Shown here: positions 1 to 64,000 of the stretch, in pieces
Numbering within the stretch: the stretch's first letter is position 1
Layout of the letters: each line of letters begins with the position of its first letter
From: Oscillatoria sp. CS-180
Lineage (GTDB): Bacteria; Cyanobacteriota; Cyanobacteriia; Phormidesmidales; Phormidesmidaceae
Length of the DNA stretch: 64,000 nucleotides
Assembly (NCBI RefSeq): GCF_028330965.1
Contig: NZ_JAQMUB010000019.1
Coordinates: 1 to 64,000, forward strand
Direction of reading: 5' to 3'
Made by a program: the position numbers and the translations under genes
Notes under the pieces: generated by a model
Seen by the model: the letters and a program-made list of their open reading frames with translations, nothing else
What the model was told of the DNA's origin: nothing
The model's database searches: none

Positions 1-48
1 CCCCCCCACTGGAGTTAGCTCAAAAGAGCATTACCGATTGGTTTGACC

Positions 49-999
49 CTATTTCTTGATGACGTCAGGATTGCCTGTGGTGTCAACATCAAGTTCTTCA
101 CGGCGGATGGTTTCTTCGCCGGTAACAACGTCACGATCAACTTCTTTGCGGACGTTGACTTCTTCGCGAACAAACGCTTCTTTGCGAATATCAGCTTTCT
201 CGCCGTAGGTTTCTACGCGCGCAACTTCTCCTTCGCGGAAGTCAGGAGTACCTGCTACAGGCGTAGTTCCTGTAGGAGTGGTCCGTTCGATGACAACGCG
301 CTCGTTCTCAACAGGAACAGAAGCCTCTTGAGTCGTAGTTTCAACACGCTTACCAACCGAAACGGTACCCGCCTTAAACCGATCTTTGTCAGCAATCAAA
401 CGCTCTTGATAGAGACGAATGGGCTGGTGGGCACCTTCATCCATACCAAACAGGCCAGGCTCGTTGTCGTAGTCATATAGATCGACATCAGCTGCCGCCG
501 AACCTGTAACAGCGGTAGAAGTACCTGCGGGTTGCTCGGTGACACCATACAAAGATGCGCTTCCTGGGTAAGCACGATACTTGTCTACGTTGTACTCTTT
601 ACCCATGAACTGACGCTTACGGTTCTCACCCATTGTGCGATAACCTGCGCGAACACGGTCTTCGTAATTGCGATCGATAACAGTGTTATCGTCGTATGCA
701 GGCATATTCTCAACCTGCTCTTTCGTCAAACCGTTAACGTAGACGCGCTTTTGAGAGTAATCAAAACTGGCCAAACCGATCGGTAGAAGAATCTGCTTAC
801 CAAAGATCCAAAAACCCGTGTCAACAATTAAATACCGAATGTTGCCCGTTTCATTTTCAAACAAAGCGTCCTGAATAGTACCGACTTTATCATCACCTTG
901 GGCATAGACGCTGTAATCGCTGAAATCAGCGGAATCGTTGCCATCACCAAAGGTTGCACGGTGATTGGGGTATGCATCTTTAAATCTTGTAAGAGCCAT
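49..999 (-). CDS. PRC-barrel / DUF2382 stress-type protein (copy 1)
   Basis: A 316-residue protein. Residues 1-110 form a PRC-barrel-like beta domain (DDKVGTIQDALF, then RYLIVDTGFWIFGKQILLPIG). The C-terminal 120 residues carry the charged DUF2382 domain (RLYQERLIADKDRFKAG, then repeated RKE/REE segments ending RREELDVDTTG). Its paralogue lies at 2451-3398 with the same order of domains. PRC-barrel/DUF2382 proteins are associated with stress responses in bacteria, but no biochemical role is established. The start is supported by AGGAG about 12 nt upstream. The linker between the domains is rich in acidic residues, T, G and P and probably flexible. The family call is firm; the function is unknown. 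Confidence 0.88.
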   Translation of the reverse strand: MALTRFKDAYPNHRATFGDGNDSADFSDYSVYAQGDDKVGTIQDALFENETGNIRYLIVDTGFWIFGKQILLPIGLASFDYSQKRVYVNGLTKEQVENMPAYDDNTVIDRNYEDRVRAGYRTMGENRKRQFMGKEYNVDKYRAYPGSASLYGVTEQPAGTSTAVTGSAAADVDLYDYDNEPGLFGMDEGAHQPIRLYQERLIADKDRFKAGTVSVGKRVETTTQEASVPVENERVVIERTTPTGTTPVAGTPDFREGEVARVETYGEKADIRKEAFVREEVNVRKEVDRDVVTGEETIRREELDVDTTGNPDVIKK

Positions 1000-1412
1000 A
1001 TTTTCTTGCTTCTCCTAGTTATCACTAAGCAATTTAATAATAAAAAAATAAGTCATTGAATTCATGTTCCAATAGAGAGAGATGGCTCTCTATACATTTC
1101 TCTCTATCGATAGGAGCTGGACTTTTTAAAGCCGTTTTTACTCACAGAAGCAAACTCATCTGTCCGAAATCAATTAGTCAAGAATTGACAGGACTGCACT
1201 ACATGTCGAACAGATTAATAGCAGTTTATGGTTTGCTTTCAGATATTTATTTGCGGTTTTTCTCCATAGGAAATTCGCAATGACGCATCTATCAAGACAA
1301 GACTTACAGAGCCCAGTCAGCTTTGACTTCTTGATTAGCCAATATGGAGCAGTCAGATCAATGTCGTCCGAAATCGAGTAATAAAGAGGACTATTCTTAA
1401 GTCTTATAAGAG
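1000..1412. other. Gene-free stretch upstream of the first PRC gene
   Basis: No supported gene. It is AT-rich and should contain the promoter of the minus-strand PRC/DUF2382 gene. A purine-rich inverted repeat (AGAGAG...CTCTCT) lies at about 1074-1093. No regulator site is recognised. Confidence 0.5.
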
Positions 1413-1449
1413 AAAAAGCGTAACGGTGAAGCATCACCGTTACGCTTTT
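1413..1449 (-). terminator. Hairpin terminator downstream of the 1488-2120 gene
   Basis: A near-perfect inverted repeat, AAAAGCGTAACGGTGA and its complement around a 4-nt loop, ends in T-runs on both strands. It lies about 40 bp past the stop of the minus-strand membrane protein gene and could act in both directions. Confidence 0.8.
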
Positions 1450-1487
1450 AGCCTACGCAAATTTTACGCTTTTCAAACTGCTTATCC

Positions 1488-2120
1488 CTAGCGAACCTCA
1501 GCTCTAGGCTTACGTGCACCGACAGTAGCCCCAATCAACGAAGCAACTAGACCAAGCAGTGAACCAAATAAGAAAGACCAGCCAGCCTTCGCTGCATTAG
1601 CCGCATATTGCTCAGCCTCAGCAGGAGTGACGTTAGGAGTAACTGCTGCGGGATCAGGAAGAGAAACACCACCAGGTTCCTGAATTTGATCAACAACCGA
1701 TCCAGCATTGGAAGCAACAATACCAAATGTGCCAGAGACACCACTAGCCAGCAGCCATGCGCTGATCGCTAAAGTTGTTGCCCATAAAATTGTGCCGTTG
1801 AGCATAGCTGTCTTCTTGTTCATAGGCCCGCAGGTACTTGCCATTACCCAACTTCCTAAGAACAAAGAAATCAAAAGACTGATGATTGACCAGATACCAA
1901 TGCCAATCCCTGCCGCTCTAGCAGACGCTCCACCTGCGCTTGCGCTCAGACCAATGGACGCACCCAGAGCACTTAGAACCAGCTGGGCGGCAATAGAAAC
2001 CACAATCCCTGCGAAAATCGGACCCCAGCGAACGCGATCATGATATTCCACAACGGGATTAACCACGGGTTGCTGAGCTACTTGTCGGTAAGGCGCTTCT
2101 GGCCTTTCTGCATATGCCAT
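1488..2120 (-). CDS. Small integral membrane protein of unknown function
   Basis: About 210 residues. The cytoplasmic N-terminus is followed by hydrophobic segments at about 32-55 (GPIFAGIVVSIAAQLVLSAL), 68-92, 105-130 and 178-200; the middle segments are rich in G, A and S. A Q/P/E loop separates the third and fourth segments. The ATG at 2120 is preferred over a TTG six bases upstream because AGGAG lies 10 nt from the ATG. It sits between two PRC/DUF2382 genes and is transcribed divergently from the second, suggesting a shared stress or envelope role (inference). Similar membrane proteins occur beside general-stress genes in cyanobacteria, but I cannot name a family. Confidence 0.75.
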   Translation of the reverse strand: MAYAERPEAPYRQVAQQPVVNPVVEYHDRVRWGPIFAGIVVSIAAQLVLSALGASIGLSASAGGASARAAGIGIGIWSIISLLISLFLGSWVMASTCGPMNKKTAMLNGTILWATTLAISAWLLASGVSGTFGIVASNAGSVVDQIQEPGGVSLPDPAAVTPNVTPAEAEQYAANAAKAGWSFLFGSLLGLVASLIGATVGARKPRAEVR

Positions 2121-2364
2121 TTTCAAATGTCTCCTAAATATCTTGGCCCAAAAGATCGCGCTTCGAATACTTCAGCGATCGCCATTAGGTCACTTATCGA
2201 ATAACTCTATAGGTTCTATTTTTAACTAGCCTCTACCTTCCGAGAGAGCTAATCTTTTCTCTCGAAAGAGTTTTGAATTCCGCATTATTCATTCCCTCTA
2301 AAAAAAGATCGCAAAGGCAAAAACCCATTAGGAATCATCAAAATATAACCAACAAAGGAGCAAG

Positions 2365-2412
2365 TTTCCTTCTGTTGAAGGAGGAAATTTGAACAACACT
2401 CCTGAATATTAG
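2365..2412 (+). promoter_or_regulatory. Possible leader peptide and hairpin before the second PRC gene
   Basis: A strong ribosome-binding sequence, AAGGAGG (2378-2384), precedes a 7-codon frame starting with TTG at 2389 and ending with TAG at 2412 (MNNTPEY). The binding sequence can pair with TCCTTC just upstream across a TGTT loop. The main gene begins 39 nt later with no ribosome-binding site of its own, so translational coupling or attenuation is conceivable. Speculative. Confidence 0.25.
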
Positions 2413-2450
2413 GGGTAGTAAACATCTCTTAAGCAAGCTTTATCACCACC

Positions 2451-3398
2451 ATGGCACTCTTCAAAATCGACGACCGATATCCTGACTATAAGGAGCGTTT
2501 CGCTGACGGAGACAATATCATGGGCGTCAATGTATACGCTCGTACCCGAAGCGGAGACGACAAAGTTGGTAATGTTGATACGGTTCTAGTTGACGAAGCA
2601 GGACGCATTCGATATCTCGTCGTCGATACTGGGTTTTGGGTGTTTGGGAAGAGGGTTCTTTTGCCAATTGGTCGATGTATTGACGATCCTGAGAGCGATC
2701 GCATCTATGTCGCTGATTTGACGAAGGATCAAGTGCAGAATCTGCCCGAATACAGCGATGAAATGGTGCTGGATTACGACTATGAGGAGCGAGTTCGTTC
2801 TGTTTATCGCATGGCAAGTGCTGAAAGAACGGCTCCGGTTGAAATGTCTGTACCCGTTGAGCAGGCTGGCATCAAAGGTTATGCAGCACAAACCGTTGCA
2901 AAGTCACCCATACCTCCTGAAATTAATCAGCCTGCTGCGATTGAACGTGAACCTGAGGTCAACGTATATGACCGTGAACCTGAACTTTATGCGACAAATG
3001 ATGACAACCACCGTCGCATTCGTCTATATGAAGAGCGCTTAGTCGCTGATAAGCATCGCGAAAAGACAGGCGAAATTAAGGTTTCAAAGCACATTGAAAC
3101 TGAACAGGCAGAAGCTTCTGTACCCGTGCAAAAAGAGAAAGTTGTCATTGAGATTGAATCGGTTGCGGGCGCGACTCAGGTCAACACTCCGGCGGGAAGC
3201 TTTCAGGCGGGCAAGGTGGCGGAAATGGATGTGTACGAGGAACAAGCTGATATCCGGAAAGAGCCTGTTGTTCGCCAAGAAGTCACCATCCGCAAAGAAA
3301 CGGAGCAAGACGTTGTGAAGGTCCGTGAAACCCTACGTCGTGAAGAGCTCGATGTGCACCAAGAAGGTCACCCAGACGTAGACAACCGCACTCGTTAA
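2451..3398 (+). CDS. PRC-barrel / DUF2382 stress-type protein (copy 2)
   Basis: A 315-residue paralogue of the 49-999 product. The N-terminal PRC-barrel region contains SGDDKVGNVDTVLVDEAG and RYLVVDTGFWVFGKRVLLPIG. The C-terminal DUF2382 region contains RLYEERLVADKHREKTGE and ends RREELDVHQEGHPD. The two proteins are easily alignable across both domains and differ mainly in the linker (about residues 125-180), which indicates an old local duplication. The ATG at 2451 has no clear ribosome-binding sequence. The SLH-domain gene starts about 30 bp after the stop and may be co-transcribed. Confidence 0.88.
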   Translation: MALFKIDDRYPDYKERFADGDNIMGVNVYARTRSGDDKVGNVDTVLVDEAGRIRYLVVDTGFWVFGKRVLLPIGRCIDDPESDRIYVADLTKDQVQNLPEYSDEMVLDYDYEERVRSVYRMASAERTAPVEMSVPVEQAGIKGYAAQTVAKSPIPPEINQPAAIEREPEVNVYDREPELYATNDDNHRRIRLYEERLVADKHREKTGEIKVSKHIETEQAEASVPVQKEKVVIEIESVAGATQVNTPAGSFQAGKVAEMDVYEEQADIRKEPVVRQEVTIRKETEQDVVKVRETLRREELDVHQEGHPDVDNRTR

Positions 3399-3431
3399 AA
3401 GCTGAAGCACACTGTATTGGAGGGAAACGTT

Positions 3432-4331
3432 TTGAATTTTGAACAAGATTGGTCGGTCAAAAGAACGATCGCCTTAATTGGCAGCGTCGGTGCTCTTTCT
3501 GTCATTCCTGGAGCAGGCTGGCTTGTGGCTGACGCCCAGACTACCTATCCTGATGTACCCGCTGACTACTGGGCACAACCGTTTATTCAGCAGCTGAGTG
3601 ACGCAGATATTTTGGCGGGTTACCTAGATGGGACCTTTAGACCAGAGCAGGCAATGGATCGGGACGAATATGCAGCTGTGATTCGTCAGGCTTTTGAAGC
3701 TGAGCCAGTGCGGTCTATTCCTGAAGCGAGTACGTTTGAAGATGTGCCTGAAAATTATTGGGCCAACGACGCTATTGAGGAAGCCTACGAAACCGGTTTT
3801 ATGGGCACACCTCAGCCTAACGAGTTCGAGCCAACGGATGAAATTAGCCGTGCGGATGCGATCGTAGCCCTAGTGGAAGGGCTTGGAATGACCGAGCCTG
3901 AAACGGTGGCTGTTCCAGCAGCGGCTGAATCTGTCCAACCCGTTCAATCTGGTCAAGCAAGGTCCGCAGCTCCTAGTTTTTTAGCTTTTCCATTGGCTTC
4001 AACGTCCATCATGCAGCTGTTTGCACCGCCCGCTCAGGCCACACCAGCTCCACCAGCAGCCCAAGCCGATAATCCTCAAGTTGATGAGGACAACACTGCT
4101 GAAATTGATTTGAGCGAGTATTACATCGATGCTGATCAGATTCCTGATTACGCACGGGATGAGGTGGCGATCGCCACTGAATCAGGCATCATTGTGAACC
4201 ATCCTCAACCTAATCAACTACAGCCCAATGAGGCGATTACTCGGGGCGCTGCAGCTGCAATGGTCCATCAAGCCCTGGTACACCAAGGTAAAATGGAACC
4301 TCTCACAGATACTGCTACAGTCAGTGAGTAG
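3432..4331 (+). CDS. Secreted SLH-domain protein
   Basis: About 299 residues. A TTG start at 3432 is chosen because GGAGGG lies 7 nt upstream; an in-frame TTG at 3417 would overlap that site. An N-terminal signal peptide (RTIALIGSVGALSVIPGAGWL, ending near VADA) indicates export. Three S-layer-homology-like modules follow. The first two contain FxDVPxxYWA-type motifs (YPDVPADYWAQPFI, FEDVPENYWANDAI) and the third is more degenerate (about 220-285). A P/A/Q-rich linker lies between the second and third. SLH modules bind secondary cell-wall polymers or peptidoglycan, so an envelope-anchored role is likely. No enzymatic domain is visible. Confidence 0.85.
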   Translation: MNFEQDWSVKRTIALIGSVGALSVIPGAGWLVADAQTTYPDVPADYWAQPFIQQLSDADILAGYLDGTFRPEQAMDRDEYAAVIRQAFEAEPVRSIPEASTFEDVPENYWANDAIEEAYETGFMGTPQPNEFEPTDEISRADAIVALVEGLGMTEPETVAVPAAAESVQPVQSGQARSAAPSFLAFPLASTSIMQLFAPPAQATPAPPAAQADNPQVDEDNTAEIDLSEYYIDADQIPDYARDEVAIATESGIIVNHPQPNQLQPNEAITRGAAAAMVHQALVHQGKMEPLTDTATVSE

Positions 4332-4429
4332 AAGAGCAGATAGGGCCTACTTCGACCTCAGAATCATTCAAATTGGGGGGAACAAGAGGCAAATCTTCAC
4401 TATCAGCTCAACTGCTTAATCTGGAGTTT

Positions 4430-4530
4430 ATGGCCGTTGATCGTTTTGTTAGGACAAAGCACAAGCCCTCTAGCTAGCCTTCAGCACCCGAACACTATTC
4501 GGTTGTACAAATCTAGATGACTAAAGCTAT
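4430..4530 (+). repeat. Dispersed repeat family C, copy 1
   Basis: About 100 bp. It begins ATGGCCGTTG, contains GTTAGGACAA, and ends CTAAAGCTATA. Related copies lie at 31967-32060 (minus), 36818-36917, 41601-41702, 52689-52791 and 58676-58712. The middle of this copy is the most diverged. Confidence 0.7.
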
Positions 4531-4543
4531 AAACAGGCTTTTT

Positions 4544-4593
4544 ACCCGTGTAATGGTCCTTCTTTCTTGGAGCCATTGCACGGGTTATTTTTT
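4544..4593 (+). terminator. Rho-independent terminator
   Basis: The arms ACCCGTGTAATGG and CCATTGCACGGGT pair with one mismatch, and TATTTTTT follows. It lies just after repeat copy C1 and 100 bp before the alpha-amylase start, so it isolates the amylase gene from the SLH gene. Confidence 0.75.
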
Positions 4594-4693
4594 GGAACGT
4601 ATCAATATATTTCCATAGGCGGATTGGTCTTCATTCGTCCTTTGCCATAGTTGTAAGGCTAACGCCACATCTGGCGCATGGAGAACTTAAGTC

Positions 4694-6184
4694 ATGTCTG
4701 AACCTAACGGCGTGATGATGCAGTATTTTCATTGGTACGCATCGTCTGATGGAAAACTGTGGAATGAGTTTGCTGAGAACGTAAAAGATTTAGCTGAAAT
4801 TGGTATTACCGCTGTCTGGTTACCACCTGCGTATAAGGGAGACACGGGTGGATATGATGTTGGCTATAGCGTTTATGACTTGTATGACCTAGGTGAGTTT
4901 GATCAGAAGGGAAGTGTCCGAACCCGCTATGGGACCAAAGACGAGTACCTCAACGCCATTCAAACTGCAAAAACGGCAGGAATCCGCGTGTATGCCGATG
5001 TTGTGTTCAACCACATGACGGGAGCTGATGCGACTGAAGAAACTGTTGCCACACCCTACAATTTCGATAATCGCAACGAGGTCATCGGCGAAAGCCGCAC
5101 AGTCAAAGTCTGGACCCACTTTAAGTTCCCAGGGCGTGATGGCAAGTATTCCGATATGGAATGGCACTGGTGGCACTTCGACGCGGTTGATTTTGATGCT
5201 AATAACGAAGACTTTAAAGCCATCTATCTTTTCGAAGGTAAATCCTTTGATAACAATGTTGACTTAGAAAAAGGGGCCTTTGATTACCTCATGGGTTGCG
5301 ACTTGGATATGGAATCAGAGGAAGTCCGCACGGCCCTGAGAGACTGGGGAGCTTGGTACACCGATCTAACCCAGGTCGATGGATTTCGTTTTGACGCTGT
5401 TAAGCATGTCGAGGCTGGTTTCTTTCCACAGTGGCTAAATCACTGTCGCCGTGAAGCGGGTCGCAGGTTGTTTGCCGTTGGTGAATACTGGTCCTATGAA
5501 ATTGAAGCCTTGCATCACTTCATCGAAGTGACAGGAGGTGACGTTCATTTATTTGATGCGCCTTTGCATTACAACTTCAGTGAAGCTAGCAAAGCGGGTG
5601 AAGACTATGATCTTAGACAGATCTTTGACAACACGCTTGTTGCTCAGCAACCGTCCTTAGCAGTCACGCTTGTGGATAATCATGATTCACAGCCCTTGCA
5701 GTCTTTGGAATCTATTGTTGAACCGTGGTTCAAACCGCTAGCCTATGCGCTGATTCTATTACGTCAAGATGGATATCCTTGCATCTTCTACGCTGACTAC
5801 TACGGCGCACATTACAAGGACTTCGGGAAAGACGGTAATGAGCATGAAATCTGGCTGGATAGCCATCAATGGCTGATTGATAAGTTCCTCTACGTCAGAC
5901 ACACTTATGCCTTTGGGGAACAGTATGACTATTTTGATCACCCCCAAACCATTGGGTGGACACGATTAGGCAATGAAAACCATCCCGAGGGAATGGCAGT
6001 TGTGCTGAGTAACAGCGATGCTGGATACAAGTGGATGGAAGTAGGTCAGCCCAATACGACATACGTGGACATTACGGAACACGTTAGCGAGTCTGTCACA
6101 ACTAACGAGGAAGGGTGGGCCAAGTTTTCCTGTCCACCCGGATCGGTCTCAGTTTGGGTTCCTGAACATAGCCAAGCCGATTGA
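4694..6184 (+). CDS. Alpha-amylase, GH13 (subfamily 5-like), cytoplasmic
   Basis: A 496-residue enzyme that hydrolyses alpha-1,4-glucan links. The N-terminus GVMMQYFHWY is typical of the GH13_5 group of non-secreted and Bacillus-type amylases, and there is no signal peptide here. GH13 regions: region I DVVFNH, region II GFRFDAVKH with nucleophile Asp234, region III with acid/base Glu264 in GEYW, and region IV VDNHDS with Asp331. The C-terminal beta domain ends at about 495. Length is normal for the subfamily. It probably acts on intracellular glycogen or maltodextrin, alongside the branching enzyme at 34485. It appears monocistronic, with a terminator upstream. The ATG start fits homologous N-termini. 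Confidence 0.95.
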   Translation: MSEPNGVMMQYFHWYASSDGKLWNEFAENVKDLAEIGITAVWLPPAYKGDTGGYDVGYSVYDLYDLGEFDQKGSVRTRYGTKDEYLNAIQTAKTAGIRVYADVVFNHMTGADATEETVATPYNFDNRNEVIGESRTVKVWTHFKFPGRDGKYSDMEWHWWHFDAVDFDANNEDFKAIYLFEGKSFDNNVDLEKGAFDYLMGCDLDMESEEVRTALRDWGAWYTDLTQVDGFRFDAVKHVEAGFFPQWLNHCRREAGRRLFAVGEYWSYEIEALHHFIEVTGGDVHLFDAPLHYNFSEASKAGEDYDLRQIFDNTLVAQQPSLAVTLVDNHDSQPLQSLESIVEPWFKPLAYALILLRQDGYPCIFYADYYGAHYKDFGKDGNEHEIWLDSHQWLIDKFLYVRHTYAFGEQYDYFDHPQTIGWTRLGNENHPEGMAVVLSNSDAGYKWMEVGQPNTTYVDITEHVSESVTTNEEGWAKFSCPPGSVSVWVPEHSQAD

Positions 6185-6225
6185 AAACGTACAGCCTTGC
6201 CCCATTTTGCTTACAAGTGAGGCTA

Positions 6226-7200
6226 TTAAGAAACAGGCTGCCACGATCGCAGGATATCCGCACGAGGATCGAAGGATTCGATCGCTCTCAGGTCTTGATA
6301 CAGAGTCCGCTCGCGATCGCTGATTTGAGGAGGAACGGCAATATCAATTTCGACGATTTGGTCACCCCGGCGATCGCGTCCAATAGGATAGCCCCGGTCC
6401 GCTAGACGCAAGCGCTTACCCGGTTGGACGCCAGCAGGAACAGTAAGCTGGACAGGACCATCCAGTGTGGGGACGGTGATGGTGCTGCCGAGGGCAGCTT
6501 CGCTGGGAGTGACAGGAACGCGGCAGAAAATATCGTTATCCACCAGCTTAAAAAACTCATGGGGTTCGACTTCAATGCGGAGGTAAAGATTGCCGCCGCC
6601 GATCCCCTGTCCCTTGAGGCGAATGCGCTGGCCTGTCACCATTCCAGGCGGCATATCAACCTCAATAGCACGCCCGTCTTCTAAACGAATGCGCTCTTGT
6701 CCACCCGCATAGGCTCGTTCTAAAGGGACAATCAGACTAGCTTCGGCATCTCGACGGTTGCTAGGACGGGCAGACGACTGTCGAGATTGGGGGGGGCGAG
6801 GCGGCGCTGTTTCGGAAGCATAGGGGGGTGGATCTACAGAACGGCCATTGCGATTGGCAGCTACATCGCCGCGACGGTTGAGGAGCTGATCCACAAATGA
6901 GTTGAAGTCGCCCAGGTCGCCAAAGTCCAAGTTGTTGAAGGAGAACTTGCTGACCTGCTGACGAAATCCTTTTTGGTTCCAAAAGCTACTGTATTGTTCG
7001 TATTGCGATCGCTTCTCGGGATCCGAAAGAATCTCATAGGCTTCCCCCAACAGCTTGAACTGTTCCTCCGCAGCTTTATCGCCTGGATTCAAATCAGGAT
7101 GATACTTGCGAGCTAGCTGTCGATACGCCTGTTTGATCTCCGCTGCCGAAGCGCCTTGTGAAACTCCCAAGATTTCAAAATAGTTACGAAAGTTTTGCAT
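6226..7200 (-). CDS. dnaJ: J-domain co-chaperone (DnaJ3-type, no zinc finger)
   Basis: A 324-residue class B J-protein. The J domain covers residues 1-70 with the HPD motif at 34-36. A G/F/P/R-rich linker covers about 75-150. The DnaJ C-terminal substrate-binding domains follow (about 155-315) and lack the CxxCxGxG zinc repeats of classical DnaJ. It stimulates ATP hydrolysis by a partner Hsp70. The dnaK-type gene lies directly upstream on the same strand (225 bp gap), matching the dnaK3-dnaJ3 pairing known in Synechocystis. Probably co-transcribed. Confidence 0.93.
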   Translation of the reverse strand: MQNFRNYFEILGVSQGASAAEIKQAYRQLARKYHPDLNPGDKAAEEQFKLLGEAYEILSDPEKRSQYEQYSSFWNQKGFRQQVSKFSFNNLDFGDLGDFNSFVDQLLNRRGDVAANRNGRSVDPPPYASETAPPRPPQSRQSSARPSNRRDAEASLIVPLERAYAGGQERIRLEDGRAIEVDMPPGMVTGQRIRLKGQGIGGGNLYLRIEVEPHEFFKLVDNDIFCRVPVTPSEAALGSTITVPTLDGPVQLTVPAGVQPGKRLRLADRGYPIGRDRRGDQIVEIDIAVPPQISDRERTLYQDLRAIESFDPRADILRSWQPVS

Positions 7201-7425
7201 GTAGCCCTGTGCGTTTGGGATCAGGAAGGTTCAGGGTTTGGGGTTGAGTTTAAGACAGAGGTTTATGGAACAAGCTGTTCATTCGTCATCCAGTCATGAC
7301 CGCAATTTACAGCAGGGTGTTGGCAGCAGCCAGATTTGATAGGCGAGAGACTCAGCACAGGCCCAATAGGTCTAGCACTCGATTGAACCTTGTGGATCAA
7401 TCGCCTCAACGAAGCCAAAACGCGG

Positions 7426-9936
7426 CTACAGCCACTCGTCTTCGTCGCCCCAATCGTCATCATAGCTGTTCCCGTACCCACGATTGGGCACGTTGCGATC
7501 GCGGCCTCGATCTGGGCGGGCATCTCGGGGTGATCGCGAGGGTCCTGATTCCTGTCTTACGTCTGGAGAACGATTCCAATCACGACCATCCCGAAAATCG
7601 ACTGGGGGACGCTGGGGAGCGGAACGATCCGCCTCTCGCCAAGGGTCAGGGGGCGTACGGTAGGAATCGTTGCCATAGCTACGGTCGCTACCATAGCCAG
7701 CGTTGCGATCCGGTTCTGGAGAACGATAGGGGGCATCATCGTAGGCACGATCGCCGCCATAATTGGGATTGCGATTGGCCTCTTGAGCATAGCGATCGTC
7801 AGAATAACCGCGAGGCGCGGGGGGCTGTCCATAGCCTGCGTCGCGGCGATCATCCCGGTAAGGAGCAGCATTCCCAGGCGCACGATAGGGATCAGAGCCG
7901 TAGGGATTTGGGGGCTGATAGCGGGGCGGCGAATTGTAGTAGTCGTTGGCTGGAGGAGCACCCGTGAGACGAGGGCGATCATAATTCCAAGCATCATCTT
8001 CCCAAGCAGGCCGACGAGACCAGCTATCTTCATAGCGGTTAAATTCGTCCTCGTCACCCATAAAGGTGCGCTTCAGGGTGCCCCCGATCTGACCCAACAG
8101 GTCGGTCTCTTCGGTGTCATCTTCATAGAGATAAGCTTCACGGTTGAGTTCGTAGACCTCGTCCTGCAGCTCTGCCTGAGTAATATCGATGCCCCGCTCA
8201 TCATCGTTGAGCAGGCATTCCCGCAGCTCTTGAATCAATCGCTCGACTCGACGGCGGCGATCGCGGGCAAACTGCATACCAAAGTCCAGCACGACTTCTC
8301 GCAGCACGCGCTCTGCTTGGTAAGTAAGAGCTTCAGCGCGGTTACGCTTTTCCACCTGCTCTCGCTTCAGTCGATCCGTTTCTGAATACTCTTCGGCATC
8401 GCGAATCATTTGTTGCACTTCAGCCTCGCTCAGCGAAGCCGATCCCTGAATGGTCAGGCTTTGCTCGCGGCCAGTCGTGCGATCCATTGCCGATACTTGC
8501 AAAATGCCGTTGGCATCAATATCGAAGGCGACCTGAACTTGGGGGACCCCGCGCGGTGCGGGAGGAATACCCATCAGCTTAAAGCGGCCTAGGGGCTTAT
8601 TATCTGCCGCCATTTCTCGCTCGCCTTGAAGGACATGAACTTCAACCATCGTCTGATTGTTTTCAGAGGTTGAAAAGATGTCTGATCGCCGCACTGGAAT
8701 GGTTGTGTTGCGTGGAATGACCTTCTTCATGACGCCGCCGATGGTCTCTAGCCCCAGCGAAAGGGGAGTGACATCCAACAGCAGAATATCCTGCACTTCC
8801 TGAGTCAAAATGCCTGCCTGAATGGCGGCCCCAATGGCAACTACCTCGTCCGGATTCACATTTTCATTGGGCGCACGGCGAATCAGCGATCGCACCAAGT
8901 CATGTACCATTGGCATCCGACTGCCACCACCCACCAGCACCACCTCGTCGATCTGGTCCGGCGTGAGTCCAGCATCGTTCAAGGCCCGCTTGAGGGGACC
9001 CCGCAGGCGACTCAGAAGATCACCGCAAAGACCCTCAAATTGAGAGCGAGAAAGCTTTGTTTCTAGATGTTTTGGGCCATCAGCAGTAGCCGTGATGAAG
9101 GGTAGATTGATTTCAGTGATGTTGACCCCAGAAAGCTCAATCTTGGCTTTTTCAGCCGCTTCGGTTAAACGCTGCAAGGACTGGCGATCGCGTCTCAGGT
9201 CGACGCCCTCAGCTTCCAAAAATTCATCCGCCAGCCAGTCCACAATCTTTTTGTCAAAGTTAGTGCCGCCCAACTGCGTATCTCCAGCGGTGGCTCTCAC
9301 TTCGAAAACACCATCCCCTACGTCCAAGATAGAAACGTCGAAAGTGCCGCCCCCCAAATCAAAGACAAGGACGGTTTGACTATATTGCTGGTCAAGGCCA
9401 TAGGCCAACGCCGCTGCCGTGGGTTCATTGAGGATGCGTTTGACCTCTAAGCCGGCAATCCGTCCCGCATTGCGAGTGGCCTGTCGCTGAGCATCATTGA
9501 AATAAGCGGGAACTGTAATCACCGCTCCGGTCACGGGCTGACCAAGATAACGACTCGCCTCTTCGACCAGCTTGCGAAGGATCATCGCAGACACTTCTTC
9601 CGGCGCGAATTCCTTTTCTAAACGAGGACATCGAATACGAACATCACCATTGTCACCTTTGCGAATGGTATAGGGTACACGCTTCGAATCATCATTCAGC
9701 TCGCTGTACTTGCGCCCCATGTATCGCTTGACGCCATAGAACGTATTTTGGGGATTCAAGACCGCCTGACGCCGGGCCATCTGTCCGACCAGTCGTTCAC
9801 CATCTTTGCTAAAGGCCACCACTGACGGTGTAGTCCGCGTTGCTTCTGCATTGGCAATGACAACAGGTTGACCGCCCTCCATCACAGAGACCACTGAGTT
9901 GGTTGTCCCAAGGTCAATACCAACAACTTTTCCCAT
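7426..9936 (-). CDS. dnaK3: Hsp70 chaperone DnaK3-type with long disordered tail
   Basis: 836 residues, about 200 longer than standard DnaK. Residues 1-385 are the ATPase domain ([11 protein letters not shown] at the N-terminus; [22 protein letters not shown]). Residues 386-510 are the substrate-binding beta domain ([14 protein letters not shown]) and 510-620 the helical lid. From about 640 to the end the chain is a low-complexity tail rich in R, D, Y, P, N and G with recurring YG/YRxP patterns, ending in an acidic [11 protein letters not shown]. In cyanobacteria DnaK3 is essential and membrane/thylakoid-associated, and C-terminal extensions are a feature of this clade. The downstream dnaJ3-type gene supports the assignment. 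I see no CIRCE operator upstream. Confidence 0.93.
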
Positions 9937-10341
9937 TCGAATCGTGTCTCCCCGCTCTTCCCGCGTCCATACTTACCATGACTTATCCTCAGCCTGCGAT
10001 GTTCGCTCAGACTGTTCTGTATGAAGTACAACAGATATCAATGTAAATTGCCACTGAACTTCCCTTAAGAATAGATAGCCAGAGGGACACGATCGCAGCG
10101 ATCGCCTACATGACACCTAATTGACTTAACGTGCAGCCACAACAGGCCATTACATTTAATAAGTCACCACGTCACTATATAGTGTAGTCCCTCACTCTCA
10201 TCTCTTGAGGACAATCCCTAGTCAAACTCACGAAGAGACTCACAGTAGGTAAGCGGTCCGCTATCAACAAAATGCAAAACGCATGGGGTGTTCGGCAAAG
10301 CCATTGCACCGCGTCGCTTTTAATGAGAGCGATGATCGCCT
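9937..10341. other. Intergenic region upstream of dnaK3
   Basis: 405 bp without a supported gene. It must contain the dnaK3 promoter on the minus strand. There is no CIRCE inverted repeat (TTAGCACTC/GAGTGCTAA). A HIP1-like run sits near 10090. Confidence 0.5.
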
Positions 10342-10530
10342 CTAATGACTTTCAATAAAAGACCGTCCTGCTGCCAATGCCGCATGGCTAGTAGTGTATC
10401 GGTTACCGTCATTCAGGACAGCTAAGTCGCCGTTGATAATCCAGCACTGATACCCCTGCTCCCGCGTGTGGCTAACCCCAATGATCCAATTGGGCATTGC
10501 CGAGAGTAGAACAAACTTTATGCTTTCCAT
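10342..10530 (-). CDS. Conserved-looking small protein, unknown function
   Basis: 62 residues: MESIKFVLLSAMPNWIIGVS, then a beta-rich stretch containing YQCWIIN and LNDGNRY, ending in a short helix (SHAALAAGRSFIES). A good ribosome-binding site (GAGGA, 8 nt from the ATG) argues that it is translated. The composition looks like a small soluble cyanobacterial protein. I do not recognise a characterised family, and the neighbours give no functional clue. Confidence 0.65.
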   Translation of the reverse strand: MESIKFVLLSAMPNWIIGVSHTREQGYQCWIINGDLAVLNDGNRYTTSHAALAAGRSFIESH

Positions 10531-10646
10531 AGAAATATCCTCATTAAATTAATCTTAAACTATGGGGGTGCACAGAGGATATGTGCATTAGGCATAAGAT
10601 CGATGGATGTTAGAGGATAGTTAATTGAAGAAGTCATTGTGTCGTC

Positions 10647-11309
10647 ATGTCTAATCAATCCATCGGGCTAGACGCTAATCTCCACAGCTATTTGCTGTCA
10701 GTTTCGTTGCGAGAGCATCCAGTGCTGCAAGACCTGCGCAACTATACGGCAAACCATAGTCAGGCTCGGATGCAGATTTCACCAGAACAGGGGCAATTCA
10801 TGGCGCTTCTGGTGAAAATGGCGCAGGTGACTAAGGCTCTCGAAGTTGGGGTGTTCACTGGCTATAGTGCACTGTCGGTGGCCCTTGCTCTCCCCTCAGA
10901 AGGACGACTCGTTGCCTGTGACGTGAGCGATGAATACACTGCGATCGCTCGTCAGTTCTGGGAGCGAGCAGGCATTGCCCAAAAAATCGACCTTCACATC
11001 GCACCGGCCCAAGACACCTTGAATCATCTGATTGAAGCAGGCGAAGTGAACACTTTCGATTTCGCTTTTATTGATGCCGATAAAAGCAACTACGACACCT
11101 ATTACGAGCAGGCTTTGAGGTTAGTTAGAGCAGGGGGACTGATTGCGATCGACAATGTGCTTTGGTATGGGCGCGTCGCCGATCCAACCGTGACCGATAA
11201 CCGCACGGAACGCATTCGATCGCTCAATAAGAAACTTCAGGCCGACGATCGCATCGACCTAAGTATCCTTCCCGTTGGTGATGGATTAGCGCTGGCTTTG
11301 AAACGCTAG
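10647..11309 (+). CDS. SAM-dependent O-methyltransferase (caffeoyl-CoA OMT-like)
   Basis: 220 residues, the usual length for the class I cation-dependent O-methyltransferase family. The SAM-binding motif is ALEVGVFTGYSALSVALAL. The metal/active-site region FIDADKSNYDTYYEQAL and the following GGLIAIDNVLWYGRV are typical of the family. Cyanobacterial members such as Synechocystis Slr0095 methylate catechol-type phenolics in vitro; the natural substrate here is unknown. Cytosolic, with no signal peptide, and apparently monocistronic. Confidence 0.92.
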   Translation: MSNQSIGLDANLHSYLLSVSLREHPVLQDLRNYTANHSQARMQISPEQGQFMALLVKMAQVTKALEVGVFTGYSALSVALALPSEGRLVACDVSDEYTAIARQFWERAGIAQKIDLHIAPAQDTLNHLIEAGEVNTFDFAFIDADKSNYDTYYEQALRLVRAGGLIAIDNVLWYGRVADPTVTDNRTERIRSLNKKLQADDRIDLSILPVGDGLALALKR

Positions 11310-11343
11310 GAGGTTTAAGGACGAAGGCAGAAGGATAAAAATA

Positions 11344-11438
11344 AGCCTTGTACAGCTTGGTTAAATCCGGCTTAGGGGAGCAGAGAATAGGAGCAGGGAG
11401 TGGGGTGTGCTTGTTTCAAATGCATGCCGCTGTATCCG
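11344..11438 (+). repeat. Dispersed repeat family R, copy 1
   Basis: About 95 bp between the O-methyltransferase and peptidase genes. It contains GCTTGGTTAAATCC near its start and ends TGCATGCCGCT. It matches 37021-37083 (reverse orientation, partial) and the interrupted copy at 63751-64000. The middle is an AG-rich variable stretch (AGAGAATAGGAGCAGGGAG). No coding potential. Confidence 0.7.
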
Positions 11439-11471
11439 CAAGTAGGATTGATACGGCTTGCCAAGATCACA

Positions 11472-12149
11472 TTAGTTAGTCTGGGCAGATGCTTGCTGAC
11501 TGCTATACATGGCGCGTAAGACTAACGCAGGATCTACCCAGTCGCCGTCATACTTTAGCCCCCAGTGTAGATGAGGACCTGTTGTTCGGCCTGTCATGCC
11601 AATGCGACCAATGCGGGTGCCGGTGTCCACGGCCTGCCCTTCGCGGATTCGCAGACCGCCACCGCTGTCAACCAGATATTTACCGCCGTTTTCAACAACC
11701 ACGTGGCCCTGCATATGGCAGTAGATATGCATCCAGCTACCGGATTGCACGACAGCGGACGTGCCGCAAGAACTGTCGTCGGAGACTTCAATAACCTGGC
11801 CGTTCCACCAGCTGCGAATGTAGCTGCCCATTGGAGCCGCCAGGTCTAGCCCATAGTGAAACCGTTGGTTGCCGCTGTAGGGATCTTCGCGATAGCCAAA
11901 AGGAGACGTATACGCCTGGAAATTTTCTACCGGAAACGAGGCTTGCTGCCACAGTGCCGCCATGGACATGTCCGATGCATTGGCCGCCTGGCGTGACGGA
12001 TTGAATTCTAGATTAGTTGCCAGTGCCGTTAGTGCCGTAGATACCAATAGCAACACCATGAAAAGTCTCTTTATCCACTGACGCCGTCTCTGATCGATGG
12101 AGATGGCGTAATCAGAGGCAAAACGCCGAAGGAAAGATAGACGCTTCAT
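11472..12149 (-). CDS. M23 (LytM-type) metallopeptidase, membrane-anchored
   Basis: 225 residues from the ATG at 12149 (AAGG about 9 nt upstream). A longer frame to 12251 is open but would put a second hydrophobic segment before the real one. Basic N-terminus, then one membrane segment or uncleaved signal (LFMVLLLVSTALTALAT). The M23 domain occupies about 90-215 with zinc ligands in RFHYGLDLAAP (HxxxD) and GPHLHWGL (HxH). The complete ligand set suggests an active peptidoglycan DD-endopeptidase in the periplasm, or an amidase activator. No coiled coil is visible, unlike EnvC/NlpD. Confidence 0.9.
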   Translation of the reverse strand: MKRLSFLRRFASDYAISIDQRRRQWIKRLFMVLLLVSTALTALATNLEFNPSRQAANASDMSMAALWQQASFPVENFQAYTSPFGYREDPYSGNQRFHYGLDLAAPMGSYIRSWWNGQVIEVSDDSSCGTSAVVQSGSWMHIYCHMQGHVVVENGGKYLVDSGGGLRIREGQAVDTGTRIGRIGMTGRTTGPHLHWGLKYDGDWVDPALVLRAMYSSQQASAQTN

Positions 12150-12417
12150 AGTTAAGACCTTTGCGAAGGGAATCAACAGGCAGATCATAGAAAAGATCCC
12201 AGTATGGAATCTGCCGCCTAAGAATACCGCAGTTTTGGAAAATCTATTCACCCAACCGCAGTCTTTTGAAATGACTTTATCTGTCTTCGCACAACTGTTT
12301 TTTGCTTCCGGTAAATCTAGATAAAACTCTCACCTCATCTCCCCCTTTGATTACGCCTTTTCCCCACTTCCCACAACGTATAATCAGGTTTCAAATGCGT
12401 AGCGGGTCATTGGAGCA

Positions 12418-13659
12418 ATGGCAAATTGGCAAGGGGTAGAAGGGGGCGTCACTGCGCCGAAGGGATTTCGAGCATCGGGTATTGCGGCGGGCCTGAAGCC
12501 ATCTGGTGCTCCTGATTTGGCGTTGATTGTGTCGGATACTGAAGCGATCGCAGCGGGGGTCTACACGCTCAGTCATGTCCGCGCGGCCTGTGTGGATTAT
12601 TGCCAACAGCGACTAGAATCCAAGCCCTATGCTCAAGCAATCGTTATCAACGCAGGACAGGCCAATGCCTGCACAGGTCCCCAAGGCTGGCAGGATGCAG
12701 TTTCAACCTGCGAAGCAGTGGCGACAACTCTTAATATTCCAACAGAGTCAGTGCTAGTCGCGTCAACGGGCGTCATTGGTCAGCGCATCCCTATGGAGGC
12801 TCTAGCCACAGGTATTCCCAAAGCGGTTGCAGCATTATCCACCACCGGATCTGACGATGCTGCTAAAGCCATCATCACTACTGACTTGGTCACAAAATCC
12901 ATTGCGCTGGAAATGGACTGGCAAGGCCGACCTATCCGCATCGGCGGTATTGCTAAAGGATCAGGCATGATTCATCCCAACATGGCGACCATGTTGGCAT
13001 TTGTCACCTGTGATGCAACCGTTTCCCCGTCACTCTGGCAATCGATGTTGAGTCGAGCGATCGCCCACAGTTTCAACCAAATCACAGTAGACGGCGATAC
13101 TAGCACCAATGACTGCGTGCTCGCCCTCGCCAATGGCGAATCTCGGACTCCTGCAATCACGGATGCAGGACCAGAGGCAGATCGGTTGGAGGCCATGCTG
13201 ACGGCAGTCTGCGATCATTTGGCAAAGGCGATCGCCCGTGATGGTGAAGGGGCAACCTGTCTGCTCGAAGTTACGGTAGCAGGGGCCGTTGATGACGAAG
13301 CAGCGCGTCAGATTGCTAAAGAAATTGCCGGTTCGTCTCTCCTCAAATGCGCCATTTACGGTCATGATCCCAATTGGGGACGCATTGCCATGGCCGCAGG
13401 CAAAGCAGGCATTCCTTTTGATCAAGGTGATTTGCGAATTGAGCTAGGCCCCTTTCTACTGATGGAGCACGGTCAGCCCTTGGCGTTTGATCGCCCCGCT
13501 GCCAGTGACTACCTTAAGCAGGCCACCCAAGGGGACTATTTGAAAACAGATACGGTTAATATTCAAGTCTGTGTCGGTCATGGCAGTGGGTCAGGTATTG
13601 CTTGGGGCTGCGACTTTAGCTACGACTATGTCCGCATCAACGCCGAATACACCACCTAA
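12418..13659 (+). CDS. argJ: Bifunctional ornithine / amino-acid acetyltransferase ArgJ
   Basis: 413 residues, standard length. ArgJ moves the acetyl group from N-acetylornithine to glutamate (step five of the cyclic arginine pathway) and can also use acetyl-CoA (step one). The autoproteolysis site is in the HPNMATML motif; cleavage before Thr191 yields the alpha and beta chains, and that Thr is the nucleophile. Other family signatures: STGVIGQ and GHDPNWGRI. The C-terminus SYDYVRINAEYTT is typical. Cytosolic; no other arg genes nearby, as usual in cyanobacteria. An upstream 19-bp stretch matches no recognised operator. Confidence 0.97.
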   Translation: MANWQGVEGGVTAPKGFRASGIAAGLKPSGAPDLALIVSDTEAIAAGVYTLSHVRAACVDYCQQRLESKPYAQAIVINAGQANACTGPQGWQDAVSTCEAVATTLNIPTESVLVASTGVIGQRIPMEALATGIPKAVAALSTTGSDDAAKAIITTDLVTKSIALEMDWQGRPIRIGGIAKGSGMIHPNMATMLAFVTCDATVSPSLWQSMLSRAIAHSFNQITVDGDTSTNDCVLALANGESRTPAITDAGPEADRLEAMLTAVCDHLAKAIARDGEGATCLLEVTVAGAVDDEAARQIAKEIAGSSLLKCAIYGHDPNWGRIAMAAGKAGIPFDQGDLRIELGPFLLMEHGQPLAFDRPAASDYLKQATQGDYLKTDTVNIQVCVGHGSGSGIAWGCDFSYDYVRINAEYTT

Positions 13660-13752
13660 CTCCCGTCGCTTTTCCCCCTCGCTCGTCCTCACCTGCATTA
13701 AGCTAGAATCCTAAAACGTTTTCATACTCACTGCTTCAACGGTTTCTGTAGC

Positions 13753-16326
13753 TTGCCGAACCAGTCCATGAGCGAAGTTCCTGCTAATCAGAGAAATAAT
13801 GACGAAGCACCTGATTGGTCTCGATTACAGAGAGCTTTGATGGTCGAAGCTGATCGGGGTTTTAATGACCTAGAAGGCCATCAGCAGCGGTTCAGCGAGT
13901 TCTTGCAACACGAATTGTCTGCGCCCCCTGATCCCTTGCCTCAGGACAGACAGGGCCAATGGCGATCGCTCGCTGCTGACTACAGTCGCTACAGCGATAT
14001 GAGTTTTGCGGCCCGACAGCATCTGGTTGCCGAGACCCGTCAAACCCTTTATGAAACGCGCAAGTCGCTGGAGCAAGTCTCACCTCGTCAAGCTTCAGGC
14101 ACTCCACAGAAGGCAGACGCAAAGCCAAAGTCGGCAGGTAAAGCAGTCAGTAGTCGGACAACTCGAAAGGCTACACAGACCAACAGTACCGAGCTGCAAT
14201 CGGCGATCGCGACCCGTAGCAAGTCCCCTTTGGAACAGCCCGTCACCTATCTCAAAGGGGTAGGTCCCAAGAATGCCGAACGGTTGGCCAAGCTGGGCAT
14301 CTTCACAGCTCTGGATTTGCTGCACTATTACCCTCGCGATCACATCAACTATGCCCAGCAGGTCGCGATTCGAGAACTCAAGCCGGGAGAGACGGTTACA
14401 TTAGTCGGCACGGTAAAGCGCTCTGGCTGTTTCAGTAGTCCCAGAAATCCCAATTTGACGATTCAGGAATTGGTGCTGACGGATCATACTGGACAAATTC
14501 GAATCAGCAAATTTTGGCCTGGCAAGCGATTTCGTAATCCCGGTTGGCAGCAGGGGCAGAAACGTAAATATCCAGTCGGCTCCGTTGTTGCGGCGTCAGG
14601 TTTGGTCAAGCAAAACAAGTATGGCATCACACTTGATAGTCCTGATTTGGAGGTCCTGGATGGGCCAGAAGGTGACCCGGAATCGCTAACTGTGGGACGC
14701 ATTGTACCTGTGTATCCGTTAACAGAAGGGGTTGGGGCAGCACTGGTTCGGCGTGCCGTAGTTTCTGCATTGCCGCTAGCGGTGAACCTGGAGGATCCCC
14801 TACCCGCAGCCGTTCGGGCAGAGTATGGTTTAGTGGATTTGGCAGTGGCGATCGCTCACATTCACTTCCCTGCCGACGACGATACCCTACAGCAGGCGCG
14901 CAAACGGCTCGTTTTTGACGAGTTCTTCTATCTTCAGGTCGGACTTTTGCGGCGACGGCAAGAGCGACGACAACAGGCCACTTCTGTTGTTTTGCCACCC
15001 ACTGGAACGCTGATCGATCAGTTCTACAGCAATCTGCCCTTTGCTTTGACTGGGGCACAGCAGAGAGTCGTCAACGAGATTCTCACCGACCTGCAAGAAC
15101 CGACGCCAATGAACCGTTTGGTGCAGGGAGACGTGGGGTCGGGTAAAACGGTGGTTGCCGTCATCGCAATCCTGTCCGCCATTCAGGCCGGCTATCAGGG
15201 AGCATTGATGGCACCAACTGAGGTACTCGCAGAACAGCACTATCGCAAGCTGGTCAGCTGGTTCAACGCTCTGAACTTGCCTGTGGAACTATTGACCGGA
15301 TCAACCCGTACCGCCAAGCGCCGTCAAATCTTTTCAGACTTAGAAACAGGCCAGTTGCCGCTACTGGTGGGAACGCATGCGCTGATTGAAGACCCAGTGC
15401 AGTTTCAGCGATTAGGACTCGTCGCCATCGATGAGCAGCATCGGTTTGGGGTGCAGCAGCGGGCGCGACTACAGCGCAAGGGCGATAATCCTCACGTGTT
15501 GACCCTCACAGCAACCCCCATTCCTCGAACACTAGCGCTGACTTTACACGGCGATTTGGACGTCAGCCAGATTGATGAACTGCCGCCAGGACGAAAAGCC
15601 ATTCAGACGACATTACTGAAGGGACGTGATCGCACCCACGCCTACGACCTAATCCGTCGCGAGATTGCTCAAGGGCGACAGGTCTATATTGTGCTGCCAT
15701 TGGTGGAAGAGTCTGAGAAGCTGGATTTGCGATCGGCGATCGATGAACATCAGCGGCTGCAAGAGGTCGTGTTTCCTGAGTTTCGCGTAGGACTGCTCCA
15801 CGGACGCATGACCTCAGCGGAGAAGGATGAGGCGATTAGTCAGTTCCGCGACGGTCAAACCCATATCCTGGTGTCCACAACGGTTGTCGAAGTGGGAGTC
15901 GATGTTCCCAATGCCACCGTCATGCTGATCGAACATGCTGAACGGTTTGGCCTGTCGCAGCTCCATCAACTCCGAGGCCGAGTGGGTCGTGGTGCCGCCC
16001 AGTCTTTCTGTTTGTTGATGAGCAGCACCCGCAACGATGTCGCCTTGCAGCGCCTCAAAGTTTTAGAAGAGTCGCAGGATGGCTTCTTCATTTCCGAAAT
16101 GGACATGCGCTTTCGCGGTCCTGGTGAGGTGTTAGGCACCCGCCAATCAGGACTTCCCGACTTTGCCCTCGCTAGCCTCGTCGCCGATCAGGATGCATTG
16201 TCCTTAGCTCGTCAAGCCGCTGAGACTCTGGTCAATAACGACCCTGAACTCGCAGACTGTCCCATTCTTCGCAAAGAACTCAAGCGTCGCTACGAAAAAC
16301 TCATGGGCGGGGCCATTCTGACGTAA
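13753..16326 (+). CDS. recG: ATP-dependent DNA helicase RecG
   Basis: Up to 857 residues, about 160 longer than the E. coli enzyme. The excess is an N-terminal helical, K/S/T-rich extension of the kind seen in cyanobacterial and plastid RecG. The wedge/OB domain begins near TYLKGVGPKNAERLAKLGI. The helicase core has Walker A GDVGSGKT (about 460), IDEQHRFG for motif II, and QLRGRVGRG for motif VI. RecG remodels stalled forks and regresses branched DNA. The TTG at 13753 and the ATG at 13768 are both possible starts and neither has a clear ribosome-binding site. A MITE begins seven bases past the stop. Confidence 0.96.
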   Translation: MPNQSMSEVPANQRNNDEAPDWSRLQRALMVEADRGFNDLEGHQQRFSEFLQHELSAPPDPLPQDRQGQWRSLAADYSRYSDMSFAARQHLVAETRQTLYETRKSLEQVSPRQASGTPQKADAKPKSAGKAVSSRTTRKATQTNSTELQSAIATRSKSPLEQPVTYLKGVGPKNAERLAKLGIFTALDLLHYYPRDHINYAQQVAIRELKPGETVTLVGTVKRSGCFSSPRNPNLTIQELVLTDHTGQIRISKFWPGKRFRNPGWQQGQKRKYPVGSVVAASGLVKQNKYGITLDSPDLEVLDGPEGDPESLTVGRIVPVYPLTEGVGAALVRRAVVSALPLAVNLEDPLPAAVRAEYGLVDLAVAIAHIHFPADDDTLQQARKRLVFDEFFYLQVGLLRRRQERRQQATSVVLPPTGTLIDQFYSNLPFALTGAQQRVVNEILTDLQEPTPMNRLVQGDVGSGKTVVAVIAILSAIQAGYQGALMAPTEVLAEQHYRKLVSWFNALNLPVELLTGSTRTAKRRQIFSDLETGQLPLLVGTHALIEDPVQFQRLGLVAIDEQHRFGVQQRARLQRKGDNPHVLTLTATPIPRTLALTLHGDLDVSQIDELPPGRKAIQTTLLKGRDRTHAYDLIRREIAQGRQVYIVLPLVEESEKLDLRSAIDEHQRLQEVVFPEFRVGLLHGRMTSAEKDEAISQFRDGQTHILVSTTVVEVGVDVPNATVMLIEHAERFGLSQLHQLRGRVGRGAAQSFCLLMSSTRNDVALQRLKVLEESQDGFFISEMDMRFRGPGEVLGTRQSGLPDFALASLVADQDALSLARQAAETLVNNDPELADCPILRKELKRRYEKLMGGAILT

Positions 16327-16333
16327 GGAGATT

Positions 16334-16443
16334 AGGACTTACGCACGGCCCCCTTGCATCCCCCAATCTTGGGGGACGTTGCATCCGGCTTCCCCATATT
16401 TGGGGATTAATGGGCCAAAGCCGGATGCAACTGCGTAAGTCCT
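16334..16443. mobile_element. MITE-1 copy 1 (110 bp, non-autonomous)
   Basis: Terminal inverted repeats AGGACTTACGCA / TGCGTAAGTCCT enclose CCCCC/GGGGG-rich internal hairpins and a second nested pair (GCATCCGGCTT / AAGCCGGATGC). The sequence differs at four positions from 25167-25276. If one base more is counted at each end, the flanks are GAGAT and AAGAT, a possible worn target duplication. No coding capacity. It lies directly behind recG and may form part of its 3' end. Confidence 0.85.
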
Positions 16444-16446
16444 GAA

Positions 16447-16980
16447 GATTTCTGAAATATGAATCTTAGTAGATATCCGACCATAACAGTTTCATGAAAT
16501 AGACCCTGTGACTGATGACACACTTGGCATAAAGTTTGCAGAGTCTACGGTTCTACACAGTTTTGATGAACCTGTTGGAGAAAACCTTACAACGTTGTCC
16601 AAGTGAGGCAATATAAAGATGTCGAAAGACACCCGAACAAGATTCAACTTTATACGGAACCCTTTATATCTAAAGCACCCCCAGCACCTTGTGTGCTGGG
16701 GGTTATTTATTAGAACTGCGGTCAGAAGACGAAAGGCGGGAGGCATTAATCCCTTGCCCCTGATTGATTTGACCTTTCAATCGTCCTAGCCACGGCGGCT
16801 ACGGTAGGAACAGTATGACTCTGTAAAAGGATGAAGCGGTCCGTTTTCGAGGACTTGCGCAAATAAAAAAGTGATTTGTCAAATTCAAACTCGACAGCCC
16901 CTTAATCAACTCTTAGAGCTAGCGTAATGTGGGCGCTCTCATCCCGTTTGAGTTACTCAGATATTGGCGCAAATCCTATG
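16447..16980. other. Intergenic region after MITE-1
   Basis: About 530 bp with no convincing gene. It contains the hairpin described at 16678-16702. A 49-codon plus-strand frame starting at about 16619 has a weak GAGG and runs through that hairpin, so coding is doubtful. It may instead hold a short untranslated transcript. Confidence 0.4.
16678..16702 (+). terminator. Strong hairpin terminator, no obvious gene upstream
   Basis: CCCCCAGCAC pairs perfectly with GTGCTGGGGG and is followed by TTATTTATT. The nearest plus-strand gene, recG, ends 350 bp earlier. The hairpin could terminate an unannotated small RNA or a long recG 3' end. Confidence 0.65.
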
Positions 16981-18756
16981 CTAATCCTTTTGGCGCTGCC
17001 ACCGAGCAATATCCCAGGTGCTGGTGTCCCAAGGCGTTGGTTCTAGGCCCACCAGATCCTGGCTCACACCGTTTGCGATCGCCCGATGCACGATAGGAAT
17101 AGCCGCTACATCTTCAGCCAGTAGTGCATCCATCTCCTGGAACAAAGCTGCCCGTTTCTCTGAATTCAGTTCTTGGCTGGCCGCTTCCCAAAGTTCATCA
17201 TATTCCGCGCTGCAATAGCGGGCGTTGTTGGGTTTTTGCCATTGGTTTGCCTGAGTTGCGATCTGTTCGCAGGTCCACCAGCCGAGATAAATAGTGGGAT
17301 CGGGATGATCGTTGCCTGTCGTATATGCCTGCATATCGGCATAAAAGTGGTTGATGCTGTTGGTCTGTTGGGGATCTCCTGAGAAGAAATCATCGACCCG
17401 CACTCGTTTGATATCAACGTCAATGCCAAGCTCTTGTAGATTTTGTTCTACCAGCGTTTGAGTTTTCTGTCGTACAGGATTGACCGAGGTTTGAAAAACG
17501 ATCTCCATGGGAACGCCGTCGCGATCGCGAATGCCATCCTCGTCCGTATCGACCCAGCCAGCCTCGTCTAAAAGCGCCTTCGCTTTATCCAGGTCGAATT
17601 CATAGGGGATTGTGCCGGGATTGGCATAGGGGAGAGGAGCGACCAGAATCTGAGCCGTAGGTTGTCCGGTGAAACCGTAAAGTTCTTCTGCAATGGTGTC
17701 GCGATCAATGGCATAGGCGATCGCCTGACGAACTCGCTTGTCGTCGAAGAAAGGATGGGTCGTTGTCAAGCTAGACCGTTCCCCTGATTCAGTTTCTCGA
17801 AAAGGATCAGTGGGATTGAGCATGACTCGCTCAACCAGTCCCCCAAATACCGGCACGACAACCCCTTCCCCGTCCTGCTGCAAATCTTCTAGCAAATCAA
17901 TTTCGACCTGGAGATTATGGGCGAAATCAGCTTCGCCTGTACTCAGTACCTCGCGGGCCGCTGCATAGGGAGCCAACCCCCCGACAAATTCCACAGCTTC
18001 AAACGCAGGTTGATTACCGCGATAGTTAGGATTAGGTTCGAATAGGATGCCGCCGGGCTGAAAGCTGGCAACCTGATAAGCTCCTGTCCCAATAGGCTGT
18101 AGGTTGACTTCCGCCAGTCGCGCCTCGGGGCCATTGACAGGTTCAAAGATATGTTTGGGCAAGACTACCCCAGTTTGTCCCGTGAAGGGAATTTGCCATG
18201 CGGCTGTAACTTCTTTAAAGTTGATTTTGACAGTTTGGTCGTCAATGGCCTCCACCGATTCGACCGCTTCGTAGTATTGAGCAGTAGCCGCGCCAACTTC
18301 AGAGTTACTGACGAAATCGAATGTAAAAACAACATCCTCGGCGGTCAGCGCTTCACCATCTGACCATTTCACATCAGATTTCAGCGTCCAAGTCACAGAT
18401 TTGCCGTCTGCCGCTAGACCCTCGTTATCCACAGTCGGGATTTCTGCCGCCAGAATAGGCACCAGTTCTCCTCGCTCATTTGCGGTCGCCAGCGGCTCTA
18501 AAACAATTCGTCCTGCTTCAAAGTCTTGGACACCCGCCGCCAAATGAGGGTTTAGGGTCGTCGGTAGACGGCTGTAGAGAAGACGTAAGGTGGTGGGAGA
18601 ACGCTGCGCCGTTGTTGCAGTGGGTTCAGCCGTAGGAGTTGTGGCGACATTAGGAGGCGTTTGACTACAGCCACTGGCGATCGCGACTCCTATTCCCAAA
18701 ACAGTATTCACTAACCACGGTAGATATCGACGCTGACCGACCATTTGCGTATCCAT
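16981..18756 (-). CDS. ABC transporter substrate-binding lipoprotein (family 5, oligopeptide type)
   Basis: 591 residues from the ATG at 18756; the frame is open to 18858, but only this start puts a signal sequence at the N-terminus. The lipoprotein signal is basic QRR, a hydrophobic LPWLVNTVLGIGVAIA, and the lipobox ASGC, so it is tethered to the periplasmic side of a membrane. The rest is the SBP_bac_5 fold: WTLKSDVKWSDGEALTAEDV is the family signature near residue 130, and RQAIAYAIDRDTI lies in the middle. It captures peptides or similar ligands for an ABC permease. No permease or ATPase gene is nearby, so this is an orphan binding protein. Confidence 0.93.
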   Translation of the reverse strand: MDTQMVGQRRYLPWLVNTVLGIGVAIASGCSQTPPNVATTPTAEPTATTAQRSPTTLRLLYSRLPTTLNPHLAAGVQDFEAGRIVLEPLATANERGELVPILAAEIPTVDNEGLAADGKSVTWTLKSDVKWSDGEALTAEDVVFTFDFVSNSEVGAATAQYYEAVESVEAIDDQTVKINFKEVTAAWQIPFTGQTGVVLPKHIFEPVNGPEARLAEVNLQPIGTGAYQVASFQPGGILFEPNPNYRGNQPAFEAVEFVGGLAPYAAAREVLSTGEADFAHNLQVEIDLLEDLQQDGEGVVVPVFGGLVERVMLNPTDPFRETESGERSSLTTTHPFFDDKRVRQAIAYAIDRDTIAEELYGFTGQPTAQILVAPLPYANPGTIPYEFDLDKAKALLDEAGWVDTDEDGIRDRDGVPMEIVFQTSVNPVRQKTQTLVEQNLQELGIDVDIKRVRVDDFFSGDPQQTNSINHFYADMQAYTTGNDHPDPTIYLGWWTCEQIATQANQWQKPNNARYCSAEYDELWEAASQELNSEKRAALFQEMDALLAEDVAAIPIVHRAIANGVSQDLVGLEPTPWDTSTWDIARWQRQKD

Positions 18757-19073
18757 CACTACGAATTGCCATCCTATCCTAGCGATCGCCGGGTTGATTG
18801 AGGGAAGTGTCAAAACCAGAAAGTGTACTGGCTTTTCATCTCTTTCTAGTGTTGCCACTGCTCTACCGGATAGGACGTGAGGTTAGGGCTAATTGATCTC
18901 ACCGAACTGCTCAATGCTGTTCAAGCGAAGGAATCATCAGTGCGCGATCGCGATCAGGTTGATCCACAATCAAGACGCTACATACGGGTTAAGTTTAATA
19001 AAGTTTATCGTTCTGAACTTCGGGAGATACGTTATCAAATTGGGCAAATTCCCCAAAAGATTTAGGCCGTGCT

Positions 19074-21173
19074 ATGGACAGTTGCCTGCGACGTTCGAAA
19101 ATTTTCCTAATGGGTGGACTGCTAGCGTGTCTTAGTTTGGTTGTCTCTGCCCCTAGCGTCTTGGGAGAAACAGCTGAAGAGGGTGCGATCGAGTCAGCCG
19201 AAACCGAGGAACAGCGCCCCGATAATTCCAGAGGCTATGACATCATCCACGTTAGCGCTACATCAGGCAGTGATGTTCAAGGCGATGGTACTCAGCTACG
19301 GCCTCTTCAAACGATTACCTATGCGCTTGCCCAAGCAGAGGGTAGTACGCTGATTTTGCTAGCCGGAGGCGTTTACAGTGCAGGAAGTGGAGAGGTTTTT
19401 CCTATTACTTTAAAGTCTGGCGTAACTGTGCAAGGCATGATCGGCTTCGATATTGGAGACGTCATTATTCAGGGAGGGGGAAGCTATTACAGTTCAGTCG
19501 GAGGCCTCCGCAACGTTGCTATTTTGGGTGCAGACAATGCAGGACTGGCGAATGTGACAGTATCGAATGCCGCCCCCGAGGGGACAGGTCTGTGGATTGA
19601 ATCAGGCGACCCCGTCATTCTGAACAACGCTTTTCTCCAAAACGGGGCGAATGGTGTCTACATTGCTGGTAGCGGTGCTCCCGTCATTCGCGGCAATTAT
19701 TTTTCTGAGAATGGCAGCGCAGGTTTAGTCATCGCAGGACCATCGTCTGCCGCTGTGGAATCGAACATATTTGAAAACACGGGAACTGGAATTACTGTTG
19801 CCCCTGGCGCTACACCTACCATTTCTAACAACCAAATTTCCAGCAATTTGGATGGTTTAGTCGTTCATGCCGAAGCGCGACCAACCCTGCAGGACAATCA
19901 GATATCCCGCAATCGCCGGAACAGTATTTTGGACTATTCCACCTGGACTGATACCCCAACTGCATCGGTAGTTGGGGCGGCTCAACCGCCACCACCTAGC
20001 CGGACAGCTGCCGCAACGTCTCCATCCTCGGACAACTCTGCCGCAGTCGCTGAAGTACCGGAAGCCGTTCAGACAGATAATGCGGAAACTGGGATTGCGA
20101 TCGCTACAAATCCCCCCCCTGAAGTCATTTCTGAACCGCCCGCCCGCGAACCCGCCGCAGACCTCGCTTCAGTGGACATCGCAGCTATGCCAGAGCTAAG
20201 CGAGACCGATCCATCCGATCAAGAAACCTTGATTGCGCAGGAACCGAGTACTCAGGAAGAGGTGGAGAACAATGATGCGATGACTCTTCCAGCGCTAGCC
20301 GCAGCAGAGAATTCGCCGGTGGTGGCAGAAAATCCGCCAGTAGCCGTGCAAACCTTTTTAAGCGATAACCTGTCCAACGAAATGGCTCAGACCAATGAGG
20401 CTCTGACGTCGATAGATGTGGCGTGGGTTCCTGCGACGGTGGCTACCGCCAGTTTTGCCGGGCTAGATCTATCCCCAATAGCAACGGCATCTGAAGAGAT
20501 GGCAGCTCGCTTTACGGACAAGGAACCCATTGCCGAGAATGAGCCGCGTCGTGATCACGATGAAACGGCTGAAGCTGCCACACCTGAAACTGATTTAGTT
20601 GCCCCCCTACCTTCGGTAGAACAAACGCCTAATCTTGCTTCTTCAGAACTGTCATCAAACCTGGCACCGATCGACATTCCCATTATTCCACCTCCCATAG
20701 AAACCATTGCCACGCCTGACGCTGTGCCGCCCACCGTTGCTACTGGCAGCATCCCTGAAGATACTGTTCCAGCGACAAGTGATTTACCAGAGTTGCCTGC
20801 CTCTCCATCCAATGCGGCTTCAGGTGACAGTACGCGACTGACCGTGCCGAATTCCGAAATTCCTATGGGGTCAGGCGGCAATGTGCCAGAACTGTTTACG
20901 GTTGGTGCAGGAGCCACTATTCCCGTTGAAAGCCCACCACCGCCACCATCACTAGCTTCGTCACTGGGGTTGAATTATCGAGTTTTGATCGCCTCTACAG
21001 AGCAAGTTACCGAAGATCAAGTCCAAGCAATCGTACCGGATGCGTTTTCAGTCCAAGTTGATGGTCAAACGTATATCCAAGCAGGGGCTTACCCGACCCT
21101 AGCAGAAGCAGAATCGAATGCACGTCGGCTGAATCAGGCGGGCTTGCCTGCTCAAGTGAAGATGATTCCCTAG
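19074..21173 (+). CDS. Secreted DUF1565 beta-helix protein with C-terminal SPOR-like domain
   Basis: 699 residues. A signal peptide (RRSKIFLMGGLLACLSLVV, cleavage near LGE) is followed by the DUF1565 motif (VSATSGSDVQGDGTQLRPLQ, about 60-80) and a right-handed parallel beta-helix to about 290, with repeating N/G/A/V rungs (PVIRGNYFSENGSAGLVI). Residues 300-620 form a long A/P/E/S/T-rich, probably disordered linker. The last 65 residues (YRVLIAS ... AYPTLAEAESNARRLNQAGL) resemble a SPOR-like alpha/beta domain, which in other proteins binds denuded peptidoglycan. Probably an exported wall-associated carbohydrate-binding or carbohydrate-acting protein. No catalytic residues can be assigned. Confidence 0.85.
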   Translation: MDSCLRRSKIFLMGGLLACLSLVVSAPSVLGETAEEGAIESAETEEQRPDNSRGYDIIHVSATSGSDVQGDGTQLRPLQTITYALAQAEGSTLILLAGGVYSAGSGEVFPITLKSGVTVQGMIGFDIGDVIIQGGGSYYSSVGGLRNVAILGADNAGLANVTVSNAAPEGTGLWIESGDPVILNNAFLQNGANGVYIAGSGAPVIRGNYFSENGSAGLVIAGPSSAAVESNIFENTGTGITVAPGATPTISNNQISSNLDGLVVHAEARPTLQDNQISRNRRNSILDYSTWTDTPTASVVGAAQPPPPSRTAAATSPSSDNSAAVAEVPEAVQTDNAETGIAIATNPPPEVISEPPAREPAADLASVDIAAMPELSETDPSDQETLIAQEPSTQEEVENNDAMTLPALAAAENSPVVAENPPVAVQTFLSDNLSNEMAQTNEALTSIDVAWVPATVATASFAGLDLSPIATASEEMAARFTDKEPIAENEPRRDHDETAEAATPETDLVAPLPSVEQTPNLASSELSSNLAPIDIPIIPPPIETIATPDAVPPTVATGSIPEDTVPATSDLPELPASPSNAASGDSTRLTVPNSEIPMGSGGNVPELFTVGAGATIPVESPPPPPSLASSLGLNYRVLIASTEQVTEDQVQAIVPDAFSVQVDGQTYIQAGAYPTLAEAESNARRLNQAGLPAQVKMIP

Positions 21174-21311
21174 TACCGCTACGCGGAATTCAAAATTCAA
21201 AATACTCTGCGAGAAGAGCAAAGCTCTACAAAACTAAGGCGGATAAGCTTTCTCAGGGGTCTGAATAGCGAGCCTACTTCTGCTGTAGTGTACTAGCGAT
21301 AGCCTTAAAGA

Positions 21312-22349
21312 TTAGAGTTGCGCGATCGCCTGTTCAATATCAAGCGTTAGGAAGCGATCAACCGCTTTATACATCCATTGCAAAGGCAGCTTGGGGTCGG
21401 TGCTGGTTTTTTGAAATCCGAGAGCCTGTGCCAACTCTGCATAGCTAGGATGAATAATCAGAGTATGCATGTCCATCAGGTTAGGAAAGTCTTGCCGCAT
21501 GCTCATAAGAGTCTGCTGAGCGTCTTGGATAAAAACAACTTGCGCTTCTTTGGGGTACTGAGTGTCCACGACAAAGCTGCGGACAAAAACAGCCCGGCAG
21601 TCTTGATCACCTGGAGCAGCCATCTCAAACGGATCGATATCAGTGGCTTGACTCAGATGTAGCCCCTGACTGGGAGGGGCAAAAAACTTGACCTCCGAGG
21701 TTCTCACGACTGGGAAAAGAATGTAGAAGCCGACAGGATCTTGATTGTCACGACGGCGCAAGACTCGCATTCCGGTGTCGTATTGTTCGGCCCAGTCTCG
21801 CAGAATATTGGCAATGCGATAGGGAATCGCGTTCGTGTTGTTATTGAGAAGGTTGTAGTTGATAGACAGCAGGTTGGCAACAGGGATGGCATCACAGCGC
21901 GGATCGAACGCATCAGGTATCAATTCCACCGTTTCATGATCCACTGGAGTCTGAGTCAACAAGTCTGGCAGCGCCAAGATTTTAATTTGTGTGCAGTTTC
22001 CGTCAAACTGCTTCTGGATTAGGCCCAAAGCCACTAACTTGTCAAGCATCATGCCTGCCGAGCGATCGCTACCCCGATCCTGATCGCCATAAAACACATC
22101 AGCCGCTTCCCGACAGCTACATTCCACCCATCCTGCCGGAAACACCAAGGTTTTAAGTGGAGCTTGGGGTAGCGAGTGCCGCAAATATTGATCCTTCAAC
22201 AAGAGGTATACCCAAAGCCGCAAGAAACATTCCGCCCGTCGCCGCGTCATACCAAACCGAGCCATCACCAAATCAAGATATCGTTGGTGTAGGGCTTGGG
22301 GAAGCCACTGTTGCAGCGTTTCAAGATCAAGAATAGGAAAGGGAGACAT
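21312..22349 (-). CDS. Protein of unknown function
   Basis: 345 residues, soluble, no signal or membrane segment. The N-terminal ~110 residues are helical with a winged-helix-like appearance (FGMTRRRAECFLRLWVYLLL, then MMLDKLVALGLIQKQF). The C-terminal half is alpha/beta (RAVFVRSFVVDTQYPKEAQ, LIIHPSYAELAQALGF) and could be a ligand-binding domain. I do not recognise a named family. It is transcribed away from the lipid cluster that begins 240 bp further on. The length and normal cyanobacterial codon use suggest a real gene. Confidence 0.75.
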   Translation of the reverse strand: MSPFPILDLETLQQWLPQALHQRYLDLVMARFGMTRRRAECFLRLWVYLLLKDQYLRHSLPQAPLKTLVFPAGWVECSCREAADVFYGDQDRGSDRSAGMMLDKLVALGLIQKQFDGNCTQIKILALPDLLTQTPVDHETVELIPDAFDPRCDAIPVANLLSINYNLLNNNTNAIPYRIANILRDWAEQYDTGMRVLRRRDNQDPVGFYILFPVVRTSEVKFFAPPSQGLHLSQATDIDPFEMAAPGDQDCRAVFVRSFVVDTQYPKEAQVVFIQDAQQTLMSMRQDFPNLMDMHTLIIHPSYAELAQALGFQKTSTDPKLPLQWMYKAVDRFLTLDIEQAIAQL

Positions 22350-22589
22350 CAGCGGCGTCAGATGTGATGTTGAGCAAAGCGTCAGGGCAATGCATTGCTG
22401 TAACTTCGTCAGCTAGGTGGTACTGGCTGCGATGCCGTTATCATAATCCTTCTCAAAAACTTCGCACCACTTCGATATGCTTCTATTGGTTTCGGCACTG
22501 TACACCATACTGTCAGCTGACTCGTCTCGCTCATTTTCAGTGCAGGGGCAATCCGCTCATGATAGGGCCATGAGTTATGACACACCCCG

Positions 22590-23198
22590 ATGCTTACCCT
22601 CTATCACGCCAAACCTGCCTTTCAAAAATGCGTGCGTCCCTTAGTGAATCAGTTAGCCCGTTGGCACATCACACCTAATCAGATAACCGTATCCGCGATC
22701 GTATTGTCTGCCTTCAACGGTCTCGCGATCGCCCTCTTGCCGACTGCTTCAGGACCGCTATTGTGTGTGCCGCTTATCCTCCTGGGTCGAATGGCCCTCA
22801 ATGCTATTGACGGTATGCTCGCCCGTGAGCACAACTTGATGACATCTCTAGGACGCCTCCTGAACGAACTGGGCGATGTCCTCTCTGACGTAGTGCTCTA
22901 TCTACCATTCTGTTTGATTCCGGGGGTGTCCGGCTTCGGGGTTATCAGCGTCGTTATTCTGGCGGTTTTAACCGAGTTTGCTGGCATTCTAGGGCCGACC
23001 GTTCTGGCAAAACGTTCCTATAGCGGACCGATGGGAAAAAGCGATCGCGCCTTTGTATTCGCTGCATTAGGCTTACTGCTGGGATTAGGCATTTCCCCTG
23101 GTGCTTGGCTGACCGGCATTTGGGGGGTGGTTTGCCTTCTAGAAGTCTGCACAATAGTCAATCGCTGTCGGGCCGCTTTAAAAGAGGTGCCCCAATGA
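22590..23198 (+). CDS. CDP-alcohol phosphatidyltransferase, YnbA-like
   Basis: 202 residues, polytopic membrane enzyme. The CDP-OH motif (D-x2-DG-x2-AR-x8-G-x3-D-x3-D) appears as NAIDGMLAR...GRLLNELGD: metal ligand 1 is Asn71, ligand 2 is Asp74, position 3 is Asn92, and the catalytic Asp96 is kept. As I recall it, E. coli YnbA has the same N/D/N/D pattern in a similar sequence (RMALNALDGMLAR), so this looks like a YnbA-type subfamily rather than a decayed enzyme. It presumably transfers an alcohol onto CDP-diacylglycerol; the acceptor is unknown. The stop overlaps the next start (ATGA), so it is the first gene of an operon. Confidence 0.85.
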   Translation: MLTLYHAKPAFQKCVRPLVNQLARWHITPNQITVSAIVLSAFNGLAIALLPTASGPLLCVPLILLGRMALNAIDGMLAREHNLMTSLGRLLNELGDVLSDVVLYLPFCLIPGVSGFGVISVVILAVLTEFAGILGPTVLAKRSYSGPMGKSDRAFVFAALGLLLGLGISPGAWLTGIWGVVCLLEVCTIVNRCRAALKEVPQ

Positions 23199-24148
23199 CG
23201 TTAGCATTACCCACTCCCGTTTTATGGACACTGGCTGGCGTGTATGCCTTGCTGGGTATCGCAACTGCGATCGCCCTTAGCCTCGCTAACATCCATCAGG
23301 ATCAAGACCATAGAGAACTCAAAGCCCGCATACAGTCCTGGTGGATTATTGTGACGGTCTTTAGCGGAGCGCTGCTTCTCAACCGCACCATCTCCATCCT
23401 TTTCTTCGCCATTCTCAGTTTTCTGGCACTGAGAGAGTATCTATCCCTTATCCCAACTCGTTTAAGCGATCGCCGAGTCATTCTTTGGGCCTATTTAGCC
23501 ATTGGGTTGCAATACTTCTGGGTTCACATCGGCTGGTATGGCATGTTCCTCATTTTCATCCCCGTCTATATGTTTCTCTTCCTGCCCATGCGAATGGTGC
23601 TGATTGGAGAGACCACGGGATTTTTGAACGCGATCGGAACAATCAACTGGGGCTTGATGCTGACAGTGTATGCCCTGAGTCATCTCTCCTATTTGTTGAT
23701 GGTGCCAACCGCTACCAATCCCAGTGCAGGTGGAACTGGACTGCTAGTCTATTTAGTCTTGCTGACGGAAATCAATGATATTGCGCAGTACTGCTGGGGC
23801 AAGCTGCTCGGACGACACAAAGTTGTGCCAAAAGTGAGTCCTGGTAAAACCGTCGAAGGATTGCTAGGGGGCATGACCGTAACGACAGGCATCGCAGTCG
23901 TGCTGGCTCCTTGGCTGACCCCCTTCAGCCCTTTGCATGCCCTCTGCTTAGGGCTACTGCTAAGCCTGATGGGATTCATTGGCGACGTTACAGTGTCAGC
24001 TCTAAAACGAGACCTCAAACTCAAAGACAGCGGCACACTCCTGCCAGGACATGGTGGCATCTTAGATCGCATCGACAGTCTGACCTACACAGCACCCCTC
24101 TTTTTTCATTTCACCGTTTACTTCTACGTGGGGGGACAGTGGTTATGA
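23195..24148 (+). CDS. Phosphatidate cytidylyltransferase (CdsA-like), YnbB-like
   Basis: 317 residues from the ATG at 23195, which overlaps the previous stop as ATGA; a longer in-frame extension to 23105 is rejected for that reason. About eight hydrophobic segments. The C-terminal CdsA signature is intact: KRDLKLKDSGTLLPGHGG followed by ILDRIDS. CdsA makes CDP-diacylglycerol from CTP and phosphatidic acid. Its position between a CDP-alcohol phosphatidyltransferase and an acyltransferase implies a dedicated supply of the activated lipid for that pathway, separate from housekeeping CdsA (inference). It corresponds in order to E. coli ynbB. Confidence 0.9.
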   Translation: MTLALPTPVLWTLAGVYALLGIATAIALSLANIHQDQDHRELKARIQSWWIIVTVFSGALLLNRTISILFFAILSFLALREYLSLIPTRLSDRRVILWAYLAIGLQYFWVHIGWYGMFLIFIPVYMFLFLPMRMVLIGETTGFLNAIGTINWGLMLTVYALSHLSYLLMVPTATNPSAGGTGLLVYLVLLTEINDIAQYCWGKLLGRHKVVPKVSPGKTVEGLLGGMTVTTGIAVVLAPWLTPFSPLHALCLGLLLSLMGFIGDVTVSALKRDLKLKDSGTLLPGHGGILDRIDSLTYTAPLFFHFTVYFYVGGQWL

Positions 24149-24780
24149 AAGTAGCCTTAAAAATCGGCTTAGTGCTAATGGCAAAAGCGATCGCGTGGCT
24201 GCTGTTAGGACTGCAAGTTAGCCATCAAGAACGACTACCTGCAAGAGGACCTGCCATCCTAGTTGCCAACCACAACAGTCATCTAGATGCCCTAGTGCTC
24301 ATGGCTTTATACCCATTGTCAATGGCAACTCAGCTGCGTCCGGTCGCCAACGAACACTACTTTCTCAAGCAAAATCGCTATCTAGCGTGGTTTGCCCGTC
24401 AGGTCTTAGACATTATTCCAGTTACCTGTGAGTTTTCTATCAAGAGTGCCTCTAGCAAACGCCATAATCACCGTGCCTTTCTGCAGCACTGCGACGAAGC
24501 ACTCACTCAACATCAAATCCTGATTCTATTTCCCGAAGGATCCCGAGGAGAGCCAGAACACCTAAGGCAGTTTCACAGCGGTATTGCCCACATTGCCAAA
24601 CGCCATACCAACGTGCCCGTTGTGCCTATTTTTATGCGGGGACTAGGAAAAGCAATGCCCAAAGGCGATCTATTGTTAGTCCCCTTTGTCTGCCAAGTCG
24701 CGATCGGTTCCGCTCTGTTTTGGAACGGCTGTAAACAAAGCTTCTTAGACACACTCGTCACTCAAATCCACGATCTGTAA
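24145..24780 (+). CDS. Lysophospholipid acyltransferase (PlsC-like)
   Basis: 211 residues from the ATG at 24145, which again overlaps the upstream stop as ATGA. One N-terminal hydrophobic segment, then the acyltransferase motifs: NHNSHLD (HX4D, His43-Asp48) and FPEGSRG (129-135). The enzyme should acylate a lysophospholipid or glycerol-phosphate-type acceptor at the membrane. In this operon it may produce the phosphatidic acid used by the CdsA-like protein or acylate the final product. The two overlaps indicate tight translational coupling with the previous two genes. Confidence 0.9.
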   Translation: MKVALKIGLVLMAKAIAWLLLGLQVSHQERLPARGPAILVANHNSHLDALVLMALYPLSMATQLRPVANEHYFLKQNRYLAWFARQVLDIIPVTCEFSIKSASSKRHNHRAFLQHCDEALTQHQILILFPEGSRGEPEHLRQFHSGIAHIAKRHTNVPVVPIFMRGLGKAMPKGDLLLVPFVCQVAIGSALFWNGCKQSFLDTLVTQIHDL

Positions 24781-25166
24781 TACCCAGGCTGTGGTGCATT
24801 ACTGCGTGAATGCATCCTCCGTGAAAGGGCGGTTATGTCTAGGTTAGAAAGCCATTTGACAGCAACAATCTCCTGAATTTTCCCACTAGAAATCCCTTCC
24901 GCGAGGTCCAGGACGGCGGTTCGTCCTGGTCGAGGGGGTTTGGGGGCAATCGAAATGCCCCCAAGCAGCCTTCAAAACTCATCACCAACTGTTTCGCCTT
25001 ACTCCCCCATTCCCGCGCAAAGACAGTAACCATCTGCACAAACCATCACAAATTTCTCTTCCTGAAGATTAGCCTTCACCCCATTCAGCCAACCCCAACC
25101 CCATAGCTCTATTCCCTTGCTTTTGCGTCTTTCCCTTTGCAATCAGGGTTGCCTCCCAAAACTTGT
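24781..25166. other. Gene-free spacer inside the lipid cluster
   Basis: No gene. Two hairpins are visible: CCAGGACG/CGTCCTGG near 24912-24933 and GGGGGCA/TGCCCCC near 24950. The spacer separates the three overlapping lipid genes from the methyltransferase and ends at MITE-1 copy 2. Confidence 0.5.
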
Positions 25167-25276
25167 AGGACTTACGCGCGGCCCCCTTGCATCCCCCAAT
25201 TTTGGGGGACGTTGCATCCGGCTTCCCCATATTTGGGGATTCAGGGGCCAAAGCCGGATGCAACTGCGTAAGTCCT
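25167..25276. mobile_element. MITE-1 copy 2 (110 bp, non-autonomous)
   Basis: Same length and same TIR core as 16334-16443, with four differing bases. Counting one extra base at each end, the element is flanked by ACTTG on both sides (25161-25165 and 25278-25282), a clean 5-bp target duplication. It lies 38 bp upstream of the methyltransferase start. Confidence 0.88.
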
Positions 25277-25314
25277 GACTTGAAATGCTTGAACACGTCT
25301 TTGGACCAATCACC

Positions 25315-26172
25315 ATGACATACCACTCCTTACCCTCCTACGAACAGCTTTGCCGTCCACTTCCCATTTGGCAACCCAAGTCCTGGTATTACGGCTTGCT
25401 CAGCCTGTCCCTCAAAACCATAGGCAAACTTTCCACAGGAATTCGCATTGGCTACCGCTACGGTTTTGACTCCGGAGTCATGTTGGAATACGTATACCGC
25501 AACCAGCCCAATGGCCTGACACCATTAGGAACCCTAATGGACTGGATATATTTAAATTCCCAGGGGTGGCGTGGCATTCGCGCCCGATCTGAACTTCTGA
25601 AAACCACCCTACGGCACGTTCTACAAACTCGCCGTCATAAAGGACTATCTTGTCATTTGCTGGACGTCGCCTGTGGTGGTGGACGCTACGACCTAGAGGT
25701 GTTGCAAGATTTACCCCCCGGAACCGTTGAGGCGACGCTACGCGACTACAAAGCAGAAAACGTCATCAAAGCGCGGCAGTTAGCTACCCAACTCGATATC
25801 GATGCCTGTATTGAACAAGCAGACGCCTTCAACGACAGTGACTTAGCCTTAGTACAACCAGATCCATCCGTCATTGTCGTATCGGGTCTGCATGAAATCT
25901 TGCCAAATGATGCCTTGATAGAGAATCACTTTCGGCAGCTTTACCAAATAATGGATACCCCTGGAACCTTGATCTTCACAATCCAGCCCCATCACCCTCA
26001 ACTAGAACTCATTGCCCGAACTCTGCCGTCCCATACGGGTCGTCCTTGGGTAATGCGTTTGCGTCCGTGGCAATTGACCCAACAGTGGGCGATCGCCGCA
26101 GGCTTTCAAAACATACGGGTACAGATGGAACCAAACGGTATTTTTGGAGTTGTCACCGCAGAGAAACGGTAA
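25315..26172 (+). CDS. Class I SAM methyltransferase, resembling the YnbC methyltransferase domain
   Basis: 285 residues from the ATG at 25315; an earlier in-frame ATG at 25285 sits only 9 bp from MITE-1 and lacks support. The N-terminal part has FDSGVMLEYVYRNQP and LNSQGWRGIRAR, motifs I associate with the methyltransferase half of YnbC (Methyltransf_20). Motif I is LLDVACGGGRYDLEVL (about 115-130). E. coli YnbC fuses an alpha/beta hydrolase to this domain; here the domain stands alone. It probably modifies the product of the lipid genes upstream (inference). The MITE and a 534-bp gap suggest it now has its own promoter. Confidence 0.82.
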   Translation: MTYHSLPSYEQLCRPLPIWQPKSWYYGLLSLSLKTIGKLSTGIRIGYRYGFDSGVMLEYVYRNQPNGLTPLGTLMDWIYLNSQGWRGIRARSELLKTTLRHVLQTRRHKGLSCHLLDVACGGGRYDLEVLQDLPPGTVEATLRDYKAENVIKARQLATQLDIDACIEQADAFNDSDLALVQPDPSVIVVSGLHEILPNDALIENHFRQLYQIMDTPGTLIFTIQPHHPQLELIARTLPSHTGRPWVMRLRPWQLTQQWAIAAGFQNIRVQMEPNGIFGVVTAEKR

Positions 26173-26369
26173 GACAGAACCCCAACGGCCATTATGGTGA
26201 TACCCACAATAAGGATCACTTAATGGCCGCATTCTTAATTCCCACTGCAATCACGCCCGATAGTTGTTACATTATTTAACACAAGCGATATACAGGAAAA
26301 GTTTACGGATCAAACCTACTTCTTGGCATAGGTTCGCTGGTTGATAGCCTTATTTAACAAGCAAAATTC

Positions 26370-26918
26370 ATGCAAATTGTTCAGCTTCTAAAAAGTTACT
26401 CAGCCGGAAGGCGAGATTTCAGCGGTGTAGACTTCCGAGAAGCATGGATGCCCGGTCTGAAGCTAGATCTCGCTGTTCTTCGGAGTGCTGACCTAACAGG
26501 AAGTAACTTGAGTCACGGCGTACTGCACGGAGCCGATTTTTCTAAAGCAATGATGTGGCGGATCAATCTCTCTTATGCGCAGCTCAAAGACGCTTCATTT
26601 ATCCGTTCAATCCTGATTCGTTGTCAGCTTCAAGGCAGTGATGCTCGTCGAGGTAACTTTGATGAGGCTGATCTGAGGCTTGCCAATTTACGAGACGTTG
26701 ATTTTGTGGGGGCAACGTTTTCGGGAGCACAGCTTTGCTACGCAGATCTATCTGGTGCAAATTTAGAAGATATCGACTTTAGAGCGGCTGATTTAACGGG
26801 CGTGAATCTGTCAAAGGCAAATCTGAAGGGATGTAGGTTTACAAAAACTCAGGCTAAGGAACTAAACGTTGTAGAAACAACACCACTGATGGAGCCAGAA
26901 GCGAAAATAGCCATCTAG
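26370..26918 (+). CDS. Pentapeptide-repeat protein
   Basis: 182 residues, of which about 18-165 are pentapeptide repeats of the A(D/N)LxX type (GADFS, YADLS, GANLE, AADLT, GVNLS, KANLK), forming a right-handed quadrilateral beta-helix. No signal peptide, membrane segment or extra catalytic domain. Such proteins are abundant in cyanobacteria and mostly of unknown function. It stands alone, 197 bp after the methyltransferase. Confidence 0.92.
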   Translation: MQIVQLLKSYSAGRRDFSGVDFREAWMPGLKLDLAVLRSADLTGSNLSHGVLHGADFSKAMMWRINLSYAQLKDASFIRSILIRCQLQGSDARRGNFDEADLRLANLRDVDFVGATFSGAQLCYADLSGANLEDIDFRAADLTGVNLSKANLKGCRFTKTQAKELNVVETTPLMEPEAKIAI

Positions 26919-26937
26919 CAACACAAACCAACTTCTG

Positions 26938-27186
26938 TCAAATCAACAAGTCACTGCGCCAAAGTTGGGCACGACAGATGAAACGGCTGAACTCTGAGAT
27001 GAGCTGTTTCTGTTCTGAAGAAGGCTGCTTTGCGAACAGCTCCAACTTGGCGATCGCAGTTGCAATTGTCCTTGCCTCATTTTTGGGAACACCTTCCCTG
27101 ACAAGTTTTTGCCAATACGTGGTGCCAAGCTCTTTAAAGTCATTGGCAATGTTCATGCGAAAGGCAACAGCAGTCATAGTGGTCAT
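26938..27186 (-). CDS. Small hypothetical protein
   Basis: Up to 82 residues (a second start at codon 4 is possible). Amphipathic helical sequence (FKELGTTYWQKLVREGV, then ARTIATAIAKLELFAKQ). No recognisable family. Convergent with the pentapeptide gene, with 20 bp between stops, which favours a real gene. The ribosome-binding sequence is weak (GGTAAAAG). Confidence 0.45.
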   Translation of the reverse strand: MTTMTAVAFRMNIANDFKELGTTYWQKLVREGVPKNEARTIATAIAKLELFAKQPSSEQKQLISEFSRFICRAQLWRSDLLI

Positions 27187-27429
27187 AATCTTTTACCGGG
27201 AACTAACGTGGACTTCATACTCCTAATTATTTCCGAAGGCTCAGTTATTTTCCGTGATTACACTGGAGACATCCTGTGATGTCCTCTATCTAACCTGGTG
27301 ATCTATTGAAACCATTGTCGTGACTCGATCAATCTCAAAACGGTGATGAATGATACAGATCGATGTGACGAGTATCACGCCAGAAAGACTATGGTTTGAA
27401 GTTTTCGGTCAAAACTTTCACAGAAATCA

Positions 27430-27921
27430 TCAATCTGGCTGTAGGGGCAGTATCCGCTGTCGAAAGTTTTCAAAATCAACGACCTTAGACTGGGGGGATG
27501 TTCTCCAAAGGTCGCTTTTGAACTCTTTGTCCTGCAAGGAGAAAGGCGACATCAATCTAATTTGTCCAACATGCCGATTGGCTTTCGTAGCAATCTGCAC
27601 TGCTTGAGGGATAGCATCCTCCCCCGCCTTTAACCAAGTGACTTCTCCATCTGCAATGATGAGGTGCTTGTTGTAAAGAGCGCGATCGCTGCCAATCCCT
27701 TCCAAAAAGGCCAATATCTTTCGAATGGTTTGCAGCGAAACTTGCCGTCGCAGACGATAAATTGTCCGTAATTCTAAGATTTGATTCCACGAGTAATACA
27801 CGTCACCAGCAGCATCTTGATTGCGAGCAGGCACAACCACTCCTGTTCGTGCAAGATAGGTCAAACGCTTACAATCGGTGCGGGTCAAAATGACCGTTTC
27901 GCGGCGCGTAAAGTACTGCAT
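27430..27921 (-). CDS. MerR-like helix-turn-helix protein
   Basis: 163 residues. The first ~70 residues resemble a MerR-type winged HTH (LTRTDCKRLTYLARTGVVVP, then YSWNQILELRTIYRLRRQ and VSLQTIRKILAFLE). The remaining half shows no ligand-binding cysteines or known effector domain. A GAGG site lies 8 nt before the ATG. Similar N-terminal HTHs occur in some DUF433-type antitoxins, so a regulator or antitoxin role is possible; no toxin gene is evident beside it. Confidence 0.65.
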   Translation of the reverse strand: MQYFTRRETVILTRTDCKRLTYLARTGVVVPARNQDAAGDVYYSWNQILELRTIYRLRRQVSLQTIRKILAFLEGIGSDRALYNKHLIIADGEVTWLKAGEDAIPQAVQIATKANRHVGQIRLMSPFSLQDKEFKSDLWRTSPQSKVVDFENFRQRILPLQPD

Positions 27922-28380
27922 CGATAAACCTCAGTTTGGCGGATTAGCCTGCCGATAAAGCACACAAAAAATCAGAATCTTGATGACCCCAATTTAGGCC
28001 AGCACAGTGCCTTTCTCATAGATACAAATGCTCTACACACTCTAGATGTAGTTAAGCTGAGGCATGGCAACGCTACATCTTGCAAGGTTTACCATTGTTG
28101 ATAAGAAATATGGAATTTTCTTGAGACGTGATTTAACAAGAATTCAATAGCCCATCAAAAATTTATGGCTTTCATAGCCATCATTTGTCGAAGCGTTTCC
28201 AAAACCTGATAAACAAAGGCTTTCACAGTTGTCATCACTCTTTTACTGAGCATTACTTTATGCTCAATGCTTGGATGACCTACGTTAAACTGATGACGAG
28301 TAGAGGACACTCTCCAAAAATCATTCCACTATCTTTTTAGAAACGTTACTACGGTCGGCAATACAGCCATCGAAAAAACA
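27922..28380. other. AT-rich divergent intergenic region
   Basis: 459 bp between the MerR-like gene (minus) and the SufA-type gene (plus). It must hold both promoters. A short inverted repeat (GAGCAT/ATGCTC) lies near 28247-28265. No ORF or known RNA motif seen. Confidence 0.5.
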
Positions 28381-28737
28381 ATGACACAGACGGCACAACA
28401 AGAGAAAGGTATTTTAATGTCCGATACCGCCCTTCAGCATGTTCGGTTGCTGAAGGAACAACAAGGCGGTAGAGATCTCTGTCTACGAGTAGGGGTGCGT
28501 CAGGGTGGTTGCTCTGGCATGTCTTACATGATGGACTTTGAAGACCCTAGTAACATTGCTGAAAACGATGAAGTCTATGACTACGACGGTTTCAAGGTTG
28601 TCTGCGATCGCAAAAGTCTGCTTTACCTCTATGGCCTCATGCTGGATTACAGCAATGCTCTGATTGGAGGGGGGTTCCAGTTCACTAATCCCAACGCTTC
28701 TCAGACCTGCGGTTGCGGCAAGTCGTTTGGGACTTGA
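28381..28737 (+). CDS. sufA: Iron-sulfur cluster carrier, SufA/IscA type
   Basis: 118 residues, the normal family length. Conserved cluster-binding cysteines lie in [13 protein letters not shown] and in the C-terminal CGCGKSF. A-type carriers take clusters from the SUF scaffold and deliver them to apo-proteins. Cytosolic. A second start at 28417 has a better-spaced ribosome-binding site (AAAGG), but the longer N-terminus matches usual cyanobacterial homologues. A TPR gene follows 115 bp later. Confidence 0.93.
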
Positions 28738-28780
28738 TAGACCGGCAATTGGCATGGCAAACAACTTAATACCTTAGTGG

Positions 28781-28818
28781 GCAGCAGGTTTGGGTTCGCA
28801 AGGGCCTAAACCTGCTGT
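28781..28818 (+). terminator. Stem-loop after the SufA-type gene
   Basis: GCAGCAGGTTT pairs with AAACCTGCTGT around a 16-nt loop. There is no T-run, so it may be a processing or stabilising hairpin between sufA and the TPR gene rather than a terminator. Confidence 0.4.
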
Positions 28819-28851
28819 ACGCTTTATGACGACGATATTGGAGTTATGTTG

Positions 28852-29274
28852 ATGACTCAAAGTGCCGAATCACTTTTTGAACAAGGAATAGAGCAATACA
28901 AGGCGGGTGCACCCGCTAGCGACCTGATTCCAGTCTTCAAAGAAGTTTGCGATCGCGCCCCTAAAAGTAGCGCTGCTTTAACCTGTTTGGCCTGGCTTTA
29001 TTTATTGGAAGAAAAACCCAACTCGGCTTTAAAGGCAGCTCAGAAAGCAGTCAAAATAACCCCTCAAGATCCTCAAGGCCGGATCAATCTTGCTCTTGCC
29101 ATGCTCGATTCGGGTAAAAAAGGCGTGCGAGATCACATCGACGAAGCCCTGCACGTGATGATGCTCTCGTCAGAACTGAAGGAAGAAGTCAAACAGAATC
29201 TTGAAGAAGGATTAAGCAGAAAGCCTGATTGGAAGAGTTTGCAAAGGGTTCAAAAATGGCTATTTGAAAGCTAA
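28852..29274 (+). CDS. TPR-repeat protein
   Basis: 140 residues from the ATG at 28852 (GGAG 8 nt upstream); the ATG at 28846 is too close to that site. About three tetratricopeptide repeats, with clear helix pairs in ALTCLAWLYLLEEKPNSALK and INLALAMLDSGKKGVRDHID. No signal peptide, so probably a cytosolic scaffold. Placement behind sufA may indicate a role in cluster assembly, but that is only proximity. Confidence 0.85.
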   Translation: MTQSAESLFEQGIEQYKAGAPASDLIPVFKEVCDRAPKSSAALTCLAWLYLLEEKPNSALKAAQKAVKITPQDPQGRINLALAMLDSGKKGVRDHIDEALHVMMLSSELKEEVKQNLEEGLSRKPDWKSLQRVQKWLFES

Positions 29275-29518
29275 TCACATCAAGGGTTTCAAGCTTTCAA
29301 GCAGAGTCTTCTGTATGCTCTGGACGACGATGCATGTAAATTAAGCTTCATGAAGTCTATTACAAACTTTTTGGCTTTTCATAGAAGTTAACGTGCCTTG
29401 AAATGCACACTACGCAATCACCTCCCATATTTTCGGGAATTGTGTGAAACCGTTTAAGAAAGGGCTGAGGATCATAAAGTCTGGATAAATAACTTAACGG
29501 CACTCCCATAAATCCAGT

Positions 29519-29553
29519 GATAAGGTTTACTCAATGAACCGATAAGGTTTACT
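29519..29553 (+). promoter_or_regulatory. Tandem 13-bp direct repeat, operator-like
   Basis: GATAAGGTTTACT occurs at 29519-29531 and 29541-29553, start-to-start 22 bp, about two helical turns. It lies 41 bp upstream of the 29594 start codon. The spacing suggests two binding sites on one face of the helix for an unidentified regulator. Confidence 0.5.
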
Positions 29554-29593
29554 TGAGTTTTATTCAGTCAAATTAAAAAACGGAGTAGGAGCA

Positions 29594-29788
29594 ATGGTTG
29601 CACGTACTGTGAAAGTAAAGCCAGAGACTCGTAATCACAAAGGCTTTTTTGTTCAAGATGCCGCTTACGAACTAGTGGGTATTGAGCAGTCTGGTTGGGC
29701 GTTGATTTGCATTGATGAAGCAAGTTGCCATTACGTTGATCCTGACAACTTGAAGGGTAATGATATCGATCAAACCGCTGTTGACTAA
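29594..29788 (+). CDS. Conserved-looking small cyanobacterial protein
   Basis: 64 residues: basic N-terminus (VARTVKVKPETRNHKGFF), then a beta-rich core (YELVGIEQSGWALICID) with a possible YVDPDNLKG turn. AGGAGC just upstream is a good ribosome-binding site. A tandem operator-like repeat sits in its upstream region. Function unknown; two cysteines (residues 39 and 45) are not in a recognisable metal motif. Confidence 0.7.
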   Translation: MVARTVKVKPETRNHKGFFVQDAAYELVGIEQSGWALICIDEASCHYVDPDNLKGNDIDQTAVD

Positions 29789-30110
29789 AGCAGCTGAGCG
29801 AGTGTTCTAGACAATTGTTGCGATCGCGGTCACTCTGAAAAGGGTATGAATTAGTTCCGATTAGGTCATCTAAAACGCATATGTAGAGCAAGAGTAGATG
29901 ACCTGTTCTCAACTTTGAAGTGGCCGCTTTATCAATAGCTGAAGAGCAACAACAAATCGCTTTCTAATAAACTCAGCTATAGTCATCGTTTGTTCAATTT
30001 GGTTTTTGAGTTCTTAAAAGTTTTTGATTTTGCTGTGAGCAGATTACGCTTCATTCAGTCGTGTCACAGCTAGCTACTTCACAGATAATCTGAGTAGGAA
30101 TTTGCTCGAA
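29789..30110. other. AT-rich convergent intergenic region
   Basis: 322 bp between two convergent genes. No ORF, hairpin terminator or repeat recognised. Confidence 0.5.
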
Positions 30111-30902
30111 TTAGCGAGTCTTTTGTGAAGGCTTTGGGGAAAACGGATTGAACTTCAGTAGCCAACTCAGCACGGGCAGTGCTACATGATCGGGTAGCAC
30201 CTCGATTTTGAACACGAAAGGAATCAACAGCTGTAGCGCCGGACTATCCGGGTCGCTCATTGAACGTACCCACATCAAGATTTGAAGTGAATAGTGACGA
30301 AGCGATTCCTTCATGTTTGGAATCTTCTTTAAGTCAACCAGTGCCGCTCCGCTTCCCAACGCTATTTGATTCTCAGATCGGCTGAGTAAGCCTTCATTAG
30401 TCACGGGAACAGTCGTTTGTAATCCTGGATTAACCACCGTGACAACTTGAGGCGTATGAAGATCAATAGGATTACCTGGCACCCCGCGAATTACTCGCTG
30501 AGCAGAGTTACCGTATACCGAGATAGAGCTATAGTCCCAATTGATGAAGACCTGTTGGTTCGGTAGCGTGTTTACGATACTGACATCTAAATTCCGAATA
30601 GGAGGCTCTAGCGTTTGCTTTCCAAAAGGGGTAACTTGCAGCGTGACGTTACCAATAGCTTCTTCTTGTTGGTTGAAGAACGTCATTTTTAAGCGTGCTG
30701 TTTTGTCTGTCTGAATCTCAGTTTCAGCCTGATAAAGCTTTTGCTGCTGTAACTGAGTTGCTATCTCGGATTCCAGAATGTCGCCATCTAGCACAATCTT
30801 CACCTGATCCTCTAGCTTGTCCTCGACTGACAGCGCCATCTGGTAGAGCACATAGACCACACAGATGAGGTAGATGGTCACAATCAAGAATTCTATGCCC
30901 AT
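30111..30902 (-). CDS. Membrane-anchored protein of unknown function
   Basis: 263 residues with one N-terminal transmembrane segment (FLIVTIYLICVVYVLYQMAL, about 4-24), then a soluble mostly beta domain (residues 60-210, e.g. KMTFFNQQEEAIGNVTLQV, QVFINWDYSSISVYG). The C-terminus is hydrophobic then basic (LLIPFVFKIEVLPDHVALPV ... KPSQKTR). It looks like a cyanobacterial conserved membrane protein; I cannot name the family. Position upstream of the rluD-like gene on the same strand is probably coincidental. Confidence 0.72.
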   Translation of the reverse strand: MGIEFLIVTIYLICVVYVLYQMALSVEDKLEDQVKIVLDGDILESEIATQLQQQKLYQAETEIQTDKTARLKMTFFNQQEEAIGNVTLQVTPFGKQTLEPPIRNLDVSIVNTLPNQQVFINWDYSSISVYGNSAQRVIRGVPGNPIDLHTPQVVTVVNPGLQTTVPVTNEGLLSRSENQIALGSGAALVDLKKIPNMKESLRHYSLQILMWVRSMSDPDSPALQLLIPFVFKIEVLPDHVALPVLSWLLKFNPFSPKPSQKTR

Positions 30903-31001
30903 AGCATTAGAGGTGCGTGTTGGCAGCCATGAAGTTCAGGCCTTTAGGATAGTCTGATTACTTCAGCTTGCTAACGGTTTCAGCTAAAAATTTCGAGAAA
31001 T

Positions 31002-31970
31002 TCAGCTAGTGCGGTTTCTCAAAACCCTGAGGAGTTTAACGAAGTGCTCTGGAAGTGGAGCGATCGCAGTGACAGTCTTCCCCGTTGCAGGATGTCTCAA
31101 AGTGAGTCGTTCAGCGTGCAATGCTTGTCCAGGCAAGTTGACACCAACTGACCGTCCTGTTCCATACGTAGGATCGCTGACAATCGGATGCCCAATATGA
31201 GCACAGTGAACTCGAATCTGATGAGTTCGTCCCGTTTCTAGTCGAAATCGCATCAGCGTAAAATTGCCGAGTCGTTCTTCAACCTGCCAATGGGTCACAG
31301 CATAGCGCCCCCCTTTGAGAGGGGGAATAATGGCTTGTCGTTTGCGATCGTTCGGATGTCTCCCCGTAGGAGCATCAATTGTCCCTGCTTCCACACTAGG
31401 CGCACCATAAACAACCCCCAGATACTCTCGCCGGGCTGTCTTAGCCTTCATCTGAGCCTGTAAATCTTGATGGGCCAGATCTGTTTTAGCAACAACAATC
31501 GCTCCAGTTGTGTCTTTGTCCAACCGATGCACAATGCCAGGGCGCTCTACACCACCGATGCCTGTAAGTTGATCTCCACAATGTGCTAGCAACGCATTGA
31601 CCAACGTTCCATTCATATTCCCCGGGGCGGGGTGGACCACCAATCCAGCAGGTTTATTGACAATCACCATATGTTTGTCTTCATAGAGGATGTCTAGTGG
31701 AATATCCTCGGCAGTAATTTCTAGCGGTTTGTTAGCAGGAATGGTCACCGCAATTGTGTCGCCGACCTGCACACCCGCTTTTTTGTGAGTACAAACTGTG
31801 CCATTTAAATGGACGTATTCCCAATCGATAAGCTTCTGAATCCGATTGCGCGAGAGATTCTTGACATGGGCTGTGAGCCATCGGTCTAATCTCGGTGGCT
31901 CAGCTGTTTCGACCTTTAAATAAATCGTTTCGTCAGAGATGGGACTGTCTTGAACTCGATAAAGAGAGCT
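31002..31970 (-). CDS. RluD-family 23S rRNA pseudouridine synthase lacking a canonical start
   Basis: The catalytic domain is complete: the motif HRLDKDTTGAIVVAKT contains the nucleophilic Asp, followed by GRTHQIRVH. A canonical start would be the GTG at 31772, giving 256 residues, but that cuts off the S4 RNA-binding domain. Reading upstream in the same frame to 31970 gives PPRLDRWLTAHVKNLSRNRI, a clear S4 domain with the expected spacing. No ATG, GTG or TTG lies between the TAA at 31971-31973 and 31772. The frame is bounded by repeat copy C7. Either a rare start (for example ATT at 31925) is used, or the gene has lost its start. The enzyme family is certain; functionality is not. Confidence 0.82.
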   Translation of the reverse strand, partial: SSLYRVQDSPISDETIYLKVETAEPPRLDRWLTAHVKNLSRNRIQKLIDWEYVHLNGTVCTHKKAGVQVGDTIAVTIPANKPLEITAEDIPLDILYEDKHMVIVNKPAGLVVHPAPGNMNGTLVNALLAHCGDQLTGIGGVERPGIVHRLDKDTTGAIVVAKTDLAHQDLQAQMKAKTARREYLGVVYGAPSVEAGTIDAPTGRHPNDRKRQAIIPPLKGGRYAVTHWQVEERLGNFTLMRFRLETGRTHQIRVHCAHIGHPIVSDPTYGTGRSVGVNLPGQALHAERLTLRHPATGKTVTAIAPLPEHFVKLLRVLRNRTS

Positions 31971-32060
31971 TTAGTTGTCTAGGCTAGTGCACAATCTGGG
32001 TGCTTAGAGGCACTGCCAGAAGATTATCGTCTTGTCCTAACGGCACTAGCGGCGGTCACA
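31967..32060 (-). repeat. Dispersed repeat family C, copy 7, abutting the rluD-like frame
   Basis: On the minus strand it reads GTTAGGACAAGACG ... GTGCACTAGCCTAGACAACTAAAGCT. Its 3' end supplies the TAA stop at 31971-31973 that closes the rluD-like frame upstream. It is the only copy in contact with a gene. Confidence 0.75.
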
Positions 32061-32385
32061 GTAAAGATCTTAGGTCATTTGTCAGGGTCACCGGGATGAA
32101 CCGATCTAAGTCTTACAACCCAATGCTTATGAATCATTAAAGTTCAGTTCCACACGTCAGGGTTAAGGAGGCTAAGCTCATACTCCGCTGGTCAATCCCG
32201 ACTCGGTTAGACCGCTTATCACAATCCTAAGTCGCGATAGCCCATATCTCAACAAAATCTATGCCGCATGGCACGACAGGAACAGTCATAGTCGCTCAAT
32301 TGAAGCTTGAGTGGAACCAGCAAAATCCAACACTAGAAACGGCGTCTTGAAGTTAGAAGCAACGTCACCCGGCTCACGGCTATAC
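32061..32385. other. Gene-free stretch upstream of the rluD-like gene
   Basis: 325 bp with no supported gene; only frames below about 40 codons. It could contain promoter elements for the minus strand. Confidence 0.45.
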
Positions 32386-32528
32386 CTCAGAACTTGCAGT
32401 TGTCCCGACATTGCCTGGCCTGCCCCCCCTGCCCCCCAAATTTCGGGAGTTCTGAGATCGAAGTCCCCCAGAATTGGGGGATTGAGGGGGTAAATACAGG
32501 ATACCGATGTACTAGTACAAGATCTCAG
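32386..32528 (+). mobile_element. MITE-2 copy A (143 bp)
   Basis: Imperfect terminal inverted repeats CTCAGAACTTG / CAAGATCTCAG. It is flanked by a perfect 5-bp duplication TATAC (32381-32385 and 32529-32533). Internally it has GGGGG/CCCCC-rich hairpins. The inverse copy is at 63811-63954. No ORF of transposase type. Confidence 0.88.
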
Positions 32529-32578
32529 TATACGAATTTTGAGAGATTCTGTTGGGCGAAGTCTTCCTCGTCAGCAAC

Positions 32579-32608
32579 AAAAAAGCCTCCGGCCAAAGAC
32601 CGAAGGCT
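32579..32608 (-). terminator. Rho-independent terminator of the 32716-33456 gene
   Basis: On the minus strand AGCCTTCGGTC pairs with GGCCGGAGGCT around a short TTTG-containing loop, followed by TTTTTTG. It lies 108 bp past the stop. Confidence 0.8.
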
Positions 32609-32715
32609 ATAAATCAGGGTGCATCTACCATTCCACTTTTCTCACGTCTACAATCCTGTCCGGAAAAAATAGACCGTAATTTGAGATAAGATGCGGCAAC
32701 CCATAAAAGTCGTAT

Positions 32716-33456
32716 CTACCGAGTACCACTATCAGGACCTGGGAATTCTCCTGTCTCGATGTACTGAATTTGCTCTCTCAGCGACTCAGCTGCGAAAGGA
32801 TCTCCCTCTGCTTCGTAGATATCCGCAGCTCTCTGAAAATCGTCCACGATCGCCTCACGGGTATCCTCAGGCAAATCACTGGGCTCTTCTAAAAAATTAC
32901 CTTGTGCTTCTAAGTCTGCTTGCGCTTGACCAAAATAGGCGTCTGCTCGACCAAGATAGGGCTCAGGATTATCAGGCTCTAGCTCAATAGCTTCAGAATA
33001 GAGTGCGATCGCACCGGCAAAGTCCCCTGCTTGGATACTGGTTTGCGCTTCACTGTAGGCAATCTCGTAGGCAGTCGCCGGGCGTACAGAAATATCGAAA
33101 TCGCCACCTTCGCCGTCAAAGGATTCAGCTACGACAACGTAACTTCCTGAGGCATCAGCGTTGTAGACGATCTGAGAATTCAAAGTACCCGCAAAATCGT
33201 CGTTAAAAGCCACCTCTTCACCAGTAGGCCCAACGAGGGTAAGCACTGTATCGAAGTCTTCGCTCGTCATCGTAATGGTCACTGCATCGCCAGCTTCCAT
33301 TTCCAGAGGATATTCCTGCATCGCAGGCTCTATAGTCCCTGTTTCTTCCAAGAGCGTTTGGGCCATAGACTCACCCATCGTACCAATCAAGTAGCCCCCC
33401 GAAATCGTGATCGCCGCAGTCAAAAAAGCCGCAGTTCTCGAAAAAATATGCTTCAT
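32716..33456 (-). CDS. Secreted protein with PPC-like and TPR domains
   Basis: 246 residues. Signal peptide at the N-terminus (KHIFSRTAAFLTAAITIS, cleavage around AQT). Residues 36-125 resemble a bacterial pre-peptidase C-terminal (PPC) beta-sandwich (YPLEMEAGDAVTITMTSEDF, then YVVVAESFDGEGGDF). Residues 130-240 contain TPR-like helices (DFAGAIALYSEAIELEPDNP). AAGGA precedes the ATG. Probably a periplasmic or extracellular scaffold. The terminator at 32579-32608 closes the gene. Confidence 0.85.
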   Translation of the reverse strand: MKHIFSRTAAFLTAAITISGGYLIGTMGESMAQTLLEETGTIEPAMQEYPLEMEAGDAVTITMTSEDFDTVLTLVGPTGEEVAFNDDFAGTLNSQIVYNADASGSYVVVAESFDGEGGDFDISVRPATAYEIAYSEAQTSIQAGDFAGAIALYSEAIELEPDNPEPYLGRADAYFGQAQADLEAQGNFLEEPSDLPEDTREAIVDDFQRAADIYEAEGDPFAAESLREQIQYIETGEFPGPDSGTR

Positions 33457-33819
33457 CTTGAACGTCCTTGTCTAATCACAATCAGGGTATCGAGTATTTG
33501 GCAGTTAGCCCCACTCATTATGCACCTTGTTCATCCGGCTCAAACCATATTCAGATAGGCGTTGGGCTTCCAGCAGTGCTGTTCTTTAAAGACCTAGATG
33601 TAATCACCGTTAGGACGGTTCCCTTATCAGCACCTTTACTAAAGTCATAGACCCGTTGGATATGCAGCGATCTCTCAATGACTACTTTGGTCTGAGTCTG
33701 CTGGTCAACAAAACAGATTATCTGTAGGTTGTTTGCATTAAGCTGCGGTTCTTGCAAAATGGAAGGGTTGGGGTATCAGGGTTGGAAGCGCTTGCGAAAG
33801 ACTGAAGAATTATCTTTCA

Positions 33820-33949
33820 ACTAAGGCGCATCATCTAATTCCGGAAGCCTTTTGGCACAAGCATTGCTGCGCCCATTCTCAATCTATCAGCTGGGGACTG
33901 AAACCTGTTTTAATAAAGCATTTGAGTGCTAAATGACGACAGCCCTAGT
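33820..33949 (+). mobile_element. MITE-3 copy 1 (about 130 bp)
   Basis: Begins ACTAAGGCGCATCATC and ends GACGACAGCCCTAGT, giving imperfect terminal inverted repeats. Shares long blocks with 44110-44243 (GGCACAA.CATTGCTGCGCCC, GAAACCTGTT). No ORF and no clear target duplication. Confidence 0.65.
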
Positions 33950-34029
33950 TATAAGCCGCGCAATAGAGGCTTGTCAGAGCATTCTCCGCTAATGTAAAAC
34001 CATCGGATGCAGACCACAGCAACATTCTC

Positions 34030-34326
34030 ATGACACCTGCTAAACCTCTCTTGGCTGTGCTCGTCGGCTTAGGCATCTGCTGGCCGCAAACTGTCGACGC
34101 TTTGCCTCCTCCAGAAGAAGTGCCAGAAGAAGTGCTGCGCACCGAAATTATTCTGGAAGCGCGATCGCCCTTAACAGGTGAACCCTTGACCGCCACAGAA
34201 TATGCTCAACTGCAAGAAGCCCTGAGGGAAAATACCGATCCGCTGTTGTCCTCTCAGGTTAGAGAAGCAATCTTCTTGCTTCAAATTAGGCGAGTTTTGA
34301 AGCCTGTGGTTCCAATTCTTCCGTAG
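34030..34326 (+). CDS. Small secreted protein of unknown function
   Basis: 98 residues with a signal peptide (KPLLAVLVGLGICWP, cleavage near VDA). The mature part is acidic and proline-rich (LPPPEEVPEEVLR) and then helical (LQEALRENTD, FLLQIRRVL). Similar small proteins occur in other cyanobacteria but I know no function. It lies 160 bp upstream of glgB on the same strand and could share transcription with it. Confidence 0.65.
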   Translation: MTPAKPLLAVLVGLGICWPQTVDALPPPEEVPEEVLRTEIILEARSPLTGEPLTATEYAQLQEALRENTDPLLSSQVREAIFLLQIRRVLKPVVPILP

Positions 34327-34484
34327 AATGCAAATTAAGTTGTCATGTTCTTCCTTTCGTCATCCATGTTGATCGCAAAGTTTTGTTAATGTAAGTCGCA
34401 GATATTAATGACGTCAGACGTCCTAAAGCGGATGCGCTGACTCCTTAAAACCCGTTTGAAGCGTTCTCAATAGCAAGGATATTT

Positions 34485-36791
34485 ATGGCTGTTACGGTTG
34501 CCCCTGAACAGATTGACCGCATTGCTTGGAACCAGCACCACGACCCCTTTGAAGTGCTTGGCCCACATATGATTCAACAAGATGGGAAAACGGTATGGGC
34601 CGTAAGAGCCTACTTGCCCAACGCTCAACAAGCTTGGGTCGTTTTACCTGAGGCCCGTACCGAACATGCGATGGAGAGCAGCCATGACCCACATTTTTTC
34701 GAATGTGTACTTGAAGTCAAAGACCTTGCTAACTATCAACTCAGATATAAGGAAGGGGAGCACGAGCGATTCATTTATGATCCCTACGCTTTCAAAACCC
34801 GTCATATAACTGACTTCGATATTCATTTATTTGCCGAGGGCAACCATCACCGCATTTACGAAAAACTGGGTGCCCACGTCACTGAACTTGATGGTGTATT
34901 GGGTGTTTATTTCGCAGTTTGGGCACCAGGTGCCCGTAATGTCTCCGTTCTAGGCGATTTCAATTACTGGGATGGGCGCAAACACCAGATGCGCGTCATT
35001 GGAAATGGCGTCTGGGAACTGTTCATTCCTGAAATTGGTATTGGTGAGCATTACAAGTTTGAAATCAAAAACCATCACGGTCACATCTACGAAAAATCCG
35101 ATCCCTATGGTTTTCAACAGGAAGTTCGGCCTAAAACAGCCTCCATCGTTACGAACTTAGACACCTATACTTGGCAAGACGCAGATTGGATGGAGAAACG
35201 CCGTCATACCGAGCCATTGTCAACTCCTGTTTCGGTATACGAGGTTCATTTGGGTTCTTGGTTGCATGGTTCTTCGGCTGACCCAGCCATACGACCTGAT
35301 GGTACGGTAGAGCCTCCCGTACAGGTCGCGGAACTCAAACCAGGTGCGAGATTTCTGACCTACCGGGAATTAGCAGATAAACTCATTCCTTACGTCAAGG
35401 AGTTGGGCTTTACTCATATTGAATTACTCCCGATCGCCGAACATCCTTTTGACGGATCCTGGGGCTATCAGGTTACAGGCTACTATGCTGCAACCTCCCG
35501 TTATGGGGCACCCGAAGATCTGATGTATTTCATCGATCAATGTCATCAGAACGGAATTGGTGTCCTTGTGGATTGGGTTCCAGGTCACTTTCCCAAAGAT
35601 GGACATGGTCTTGCCTTTTTCGATGGGACACACCTTTACGAACACGCTGATCCGCGCAAGGGCGAACACAAAGAATGGGGAACTTTAGTCTTCAACTATG
35701 GCCGTAATGAAGTTCGTAACTTCCTCGTCGCTAATGCCCTTTTCTGGTTTGACAAATACCACATCGATGGGATTCGAGTAGATGCTGTCGCCTCTATGCT
35801 TTATCTCGACTATTGTCGCGAACCAGGAGAATGGGTTACTAACGACTATGGCGGTCGAGAAAATATTGAAGCCGCTGACTTCCTGCGTCAGGTCAACCAT
35901 GTCTTGTTCAGCTATTATCCCGGTGTTCTATCAATTGCGGAAGAATCAACGTCTTGGCCAATGGTCTCTTGGCCGACCTACGTCGGGGGATTAGGCTTCA
36001 ATTTGAAGTGGAATATGGGCTGGATGCACGACATGCTGGACTACTTCCACATGGATCCTTGGTTCCGCCAATTTCATCAGAACAACGTCACCTTCAGCAT
36101 CTGGTATGCCTTCAGTGAAAATTTCATGCTGGCCTTGTCTCACGATGAAGTCGTTCACGGCAAAAGCAACATGTTGGGCAAAATGCCCGGAGATGAATGG
36201 CAGAAGTTTGCTAACTTACGGTGCTTGCTGACCTATATGTTCTTGCATCCTGGTAAAAAGACACTGTTCATGAGCATGGAATTTGGGCAGTGGAGTGAAT
36301 GGAATGTTTGGGGAGATCTAGAATGGCATCTCCTGCCTTATGAAGCGCACCAGAAGCATCACAAGTTCATGTCCAGATTGAATGCGCTTTATCAGAATGA
36401 ACCATCTCTCTACACTCAAGACTTTTTGCAAGAGGGTTTTGAATGGATCGACTGTAATGACAACCGTCACAGCGTTGTTTCTTTTATCCGGCGGGATAAG
36501 GACAGTGATGACTTCATAGTGGCGGTGTGCAACTTCACACCCCAACCTCACAGTCATTATCGTGTGGGTGTGCCAGAAAGCGGCTACTATCGCGAATTGT
36601 TCAATAGTGATTCGCGTGACTTTGGCGGCAGCAATATGGGCAACTTGGGCGGAAAATGGACGGATGACTGGTCTTACCACGGACAGCCATACTCCATAGA
36701 TGTAACGCTTCCTCCTCTTGCGGTGATTGCTTTCAAATTGGACAGAGGATACACACAAGCCATTCGGTCTGGCGAACAAATGCCACAGTAA
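34485..36791 (+). CDS. glgB: 1,4-alpha-glucan (glycogen) branching enzyme
   Basis: 768 residues, typical of cyanobacterial GlgB with two N-terminal CBM48-like modules ([10 protein letters not shown], then [20 protein letters not shown]). Catalytic GH13 domain: nucleophile Asp433 in [10 protein letters not shown], acid/base Glu486 in SIAEEST, and Asp in [10 protein letters not shown]. It creates alpha-1,6 branches in glycogen. Cytosolic. The ATG has AAGGATATTT just upstream. It links functionally to the alpha-amylase at 4694, although the genes are 28 kb apart. Confidence 0.97.
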
Positions 36792-36817
36792 TCCTGCTAA
36801 CAACGTCCTGGCATTGG

Positions 36818-36917
36818 TATAACCGTCTCCAGTTCCGGTAGAACAAGACGGTGAGCCATCGGGCTATGGACCAAGCACCTAGATGCTTTAGGCATAAGCC
36901 TAGGTAGCTAAAGCTAT
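36818..36917 (+). repeat. Dispersed repeat family C, copy 2
   Basis: Starts TATAACCGTCTCCAGTTCC, contains AGAACAAGACGG, ends GGTAGCTAAAGCTAT. Located between glgB and its terminator, so probably within the glgB 3' transcript. Confidence 0.78.
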
Positions 36918-36928
36918 ATTTGCCCCTT

Positions 36929-36955
36929 GGGGACTGCGGATGCAGTCCCCTTTTT
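36929..36955 (+). terminator. Rho-independent terminator of glgB
   Basis: GGGGACTGC pairs perfectly with GCAGTCCCC and is followed by TTTTT. Confidence 0.85.
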
Positions 36956-37020
36956 ACGTCCTAACCCCCTGATTCAGGCTCAGGGCATTTGGCCTCTTAA
37001 AACTTAAGGAGATTAGGAAT

Positions 37021-37083
37021 ATATAGCGGCATGCACTTGCATCAAGCACATCCCATTCCCTGTTCCCTATTCTCTGCTCCCTG
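37021..37083 (-). repeat. Dispersed repeat family R, copy 2 (partial)
   Basis: The minus strand reads AGCAGAGAATAGGGAACAGG ... GTGCTTGATGCAAGTGCATG then CCGCTATA. It matches the 3' halves of 11344-11438 and 63955-64000; the 5' part (GCTTGGTTAAATCC) is missing. Confidence 0.7.
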
Positions 37084-37595
37084 AAGACATTGAGATGTAC
37101 TTGACTAAGCTGCGTGGGGCTATAGCTGTCGATATCAACATTCTTCACCACACCTTACATATAACCCCCACTACTTTATTTACTGACCTATCAGAATTCC
37201 TACTGAGAAAGGAATTCATTATTTCTTCTGAATTGAACCTGATTTCCCTAGCAATACCGGAATATATTTCCTCTGTCAGTACAGCAAGAAAGATGAATGA
37301 GTTTGTTTTTTAATGTTTTCCACAGAAAATACTTGAATAGCTTAACCTTATTTCATGAAACTTTCTTAAGCACTCGTCGATACACCTTCAGAAAAGTTGT
37401 TTTCAACCCGTGACTTCCCCATGTTCAGTAGCAGTAAACAATAGCTTTAATGTTATGTGAACAGAGGTTGAAGCCCGTTTCAAAAAAGTTTGAATTGTAC
37501 AAAAGAATTCACAAATTCTGTACTTTTCAATAGGTTTTAGAATCCTTTGGGCCATCACTTATGTTCCATGAAAGCGAGTCTCAGGTGCACAAACC
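37084..37595. other. AT-rich stretch before the DUF928-like stub
   Basis: About 510 bp, AT-rich. A 72-codon frame at 37095-37313 has no ribosome-binding site and an unnatural composition, so it is not annotated. Confidence 0.45.
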
Positions 37596-37790
37596 ATGAA
37601 ACCATTACTGATTCAACTACTGGTATTACCCCGTGGATTGGTCTTTTTAAGCATTTTCTGTACCGTTGGCTTGATGTTTCTAAGCCTTCCTGCCAAGAGT
37701 CTGGCAGAAGGTTCGGGAGGCGATCAGTTTCCAGGACAGCGACAAGGAGGAGGCACCCATGTCACTTTTTTAACTGCGATTTTACGATAG
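37596..37790 (+). pseudogene. Signal-peptide stub resembling the start of a DUF928 protein
   Basis: 64 codons: a clear signal peptide (LVFLSIFCTVGLMFLSLPA) followed by GDQFPGQRQGGGTH, similar to the first mature residues of cyanobacterial DUF928 proteins (consensus near FPGRRxGGGTR). The family is usually 200-300 residues, but here the frame stops within ten codons and no downstream frame continues it. DUF928 genes are often next to CHASE2-domain genes in cyanobacteria, and one follows at 38242. Alternatively a genuine mini-secreted protein. Confidence 0.45.
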
Positions 37791-38241
37791 ATCGTCTATA
37801 AAGGCTTTCTACGAGTGACCTATCTCGTATTTCGTTGTGTTCAACATTTTTGATTCTTAAGACTTTTGGGCCTGAAAAACTGATGGTCTGAGATGAAATA
37901 TATTTCAGTATTTTCAGGGATTGAAAGTTCTGAAAAAGATAGGTTATCTTGTTTGCCTCCTTGATATTCAGAAATACGTTGAAAGTGATCAATTGTTTCA
38001 AACGAAAACAGGTCGGTGAAAGTCCTTAAAACAGGGAGCACCCCAACTTTCTATTGATGTTGGGGTTGCTTTATTCTTTAAAGCAACTAAGCCTACGGTG
38101 TCTAATTGGATTCATATTTGCTTAAACAAATCGAGTCACTTAATGCAGCCTGCTCTATGCAAACGTGATTTCCTTTAGTAATTGTTAAAAACCTTTTTAC
38201 TACCGTTATTACAAACCAGCTGTGTAGCAAAGTGACTCAAG
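37791..38241. other. AT-rich upstream region of the CHASE2 gene, with terminator
   Basis: 451 bp with no gene. A hairpin CCCCAAC...GTTGGGG (38041-38065) followed by TTGCTTTATTC resembles a terminator on the plus strand. Confidence 0.6.
38041..38075 (+). terminator. Hairpin terminator upstream of the CHASE2 gene
   Basis: CCCCAAC pairs with GTTGGGG over an 11-nt loop, with a T-rich tail. It lies 250 bp after the DUF928-like stub. Confidence 0.6.
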
Positions 38242-40767
38242 ATGGCGCGATCGCCTGCCGACCTCTATAGGTGGACTAAACCTTACATCAGTCGATTGTC
38301 CCAGTCCCTTCCCTTTAGCGGACGCTCAATTTTGATTGCCACGTTGGTCGCCGCAACATTTGTAACAGGTATCAAAAAGCTTGGTGGATTACAACGCTTT
38401 GAACTATTTATTTTCGATTCGCTAGTCAGATTGAAGGCGGATGAGGGCACAGATTCTCGCTTGGTTATCATCGGCATCACAGAAGCCGATATCCAGAAAT
38501 ACGGTCATCCCCTCTCTGATCAGAGTGTCGCAGATATCCTAGCTGGCATCCAGCGCCATAATCCCAAAGTTGTTGGCTTAGATATCTATCGGAAAACATT
38601 TCACCCGCCGGGACGGCAGGCTTTAGAGCAACAGTTAGCCGCCAATAATCTGATCGTTATTACGAACGTTGGTACGGATCCAACAATTGACGCCGTTCCA
38701 CCACCGTCAGGTATCCCGTGGGAAAGAATTGGCTTCAACGATCTCAGCATTGATCCGGATGGGGTGCTTCGTCGCGGGTTACTTTTTGTCAATGCTTCTG
38801 ACAAACGCTACTACTCCTTTGCGCTGAGAGCGACACTGGCTTATCTAGCAGGCCAGCAAGCCAATTTCAACTATGATGACGAAGCTCTTTATATCAGCAG
38901 TCAGGTCATTCGACGGTTAGAAACCCGTTCAGGCGGCTATGAAAAACTGGATAGCCGAGGCTTTCAAACTTTACTGAGATTTCGTTCTCGCATAGCACCG
39001 GCAGATCAAATCTCAGTCGATGATGTTTTGAAGGGCAATTTTGATCCGGCTCAGCTGAATGGCAGGATTGTGCTAATTGGGTCTGTCGCACCTAGTCTAA
39101 AGGACGAATTCTACACTCCTTATAGTGCTAATCGAGACTATCGCTTCACCATGTCAGGCGTGGTTGTTCACGCCCAAATTATCAGTCAACTTTTAGACAT
39201 TGCTGAGGGACGGTCAGCTCAATATCACTTTCTTCCTGTTGGTGGAGAACTCCTGTGGCTAATAGCTTGGGCCGTGCTGACGAGTGTCTTAACTTGGCGA
39301 ATCCGGAGTCCTGAAGTGCTCCTGATAGCGAGCTTTGCCTTTGTTCTCTCACTATTTGTAATAGGCTGGATTTTCTTGGCCGAACTCGTCTGGTTACCTA
39401 TTTTCGAACCTCTGCTAGGTATCTTGGTTGCAGGCGCATTGGTCATCGCCCAGAAGTCTATTTATCGCTCCACTTATGACAGCTTGACAGATTTGCCCGG
39501 TAGGGAAGTCTTTCTGCTTCACATCAAACGGGCACTCAATACTCAAAAAGCCAATCCAGTCATTGTTGCTTTTTTAGATATTGATCGTTTTCAGATCATC
39601 AACAAAAGTTTGGGGCACTTTGCAGGCGATCGCGTTTTAATTGCGATCACTAAACGCCTCCGCAAAATTCTGAGTGAGCATGCTCAGATTGCTCGCATCG
39701 GAGGCGATGAATTTGCGATTCTGTTCCATAAGAGTAGTCAGCAGGATGTCAAAGCCTTTCTGAATGAAATGCGTTCAGTGCTGTCAAGTCCTTTGATGCT
39801 GGGACGTCATCGGTTTTCTATCACAGCCAGTGTTGGCCTCGCGATTACCAAAGCCAACTATGGTCAAACTCCAGATGAATTGCTTCGGGATGCCCATACT
39901 GCTATGTATCGCGCCAAAGCGCTGAAGGAGGCTCAGTATCAAGTCTTTTCCAATGACATGAGAGAAGAGGCCGTTGCTCGCTTAGACCTGGAGAGTGATT
40001 TAATCAAAGCGCTGGAGGATAAGGAATTTTCTCTCTTCTATCAGCCGATTATTCATCTTGAGACCGGAAGAGTGTCTGGATTTGAAGCCCTCATCCGTTG
40101 GAAACAAGAAAAACGAGGCTTAATCTCCCCAAGCGATTTCATTCCGGTGGTTGAGGAAACTGGCATGATTATCCCCTTGGGGGAATGGATTCTGAAGACG
40201 GCCTGTCATCAAATCAAAGCGTGGAATGAACAATTTCCAGACCTGTCGCTCAAGATGAGCATTAATCTTTCACGGCGACAATTTGACCAGCCTGATCTAG
40301 TGCCACAAATAGAAGCTGTTTTGTCACAGTTAGGAATTTCAGGCCGCATGCTTCAGCTTGAAATTACCGAAAGTATGATTATGCGAGACTTCCAGGCTGC
40401 CCATGATTTGATGCTCAAATTGAAGGCGCTAGGAATTGAGCTTGCGATCGATGACTTTGGCACAGGCTATTCCTCCCTCAGCTACCTGCATCGGTTTCCC
40501 ACAGATACGCTGAAAATTGATCGGTCCTTCGTTAGCAGTATGGAAAACAGTGCTGAGGACCGCGAGATTGTTCAAATTATCATCAGCTTGGGTCAGAAGC
40601 TCAATATGCATCTCGTTGCTGAAGGAATTTCTAGTCCTGAGCAGTTAGCTCTGTTAAAAGAGGCCAACTGTCATTATGGACAAGGGTATTACTTCTCCAA
40701 ACCCATGCCCGTTGATCAGGCAACTGCCTATCTCAAAAATGTCAGGGCTGCTATCCTCAACGACTAA
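38242..40767 (+). CDS. CHASE2-GGDEF-EAL cyclic-di-GMP signalling protein
   Basis: 841 residues. One N-terminal membrane segment (about 25-45), an extracytoplasmic CHASE2 sensor (to about 325), then membrane segments (LLWLIAWAVLTSVLTW, LLIASFAFVLSLFVIGWIFL and another) to about 400. A GGDEF domain (DxLTxLPxR start; intact GGDEF at 487-491) is followed by an EAL domain (EAL 615-617, INLSRRQF, LEITES, IDDFGTGYSSLSYL, LKIDRSF, VAEG). All catalytic motifs of both cyclases and phosphodiesterases are present, so the protein may make or degrade c-di-GMP; there is no RxxD inhibitory site just before GGDEF. The CHASE2 ligand is unknown. Confidence 0.95.
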   Translation: MARSPADLYRWTKPYISRLSQSLPFSGRSILIATLVAATFVTGIKKLGGLQRFELFIFDSLVRLKADEGTDSRLVIIGITEADIQKYGHPLSDQSVADILAGIQRHNPKVVGLDIYRKTFHPPGRQALEQQLAANNLIVITNVGTDPTIDAVPPPSGIPWERIGFNDLSIDPDGVLRRGLLFVNASDKRYYSFALRATLAYLAGQQANFNYDDEALYISSQVIRRLETRSGGYEKLDSRGFQTLLRFRSRIAPADQISVDDVLKGNFDPAQLNGRIVLIGSVAPSLKDEFYTPYSANRDYRFTMSGVVVHAQIISQLLDIAEGRSAQYHFLPVGGELLWLIAWAVLTSVLTWRIRSPEVLLIASFAFVLSLFVIGWIFLAELVWLPIFEPLLGILVAGALVIAQKSIYRSTYDSLTDLPGREVFLLHIKRALNTQKANPVIVAFLDIDRFQIINKSLGHFAGDRVLIAITKRLRKILSEHAQIARIGGDEFAILFHKSSQQDVKAFLNEMRSVLSSPLMLGRHRFSITASVGLAITKANYGQTPDELLRDAHTAMYRAKALKEAQYQVFSNDMREEAVARLDLESDLIKALEDKEFSLFYQPIIHLETGRVSGFEALIRWKQEKRGLISPSDFIPVVEETGMIIPLGEWILKTACHQIKAWNEQFPDLSLKMSINLSRRQFDQPDLVPQIEAVLSQLGISGRMLQLEITESMIMRDFQAAHDLMLKLKALGIELAIDDFGTGYSSLSYLHRFPTDTLKIDRSFVSSMENSAEDREIVQIIISLGQKLNMHLVAEGISSPEQLALLKEANCHYGQGYYFSKPMPVDQATAYLKNVRAAILND

Positions 40768-40840
40768 GCCAGTCAAGAGCAACACGTCCAACAAGATTCC
40801 GTTGTGAGTTTCTCGGCCCGTGGCAGGGCAACTGAATGGG

Positions 40841-41557
40841 TTAGCTGACTAACCCTGCTCGTAAAGCGCGCACAGCAGCCTTAGTTCGATCATCAACCCC
40901 GAGCTTATTCAGAATGTTGCGGACATGGGTCTTTACCGTGCCCACTGTGATGTAGGAGCGATCAGCAATTTCGGCATTGCTACAGCCTTCTACAATAAGT
41001 TCCAGAATTTCTAGCTCTCGCTCTGTTAGCGGATACGTTTCAATGACTTGGGTATATTCTGGTTCGAGAGCACTGATAGATACAGTGGCATCAACAGTAT
41101 TGGCCGCAACTGGAGACTGTCGCATTTGCCGCAACACAACACTGGCGATCGCTGGATCAATCCATGAGTTCCCAGTTTCAGTTTCACGAATAGCTGTCAT
41201 CAGGTCGTCCAACTCAGTCTGCTTCATGCAGTATGAATCGGCACCGGCTGCAAAAGCCGCCATAACAGCCTCTTCGCTGTCATGCATTGTTAGCATGAGA
41301 ATTTTTGTCTTAGACGTCGCATCGTTGTTTGCCTGACTAGCTCGGAAACGCTTGACAACTTCAATGCCGTCAATGTCTGGAAGACCAATGTCCACTACGG
41401 CAACATCAGGAAGATGGGTCTCCAACAAACTCACGCCACTCATCCCATTTGCAGCTTCACCGACAAGTTCCATGCCGGGTTGCTCCTTGAAGGCTACCTT
41501 GATTCCCATGCGGGTCAAGTTGTGATCTTCGATCAGTACAATCCGAATATTAGACAT
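40841..41557 (-). CDS. NarL/FixJ-family response regulator
   Basis: 238 residues from the ATG at 41557 (an in-frame TTG at 41563 is less likely; AGAGA lies near the ATG). Receiver domain with acidic pocket E10/D11 and phosphoacceptor Asp56 (VVDIGLPDIDG). The C-terminal LuxR-type HTH (LTERELEILELIVEGCSN, then VKTHVRNILNKLG) binds DNA. Convergent with the CHASE2 gene and divergent from the ETR1-like kinase. The kinase partner is not certain. Confidence 0.94.
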   Translation of the reverse strand: MSNIRIVLIEDHNLTRMGIKVAFKEQPGMELVGEAANGMSGVSLLETHLPDVAVVDIGLPDIDGIEVVKRFRASQANNDATSKTKILMLTMHDSEEAVMAAFAAGADSYCMKQTELDDLMTAIRETETGNSWIDPAIASVVLRQMRQSPVAANTVDATVSISALEPEYTQVIETYPLTERELEILELIVEGCSNAEIADRSYITVGTVKTHVRNILNKLGVDDRTKAAVRALRAGLVS

Positions 41558-41600
41558 CGACAATCTCTTCTAACAGGCGTCATTGGAGTCTCAGGGCAAA

Positions 41601-41702
41601 TACAGCCTTTGCCAGTTCCGTTGGGAAAAGACGGTAAGCCACTTAGCTATTCGCAAAACCCAGATGCTACTGGATGCACCAGCTTAGGCAGCTAAAGCCA
41701 TA
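41601..41702 (+). repeat. Dispersed repeat family C, copy 3
   Basis: Contains CCAGTTCCGTTGGGAAAAGA, ends CAGCTAAAGCCATA. It lies in the divergent region between the NarL-type regulator and the ETR1-like kinase and could influence either promoter. Confidence 0.75.
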
Positions 41703-41999
41703 AATACCAGCAAGAAGCCTACGAGCGTACCAACAACGACATAAACACTTATAGGAACATCATTAATATCTAAAAGATGTTTCCAATATGCATATACCTA
41801 TAGATGGAAGCTGATGCAAACATAGCTCTGTCTTTAGTTCTGTCTTGGTCAAAAATCTCAAGAAAATTTAAGTAAATCGGATTCGATACACCGGAATATT
41901 AAATAACAAGGCAAAGTAAGCAAACACCGCACGGTTTGGTCTGTTCCCTACAGGTTGCTTTAGGTTACAAGCCAAAAACAACAGCACGTCTCTAGTTCT
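41703..41999. other. Divergent promoter region
   Basis: About 300 bp of AT-rich DNA between repeat C3 and the ETR1-like kinase start. No recognised operator. Confidence 0.4.
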
Positions 42000-44099
42000 A
42001 TGCTGAATCTCATCAACTTCCCTTCGATAGGCAATCTATTCGTTCCTCATGGTCACTGTTATCTTTGGAAACCGAGTTTAGTCTCGCTCCATGCGGTTTC
42101 AGACGGGATTATTGCGATCGCATACTTTGTCATCGCATTTACCCTCCTTTATTTTGTTCAGCAACGCCAAGATGTTCCTTTCAGAAAATTATTTTGGTTA
42201 TTTGCAGCTTTTATTGCTGCCTGTGGAGCCACGCACACGCTAGCAATATGGACATTGTGGTTTCCCCAGTATTGGTTTTCAGGTGGAATTAAAGCTATTA
42301 CAGCCTTCATTTCGTTTTACACAGCAGTTGCATTAGTGCCCCATATTCCTAAGGCATTAACCCTGCCCAGTCCGCTACAGCTAGAAGCGCTCAATCAGTC
42401 ACTGTCTCAAGAAATTGCCGAACGCAAAGCAGCCGAAGAAACGGTAAACAAGCTCAATACCGAACTTGAAGAACGAGTTGCCCGACGGACCTCTGAACTG
42501 GCACAGGCTAAAGATGCCAACGAGAAACTGCTGCAGCAGGAACAAGCTGCCCGGGCTAATCTGGAAAACGCGCTGGATAGTTTGCAAGACACCGCTGAAC
42601 GATTAAACATTGCTCTTAGTGCTGCCGATATGGGGTCTTGGGACTGGGACATCAAACATGAACAGCAATATTGGTCGCCCAAGACAAAAGCCATCTTAGG
42701 TGTAAAGTCGGATTCTATCGACACGAATTATGCTGCGTGGGCAGAACGAGTTCATCCTGAAGATTTATCACGTGTCAAGGCGGCAATAGCCGAAGCTGAG
42801 AAAAGTCGCACCATTTACTCACAGGAATATCGCATTTGCCTCCCCGATGACAGCGTGCATTGGGTGTTAGCCCGGGGGCGTTTTATTTACAACGCTGACG
42901 GACAGCCCCAGCGGATGATCGGAGTCATTCAAGAAATTACGGCAGCCAAGCAATCTATTTTGGCGATTGAAGAAAGTGAAGCTCGTTTCCGCGCGGTTTT
43001 TGAACAGGCTGCGGTCGGTATGGCCCGCCTTTCTGCATCGGGTCACTGGCTTCAGGTCAATCAATTACTTTGCGATCTATTGGGATACACCGCAGAAGAA
43101 CTCATAGGTCAATCTTTTCAGGCCATTACAGATCCCGCCGACTTAGAAGCTGATGATCACTACTATCACCAACTTCTAAGGGGTGAAATCGACTCTTGTC
43201 GTTTTGAGAAACGCTACTTACACAAAAATGGTCAACCCGTTTGGTCTGGCGTTACGGTCTCTGTGGAACGTAGCAGTGATGGCAGTGTTGCAGTGTTTAT
43301 TGCAGTGATTGAAGATATTCGCCAACTTAAACAAATCCAAATAGATCTACAGCAGCGGGCCATGGAGTTGGAGCAGGTGAATGGGCTGCTAGCCATAACG
43401 AATGCAGTGCTGGAGAAGCGCAATTCGGAGTTAGATCAATTTGCTTACGTTGCCTCTCATGATTTGAAGGCACCTTTACGCGCAATTTCAAATTTATCCG
43501 AATGGATTGAAGAGGATTTAGGTCATCAAATTCCTGATGAAAACAAACGTCAGCTTGCTTTGCTAAGAAATCGGGTACATCGTATGGATGCACTGATTAA
43601 TGGATTGCTGGAGTATTCGCGAGTCAACCGACGAGAACGGCAGATCGACAGTGTGGATGTGAGACAGCTATTGCTTGAGGTCATTGATCTCATAGATCCT
43701 CCCACATCATTCACTATTTCAATACCCGATGAAATGCCAACGTTAGTCACTAATAGCATCGCCTTAAATCAGGTGTTTTCCAACCTAATCAGTAATGCCG
43801 TTAAGCACCATAACCGCGAGGATGGCCATATTCAAATTACGGCTGAACGACAAGGTGAATTCGTTGAATTTGTAGTTAGGGATGATGGTCCTGGCATTGA
43901 GCCGCAATATCACGAGAAAATCTTCACTATTTTTCAAACGCTGAAAGCCAGAGATACGTTTGAAAGCACGGGAGTTGGCCTAGCTATTGTCAGGAAAATC
44001 ATTGACACTGAAGGAGGCAGCATTGACCTAGTATCAGATGTTGGTCAGGGCAGCACATTTCGTTTCAGTTGGCCTCTCAATGAACCATCAGAACCTTAG
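42000..44099 (+). CDS. Ethylene-receptor (ETR1)-like sensor histidine kinase
   Basis: 699 residues. The N-terminal domain (about 20-120, three membrane segments) resembles the ethylene-binding domain of plant ETR1 and Synechocystis Slr1212. Equivalent residues: Asp35 (SDGIIAIAYF), Tyr42, Ile45, and the copper ligands Cys75/His79 in AACGATH; the ETR1 Pro36 position is Ala46. A coiled coil (about 130-200) leads to two PAS domains (about 210-320 and 325-445). HisKA with His487 (VASHDLKAPL) and a HATPase domain (DDGPGIEP, STGVGLAIV) follow. It should autophosphorylate in response to ethylene or another hydrophobic ligand. Rcp1-like receiver encoded 500 bp downstream. Confidence 0.93.
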   Translation: MLNLINFPSIGNLFVPHGHCYLWKPSLVSLHAVSDGIIAIAYFVIAFTLLYFVQQRQDVPFRKLFWLFAAFIAACGATHTLAIWTLWFPQYWFSGGIKAITAFISFYTAVALVPHIPKALTLPSPLQLEALNQSLSQEIAERKAAEETVNKLNTELEERVARRTSELAQAKDANEKLLQQEQAARANLENALDSLQDTAERLNIALSAADMGSWDWDIKHEQQYWSPKTKAILGVKSDSIDTNYAAWAERVHPEDLSRVKAAIAEAEKSRTIYSQEYRICLPDDSVHWVLARGRFIYNADGQPQRMIGVIQEITAAKQSILAIEESEARFRAVFEQAAVGMARLSASGHWLQVNQLLCDLLGYTAEELIGQSFQAITDPADLEADDHYYHQLLRGEIDSCRFEKRYLHKNGQPVWSGVTVSVERSSDGSVAVFIAVIEDIRQLKQIQIDLQQRAMELEQVNGLLAITNAVLEKRNSELDQFAYVASHDLKAPLRAISNLSEWIEEDLGHQIPDENKRQLALLRNRVHRMDALINGLLEYSRVNRRERQIDSVDVRQLLLEVIDLIDPPTSFTISIPDEMPTLVTNSIALNQVFSNLISNAVKHHNREDGHIQITAERQGEFVEFVVRDDGPGIEPQYHEKIFTIFQTLKARDTFESTGVGLAIVRKIIDTEGGSIDLVSDVGQGSTFRFSWPLNEPSEP

Positions 44100-44109
44100 A
44101 TCCAAAACG

Positions 44110-44243
44110 ACCTAGGGCGCGTCATCAATTAATTCTGAAAGCCTTGTGGCACAATCATTGCTGCGCCCATTCTCAATTTATCAACTAGGGTTGAAACCTG
44201 TTCGAACAAGGTATTGAGCGCTAAATGATAACAGCTCCTTAGT
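44110..44243 (+). mobile_element. MITE-3 copy 2 (about 134 bp)
   Basis: Starts ACCTAGGGCGCGTCATC and ends ATAACAGCTCCTTAGTT. Shares GCCTT.TGGCACAA and CATTGCTGCGCCCATTCTCA with 33820-33949. Lies between the ETR1-like kinase and the Rcp1-like receiver gene. Confidence 0.65.
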
Positions 44244-44454
44244 TAATCTGAATGCTCTCAGCGATGAGTTCATTGACCTGCTTAAATCGTTTATGGTTCT
44301 TAACCATACTGCTTAACTTCTGAATATTTAATTTAAGCTTGTTTTAAGATTGAGATTGTTGCTCGTATTTTTCCCATACTTAATAGGTACTCAATTTTGA
44401 GCCTTACAGTTTGGAGTCTGATAGCTCTCTCTGTTATCTATAAGGTCACTAAGA

Positions 44455-44515
44455 TTGTCGTAGCAGCGGAAACTCCATCTTGGGAAAGACGGCTACCTGA
44501 CACAAGGGTAGGTAG
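44455..44515 (+). repeat. Doubtful relative of family C
   Basis: TTGGGAAAGACGGCTACC resembles the core of copies C3 and C5, but the rest does not align well. Tentative. Confidence 0.3.
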
Positions 44516-44597
44516 TATAGGTAACATATTGGGCACTCGCCTTAATTCTTCTATCAGGCTATACGTGTGAAGAACTACTTTTACTAGAGGAAAGCAC

Positions 44598-45029
44598 GTG
44601 AAAGAACGAGCAATCAACATCTTACTTGTCGAAGACGATGAGGTTGATGTTATGAATGTCAAGCGTGCTTTCAAAAAAAGCAAGATTGCCAACCCTCTCT
44701 TCACGGCTGGTAATGGCCTTGAGGCACTTGCAATGCTGAGAGGTCACGCCGGGTCTAGTCCGGTTATTCCGAATAGCCGCCGGATTGTTCTCCTGGATAT
44801 CAATATGCCTAAGATGAACGGTATTGAATTTCTTCAAGAGTTACGCCAAGATCCTGGGCTAGCACTCACTCCGGTTGTCGTTCTTACAACCTCAGATGAG
44901 GATCAAGACCGAGTTGAGGCTTACAAATTGAACGTTGCTGGCTATATTTTGAAACCTGTTACGTTCTCCAGCTTTGCAGAAGTCATGGCTGCATTGAATA
45001 AATACTGGACATTGTGCGAGATGCCATGA
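44598..45029 (+). CDS. Rcp1-like single-domain response regulator
   Basis: 143 residues, GTG start with AGAGGAAAG 3-10 nt upstream. Only a receiver domain: acidic pair ED at 12-13, phosphoacceptor Asp67 in LLDINMPKMNG, Thr/Ser in VVVLTTSDEDQD and Lys in GYILKPV. Rcp1-type receivers pair with phytochrome-like and other hybrid systems and often pass phosphate by docking rather than DNA binding. The following kinase starts within its stop codon (ATGA), so the two are co-translated. Confidence 0.93.
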   Translation: MKERAINILLVEDDEVDVMNVKRAFKKSKIANPLFTAGNGLEALAMLRGHAGSSPVIPNSRRIVLLDINMPKMNGIEFLQELRQDPGLALTPVVVLTTSDEDQDRVEAYKLNVAGYILKPVTFSSFAEVMAALNKYWTLCEMP

Positions 45030-46342
45030 AGCCCTCTGTTGTTCAGGCTCAAGGATTGCCACCCTCTTCATCAATGAATGAAATCCTGCGTGTCTTGCTG
45101 ATAGACGACGATGATGTAGACCGTATGGCGGTACGTCGATGTTTGTCTAAGACGCAGTTCCATTTAGAAGTCGTTGAAGCAGCAAATGCTGCGATCGCTA
45201 AAGACTATCTCCTGAACGAGACATTCGATTGCATTTGTCTGGATTATCGGTTGCCTGATGATGATGGCCTCTCTCTCGTAAAACGTTTGAGAAAAGACGG
45301 CTTTAATCTACCCATCATTGTTCTGACAGGCCAGGGAGATGAACAGACCGCCGTTGAGTTGATGAAAGCTGGAGCCTCCGATTATTTATCTAAATCGCGG
45401 CTTTCTTCCGATGGATTAGCTAAGGTTCTTCGTCAAGCACTGCGAGTCTATCGAGCCGAACAAAAGACGCGAGTGGCTCAAGAGCAACTTCGGCAAACTA
45501 ATTTGCTGTTAAGGCAGCAGAATAAAGAGCTTGAGGACCAACGCCATCAAATTGAACAGCAAAACCTTCGCCTCCTTGAAGCAGATCGCCACAAATCCGA
45601 GTTTTTGGCAACCGTCACTCATGAGCTGAGGACACCTTTGAATTCCATTATGGGGTTCTCTCAAATCCTCAGAGGACGGACAAAGGGGCCTCTCAATAGC
45701 TATCAGCTAGAAATGGTCAATCGGATCTTCTCGAATGGTCAAAGTTTGTTGAACTTGGTCAACGACATCCTAGATATGTCAACCATTGAGGCCAATCGTC
45801 TGAAGTTAATGCCTGATTTTTTTGATCTAGAAGCGCTGGTCCGCGAAACGTTCTCGGAAATGCAGCCTCTGGCTCAAGAAAAAAGCTTGGAAACTCGATT
45901 GATTATCAATTTGAATAACAGAGTTGTTTATAACGATAGACAACGACTTAAACAAATTTTGGTCAATTTGCTATCCAACGCCATCAAGTTTACAGACGAT
46001 GGTTATGTCCAAATCAAAGTGAAGATGGCAGGGCTAAATAGCATCGAAATTCTTGTTGAAGATACTGGAATTGGGATCACTGAGGAAAAACTAGATTTTA
46101 TCTTCCATCCTTTTCGGCAAGGGGATCAAACCACTCAACGCAGGTATCCAGGAACGGGTTTGGGTCTAGCAATTACTCATTCTTTAGTTGGCATGATGGA
46201 AGGCTTAATCTCCGTGTCCAGTGAACTGGGACACGGCACCTGTTTCCAGGTTCAAATTCCTCGACGGATAGCCGATCAACCGGACAGTCGTCTCGATTAT
46301 TCATACTCTTCAGCCACATCTGATATGGAGCGATCGCAGTAG
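45026..46342 (+). CDS. Response regulator-histidine kinase fusion (REC-HisKA-HATPase)
   Basis: 438 residues from the ATG at 45026, overlapping the previous stop. N-terminal receiver (acidic pocket around DDDD at 27-30, phosphoacceptor Asp73 in CLDYRLPDDDG), a coiled coil (about 145-190), then HisKA with His199 in TVTHELRTPLNSI and HATPase (LVNLLSNAIKFT, EDTGIGI, GTGLGLAIT). No transmembrane segment, so a cytosolic kinase that can receive phosphate and pass it on. Last codons lie in a perfect 15-bp inverted repeat shared with the convergent kinase gene. Confidence 0.94.
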   Translation: MKPSVVQAQGLPPSSSMNEILRVLLIDDDDVDRMAVRRCLSKTQFHLEVVEAANAAIAKDYLLNETFDCICLDYRLPDDDGLSLVKRLRKDGFNLPIIVLTGQGDEQTAVELMKAGASDYLSKSRLSSDGLAKVLRQALRVYRAEQKTRVAQEQLRQTNLLLRQQNKELEDQRHQIEQQNLRLLEADRHKSEFLATVTHELRTPLNSIMGFSQILRGRTKGPLNSYQLEMVNRIFSNGQSLLNLVNDILDMSTIEANRLKLMPDFFDLEALVRETFSEMQPLAQEKSLETRLIINLNNRVVYNDRQRLKQILVNLLSNAIKFTDDGYVQIKVKMAGLNSIEILVEDTGIGITEEKLDFIFHPFRQGDQTTQRRYPGTGLGLAITHSLVGMMEGLISVSSELGHGTCFQVQIPRRIADQPDSRLDYSYSSATSDMERSQ

Positions 46343-46356
46343 ATCGCTCCATATCA
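46321..46356. terminator. Perfect 15-bp inverted repeat between convergent kinases
   Basis: TGATATGGAGCGATC and its complement GATCGCTCCATATCA flank a 6-nt loop. The stop of the upstream kinase lies in the right half of the structure and the convergent gene ends immediately beside it. No U-run, so the function as a terminator is inferred. Confidence 0.6.
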
Positions 46357-49300
46357 TCACTGTTGGCGATTGCTTTTAACAATTTCGGAAACTGCTTGAA
46401 TCAGGGTATCAACATTGACTGGTTTAGCAATGTGCTTCTGAAAGCCGTTCGCTCGTGCGCTATTTTCGTCTTCTTGACGAGCGCAAGCCGTGAGGGCGAT
46501 CGCAGGAACTGGTTTATTCTGCTGAGAAGATAATGCCCGGATCTGCCGCAGCAAGACATACCCATCCATATCCGGCATGCTCAAGTCACTGATTAATACA
46601 TCCGGCTTGAAGCTTGCAAGGCAGGCCAGTGCTTCACGTCCAGACTTGACGGCGACCACCTGGGCACCATACTGCTCTAATAAAGTCGATAGAACCTCTC
46701 GACTATCAGCATTATCGTCTACGGTAAGCACCCGAACCTCGTTGAGTTCCAGATTTTCCAATGCTGACGTCGAGTCATCTACCATATTGCTTCGACGTGA
46801 CATCAGCGGTAGCGTTACGGTAAAAGTCGCTCCCTGTCCTTCTCCAGCACTATCAGCCGCGATCTCACCGCCATGAGCTTCGACCAAGTGTCGAACGATC
46901 GCCAGACCTAGCCCAAGGCCGCCATGCTGGCGAGTGATAGACACGTCTTCTTGTCGAAAAGACTCAAAGATATGGGGTAAGAAATTAGGATGAATTCCTT
47001 TTCCGGTGTCTGCTACGATGATTCGCCCCTCATTGCCTGGAGTTTGCTGAAGTCGTACAGTAACCTCTCCCCCAATCGGCGTAAATTTAATGGCGTTAGA
47101 CAGTAAGTTCCAAACAATCTGCTGAATGCGAGCAGCATCTCCCCAAGCCTGAGCAGACATTTCGAGGTCAGTATTTAACGTAATTGTCTTAGCCGTTGCG
47201 GCAGTATTCACCGTTTCAATGGCCGCCGCAACGGTTTTGGCTAGATCAACAGGAGCATTGTGCAGCTTGAGCTTGCCGCGTAGAATTCTGGCAACATCCA
47301 AAAGATCATCGACCAATTGAGTCTGTAACTTGACGTTGCGCTCAATCGTTTCCAATGCCGTAGCTGTCTTCTCAGCATTGAGACCGCCTATTTTGAGAAG
47401 TTGGGTCCAGCCCAAAATTGGATTCAGTGGTGATCGCAGCTCATGGGACAGGATCGCCAAAAATTCATCCTTAATACGATTGGCTCGTTCTGCAGCGGCT
47501 CGGGCGGCTTGCTCTTGCTTCAAAAGCTGTTCTCGTTCTGCCTCAGCAGCTTTGCGATCGTCGATATCGGTAGCAGTGCCAAACCAGTTCACCAGTTCCC
47601 CTGCCTCATTTATCAGAGGAACTGTACGGGATAGATGCCAGCGGTAGACTTGATCGTGCCGCTTAAACCTGACTTCAACTTCGTAAGGTGATTTGTTCCG
47701 CATGGCTTCTATACGGATTGCCTGAACCTTTTCAAAATCGTCTGGATGAACAATATCAGTCCACAAACGAATATCCAATTCTAAATTTTTAACGCCTGTA
47801 TAGTTTTTCCACTGTTGATTAAAAAATTCAACTTTGCCATCGGCAGCGTTGACCCACATCAGTTGAGAAACTGCATTAGCCAGTGTCCGATAGCGGTCTT
47901 CGCTCAGGCGCAGCTGTTGCTCTGCGCGTTTGCGATCGCTAATATCCTGATGAATGCCGGACATCCTGACTGGTTTGCCTTCATCATCCCGCACCACAAC
48001 CTTGCCAAAATTGGCAATCCATTTCCACTTACCAGATTTCGTTAGCAGTCGATAATCAAACCGATAGGGAATAGAGGAGTCCTGAAGATGAGAATAGAGT
48101 TTCTCCATCACCATTGGCTTATCGTCGGGATGAATCAGGTTTTCCCAAGAACTGTATTTGGCCGGCAACTCGTTGGGCCCATATTCCAGCATCCGTAGCC
48201 ACTCTGAGCTGGAATAGTGTTCGTGAGTGTCAATATGCCAATCCCATAGACCGGCCTCAGCTCCCTCAATGGCCATTTGCAGACGCTCTTGGTTTTCCCT
48301 TAGAGTTGCTTCAGCTCGCTTGCGGTCAGTCACGTCCATGACGGTGCCAACAAAGCGCCGAGGGACACCATTTTGAGCAAAATAGGCTTGTCCTTTCGCT
48401 AAAATCCACCGTTCGACACCATCTTCAATCCCAATCACACGATATTCAATATCGTATTGACCACCACTCGCTGCGATCAAACTTTCCCCGACGATGTGCC
48501 TGACGCGATCTTGCTCGTCGGGGTGCAAAGCCTCAAAAAACGTTTCGATGGTAATTTTGGCATCAGGTGATAATCCAAACATCTCCTTACACCGACCATT
48601 CCATGACAGAACGTTTTTCTCCAAATTCCAATCCCAAGTTCCTATTTGGGCTGACTCTGTTGCCATCTTCAGCCGGTCTTCGCTGCGGCGAAGCGCTCTT
48701 TCGGCCCGTTTGCGGGTGCTCAAATCAAGAATAAACACCACCGATTCTTCGCGATGCTCTCCCAGCAAGCTATATCCAATCAAAACCGGGACTCGCCTAC
48801 CGTCTTTGCGAATATATTCCTTTTCATAAGGGATGCAGGCCCCCTCAGCCTGAGCTTCTGAAATTTTCTGTTCGTCTAAAGGCAAGTACTCCGGCGGTGT
48901 CATTTCAATCCAGTGGAGCTGACCCGCTTTTAGCTCCTGCCGGGAATAGCCGACGATTCGCAGCAGTTCGTCGTTCGCGTGAAAGATGTTGCCATATATA
49001 TCTCCGTAAAGAATGCCAATGACGTTGGATTCAACAAATCCTCTCAGACGGGCTTCGTTCTCAGCGAGCGCAGCTTCTGCTTGCTTACGCTTTGTCACGT
49101 CTTGGGCAACGCCAAGCATACGGAACACGTGTCCCTGTTCATCTGTGACCGCAAATCCGCGATCGCGAATCCAGCGCACTTCTCCATCCGGTCGTACAAT
49201 TCGATATTCCTTCTCAATCGCGACGTCCTTTTGGGGAGTATTCGACAGTCCGGCTAGGACATTATCACGATCATCGGGGTGGACCGTGTCTAACCAAGCT

Positions 49301-50427
49301 GTATGGTTTTGGTAAATGAACTCAGGCGATCGCCCCCAAACCTCCTCGTAGGCTGGACTGACATATACAATCTTTGGGTCAGGCAGATCCATAATCCAAA
49401 AGACATCTTGAATCGTTTCTGCCAGCAGCCGAAAGCGAGCATCACTTTCATGGGCTAATGCTTCAGTGTTTTTGCGCGCAGTCACATCCTGTGTGATGCC
49501 CAAAATTTGCTGAGGTGTTTGGTTTTCGTCCCGCTGAAAAACGACCTCGCAGGTGTGCAACCATCGCCATGTGTTGTCGGCATGGCGCATCCGATATTCA
49601 AATTCTAGAATTTCGCCATCCGGGGCAGATTGAAACTGAGCAAGATGAGCCGGAACCCGTGCAAAATCTTCAGGATGCATTAGTAAGGGCAGAACCTTCC
49701 CCCCCATCGCTTGCACCTGCTCATTGGTGTAGCCTAACCAACTCCCCATCTGTTTGTTGATATAGGTGTTGCACTGCTCCACCAAATCAAACACATAGAG
49801 CATTCCAGGAACCGCTTCGGCAATCTCAGCAATAAATTTTTGACTCCGCTGCAGCTGTTTTTTGGACTGCTGAAGTTGCGAGATGGTTTGTAAGGCAGTG
49901 CTAATTGTGGAATCATGACTTTCTTCACCTATCGGTTCAGACGACATCTGTTCCATCGGCGCAAGCTCATCGGCCTTGTCCAATCGAGCATCTTTGCCAT
50001 CAGTCAAATTGCGGTGGTTTAGATTCGTCGCATCCTTCGTCGCATCAATTCCAGAGTGTAGAATGTCGAGCAGTTTCTGGGGCGATGTTCGCTTTCGGAC
50101 GCCATAATCAATGGCGCCAGCTCTCATCGCTGCGACAGCAACTTCTGCATCGTTGTCACCAACAACGAAGATAATAGGAGATGCTTGGGGTATTATCATT
50201 CTGAGCTGCTCAAGGATTCCAATACTTGTTTGAAGCGGCGTATGAAAATCCAAGACAAGTGCAGCCAGTGGACTCAAAAACTGCTGCGACAGCACCGGCA
50301 GCACATCAGCAGCAGCTAGCTGATGGTGAAAAACATCGAACATTGCTGTGGACTGGAGAGGATACACAGGGTATTCCTTGTCCAGCTCCTCCACAACAGC
50401 AAAAACATGAATTGAAGATTTGGGCAT
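46357..50427 (-). CDS. Hybrid sensor histidine kinase with six PAS domains
   Basis: 1356 residues, no transmembrane segment. Residues 1-125 resemble a receiver (Asp60 in LVLDFHTP) but lack the usual acidic pair, so it is probably degenerate. Six PAS/PAC units follow at about 205-330, 335-455, 465-580, 590-710, 715-840 and 845-965; several end in the DVTxRKxAE-type PAC helix. HisKA has His995 in AILSHELRSPLN, HATPase contains LLSNAIKFTPIGGEVTV, and a C-terminal receiver carries Asp1281 (SDLSMPDMDG). Such multi-PAS kinases integrate redox, light or small-ligand signals; no bilin-binding GAF is present. Confidence 0.93.
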   Translation of the reverse strand: MPKSSIHVFAVVEELDKEYPVYPLQSTAMFDVFHHQLAAADVLPVLSQQFLSPLAALVLDFHTPLQTSIGILEQLRMIIPQASPIIFVVGDNDAEVAVAAMRAGAIDYGVRKRTSPQKLLDILHSGIDATKDATNLNHRNLTDGKDARLDKADELAPMEQMSSEPIGEESHDSTISTALQTISQLQQSKKQLQRSQKFIAEIAEAVPGMLYVFDLVEQCNTYINKQMGSWLGYTNEQVQAMGGKVLPLLMHPEDFARVPAHLAQFQSAPDGEILEFEYRMRHADNTWRWLHTCEVVFQRDENQTPQQILGITQDVTARKNTEALAHESDARFRLLAETIQDVFWIMDLPDPKIVYVSPAYEEVWGRSPEFIYQNHTAWLDTVHPDDRDNVLAGLSNTPQKDVAIEKEYRIVRPDGEVRWIRDRGFAVTDEQGHVFRMLGVAQDVTKRKQAEAALAENEARLRGFVESNVIGILYGDIYGNIFHANDELLRIVGYSRQELKAGQLHWIEMTPPEYLPLDEQKISEAQAEGACIPYEKEYIRKDGRRVPVLIGYSLLGEHREESVVFILDLSTRKRAERALRRSEDRLKMATESAQIGTWDWNLEKNVLSWNGRCKEMFGLSPDAKITIETFFEALHPDEQDRVRHIVGESLIAASGGQYDIEYRVIGIEDGVERWILAKGQAYFAQNGVPRRFVGTVMDVTDRKRAEATLRENQERLQMAIEGAEAGLWDWHIDTHEHYSSSEWLRMLEYGPNELPAKYSSWENLIHPDDKPMVMEKLYSHLQDSSIPYRFDYRLLTKSGKWKWIANFGKVVVRDDEGKPVRMSGIHQDISDRKRAEQQLRLSEDRYRTLANAVSQLMWVNAADGKVEFFNQQWKNYTGVKNLELDIRLWTDIVHPDDFEKVQAIRIEAMRNKSPYEVEVRFKRHDQVYRWHLSRTVPLINEAGELVNWFGTATDIDDRKAAEAEREQLLKQEQAARAAAERANRIKDEFLAILSHELRSPLNPILGWTQLLKIGGLNAEKTATALETIERNVKLQTQLVDDLLDVARILRGKLKLHNAPVDLAKTVAAAIETVNTAATAKTITLNTDLEMSAQAWGDAARIQQIVWNLLSNAIKFTPIGGEVTVRLQQTPGNEGRIIVADTGKGIHPNFLPHIFESFRQEDVSITRQHGGLGLGLAIVRHLVEAHGGEIAADSAGEGQGATFTVTLPLMSRRSNMVDDSTSALENLELNEVRVLTVDDNADSREVLSTLLEQYGAQVVAVKSGREALACLASFKPDVLISDLSMPDMDGYVLLRQIRALSSQQNKPVPAIALTACARQEDENSARANGFQKHIAKPVNVDTLIQAVSEIVKSNRQQ

Positions 50428-50508
50428 ACGGAAAGCATCTCCATCGCACCAACCTTATCTAGGCCATCCTAATTCGTATCTTTCAAAAGATGAATAGGCT
50501 GGAGCAGT

Positions 50509-51291
50509 TCACACGCCCTGTCCCTGACGGGCGATCGCCTGACGAATAGCCTGAGCAACGAGGTCAGGAGCTTCTAAAGGCATCAGATGTCCCACATTAG
50601 GAATTGTAACCAATTTACTATTCGGTAGAAGATCGATCACATCTCGCTGGATAACGTTAAAAGGAATTACCGGATCGTCTGGAGAAGCCAATACGGTTAC
50701 AGGAACCTGGATTTTTTTCACTTGATCGGCAATGGAGTTTTTCATGCCTTCCAACAGCCACCACTGCCAAGTTTTGTCCTCAGCTTTGGTGTGCGTTTGC
50801 ACTGCTACAGAATGGCGAATTTGAGGCAGTGTGGCTTGAGCAGCGCCTTCTACAGTAGTTTCAGCAGCCTGGCGACTGTGGTGATCCGCCAACATGCGAT
50901 CGCGCTCTTCCTCTGGCATGGGTTCCCGAGTCGCCGGAGAGGGGGCCACCAAAATGATGTGTTCGAGTCCTGCAAAGAGCGCATCGGCAGCAACCTTCAA
51001 GGCAATCTTTCCCCCCATGGAATGTCCCACCAAAACAAATCGATCAATGCCCAAGCGAGACAACAACTCCCAGATATAGTTGCTATATTCCGCCAAAGTT
51101 GGTTCCGCTAGCGGAGGGGTATCGCCAAAACCAGGTAGATCTAAGGAAATGCAGCGAAAATCTTCCTTCAGCTCCTGGGTGACCCACTGCCAGCTCGCCG
51201 CAGCACCGCTAAAGTAGTGCAAAAAAACAAGCGTGGGGTCTCCTGTTCCTTGGCTGATTAGTGAAGAATTATCCATTCTGCGACTTAGCAT
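50509..51291 (-). CDS. Alpha/beta-fold hydrolase
   Basis: Up to 260 residues (a start at 51276 is also possible; ribosome-binding sequence unclear). Oxyanion/N-terminal motif FLHYFSGAAASW, nucleophile elbow VLVGHSMGGKIAL, acidic residue in VLASPDDPVIP and the general base His in NVGHLMPLEAP complete a Ser-Asp-His triad. It probably hydrolyses an ester or similar bond in a small substrate. No signal peptide. No contextual hint of substrate. Confidence 0.92.
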   Translation of the reverse strand: MLSRRMDNSSLISQGTGDPTLVFLHYFSGAAASWQWVTQELKEDFRCISLDLPGFGDTPPLAEPTLAEYSNYIWELLSRLGIDRFVLVGHSMGGKIALKVAADALFAGLEHIILVAPSPATREPMPEEERDRMLADHHSRQAAETTVEGAAQATLPQIRHSVAVQTHTKAEDKTWQWWLLEGMKNSIADQVKKIQVPVTVLASPDDPVIPFNVIQRDVIDLLPNSKLVTIPNVGHLMPLEAPDLVAQAIRQAIARQGQGV

Positions 51292-51777
51292 AACCTGAAT
51301 ACTCGTGTCTGATTAATAGGCATTCAGGTTTGTACTTTAAGCAAAATTCAATGTAGACAACCTCTATCTTTTTAGTGAATAAGTACCTTTCCCTAGAAAA
51401 TCGACAGAAGTGAGGATGAACCGGGTCGAGGGGAGATAGTAATTTTTAGCCCAAGCTGAATGAGGCAAAACGAACAATGGCAAGCATTTGTTCGATCTTC
51501 TGGTGCTCAATCTCGGCATTTTTTGGATGTCGATTCAGTCTTGAACTCATCTCAAAAGAGACAAACTGATGCTTGGCGAGATAAAACGATTCTGTGAATT
51601 TTTAGCGGAACCTGAGGCCTCGTTCTGAATATCTATGTTGTCGGGGAAACATTAAAGGAGGGCATTGAGGGGTATGGCCCTCCATTCAAGCTTCTCAAGA
51701 TTGCTGAATTCCTCGCTGCGGTTGCATGCCGAGAACTGCAAATCGCTGGCATCTCTCACTATTCATCCAGAGCGCCT
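51292..51777. other. Divergent intergenic region
   Basis: 486 bp between the hydrolase and the glycosyltransferase genes. A 51-codon minus-strand frame (51446-51601) without strong signals lies in it; otherwise no feature is seen. Confidence 0.4.
51446..51601 (-). pseudogene. Possible gene remnant (C-terminal fragment)
   Basis: An open frame ending SFSLG with helical text (HPKNAEIEHQKIEQMLAIVR) but no start codon with a ribosome-binding site in its first part. It might be the tail of a decayed transposase or other gene. Very tentative. Confidence 0.2.
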
Positions 51778-52665
51778 ATGTTTTCGATCTACATCTTGAC
51801 CCATAACGAAGAATTAGATATTGCGGCGTGTATTGAGTCCGCTCAACTCTCTGACGACATCATTGTGGTGGATTCTTTCAGCGGCGATCGCACTGTCGAA
51901 ATTGCTTCACAGTATCCGGTTCGAGTCGTCAAGCATGCTTTTGAAAGCCACGGCAAGCAGCGTACTTGGATGCTTAACAATATTCCTGCAAAGTATGAGT
52001 GGGCCTATATTTTGGAAGCTGATGAGCGCATGACTCGGCAACTCTTTCAGGAGTGTTGCGACAAGATTCGAGCAGCCGAGCATGTAGGCTACTACGTTGC
52101 TGAGCGTGTCATGTTCATGGATCGGTGGATCAAACACAGTACTCAGTTTCCGCGTTACCAGCTACGTCTGCTCCAGCTGGGGAAAGTCTGGTTCACTGAT
52201 TATGGTCACACTGAACGAGAAGTGTGCGAAGGCGCTACTGGTTTTTTGCAAGAAACCTATCCTCATTACACCTGTGGCAAAGGGATGAATCGTTGGATTG
52301 AAAAACACAACCGATATTCAACCGATGAAGCCAGAGAGACCTTACGTCAGCTGGAGACGGGGCGAGTGAACTGGAAGCAGCTTTTCTTTGGCAAAACAGA
52401 AGTAGAGCGTCGTCACGCGCTTAAAGATCTTTCGCTGAGATTACCGCTACGACCGCTGATACGGTGGGTTTACATGTATTTCTTTTTGGGTGGCTGGCGC
52501 GATGGTGAGGCGGGATTAGCCTGGTGTACTCTACAAGGGTTTTATGAATATCTGATTGTTTTAAAGGTAAAGGAACTGAAGCGGGCACAAATCAACGCAG
52601 CTTCTGAAAACCCATCAGTACCGCTCAACCTGACCCCAATTTCAAATACCCTTCCTGAACACTGA
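51778..52665 (+). CDS. Family 2 glycosyltransferase
   Basis: 295 residues. GT-A fold start FSIYILTHNEELDIAACIES with the nucleotide-binding IIVVDSFSGDRTVEIA, and the metal-binding ADER (LEADERM) in place of DxD. One hydrophobic stretch near 230 (RWVYMYFFLGGW) suggests membrane association. Similar to WaaE/LgtF-type transferases that add a sugar to an envelope glycan. Acceptor and donor unknown. Confidence 0.9.
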   Translation: MFSIYILTHNEELDIAACIESAQLSDDIIVVDSFSGDRTVEIASQYPVRVVKHAFESHGKQRTWMLNNIPAKYEWAYILEADERMTRQLFQECCDKIRAAEHVGYYVAERVMFMDRWIKHSTQFPRYQLRLLQLGKVWFTDYGHTEREVCEGATGFLQETYPHYTCGKGMNRWIEKHNRYSTDEARETLRQLETGRVNWKQLFFGKTEVERRHALKDLSLRLPLRPLIRWVYMYFFLGGWRDGEAGLAWCTLQGFYEYLIVLKVKELKRAQINAASENPSVPLNLTPISNTLPEH

Positions 52666-52688
52666 GCGATCGCCCATCACACGCTTTG

Positions 52689-52791
52689 TATAGCCGTCGC
52701 AAGTTCCGTTAGGACAAGGCGGCAAGCCATCTGGCTATGGACTAAGGGCCTGAATGTTATTGAATGCACAAGCCTAGATGGCTAAAGCTAT
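52689..52791 (+). repeat. Dispersed repeat family C, copy 4
   Basis: The best copy: TATAGCCGTCGCAAG ... GTTAGGACAAGGCGGC ... AAGCCTAGATGGCTAAAGC. TATAGC at the left end and GCTAT at the right end are inverted. It lies between the glycosyltransferase and the Lpd-like gene. Confidence 0.8.
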
Positions 52792-52901
52792 CAATCAACT
52801 CAACAGATGCAATCCCTACTTATCCAACGATGCTCACTGTCGCCTACCCGCCATAGGCGTTACACTCGATTGCGGCTTGCATTGAGAGCATTGGGGCATT
52901 C

Positions 52902-54281
52902 ATGGCGGTTGACTACGATCTCATCATTTTGGGAGGGACTCCGGAGGGCTATGAAGCTGCTGAACAAGCTGCTCAATTGGGAGCACGGGTAGCTTGGATA
53001 CTCAATGGGCAAGAGGGACGACGATCGCCCCTCTTTCTGGAAACTCTGCTATTGTCAAATCCACAATCCGAGCCGTCTGCATCGCAATCTTCTCAGTGGC
53101 AGCGGGCTGTAGAACGAGCCAAGTTGACCGCTGATGTCCTGACCCAGGAGGACTTGCAGCGGTTAATGGTACAGGGTGTTGACGTTATTGCTGAAACGGG
53201 TCGATTGGTTCGCGATCGCCCCCTTCAAGTCAAAACCGTTAGCCGTCAGCTCACAGCTCGGTCCGTTCTGTTGGCTACGGGTAACGTGCCTCAACTGTTC
53301 AAAATTCCAGGTTTAGCCTCTGTCCCCTATGAGACGCCTAGCACTTTCCTGCACCAAGAAAAGCTGCCAGGCTCCGTGATAGTGCTGGGTCGCTCTCCTG
53401 CAGGACTTGCCCTATGTCAGTTTCTCCGCCGCTGGAACAGTGCTGTGACCCTGGTTGCGCCACAGGACACTCTTTTACCCCGTGAAGACCCTGATACTTC
53501 TCGATGGATTCAGGCTCAACTGCGGGCAGAAGGTGTTCGCTTAAAGCTGGGAACAATCATCGAAACGGTTACCTACAGAGACGGCAGTATTTGTCTTCGA
53601 CTTCCTCATGAAACAATAAGTGTGGCCTGTTTAGTCGTGGCCGCTCCACCCTTGCCTAACCTTATGGATGTTGGCATCGAAAAATGGACAGTAGAGGGTT
53701 GCCTATCGGTCAATGCTTATTTGCAGACAAGCCACCCTCGTATCTATGCCTGCGGTGCGGCGATAGGTGGTCACGAACTAGCTGCGATCGCCCGTCAAGA
53801 AGCTCGTCTTGCTGTCAGCAATGCGCTTTTTTGGAATCGTTATCGCATCGACTACTGCACAATTCCCTACACTCTTTTGACTCGTCCTGAAATGGCACGA
53901 GTGGGTCTTACAGAGGCGCAAGCCAAGCGGCGCTACAGTGAAGACGACCTCTTAATTGCTCGACAAACACTTTACGACTTACCTAAGGCGCAATGGCGGA
54001 GAGCAACGCTCGGTTTCTGCAAAGTGATTGCTCACCGCAGCGGCGAAATTTTGGGCGTTCATGGCGTTGGCCCAGAAGCAAGAGAATGGGTCCAAACGAT
54101 GGCGGTATTGATGGTTCGCCAAGCACCTTGGTGGGCGGTAGCTCACTATCCCACCTTGCCGAATAGCCTGACAGACATTCTGCGACAGACTGTGAGCCAG
54201 TGGGAGCGCGATCGCTGGCATCCGGGGCGTTGGCGGCGTGATTGGTCAGAGAACTGGTTCAACTGGCGGCGCCAGCGCTAA
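52902..54281 (+). CDS. Lpd/MerA-like FAD-NAD(P) oxidoreductase without catalytic cysteines
   Basis: 459 residues, standard length. FAD-binding motif DYDLIILGGTPEGYEAAEQA, NAD(P)-binding SVIVLGRSPAGLALCQFL (GxSxxG in place of GxGxxG), and YACGAAIGGHELAAIARQEA near the FAD tail. The dimerisation domain is intact. However the family's redox-active CxxxxC after the FAD motif is absent (the region reads SPLFLETLLLS) and the C-terminal HPTxxE base is HYPTLPN, so the His/Glu dyad is gone too. It cannot be a conventional disulfide reductase. Probably a conserved cyanobacterial variant with another electron acceptor, or a binding protein. Confidence 0.88.
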   Translation: MAVDYDLIILGGTPEGYEAAEQAAQLGARVAWILNGQEGRRSPLFLETLLLSNPQSEPSASQSSQWQRAVERAKLTADVLTQEDLQRLMVQGVDVIAETGRLVRDRPLQVKTVSRQLTARSVLLATGNVPQLFKIPGLASVPYETPSTFLHQEKLPGSVIVLGRSPAGLALCQFLRRWNSAVTLVAPQDTLLPREDPDTSRWIQAQLRAEGVRLKLGTIIETVTYRDGSICLRLPHETISVACLVVAAPPLPNLMDVGIEKWTVEGCLSVNAYLQTSHPRIYACGAAIGGHELAAIARQEARLAVSNALFWNRYRIDYCTIPYTLLTRPEMARVGLTEAQAKRRYSEDDLLIARQTLYDLPKAQWRRATLGFCKVIAHRSGEILGVHGVGPEAREWVQTMAVLMVRQAPWWAVAHYPTLPNSLTDILRQTVSQWERDRWHPGRWRRDWSENWFNWRRQR

Positions 54282-54321
54282 AGAATTGTCGCGCCACGCT
54301 GCATCTATCAACACGCTATGC

Positions 54322-54792
54322 CTATCGACGTCTGGCCCTTTGTACAGTCCGAGGAAACACGCCCACAAGCATCGAAAAAGCTTCGTCTGGCACGCTATCC
54401 ACAATGCCTTGGTCAAAATAGGTTTTGAACTGCTCTAAAATCATCTGAGCACGTTCTAGGGGAACAGGCTTATCCGTAAAATTCTGAGTTAGTCTCACCC
54501 ACTGAAGCCGAATCCGGATAGCTTTCTGCTGCTCTTCGTAGGATTTAGGTTCGACTAATGAAAGGTTTCCCAGAGCTGTGACGCGATCGCAATCAGCATC
54601 CAGTGCCCCCCCAACTGCCGCACCAGGACCAGCAAATTCGGCGTGGAATTTTTTGTAAACGACAATGCCATTCCGACGACGGCTATTGACGATCCATAAT
54701 TTATGACTATTGATTCGATCCAAAACCGAGTCAGAGTCGGGGGGCTGCTTCACGGAAGATTGGACTATATCGTCTCGATAGGTCTGAGGCAT
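54322..54792 (-). CDS. Conserved hypothetical protein
   Basis: 156 residues, soluble. N-terminal region DSDSVLDRINSHKLWIVNSR followed by VVYKKFHAEFAGPGAA and a helical C-terminus (EEQQKAIRIRLQWVRLTQNF, RAQMILEQFKTYFDQGI). No known motif. Convergent with the Lpd-like gene (40 bp between stops). The length and composition argue for a real protein. Confidence 0.65.
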   Translation of the reverse strand: MPQTYRDDIVQSSVKQPPDSDSVLDRINSHKLWIVNSRRRNGIVVYKKFHAEFAGPGAAVGGALDADCDRVTALGNLSLVEPKSYEEQQKAIRIRLQWVRLTQNFTDKPVPLERAQMILEQFKTYFDQGIVDSVPDEAFSMLVGVFPRTVQRARRR

Positions 54793-55431
54793 AGCAGTAA
54801 ATGATAAACCGGGAGCCTTTCAGTATTGTTTAGTTCATACATAAATCACATCATTCCCACGACGGTGCTAGGTGGGTATTGAGTTGACCGATAGACCTGA
54901 ACACTCTAATTCCAATTTCATTTTAGGGGAATGATTTTGTAAAACATCTTTGACTTGTCGTTAGTCTCTAAAGCTGTCGTAAAGATCTTGTCAAATCCCT
55001 ATGATGTCTCCGTAAATTCGCGTGGTTGCCTCATAGCTGTGCAGATTGAGGAGTTTACTCAGCAAAATAAGAAAACTTATTAGAGGGGAGTCATTGAATT
55101 GAAGAGTGACAGTAGGTTGCCAGATTGATTTCAAGAAAATGGGACGCTGGAGATGTGCGTAGAGATCGAGACAAAAGTTTTACCATTCAGTTTTCAGATG
55201 CTGGTTGTCATGGAAATTTTTCCCAAAAGAGAGCGCCCAGTATCGCATCATGAAATTCTATTTAATAATCAAAATTTCAAGGTAGCAGTCCATACGGCAG
55301 CTTTATATGGACACATCCTTCAATCATCAATTTAGAGTCAATCTTTACTTCCAGCATACGGATAGAACTTGGATTCCTCACTTTTCAAGGCATCCTAAAG
55401 CCTTGACTAACTCGTAGGTTAAAGCCCGAAG
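54793..55431. other. Long AT-rich gene-free region
   Basis: 639 bp. A 60-codon frame at 55153-55335 lacks a ribosome-binding site and a convincing composition. No repeats or terminators clear enough to annotate. Confidence 0.45.
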
Positions 55432-55998
55432 TTAGTTCTCTTGCCAGATAAATTTACCCTGTCGCCAAAGCGCAAAAAGAATTCCGATCGCATATTTTGT
55501 TATGGTTTCTCCAAACAAGAGGGAAACAATCTCTGCTGTTGGCAGAACTCCAGCAAAAGCAATCAGTGTAAACAGCAGCGTGTCCAGCACAATCGAGACG
55601 GCATTGCTACCCGCTACGCGAACTAGCCAAGGATGCGGCAGCAATTGTTGATAAATCTCGGTGTCAGCTGTTTCGGCTAAGACAATGGCAAAGAAACTTG
55701 CCAGAATAATCCGTATCGGAACTGCCAGCAGCACACTCATGCAAATATTGGCGGTCGCTGCCGCTGCAATAGTCAGATAAATCCATTTACGCCCAGCGCT
55801 ATGTAGTCTGTCTCTTTGCGTGAAAGTGATGCCAAAAACAAAGGTTCCAACGGCCACCTGACCAAAAACAGGCAGAGGAATGAACCAGTCCGCCGTATAG
55901 TTTGCGCCCAAGGTTGCCAGAATATAGATGCAGGCATTTATGATGTGCGTTCTAGACATCGACAAAAATGAAATTGGGACTTTTTGCAACTTTGCCAT
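55432..55998 (-). CDS. VUT-family membrane transporter (YhhQ-like)
   Basis: 188 residues with six predicted membrane segments. The family hallmark FVFGITFTQRDRLH and the later ETADTEIYQ and AVSIVLDTLLF motifs match the vitamin uptake transporter family (PF02592), which includes the queuosine-precursor importer YhhQ. A GAGG site lies 6 nt from the ATG. The likely cargo, preQ0/preQ1, is an inference; no preQ1 riboswitch was seen upstream. Confidence 0.82.
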   Translation of the reverse strand: MAKLQKVPISFLSMSRTHIINACIYILATLGANYTADWFIPLPVFGQVAVGTFVFGITFTQRDRLHSAGRKWIYLTIAAAATANICMSVLLAVPIRIILASFFAIVLAETADTEIYQQLLPHPWLVRVAGSNAVSIVLDTLLFTLIAFAGVLPTAEIVSLLFGETITKYAIGILFALWRQGKFIWQEN

Positions 55999-56268
55999 TC
56001 TAAACCTCAGCGCTTCTCATGCAGCTATAGCTACTTGCACTCCTAGGCCAAGAAAATCAGCGTAACTCTCAGCCAATTTTTTGGACAGATGGAAAAATAT
56101 AGGGGTTTTCGAATGTTCTAGTCTTGATATCGTTTTGTTTCCTCCTTATTTCTCGAACCACCTAAATCACCATTCCCTGACTTTTGAGTTCTTTGCCAAA
56201 GATGAAATTCTGCCCAGCAGATGTTCAAGCGTTATGTAAAATAGATCGGTTGTTTGTGACTATTTGCC
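55999..56268. other. Divergent promoter region of purB
   Basis: 270 bp. Contains the promoters of the VUT gene (minus) and purB (plus). Nothing specific recognised. Confidence 0.35.
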
Positions 56269-57564
56269 TTGATTGAACGTTATACGCTGCCCGAGATGGG
56301 CGAACTTTGGAGCGACTTCTTCAAGTACAAGACTTGGTTGCGAGTTGAGATTGCCGTCTGCGAAGCTCAAGCAGAGCTGGGCTATATTCCCAAAGAGGCT
56401 GTAGAAGACATCAAGGCAAAGGCAGATTTTGATCCTGAGCGGATTTTAGAGATTGAGGCAGAAGTGCGTCACGACGTCATTGCTTTTTTGACGAACGTCA
56501 ATGAGCATGTGGGTGAAGCGGGTCGCTATATTCACCTGGGCATGACCAGTTCTGACATGCTTGATACCGCCCTATCTGTGCAACTGGTCGAGAGCTTAAA
56601 TGTCATTAAAACCCATGTTGAAAACCTGATTCAGGCGATTCGCTACAAGGCGCAGGAGCACCGTGATACGGTCATGATTGGCCGATCGCACGGTATTCAT
56701 GCTGAACCCATTACCTTTGGGTTTAAGCTGGCTGGCTGGCTAGCTGAAATGATGCGTCATCGCGATCGCTTCACCCATTTGGAAGAAAAAATTGCGGTCG
56801 GTAAAATTTCAGGCGCGGTTGGTACCTACGCTAATATCGATCCGAGGATCGAATCGTTAACCTGTCAGAAGCTGGGCCTGCGACCTGATACTGCTTCGAC
56901 TCAGGTGATCTCTCGTGACATTCATGGAGAATTCATGAATGCGCTAGCTTTGCTAGCAGCCTCGATTGAGCGGTTTGCTGTCGAAATTCGAAATTTACAG
57001 CGCACCGATGTTTTAGAAGTTGAGGAGTTTTTCTCGAAGAAGCAGAAAGGCTCTTCTGCTATGCCCCACAAGCGCAACCCGATTCGCTCTGAACGGCTAA
57101 CTGGCTGTGCCCGCATCATCCGGGGTAACGCCATGGCAGCGCTTGAAAACGTAGCGCTATGGCACGAGCGAGATATCTCCCACAGCTCTGTCGAGCGGGT
57201 TATCTTGCCAGACTCTTGTATTTTGATTCACTTCATGTTGGTCGAGGCAACCTATCTCATCAAGAAGCTTCTGGTTTATCCCGAAAACATGACCCGAAAC
57301 ATGAACATCTACGGTGGAGTCGTTTTCAGTCAGCGGGTTTTGCTATCTCTGGTTGAGAAAGGGGTGTCGCGGGAAGAGGCTTATGAAGTGGTGCAATCCC
57401 TTGCCCATACTGCTTGGAATACTGAAGGGGGTGATTTCAGGGCATTGGTGTCAGCGGACGATCGCGTGCAGGCAAAACTTTCGACTGAGGAGATTGACGC
57501 TTGCTTTGACCCCAACCATCACCTGAGAAATCTAGATGAGGTCTATCAGCGACTTGGGATCTAA
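56269..57564 (+). CDS. purB: Adenylosuccinate lyase
   Basis: 431 residues, standard. A TTG start at 56269 gives the family N-terminus IERYTLPEMGELWSD. The lyase signature GSSAMPHKRNP and the region THLGMTSSD-type (HLGMTSSDMLDTA) are intact. Catalyses two steps in purine synthesis (SAICAR to AICAR and adenylosuccinate to AMP). Cytosolic tetramer. Monocistronic. Confidence 0.97.
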   Translation: MIERYTLPEMGELWSDFFKYKTWLRVEIAVCEAQAELGYIPKEAVEDIKAKADFDPERILEIEAEVRHDVIAFLTNVNEHVGEAGRYIHLGMTSSDMLDTALSVQLVESLNVIKTHVENLIQAIRYKAQEHRDTVMIGRSHGIHAEPITFGFKLAGWLAEMMRHRDRFTHLEEKIAVGKISGAVGTYANIDPRIESLTCQKLGLRPDTASTQVISRDIHGEFMNALALLAASIERFAVEIRNLQRTDVLEVEEFFSKKQKGSSAMPHKRNPIRSERLTGCARIIRGNAMAALENVALWHERDISHSSVERVILPDSCILIHFMLVEATYLIKKLLVYPENMTRNMNIYGGVVFSQRVLLSLVEKGVSREEAYEVVQSLAHTAWNTEGGDFRALVSADDRVQAKLSTEEIDACFDPNHHLRNLDEVYQRLGI

Positions 57565-57570
57565 TTGACG

Positions 57571-57768
57571 CTACTCATCAATGACCGTCAAACATCCATT
57601 GACTGAGTCTTGAAGCAAACGATCAATAATGGATCGTTCTTTTGCCTTTAAGGTAGGCGAACCCATAGCATTCATCAGAACTCGTCGATGACTGTAGGTG
57701 ATTTTGCCCGTTGCAATTGTGCGAGCGTACAAATCATCAATAGCAAGGGAGAGGTTTGGCGCAGTCAT
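57571..57768 (-). CDS. Small conserved-looking protein
   Basis: 65 residues: LSLAIDDLYARTIATGKITY and SHRRVLMNAMGSPTLKAKER, with a helical C-terminus ending LTVIDE. Resembles short cyanobacterial proteins of unknown function. Six bases separate its stop from that of purB, so the two genes are convergent. Confidence 0.55.
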   Translation of the reverse strand: MTAPNLSLAIDDLYARTIATGKITYSHRRVLMNAMGSPTLKAKERSIIDRLLQDSVNGCLTVIDE

Positions 57769-58015
57769 GACCCAACAGAATTCTCTAGCGACTCTTGTAT
57801 TCTGGCTTTATCACTCAGGAATTTCCAGGATATTCTACGGGTTTACACGCATTTCATGAGAGGCTAAATGTTCGGTGTGGAAATCGCTTGATTCCGCAGT
57901 CCTCCATCTTCTCAACTTCATGTTTTGATTATTTTTGCGGGGCGGCTTTGAAGCACTGCTTTCATGGCTGCTCACAACGTTCAAGACTGTGATACCCCTA
58001 GCAAAAGGTCAAAGA

Positions 58016-58630
58016 ATGCAGGCAGAAGACAAAATAACTCCCGGTGAGTTTGACATCTCTGACGATGCTCAACTCTACGGCCACAGCTACATCCGCAAGG
58101 CCACGCCAACAGACAGGGATATTGACTTGCTTGTGGCACTGAGTAAGGGCACGTTCATGGGGGCATATGCAGACGATAACGACCCCATAAATTTAGCCCG
58201 CTATATCAAAAGCGCTTTTTCTAGGGAGGCGATCGCGGACAAGCTATCGGCTCCAGAATCTACATTTCTCATCGCTCATGAAGGTTCTTCCCCTGACACA
58301 ACACCTATCGGCTATGCTCAGCTGATTGCAGGCTCTCCAGTTCCCTGTCATGAAGCAGCCCAGACGCCAATAGAACTATCGAGACTCTATGTTGAGCAAA
58401 GTCATATTGGCCAAGGCTACGGTTCAAAACTGATGCAGGCTTGCCTCGATTACGCCGTCAGCAACGGTTGTGAAACGATTTGGCTCGGCGTCTGGGAGCA
58501 CAATGAGCGAGCACAGGCGTTCTATCAGCGGTGGAAATTTCAGCCCGTAGGAACCCACATATTCGTGCTGGGGGATGAGGCTCAGACGGACCACGTTCTT
58601 GTGCGACACCTGGCCCCTAACGGGAAATAG
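58016..58630 (+). CDS. GNAT-family N-acetyltransferase
   Basis: 204 residues from the ATG at 58016 (AAAGG upstream); an in-frame extension to 57935 has no support. GNAT core: ELSRLYVEQSHIGQGYGSKL carries the acetyl-CoA motif (Q/RxxGxG/A), and GCETIWLGVWEHNERAQAFY the fourth strand/helix. Acetylates an amine in an unknown target. Cytosolic. Confidence 0.9.
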   Translation: MQAEDKITPGEFDISDDAQLYGHSYIRKATPTDRDIDLLVALSKGTFMGAYADDNDPINLARYIKSAFSREAIADKLSAPESTFLIAHEGSSPDTTPIGYAQLIAGSPVPCHEAAQTPIELSRLYVEQSHIGQGYGSKLMQACLDYAVSNGCETIWLGVWEHNERAQAFYQRWKFQPVGTHIFVLGDEAQTDHVLVRHLAPNGK

Positions 58631-58675
58631 CCGGCAAGATTTCGCTTTAGCCATCCAGTGCTTCTTCTTTCAAAC

Positions 58676-58712
58676 TATGGCCGTCGTCAGGTCCGTTAGG
58701 ACAAGACGGCTA
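58676..58712 (+). repeat. Dispersed repeat family C, copy 5 (truncated)
   Basis: ATGGCCGTCGTCAGGTCCG then TTAGGACAAGACGGC. The first ~37 bp only; the 3' half is missing. GCCGTC pairs with GACGGC, with a GTCC/GGAC inner stem. Sits between the convergent GNAT and Tex genes. Confidence 0.75.
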
Positions 58713-58732
58713 CGCGCCCACCATGACCTTCA

Positions 58733-61009
58733 TCAGCGCTTACGGTTGAACTTGGCCTGTAAATCTTGCAGCGTCGAGTTTGAGGAATGGCCTTTTGACT
58801 TTTGCTTAGCGGGTTTGGATTTGCGGGAAGGAGGGGCACTATCCGGAGATCGCATCGATAGACTAATCCGCTTCAATTTCTCATCTACCTCCAGCACCCT
58901 AACTTTGACAACCTGTCCCACTTTGACGATCTCTTTCGGGTTGCGCACAAAGCGATCGGCTAACTGGGAAACGTGCACTAAACCGTCTTGATGCACACCG
59001 ATATCGACAAAAGCGCCAAAATTCGCCACGTTGGTCACCGTGCCCTCCAAGGTCATGCCAGGTTGCAGATCGGCCAGCGTTTGGACATCATCTCGAAATT
59101 GAGCCGTCACGAACTGAGATCGCGGGTCACGGCCTGGTTTCTCCAGTTCATGCAGAATGTCACGGAGGGTCGGCTCACCCACAGACTCAGTCACATAGCG
59201 TTTTAAGTCGATGGTATTTTTTGCCAGTCCAGAAAGCTGTTCAGCATCAGCGGCGAGTGATGCAGGGCTGATGTTCACATCTTGTAGAATGGTTTCAACG
59301 ATGCCATAGCTTTCTGGATGGACTGCTGTATTATCCAAAGGATTTTTACCATTGCGAATGCGCAAGAAACCAGCCGCCTGCTCAAATGCTTTTGGTCCTA
59401 ACTTCGCAACCTTCAACAACGTTTTGCGACTGTGAAAAGCGCCATTTTGATCGCGATAGGCAACGATATTGTTAGCGATCGCAGGTGTAATGCCTGAAAC
59501 GTAGGTCAGCAACGCTTGAGAAGCCGTGTTCAAATCAACCCCAACATAATTCACACAGCTTTCAACAGTTTCCTCTAGCTTTTGCTTCAGGCGCTTTTGG
59601 TCAACATCATGCTGATACTGCCCGACGCCGATAGATTTAGGGTCAATTTTCACCAGCTCGGCTAGAGGATCCTGCAGGCGACGACCAATACTGATGGCAC
59701 CTCGCACAGTAACGTCTAGGTCGGGGAACTCAGCGATCGCCAGAGGACTAGCAGAATACACGGAAGCCCCCGCCTCATTGACCATCACCTTCGTCGGTTT
59801 CTGGGACAGTGAACTGAGCACTTCCCCGACAAAGGCATCTGTTTCTCTGCCGGCGGTGCCATTACCGATCGCAATAAGCGCAATGTCGTGTTTCTGAATC
59901 AGCTGCCGTAGCGTTTGAGCTGCTGCCTCTCGCTGCCCCTGACTTTGATGCGGAAAAATGGCCTGATAGTGCAAGAATTTTCCTGTTTGGTCAACCACTG
60001 CTACCTTGCATCCAGTCCGAAAGCCGGGGTCAATTGCCAGGGTCGGTTTCATGCCTGCCGGAGGAGCCAGCAGCAAATCCCGTAGATTGGCCTCGAAAGT
60101 TTGAATAGATTCTTCATCTGCCCAGGCTTTCTTCTCAGCGATGACCGCATTTGTCAGGGAGTTTTTCATCAGACGAGCAAAAGCGTCTTGAATTAACGAC
60201 TGATAGAATGCCCGTAACTCGGCATCTCGGGTGAAGATAGCCTGAGACTCTAAGTACTGAAGCACCTCATCCGTATCGAAAGCTAACTCAAAGGACAAAA
60301 CATCCTCTCGTTGTCCCCGCTGTAGCGCTAAAAAGTTGTGAGGAGCAATCTGTCGAACTGAAATTTCATAGTTACGATACAGCTCAAACTTGGTGCTGCC
60401 TTCGGGAATGTCACTCGCGATACGAGAGCGAAATGTGCCAGAGCGCATGAGGTATTGACGCACCCAAGCTCGTAGATCAGCCTGCTCGGCAATATTTTCT
60501 GCCAAAATATCCGCAGCCCCTTTTAGCGCTTCATCAACGGTTGTGACTCCAGACTCGGTATTGATGTATGGCGTGGCTGCCTGGACCAAGTTGACGTTGC
60601 GAGAACCCGTCTGATTGTGCTCCGCAATCCAATCCGCTAGGGGCTGTAGTCCCTTCTCTCGCGCGATCGTTGCTCGGGTACGACGCTTGGGTCGATAGGG
60701 CAGGTATAGGTCTTCTAAATCGGTCTTTTGCCAGCAGGCTTCAATTTTTTGGCGTAGGGCATCGGTCAGTTTCCCCTGCTCAGCAATGGATTTGAGAATA
60801 GTTTCTCGGCGCTCCAAGAGTTCAGTTAGATATTGGTGCCGCTCTTGGAGCGATCGCAGCTGCACCTCATCCATTCCCCCTGTGCGTTCCTTACGATATC
60901 GAGCAACAAAGGGAACCGTCGCTCCTTCTTGAAATAGTGCTAGGGCATTCTCAACGTAGCGAGACGGTAAGTCAAACTCACGACTCAGAATAGGAATTAG
61001 ATCGGTCAT
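58733..61009 (-). CDS. tex: Tex-family RNA-binding transcription accessory protein
   Basis: 758 residues, typical. N-terminal Tex domain with helical repeats, YqgF-like RNase H fold (LAIDPGFRTGCKVAVVDQTG at about 325-345), helix-hairpin-helix segments (VDLNTASQALLTYVSGITPA and RKTLLKVAKLGPKAFEQ), and a C-terminal S1 domain (GMTLEGTVTNVANFGAFVDI). The last ~40 residues are basic and S/K-rich, probably disordered. Tex binds RNA and affects transcription elongation in several bacteria. Confidence 0.96.
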   Translation of the reverse strand: MTDLIPILSREFDLPSRYVENALALFQEGATVPFVARYRKERTGGMDEVQLRSLQERHQYLTELLERRETILKSIAEQGKLTDALRQKIEACWQKTDLEDLYLPYRPKRRTRATIAREKGLQPLADWIAEHNQTGSRNVNLVQAATPYINTESGVTTVDEALKGAADILAENIAEQADLRAWVRQYLMRSGTFRSRIASDIPEGSTKFELYRNYEISVRQIAPHNFLALQRGQREDVLSFELAFDTDEVLQYLESQAIFTRDAELRAFYQSLIQDAFARLMKNSLTNAVIAEKKAWADEESIQTFEANLRDLLLAPPAGMKPTLAIDPGFRTGCKVAVVDQTGKFLHYQAIFPHQSQGQREAAAQTLRQLIQKHDIALIAIGNGTAGRETDAFVGEVLSSLSQKPTKVMVNEAGASVYSASPLAIAEFPDLDVTVRGAISIGRRLQDPLAELVKIDPKSIGVGQYQHDVDQKRLKQKLEETVESCVNYVGVDLNTASQALLTYVSGITPAIANNIVAYRDQNGAFHSRKTLLKVAKLGPKAFEQAAGFLRIRNGKNPLDNTAVHPESYGIVETILQDVNISPASLAADAEQLSGLAKNTIDLKRYVTESVGEPTLRDILHELEKPGRDPRSQFVTAQFRDDVQTLADLQPGMTLEGTVTNVANFGAFVDIGVHQDGLVHVSQLADRFVRNPKEIVKVGQVVKVRVLEVDEKLKRISLSMRSPDSAPPSRKSKPAKQKSKGHSSNSTLQDLQAKFNRKR

Positions 61010-61096
61010 TGATGAGGCAAAAACAAAATACGTCGCTCAGGTTGCAGTCTAACACTCTCCTTTGCTCGCTCTGTTTCAGCCTTTCATTCCCCATGC

Positions 61097-61957
61097 TCAT
61101 TCTCTCGTTGCTTTGCCGGGCAATACTGGACGATCTTGATAGGGCAGAGGGATGTATTGCACAGAAGGCCGTCCTGCCATGGGCTGAGGGTACATCTCCA
61201 TCAGGTTGTAGATCTCTATTGGCAGACCTCCAGTGACAGGCAAACCCAAGCTGGCGGCCTCTTCCACCGTAATGGGATAGTCGTGTGTGACCTGCCCTGT
61301 CGTCAAGCGATTGATAATGGCGTCAATATTTTCGGGAGCAACTTTCTGATCAGGAATGCTGTCTTCTAGAAGCGTACGCACAAAAGATTTAACTTGGGCG
61401 ATCGCTTTACGCGCCACGTCTGCTGTAACTAGCGTTTGGTCATCAATTTTTTCTATCGGCTTTTCTTCTAAGACTTTCAAGATGCTGGCCGCAGCGATAT
61501 TGCCCAGCTGCGGATCGACAGGCCCCAAAACAGCGTTTTCATCCATGACAATTTCGTCCGCTGCCATTGCCAACATAGTGCCACCACTCATCGCATAGTG
61601 AGGCACAAACACCGTCACCTTGGAAGGATGTCGGATCAAAGCTCGTGCAATCTGCTCAGTCGCTAAAACCAGTCCTCCGGGCGTATGCAGGATTAGGTCA
61701 ATAGGTATTTCTGGGGGCGTCAGTCGAATGGCCCGTAGAATTTGTTCGGAGTCTTCAATATTAATGAACTTGGAGAGTGGAATCCCAAGCAAGCTGATCG
61801 ACTCCTGTCTGTGAATCATCAAAATGACCCGACTTCCGCGCTTTTGCTCGAAGGCTCGGATTGAATTTAGCCGCTTCATTTCGACCCTGCGTCGTTGAAT
61901 GACTGGCTGAATTGAAGAGATGACCAGGAAAACGAGAAATAGATTAAAAAAAGACAT
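61097..61957 (-). CDS. Membrane-anchored ClpP/SppA-like serine protease (SDH family)
   Basis: 286 residues. One N-terminal membrane segment (SFFNLFLVFLVISSI). The crotonase/ClpP-like fold has LILHTPGGLVLATEQIARAL (oxyanion) and the nucleophile Ser in YAMSGGTMLAMAADEIVM, followed by NAVLGPVDPQLGN. Closest to the SDH_sah family (PF01972) of membrane proteases. Substrate unknown. A 3' P-rich segment ends the protein. Confidence 0.9.
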   Translation of the reverse strand: MSFFNLFLVFLVISSIQPVIQRRRVEMKRLNSIRAFEQKRGSRVILMIHRQESISLLGIPLSKFINIEDSEQILRAIRLTPPEIPIDLILHTPGGLVLATEQIARALIRHPSKVTVFVPHYAMSGGTMLAMAADEIVMDENAVLGPVDPQLGNIAAASILKVLEEKPIEKIDDQTLVTADVARKAIAQVKSFVRTLLEDSIPDQKVAPENIDAIINRLTTGQVTHDYPITVEEAASLGLPVTGGLPIEIYNLMEMYPQPMAGRPSVQYIPLPYQDRPVLPGKATRE

Positions 61958-62300
61958 GGACCCATCAAACGCATTTAGATTTTAGCGTTGCAGATTGCTT
62001 TGTTCTTGGACACTGTCTTTCGATACATGACCATTATCAATATTGATGGATGGGAACTTTGCCTCCCTTGCTGATACACGGCCTTACCATTGGTTTGAGT
62101 GCGCCCTGGGGGCATTGCATGGGTGCATCGCCTATGGGTATTGTTAGTTGGGATTAATATCCGAACGTGGCAAGCGAAACTGTCTGTATGGCCTGCAACA
62201 AAATTTAGACAGTTGTCTCATGCTGCGTGATAGCATCGGCGGGAAACAAATCCTGTTGATTTTAAATAAATGTTGTGCGGAAGGGGGTGGAAGTAAGGTT
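61958..62300. other. Divergent intergenic region
   Basis: 343 bp between the protease gene (minus) and the DUF2267 gene (plus). An upstream in-frame extension of the DUF2267 frame to 62148 is open but has no ribosome-binding site, so it is not used. Confidence 0.45.
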
Positions 62301-62729
62301 ATGGCCGAAAACTTTAGCGCTACTGAAAGAGCCTTTTTGGAGAAAGTAATGCAGCGGGCTAGTCTCCCCGATATTTATGATGCACGGGACCTGACAACGG
62401 TCGTCTTCCGTACTCTACGAGACTTGATGACGACTGAGACTGATCAGCAAACTGAGGCTGCCTTCAAAAATGCGGATATTGCTGAAATTTGGCGAGACGA
62501 CAATCCCTTTGTGTCCTTCTTGAGCCGCTTTCGCCCTCCCCTAGACATTGACGAAGAGCTTTTCCTGAGGCGAGTTAAGCAAGAGGGGGGAGTTCCTAAA
62601 AACGTTTCTGCTGAAGCGGTTGTCGTTGCGGTCTTCTCTGCTGCTAGAGAGTCTATTCCTCCTGAGCAAGCGAAGGAAATTTCGAAAGTATTGCCGGATG
62701 GTTTGCGCGTTCTTTGGGAACAGGTCTAG
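62301..62729 (+). CDS. DUF2267-domain protein
   Basis: 142 residues from the ATG at 62301; an alternative start at 62148 is open but poorly supported. Two DUF2267 repeats (AFLEKVMQRASLPDIYDARDL, then EELFLRRVKQEGGVPKN). These helical proteins are of unknown function and often occur with stress or membrane genes. The EamA transporter starts 20 bp after its stop, so the two genes are probably co-transcribed. Confidence 0.87.
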   Translation: MAENFSATERAFLEKVMQRASLPDIYDARDLTTVVFRTLRDLMTTETDQQTEAAFKNADIAEIWRDDNPFVSFLSRFRPPLDIDEELFLRRVKQEGGVPKNVSAEAVVVAVFSAARESIPPEQAKEISKVLPDGLRVLWEQV

Positions 62730-62748
62730 AGTAAACGCGGAGAATCAT

Positions 62749-63681
62749 TTGCTGGGATTCGGTTTAGTTTTACTCTCTTCAATTTTTTTCTGTATCCAGA
62801 ACGTTGTCGTGCGGATTCTGTTTGCTGAGCAGACTGTGTTGGGGTTAGGCACAACTGGCGGATTTGTAGCCCCGACCTTACACAATTCGTTCTTGCTACT
62901 GCTGCTGAGGATGCTGCCAGCTGTGCCTTTGATGGCGCTGCTGGCAACTTGGCTCTATCCTCCCATTTGGCATGAAATTCGCAAGCTCTCGAAACGGTCC
63001 CAGCGCCAAGCCCTTGGCCATGCTTTAGCCGGGGGTGGATTGATGTTTGCCTATTTGGGCTTGCTCTATGTGTCGATTGGCTTGATTGCGACCGCGATCG
63101 CCCTCACCCTCTTTTTCACCTTTCCCATCTTCACGGCTTTGCTGTCATGGCGATTTCTCAAGCAAAAACCAACGGCTCTGCAATGGGGCATCATGACGTG
63201 CATTTTGCTGGGCAGCATATTGACCATTCCCCCGCAGCAGTGGACGGGTGACGGTGGCTATTGGGGAGCCGTATTAGGCATCGCTAGCGGTATGGCTTAT
63301 GCCACCTACACCATCAACGCTCAAAAAAGCTTCAACTACATGCATCCGTTGACGTATACGTGGGCCAGCTTTGCGCTCACGCTATGGTTTGCGGCACTCT
63401 GTCTCATCATCTGGCCGATCGATAATCTTTCAGAGCTGAGGTGGACGCCCCTTTGGATTGGCAGCATCATCTCAGGCATTGTCACCTTCATCGGTCACAT
63501 TCTCTACAACCTGGGGATTCGATCTATCGGCGCCACCGCTGCGGCTATGATTGGGTCCACCAATCCAGCTCTGACCGTGGTGCTGGCTTGGGTTGCCATT
63601 CAAGAGGCTTTAGGAAGTTTGCAATTGCTGGGGGTCAGTATTGTCACTGCCAGCGTCGCTTCTCTCAGTCGCTCTCGATAG
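62749..63681 (+). CDS. EamA-family (DMT) transporter
   Basis: 310 residues from a TTG at 62749, chosen because GGAG lies 6 nt before it; in-frame ATGs at 62620 and 62697 overlap the previous gene. Ten membrane segments in two EamA repeats; the second begins near YWGAVLGIASGMAYATYTIN and ends ALTVVLAWVAIQEALGSLQL. Drug/metabolite transporters export or import small metabolites; the substrate is unknown. Confidence 0.9.
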   Translation: MLGFGLVLLSSIFFCIQNVVVRILFAEQTVLGLGTTGGFVAPTLHNSFLLLLLRMLPAVPLMALLATWLYPPIWHEIRKLSKRSQRQALGHALAGGGLMFAYLGLLYVSIGLIATAIALTLFFTFPIFTALLSWRFLKQKPTALQWGIMTCILLGSILTIPPQQWTGDGGYWGAVLGIASGMAYATYTINAQKSFNYMHPLTYTWASFALTLWFAALCLIIWPIDNLSELRWTPLWIGSIISGIVTFIGHILYNLGIRSIGATAAAMIGSTNPALTVVLAWVAIQEALGSLQLLGVSIVTASVASLSRSR

Positions 63682-64000
63682 GGCTACTCACGCTGTTCTT
63701 TGACGGTAGTGCCAATTGTGAACTTGGCACGCCCCTTTGGATTTTCTATAGCCCTGTGCAGCTTGGTTAAATCCATCTCAGTGTTTTAGGAGAGTAAGGA
63801 ATAGGGAATACTGAGATCTTGCCCTAGTACATCAGCATCCTGCATTTGCCCCCTTAAATCCCCTAAATTTGGGGGACTTCGATCTCAGAACCCCTCCAAA
63901 TTTGGGGGCAGGGGGGCCAGACCAGGCAATGTCGGGACAACTGCAAGATCTGAGGAATAGGGAATGCAAGGGGTGCTTGACGCAAGTACATGCCGCTATA
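63682..64000 (+). repeat. Dispersed repeat family R copy 3, split by MITE-2
   Basis: The repeat runs from about 63751 (TATAGCCCTGTGCAGCTTGG) to 63810 and resumes at 63955 to the window end (ACATGCCGCTATA). The middle is MITE-2 copy B. Outer ends TATAGC/GCTATA are inverted. Matches 11344-11438. The first 70 bp carry no recognised feature. Confidence 0.8.
63811..63954 (-). mobile_element. MITE-2 copy B (144 bp) inserted in repeat R
   Basis: Inverse orientation to 32386-32528 with the same internal sequence (for example GTTGTCCCGACATTGCCTGG on the minus strand). Flanked by GAATA on both sides (63806-63810 and 63955-63959), a perfect 5-bp target duplication. TIRs CTGAGATCTTG / CAAGATCTGAG. Confidence 0.9.

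Follow-up and report, generated by a model that had tools for sequence, protein, structure and literature searches.

The window analysed here, a stretch of 64,000 nucleotides from Oscillatoria sp. CS-180, carries on its minus strand an rluD-like gene whose reading frame is open from an AGC codon at 31970 to the stop codon at 31002–31004 (322 codons). A Pfam search matched this frame to the S4 domain (PF01479) at residues 27–73 (E 3.4e-4; 20.7 bits, slightly below the cut-off of 22.8) and to PF00849 (E 2.4e-31), and the latter includes HRLDKDTTG, which we take to be the catalytic Asp motif of the RluA family. The frame therefore shows an S4 domain, scoring just below its cut-off, followed by PseudoU_synth_2 with this motif. 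The best matches in the PDB are to RluD of Escherichia coli (1v9f, 1qyu and 7bl5); residues 26–318 of the 322-residue frame are aligned, so that the homology runs from the start of S4 to near the C-terminus of the window protein. This likeness is one of protein alignment, and the start codon is where the two genes would differ. Because the product stays below the cut-off of the NCBIfam RluD equivalog NF008385 (256.1 bits vs 351) and passes that of the RluA subfamily TIGR00005 (315.9 vs 192.7 bits), we class it as RluD-like within the RluA family and do not treat it as a proven RluD. One other match to the protein was found in the genome at E ≤ 0.001, an RluA-family gene that is 36% identical. 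Judged by its sequence, the window gene is an intact rluD-like gene, whose family includes the pseudouridine synthase of helix 69 in 23S rRNA.

The frame is unusual at its 5′ end. A preliminary description of this DNA had placed the S4 domain in frame upstream of the first canonical start, GTG 31772, had reported that no ATG, GTG or TTG lies between the S4 region and the TAA at 31971–31973, and had assigned this TAA to the end of a repeat copy. The Pfam match and a frame scan bear out the position of S4, which lies mostly upstream of the GTG; reading of the frame showed no ATG, GTG or TTG in frame from the TAA to GTG 31772, and matches of the repeat within the genome place the TAA inside its end. 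GTG 31772 lies 56 codons downstream of an ATC codon at 31940–31938 in the same frame, and the Pfam search did not report S4 (PF01479) for the product of this GTG. The nearest stops upstream of the ATC are, in the three frames, at −33, −41 and −46 nt relative to it, and from there to +59 the window has no ATG, GTG or TTG in any frame.

Upstream of the gene lies one copy of a dispersed repeat (Table 1). When 31967–32055 was compared with the same genome, it matched 20 places at E ≤ 0.001, its own copy included, and seven copies were compared. By eye the repeat is MITE-like: its ends (TATAGC...GCTATA) are almost palindromic, and stretches within it resemble hairpins. Between the repeat and the ATC are 26 nt of non-repeat sequence. 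The end of the repeat in the window falls where several relatives carry a −10-like element of rluD. Elsewhere in the window we noted two further repeat pairs, an inverted one at 32380–32490 and 63850–63960 (111 nt, 86% complementary) and a direct one at 16333–16445 and 25166–25278 (113 nt, 96% identical), as well as an Rfam match to NsiR1 (nitrogen stress-induced RNA 1) at 32577–32630 on the minus strand (50 bits vs a cut-off of 39). The NsiR1 match lies directly downstream of the gene at 32716–33456, overlaps a hairpin followed by T's, and may be the terminator of that gene.

Table 1 Features of the rluD-like locus, in window coordinates.
Feature	Position	Strand	Remark
rluD coding sequence read from ATC (S4 domain and pseudouridine synthase)	31002..31940	-	312 residues; residue 1 would be fMet if the reading is right
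Proposed near-cognate start codon ATC	31938..31940	-	ATC/ATT here in 34/38 clade genes
S4 RNA-binding domain	31752..31892	-	PF01479, just under cut-off; mostly lost with a start at GTG 31772
Pseudouridine synthase catalytic domain	31197..31673	-	PF00849, with HRLDKDTTGA motif
GTG, first canonical in-frame start	31770..31772	-	Behind most of S4; not taken as the start
In-frame TAA upstream of the open frame	31971..31973	-	Inside repeat end
Leader motif GAGTTCA	31951..31957	-	Family pattern G[CA][AG][CT]TCA; 14-22 nt before start
Weak -10-like hexamer TAAAGC	31968..31973	-	Inferred promoter position only; place of relatives' TGnTA
Copy of dispersed ~100 bp palindromic repeat family (AGCTTTAG...)	31967..32055		Boundary 26 nt before start codon

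We searched the GTDB order of the window for relatives of the gene and obtained matches in 58 of 63 genomes at E ≤ 1e-95. The 5′ ends were read in 57 loci; the fragmentary locus of G021 (L198) was viewed separately. An ATC (31 loci) or ATT (10 loci) lies 15–17 codons before the S4 motif RLDRW in 41 of the 57. The other 16 have neither codon there, and all but one of them (15/16) have a canonical in-frame codon within the 45 codons before RLDRW, G074 having none. For the 43 loci of 250 residues or more, a tree was built from the residues from RLDRW on and given a midpoint root for drawing only; it contains a clade of 38 rluD genes with support 100/98, which is defined without the start-codon position. 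Sixteen codons before RLDRW, 26 of the clade genes have ATC and 8 have ATT, one or the other in 34/38; G031 has ATT one codon later, and neither codon is present in G008, G074 and G078. On the tree, the genera g6 and g10 branch deepest within the clade and are without canonical starts. Another gene, that of G007 (g3), is labelled canonical on the tree, yet carries its own ATT Ser Glu.

In-frame stops bound the region from above. Upstream of the position, an in-frame stop without any canonical start is found in 17 of the 38 clade genes, and 11, the window's included, have a canonical start neither there nor before RLDRW. The stop may lie only 2–3 codons away, as in G005 (TAG CCC ATT), G028 (TAA GCC ATC) and G020 (TGA CCC CAA ATT). 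Outside the clade, G085 (g13) has a canonical ATG at the same place, directly after TGA. Among the observations that count against a near-cognate start, besides the 16 loci without ATC or ATT, 21/38 clade genes carry an in-frame ATG, GTG or TTG between the position and the nearest stop above it, and in several g1 genomes one of codons +7 to +9 is GTG or TTG, a possible start that would keep S4. The rluD gene resembles an infC-type gene in that many clade members lack a usable canonical start and a near-cognate codon is conserved across species.

As controls we read the starts of a nearby gene, glgB, and of the loci for initiation factor IF3 in relatives from the family and the class. All 27 anchored glgB loci have a canonical start (30 were given, 3 of them without the anchor), and none of the 27 has a stop without a canonical start upstream of the anchored codon, vs 17/38 for the rluD clade; this recurrence indicates that the observation in the window is more than chance. 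The first 30 IF3 loci comprised 28 of a paralogue A, each with a canonical codon upstream of the anchor (28/28), and 2 of a paralogue B without one. When 27 further, lower-scoring IF3 loci were taken as paralogue B (29 B loci in total, 27 of them anchored), 19/27 had no canonical start upstream and 8/27 had TTG. On reading, the start-like codon of paralogue B is ATC, ATT or ATA behind a GGAG or GAGG motif, as in the window's own genome, where it reads GGAGG AAACCGCC ATT; in about a third of the B loci the codon before it is GCC or GCT, as in many rluD genes. Because paralogue B mostly lacks canonical starts and glgB and paralogue A have them, the start test flags an infC-type gene and spares the other two.

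Some features of the IF3 loci are recorded here in their own right. Many genomes of the family, the window's included, carry at least two IF3 matches, one of the canonical-start type and one mostly of the ATC/ATT/ATA type (L071–L100, L233–L259), and in the g12 genomes searched (G016 and G023) the ATC/ATT/ATA-start type alone was found. The paralogue A copy of G003 (L098) has a TGA inside the matched stretch and its usual N-terminal MRSRNPRN cannot be read in frame; it was counted as canonical through a distant TTG.

Across the 38 clade genes the entropy of second codon positions is 0.94–1.79 bits for codons −10 to −1 vs 0.18–0.86 bits for codons 0 to 7, and third positions stay variable; in these alignments, coding constraint starts at the AUC/AUU codon. 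We also assembled a strict set of 37 genes picked for ATC or ATT at the exact place, from which g3, g13 and G031 were left out. Invariance of the codon in this set (ATC 28, ATT 9) is by construction, the count in the clade of 38 being free of that selection, and the set shows the same pattern of constraint from codon 1 onward. One of its members, G002 (L064; C122), has, as sequenced, rluD in two pieces, the frame being broken after 106 codons from the ATC. Comparison of the window with G003 gave pN 0.15 and pS 0.56 for codons 0–15 and pN 0.07 and pS 0.73 for codons 16–55; for many pairs, saturation of synonymous sites ruled out a dN/dS estimate. By these comparisons, codons 0–15 and the S4 part of the gene are under purifying selection.

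The DNA upstream of rluD is conserved as well, but not as protein. In the strict set, G[CA][AG][CT]TCA occurs 14–22 nt before the codon in 30/37 genes (shuffled mean 0.2), TGnTA 33–38 nt before it in 14/37 (shuffled mean 1.7) and TAnnnT 28–44 nt before it in 34/37 (shuffled mean 9.1); the shuffling was by mononucleotides, the sequences are related and the patterns were picked once the alignment had been seen, so that these figures describe conservation and are not probabilities. A Shine-Dalgarno-like motif of the GGAG type occurs 6–16 nt upstream in only 1/37 of the set (shuffled mean 3.6), and the Shine-Dalgarno support seen at the weak starts of infC paralogue B and of the Staphylococcus genes discussed below is thus not found at rluD. 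The base preceding the codon is C or T in 35/37 genes. We infer that TGnTA and TAnnnT represent a −10 element and that the transcript would start about 20 nt before the AUC; in the window the corresponding TAAAGC comes from the repeat end and is a poor match to a −10 element. The upstream ATGs of g12 overlap the −10-like element, and with such a transcript start they would lie outside the mRNA. An in-frame ATG at −13/−14 in g12 (MMDYRTPTAL) was considered as a general start and rejected: elsewhere in g12 it is out of frame or followed by an in-frame stop. From the conserved motif to the ATC the spacing varies by one base between g12 genomes, so that the frame of the upstream ATGs is not kept.

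Taken together, these comparisons make it very probable that the gene is intact and starts at a conserved near-cognate AUC (31940–31938, minus strand) that is ancestral in the clade. In our best reading, its product is the complete, S4-containing RluD-like protein made from this AUC. The account offered in the preliminary description was a different one, namely that the repeat had removed the original start and left either a rare start codon or a truncated enzyme without S4. Of these outcomes the rare start codon is strongly supported by the ATC or ATT conserved in relatives, and the truncated enzyme is not supported, since the S4 part is under purifying selection and the genome has no other close match to RluD. 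Insertion of the repeat as the cause, with a gene that now yields an S4-less protein from GTG 31772 or decays, could appeal to the TAA carried by the repeat end 26 nt from the ATC and to the presence of the GTG in frame. It is nonetheless highly unlikely, and we reject it: the ATC lies outside the repeat, purifying selection on S4 is seen in the lineage of the window itself, S4 goes unreported for the product of GTG 31772, and relatives without the repeat at rluD are likewise without a canonical start. When the repeat was searched against the rluD loci of relatives (flanks of up to ~1.5 kb), no match was found at E ≤ 1 except for a 23-base stretch in L029, and comparison of the 5′ end with relatives lacking the repeat, which the preliminary description had proposed as a check, speaks against repeat damage, the canonical start being missing in many of those too. 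The start is best read as an old, conserved non-AUG codon (AUC or AUU) of a cyanobacterial clade and not as the result of repeat damage.

Initiation could also take place elsewhere, or be read in another way. Ribosomes might start at a canonical codon upstream in a different frame and enter rluD by programmed frameshifting, as the conservation of the sequence just upstream of the codon and the out-of-frame ATG, GTG or TTG found near or farther up in several relatives would allow (19/37 of the 28-nt leaders of the strict set hold such a codon in some frame). The remaining 18/37 leaders hold none in any frame, the ATGs of g12 overlap the −10-like element, and in the window ATG, GTG and TTG are absent in all frames from the nearest upstream stops to +59; we reject frameshifting from an upstream canonical start for the window and give it very little chance as an explanation. 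It is somewhat easier to imagine, but still improbable, that translation begins at another non-canonical codon nearby, such as codon −1 (GCC/CCC) or Val codon 9 (GTN). Codon −1 is semi-conserved, [GC]C[CT] in 32/37 genes of the strict set, and Val9 is kept in 37/38 clade members and is GTG in 7/37 of the strict set; GTC is moreover given as the proven start of Streptomyces sigR (PMC5472188). Codon −1 is not, however, near-cognate and is GTT, CAA, AAG or ATC in 5/37, and a start at codon 9 would leave unexplained why codons 1–8 are constrained as protein. The least credible alternative, which we regard as extremely unlikely, is that the lineage reads AUC and AUU with a special initiator tRNA bearing a GAU anticodon. 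GAU-like loop patterns do occur in G004 and G013 among the 18 genomes of the family that were searched, in putative tRNAs. In this weak pattern test the window's genome has a match to GGGCTCATAACCC (CAU) and none to GGGCTGATAACCC, and the control genes use canonical starts.

The proposed AUC/AUU start has counterparts in other bacteria. One is infC, which is a gene of the translation apparatus, as is rluD, and has a conserved near-cognate AUN start (AUU, AUC or AUA). According to PMC5472188, the infC start is ATT in E. coli and ATC in Streptomyces, and IF3 represses the gene, an autoregulation. The infC paralogue B described above is preceded by a Shine-Dalgarno motif, whereas rluD is not, and infC controls itself, whereas the rluD product is an rRNA modification enzyme, so that IF3, if it controls rluD at all, would do so in trans. 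The same source presents sigR of Streptomyces as a further gene, beside infC, whose non-canonical start is conserved and misannotated in genomes; its start is GTC and its repression by IF3 was shown by experiment (PMC5472188), whereas rluD has AUC or AUU and its regulation is inferred. Conserved weak AUN starts that limit expression are also reported for cvfC1 (AUU) and ccpN (AUA) of Staphylococcus, where reporters carrying them reached about 10% of the expression from AUG in poor medium (PMC13009471). The Staphylococcus sites have extended Shine-Dalgarno pairing (PMC13009471); rluD has none. For pcnB of E. coli, the AUU start is taken from a title cited in the same paper (PMC13009471). A literature search by titles and the beginnings of abstracts found, among the matches listed, no rluD with an AUC or AUU start, subscription journals and preprints lying mostly outside the search. 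The kind of start is known (infC, pcnB, sigR, cvfC1 and ccpN), and rluD is an added member that is distinct by its missing Shine-Dalgarno motif.

How such a start would work can be outlined from what is known of IF3. Ribosomes would initiate at the AUC at 31940–31938 on a short leader of ~20 nt, counted from the −10-like element. The initiator fMet-tRNA would match AUC or AUU at bases one and two and mismatch at the third, and initiation should therefore be inefficient and, like that of infC, liable to be rejected by IF3; this factor is described as accepting nothing but Watson-Crick pairing at positions one and two and as excluding weak third pairs (PMC10158994). Translation of rluD would then probably be weak and sensitive to IF3, and IF3 would set the output of RluD. 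As reported in PMC1190176, the three pseudouridines in helix 69 of E. coli are formed by RluD, and the binding site of IF3 on the 30S subunit is the region that is occupied by the helix 69 loop in 70S ribosomes. These two reports, together with the AUC/AUU-type starts that rluD shares with one infC paralogue, suggest a loop that we put forward only tentatively and consider possible but doubtful. Free IF3 would repress rluD and that infC paralogue together and so control an rRNA modification enzyme in trans, and through the weak start, subunit-joining capacity, IF3 and the maturation of helix 69, which displaces IF3, would be linked in a closed loop.

The case also shows that an anomaly seen in a single genome next to a repeat can be an ancestral feature. 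Gene callers limited to ATG, GTG and TTG would misplace the start of rluD or lose its S4 domain. Few genes with conserved AUC or AUU starts have been described, and a ribosome maturation gene that would use such a start across a cyanobacterial clade without a Shine-Dalgarno motif extends the class; for control by IF3 beyond infC, rluD offers a candidate that can be tested directly.
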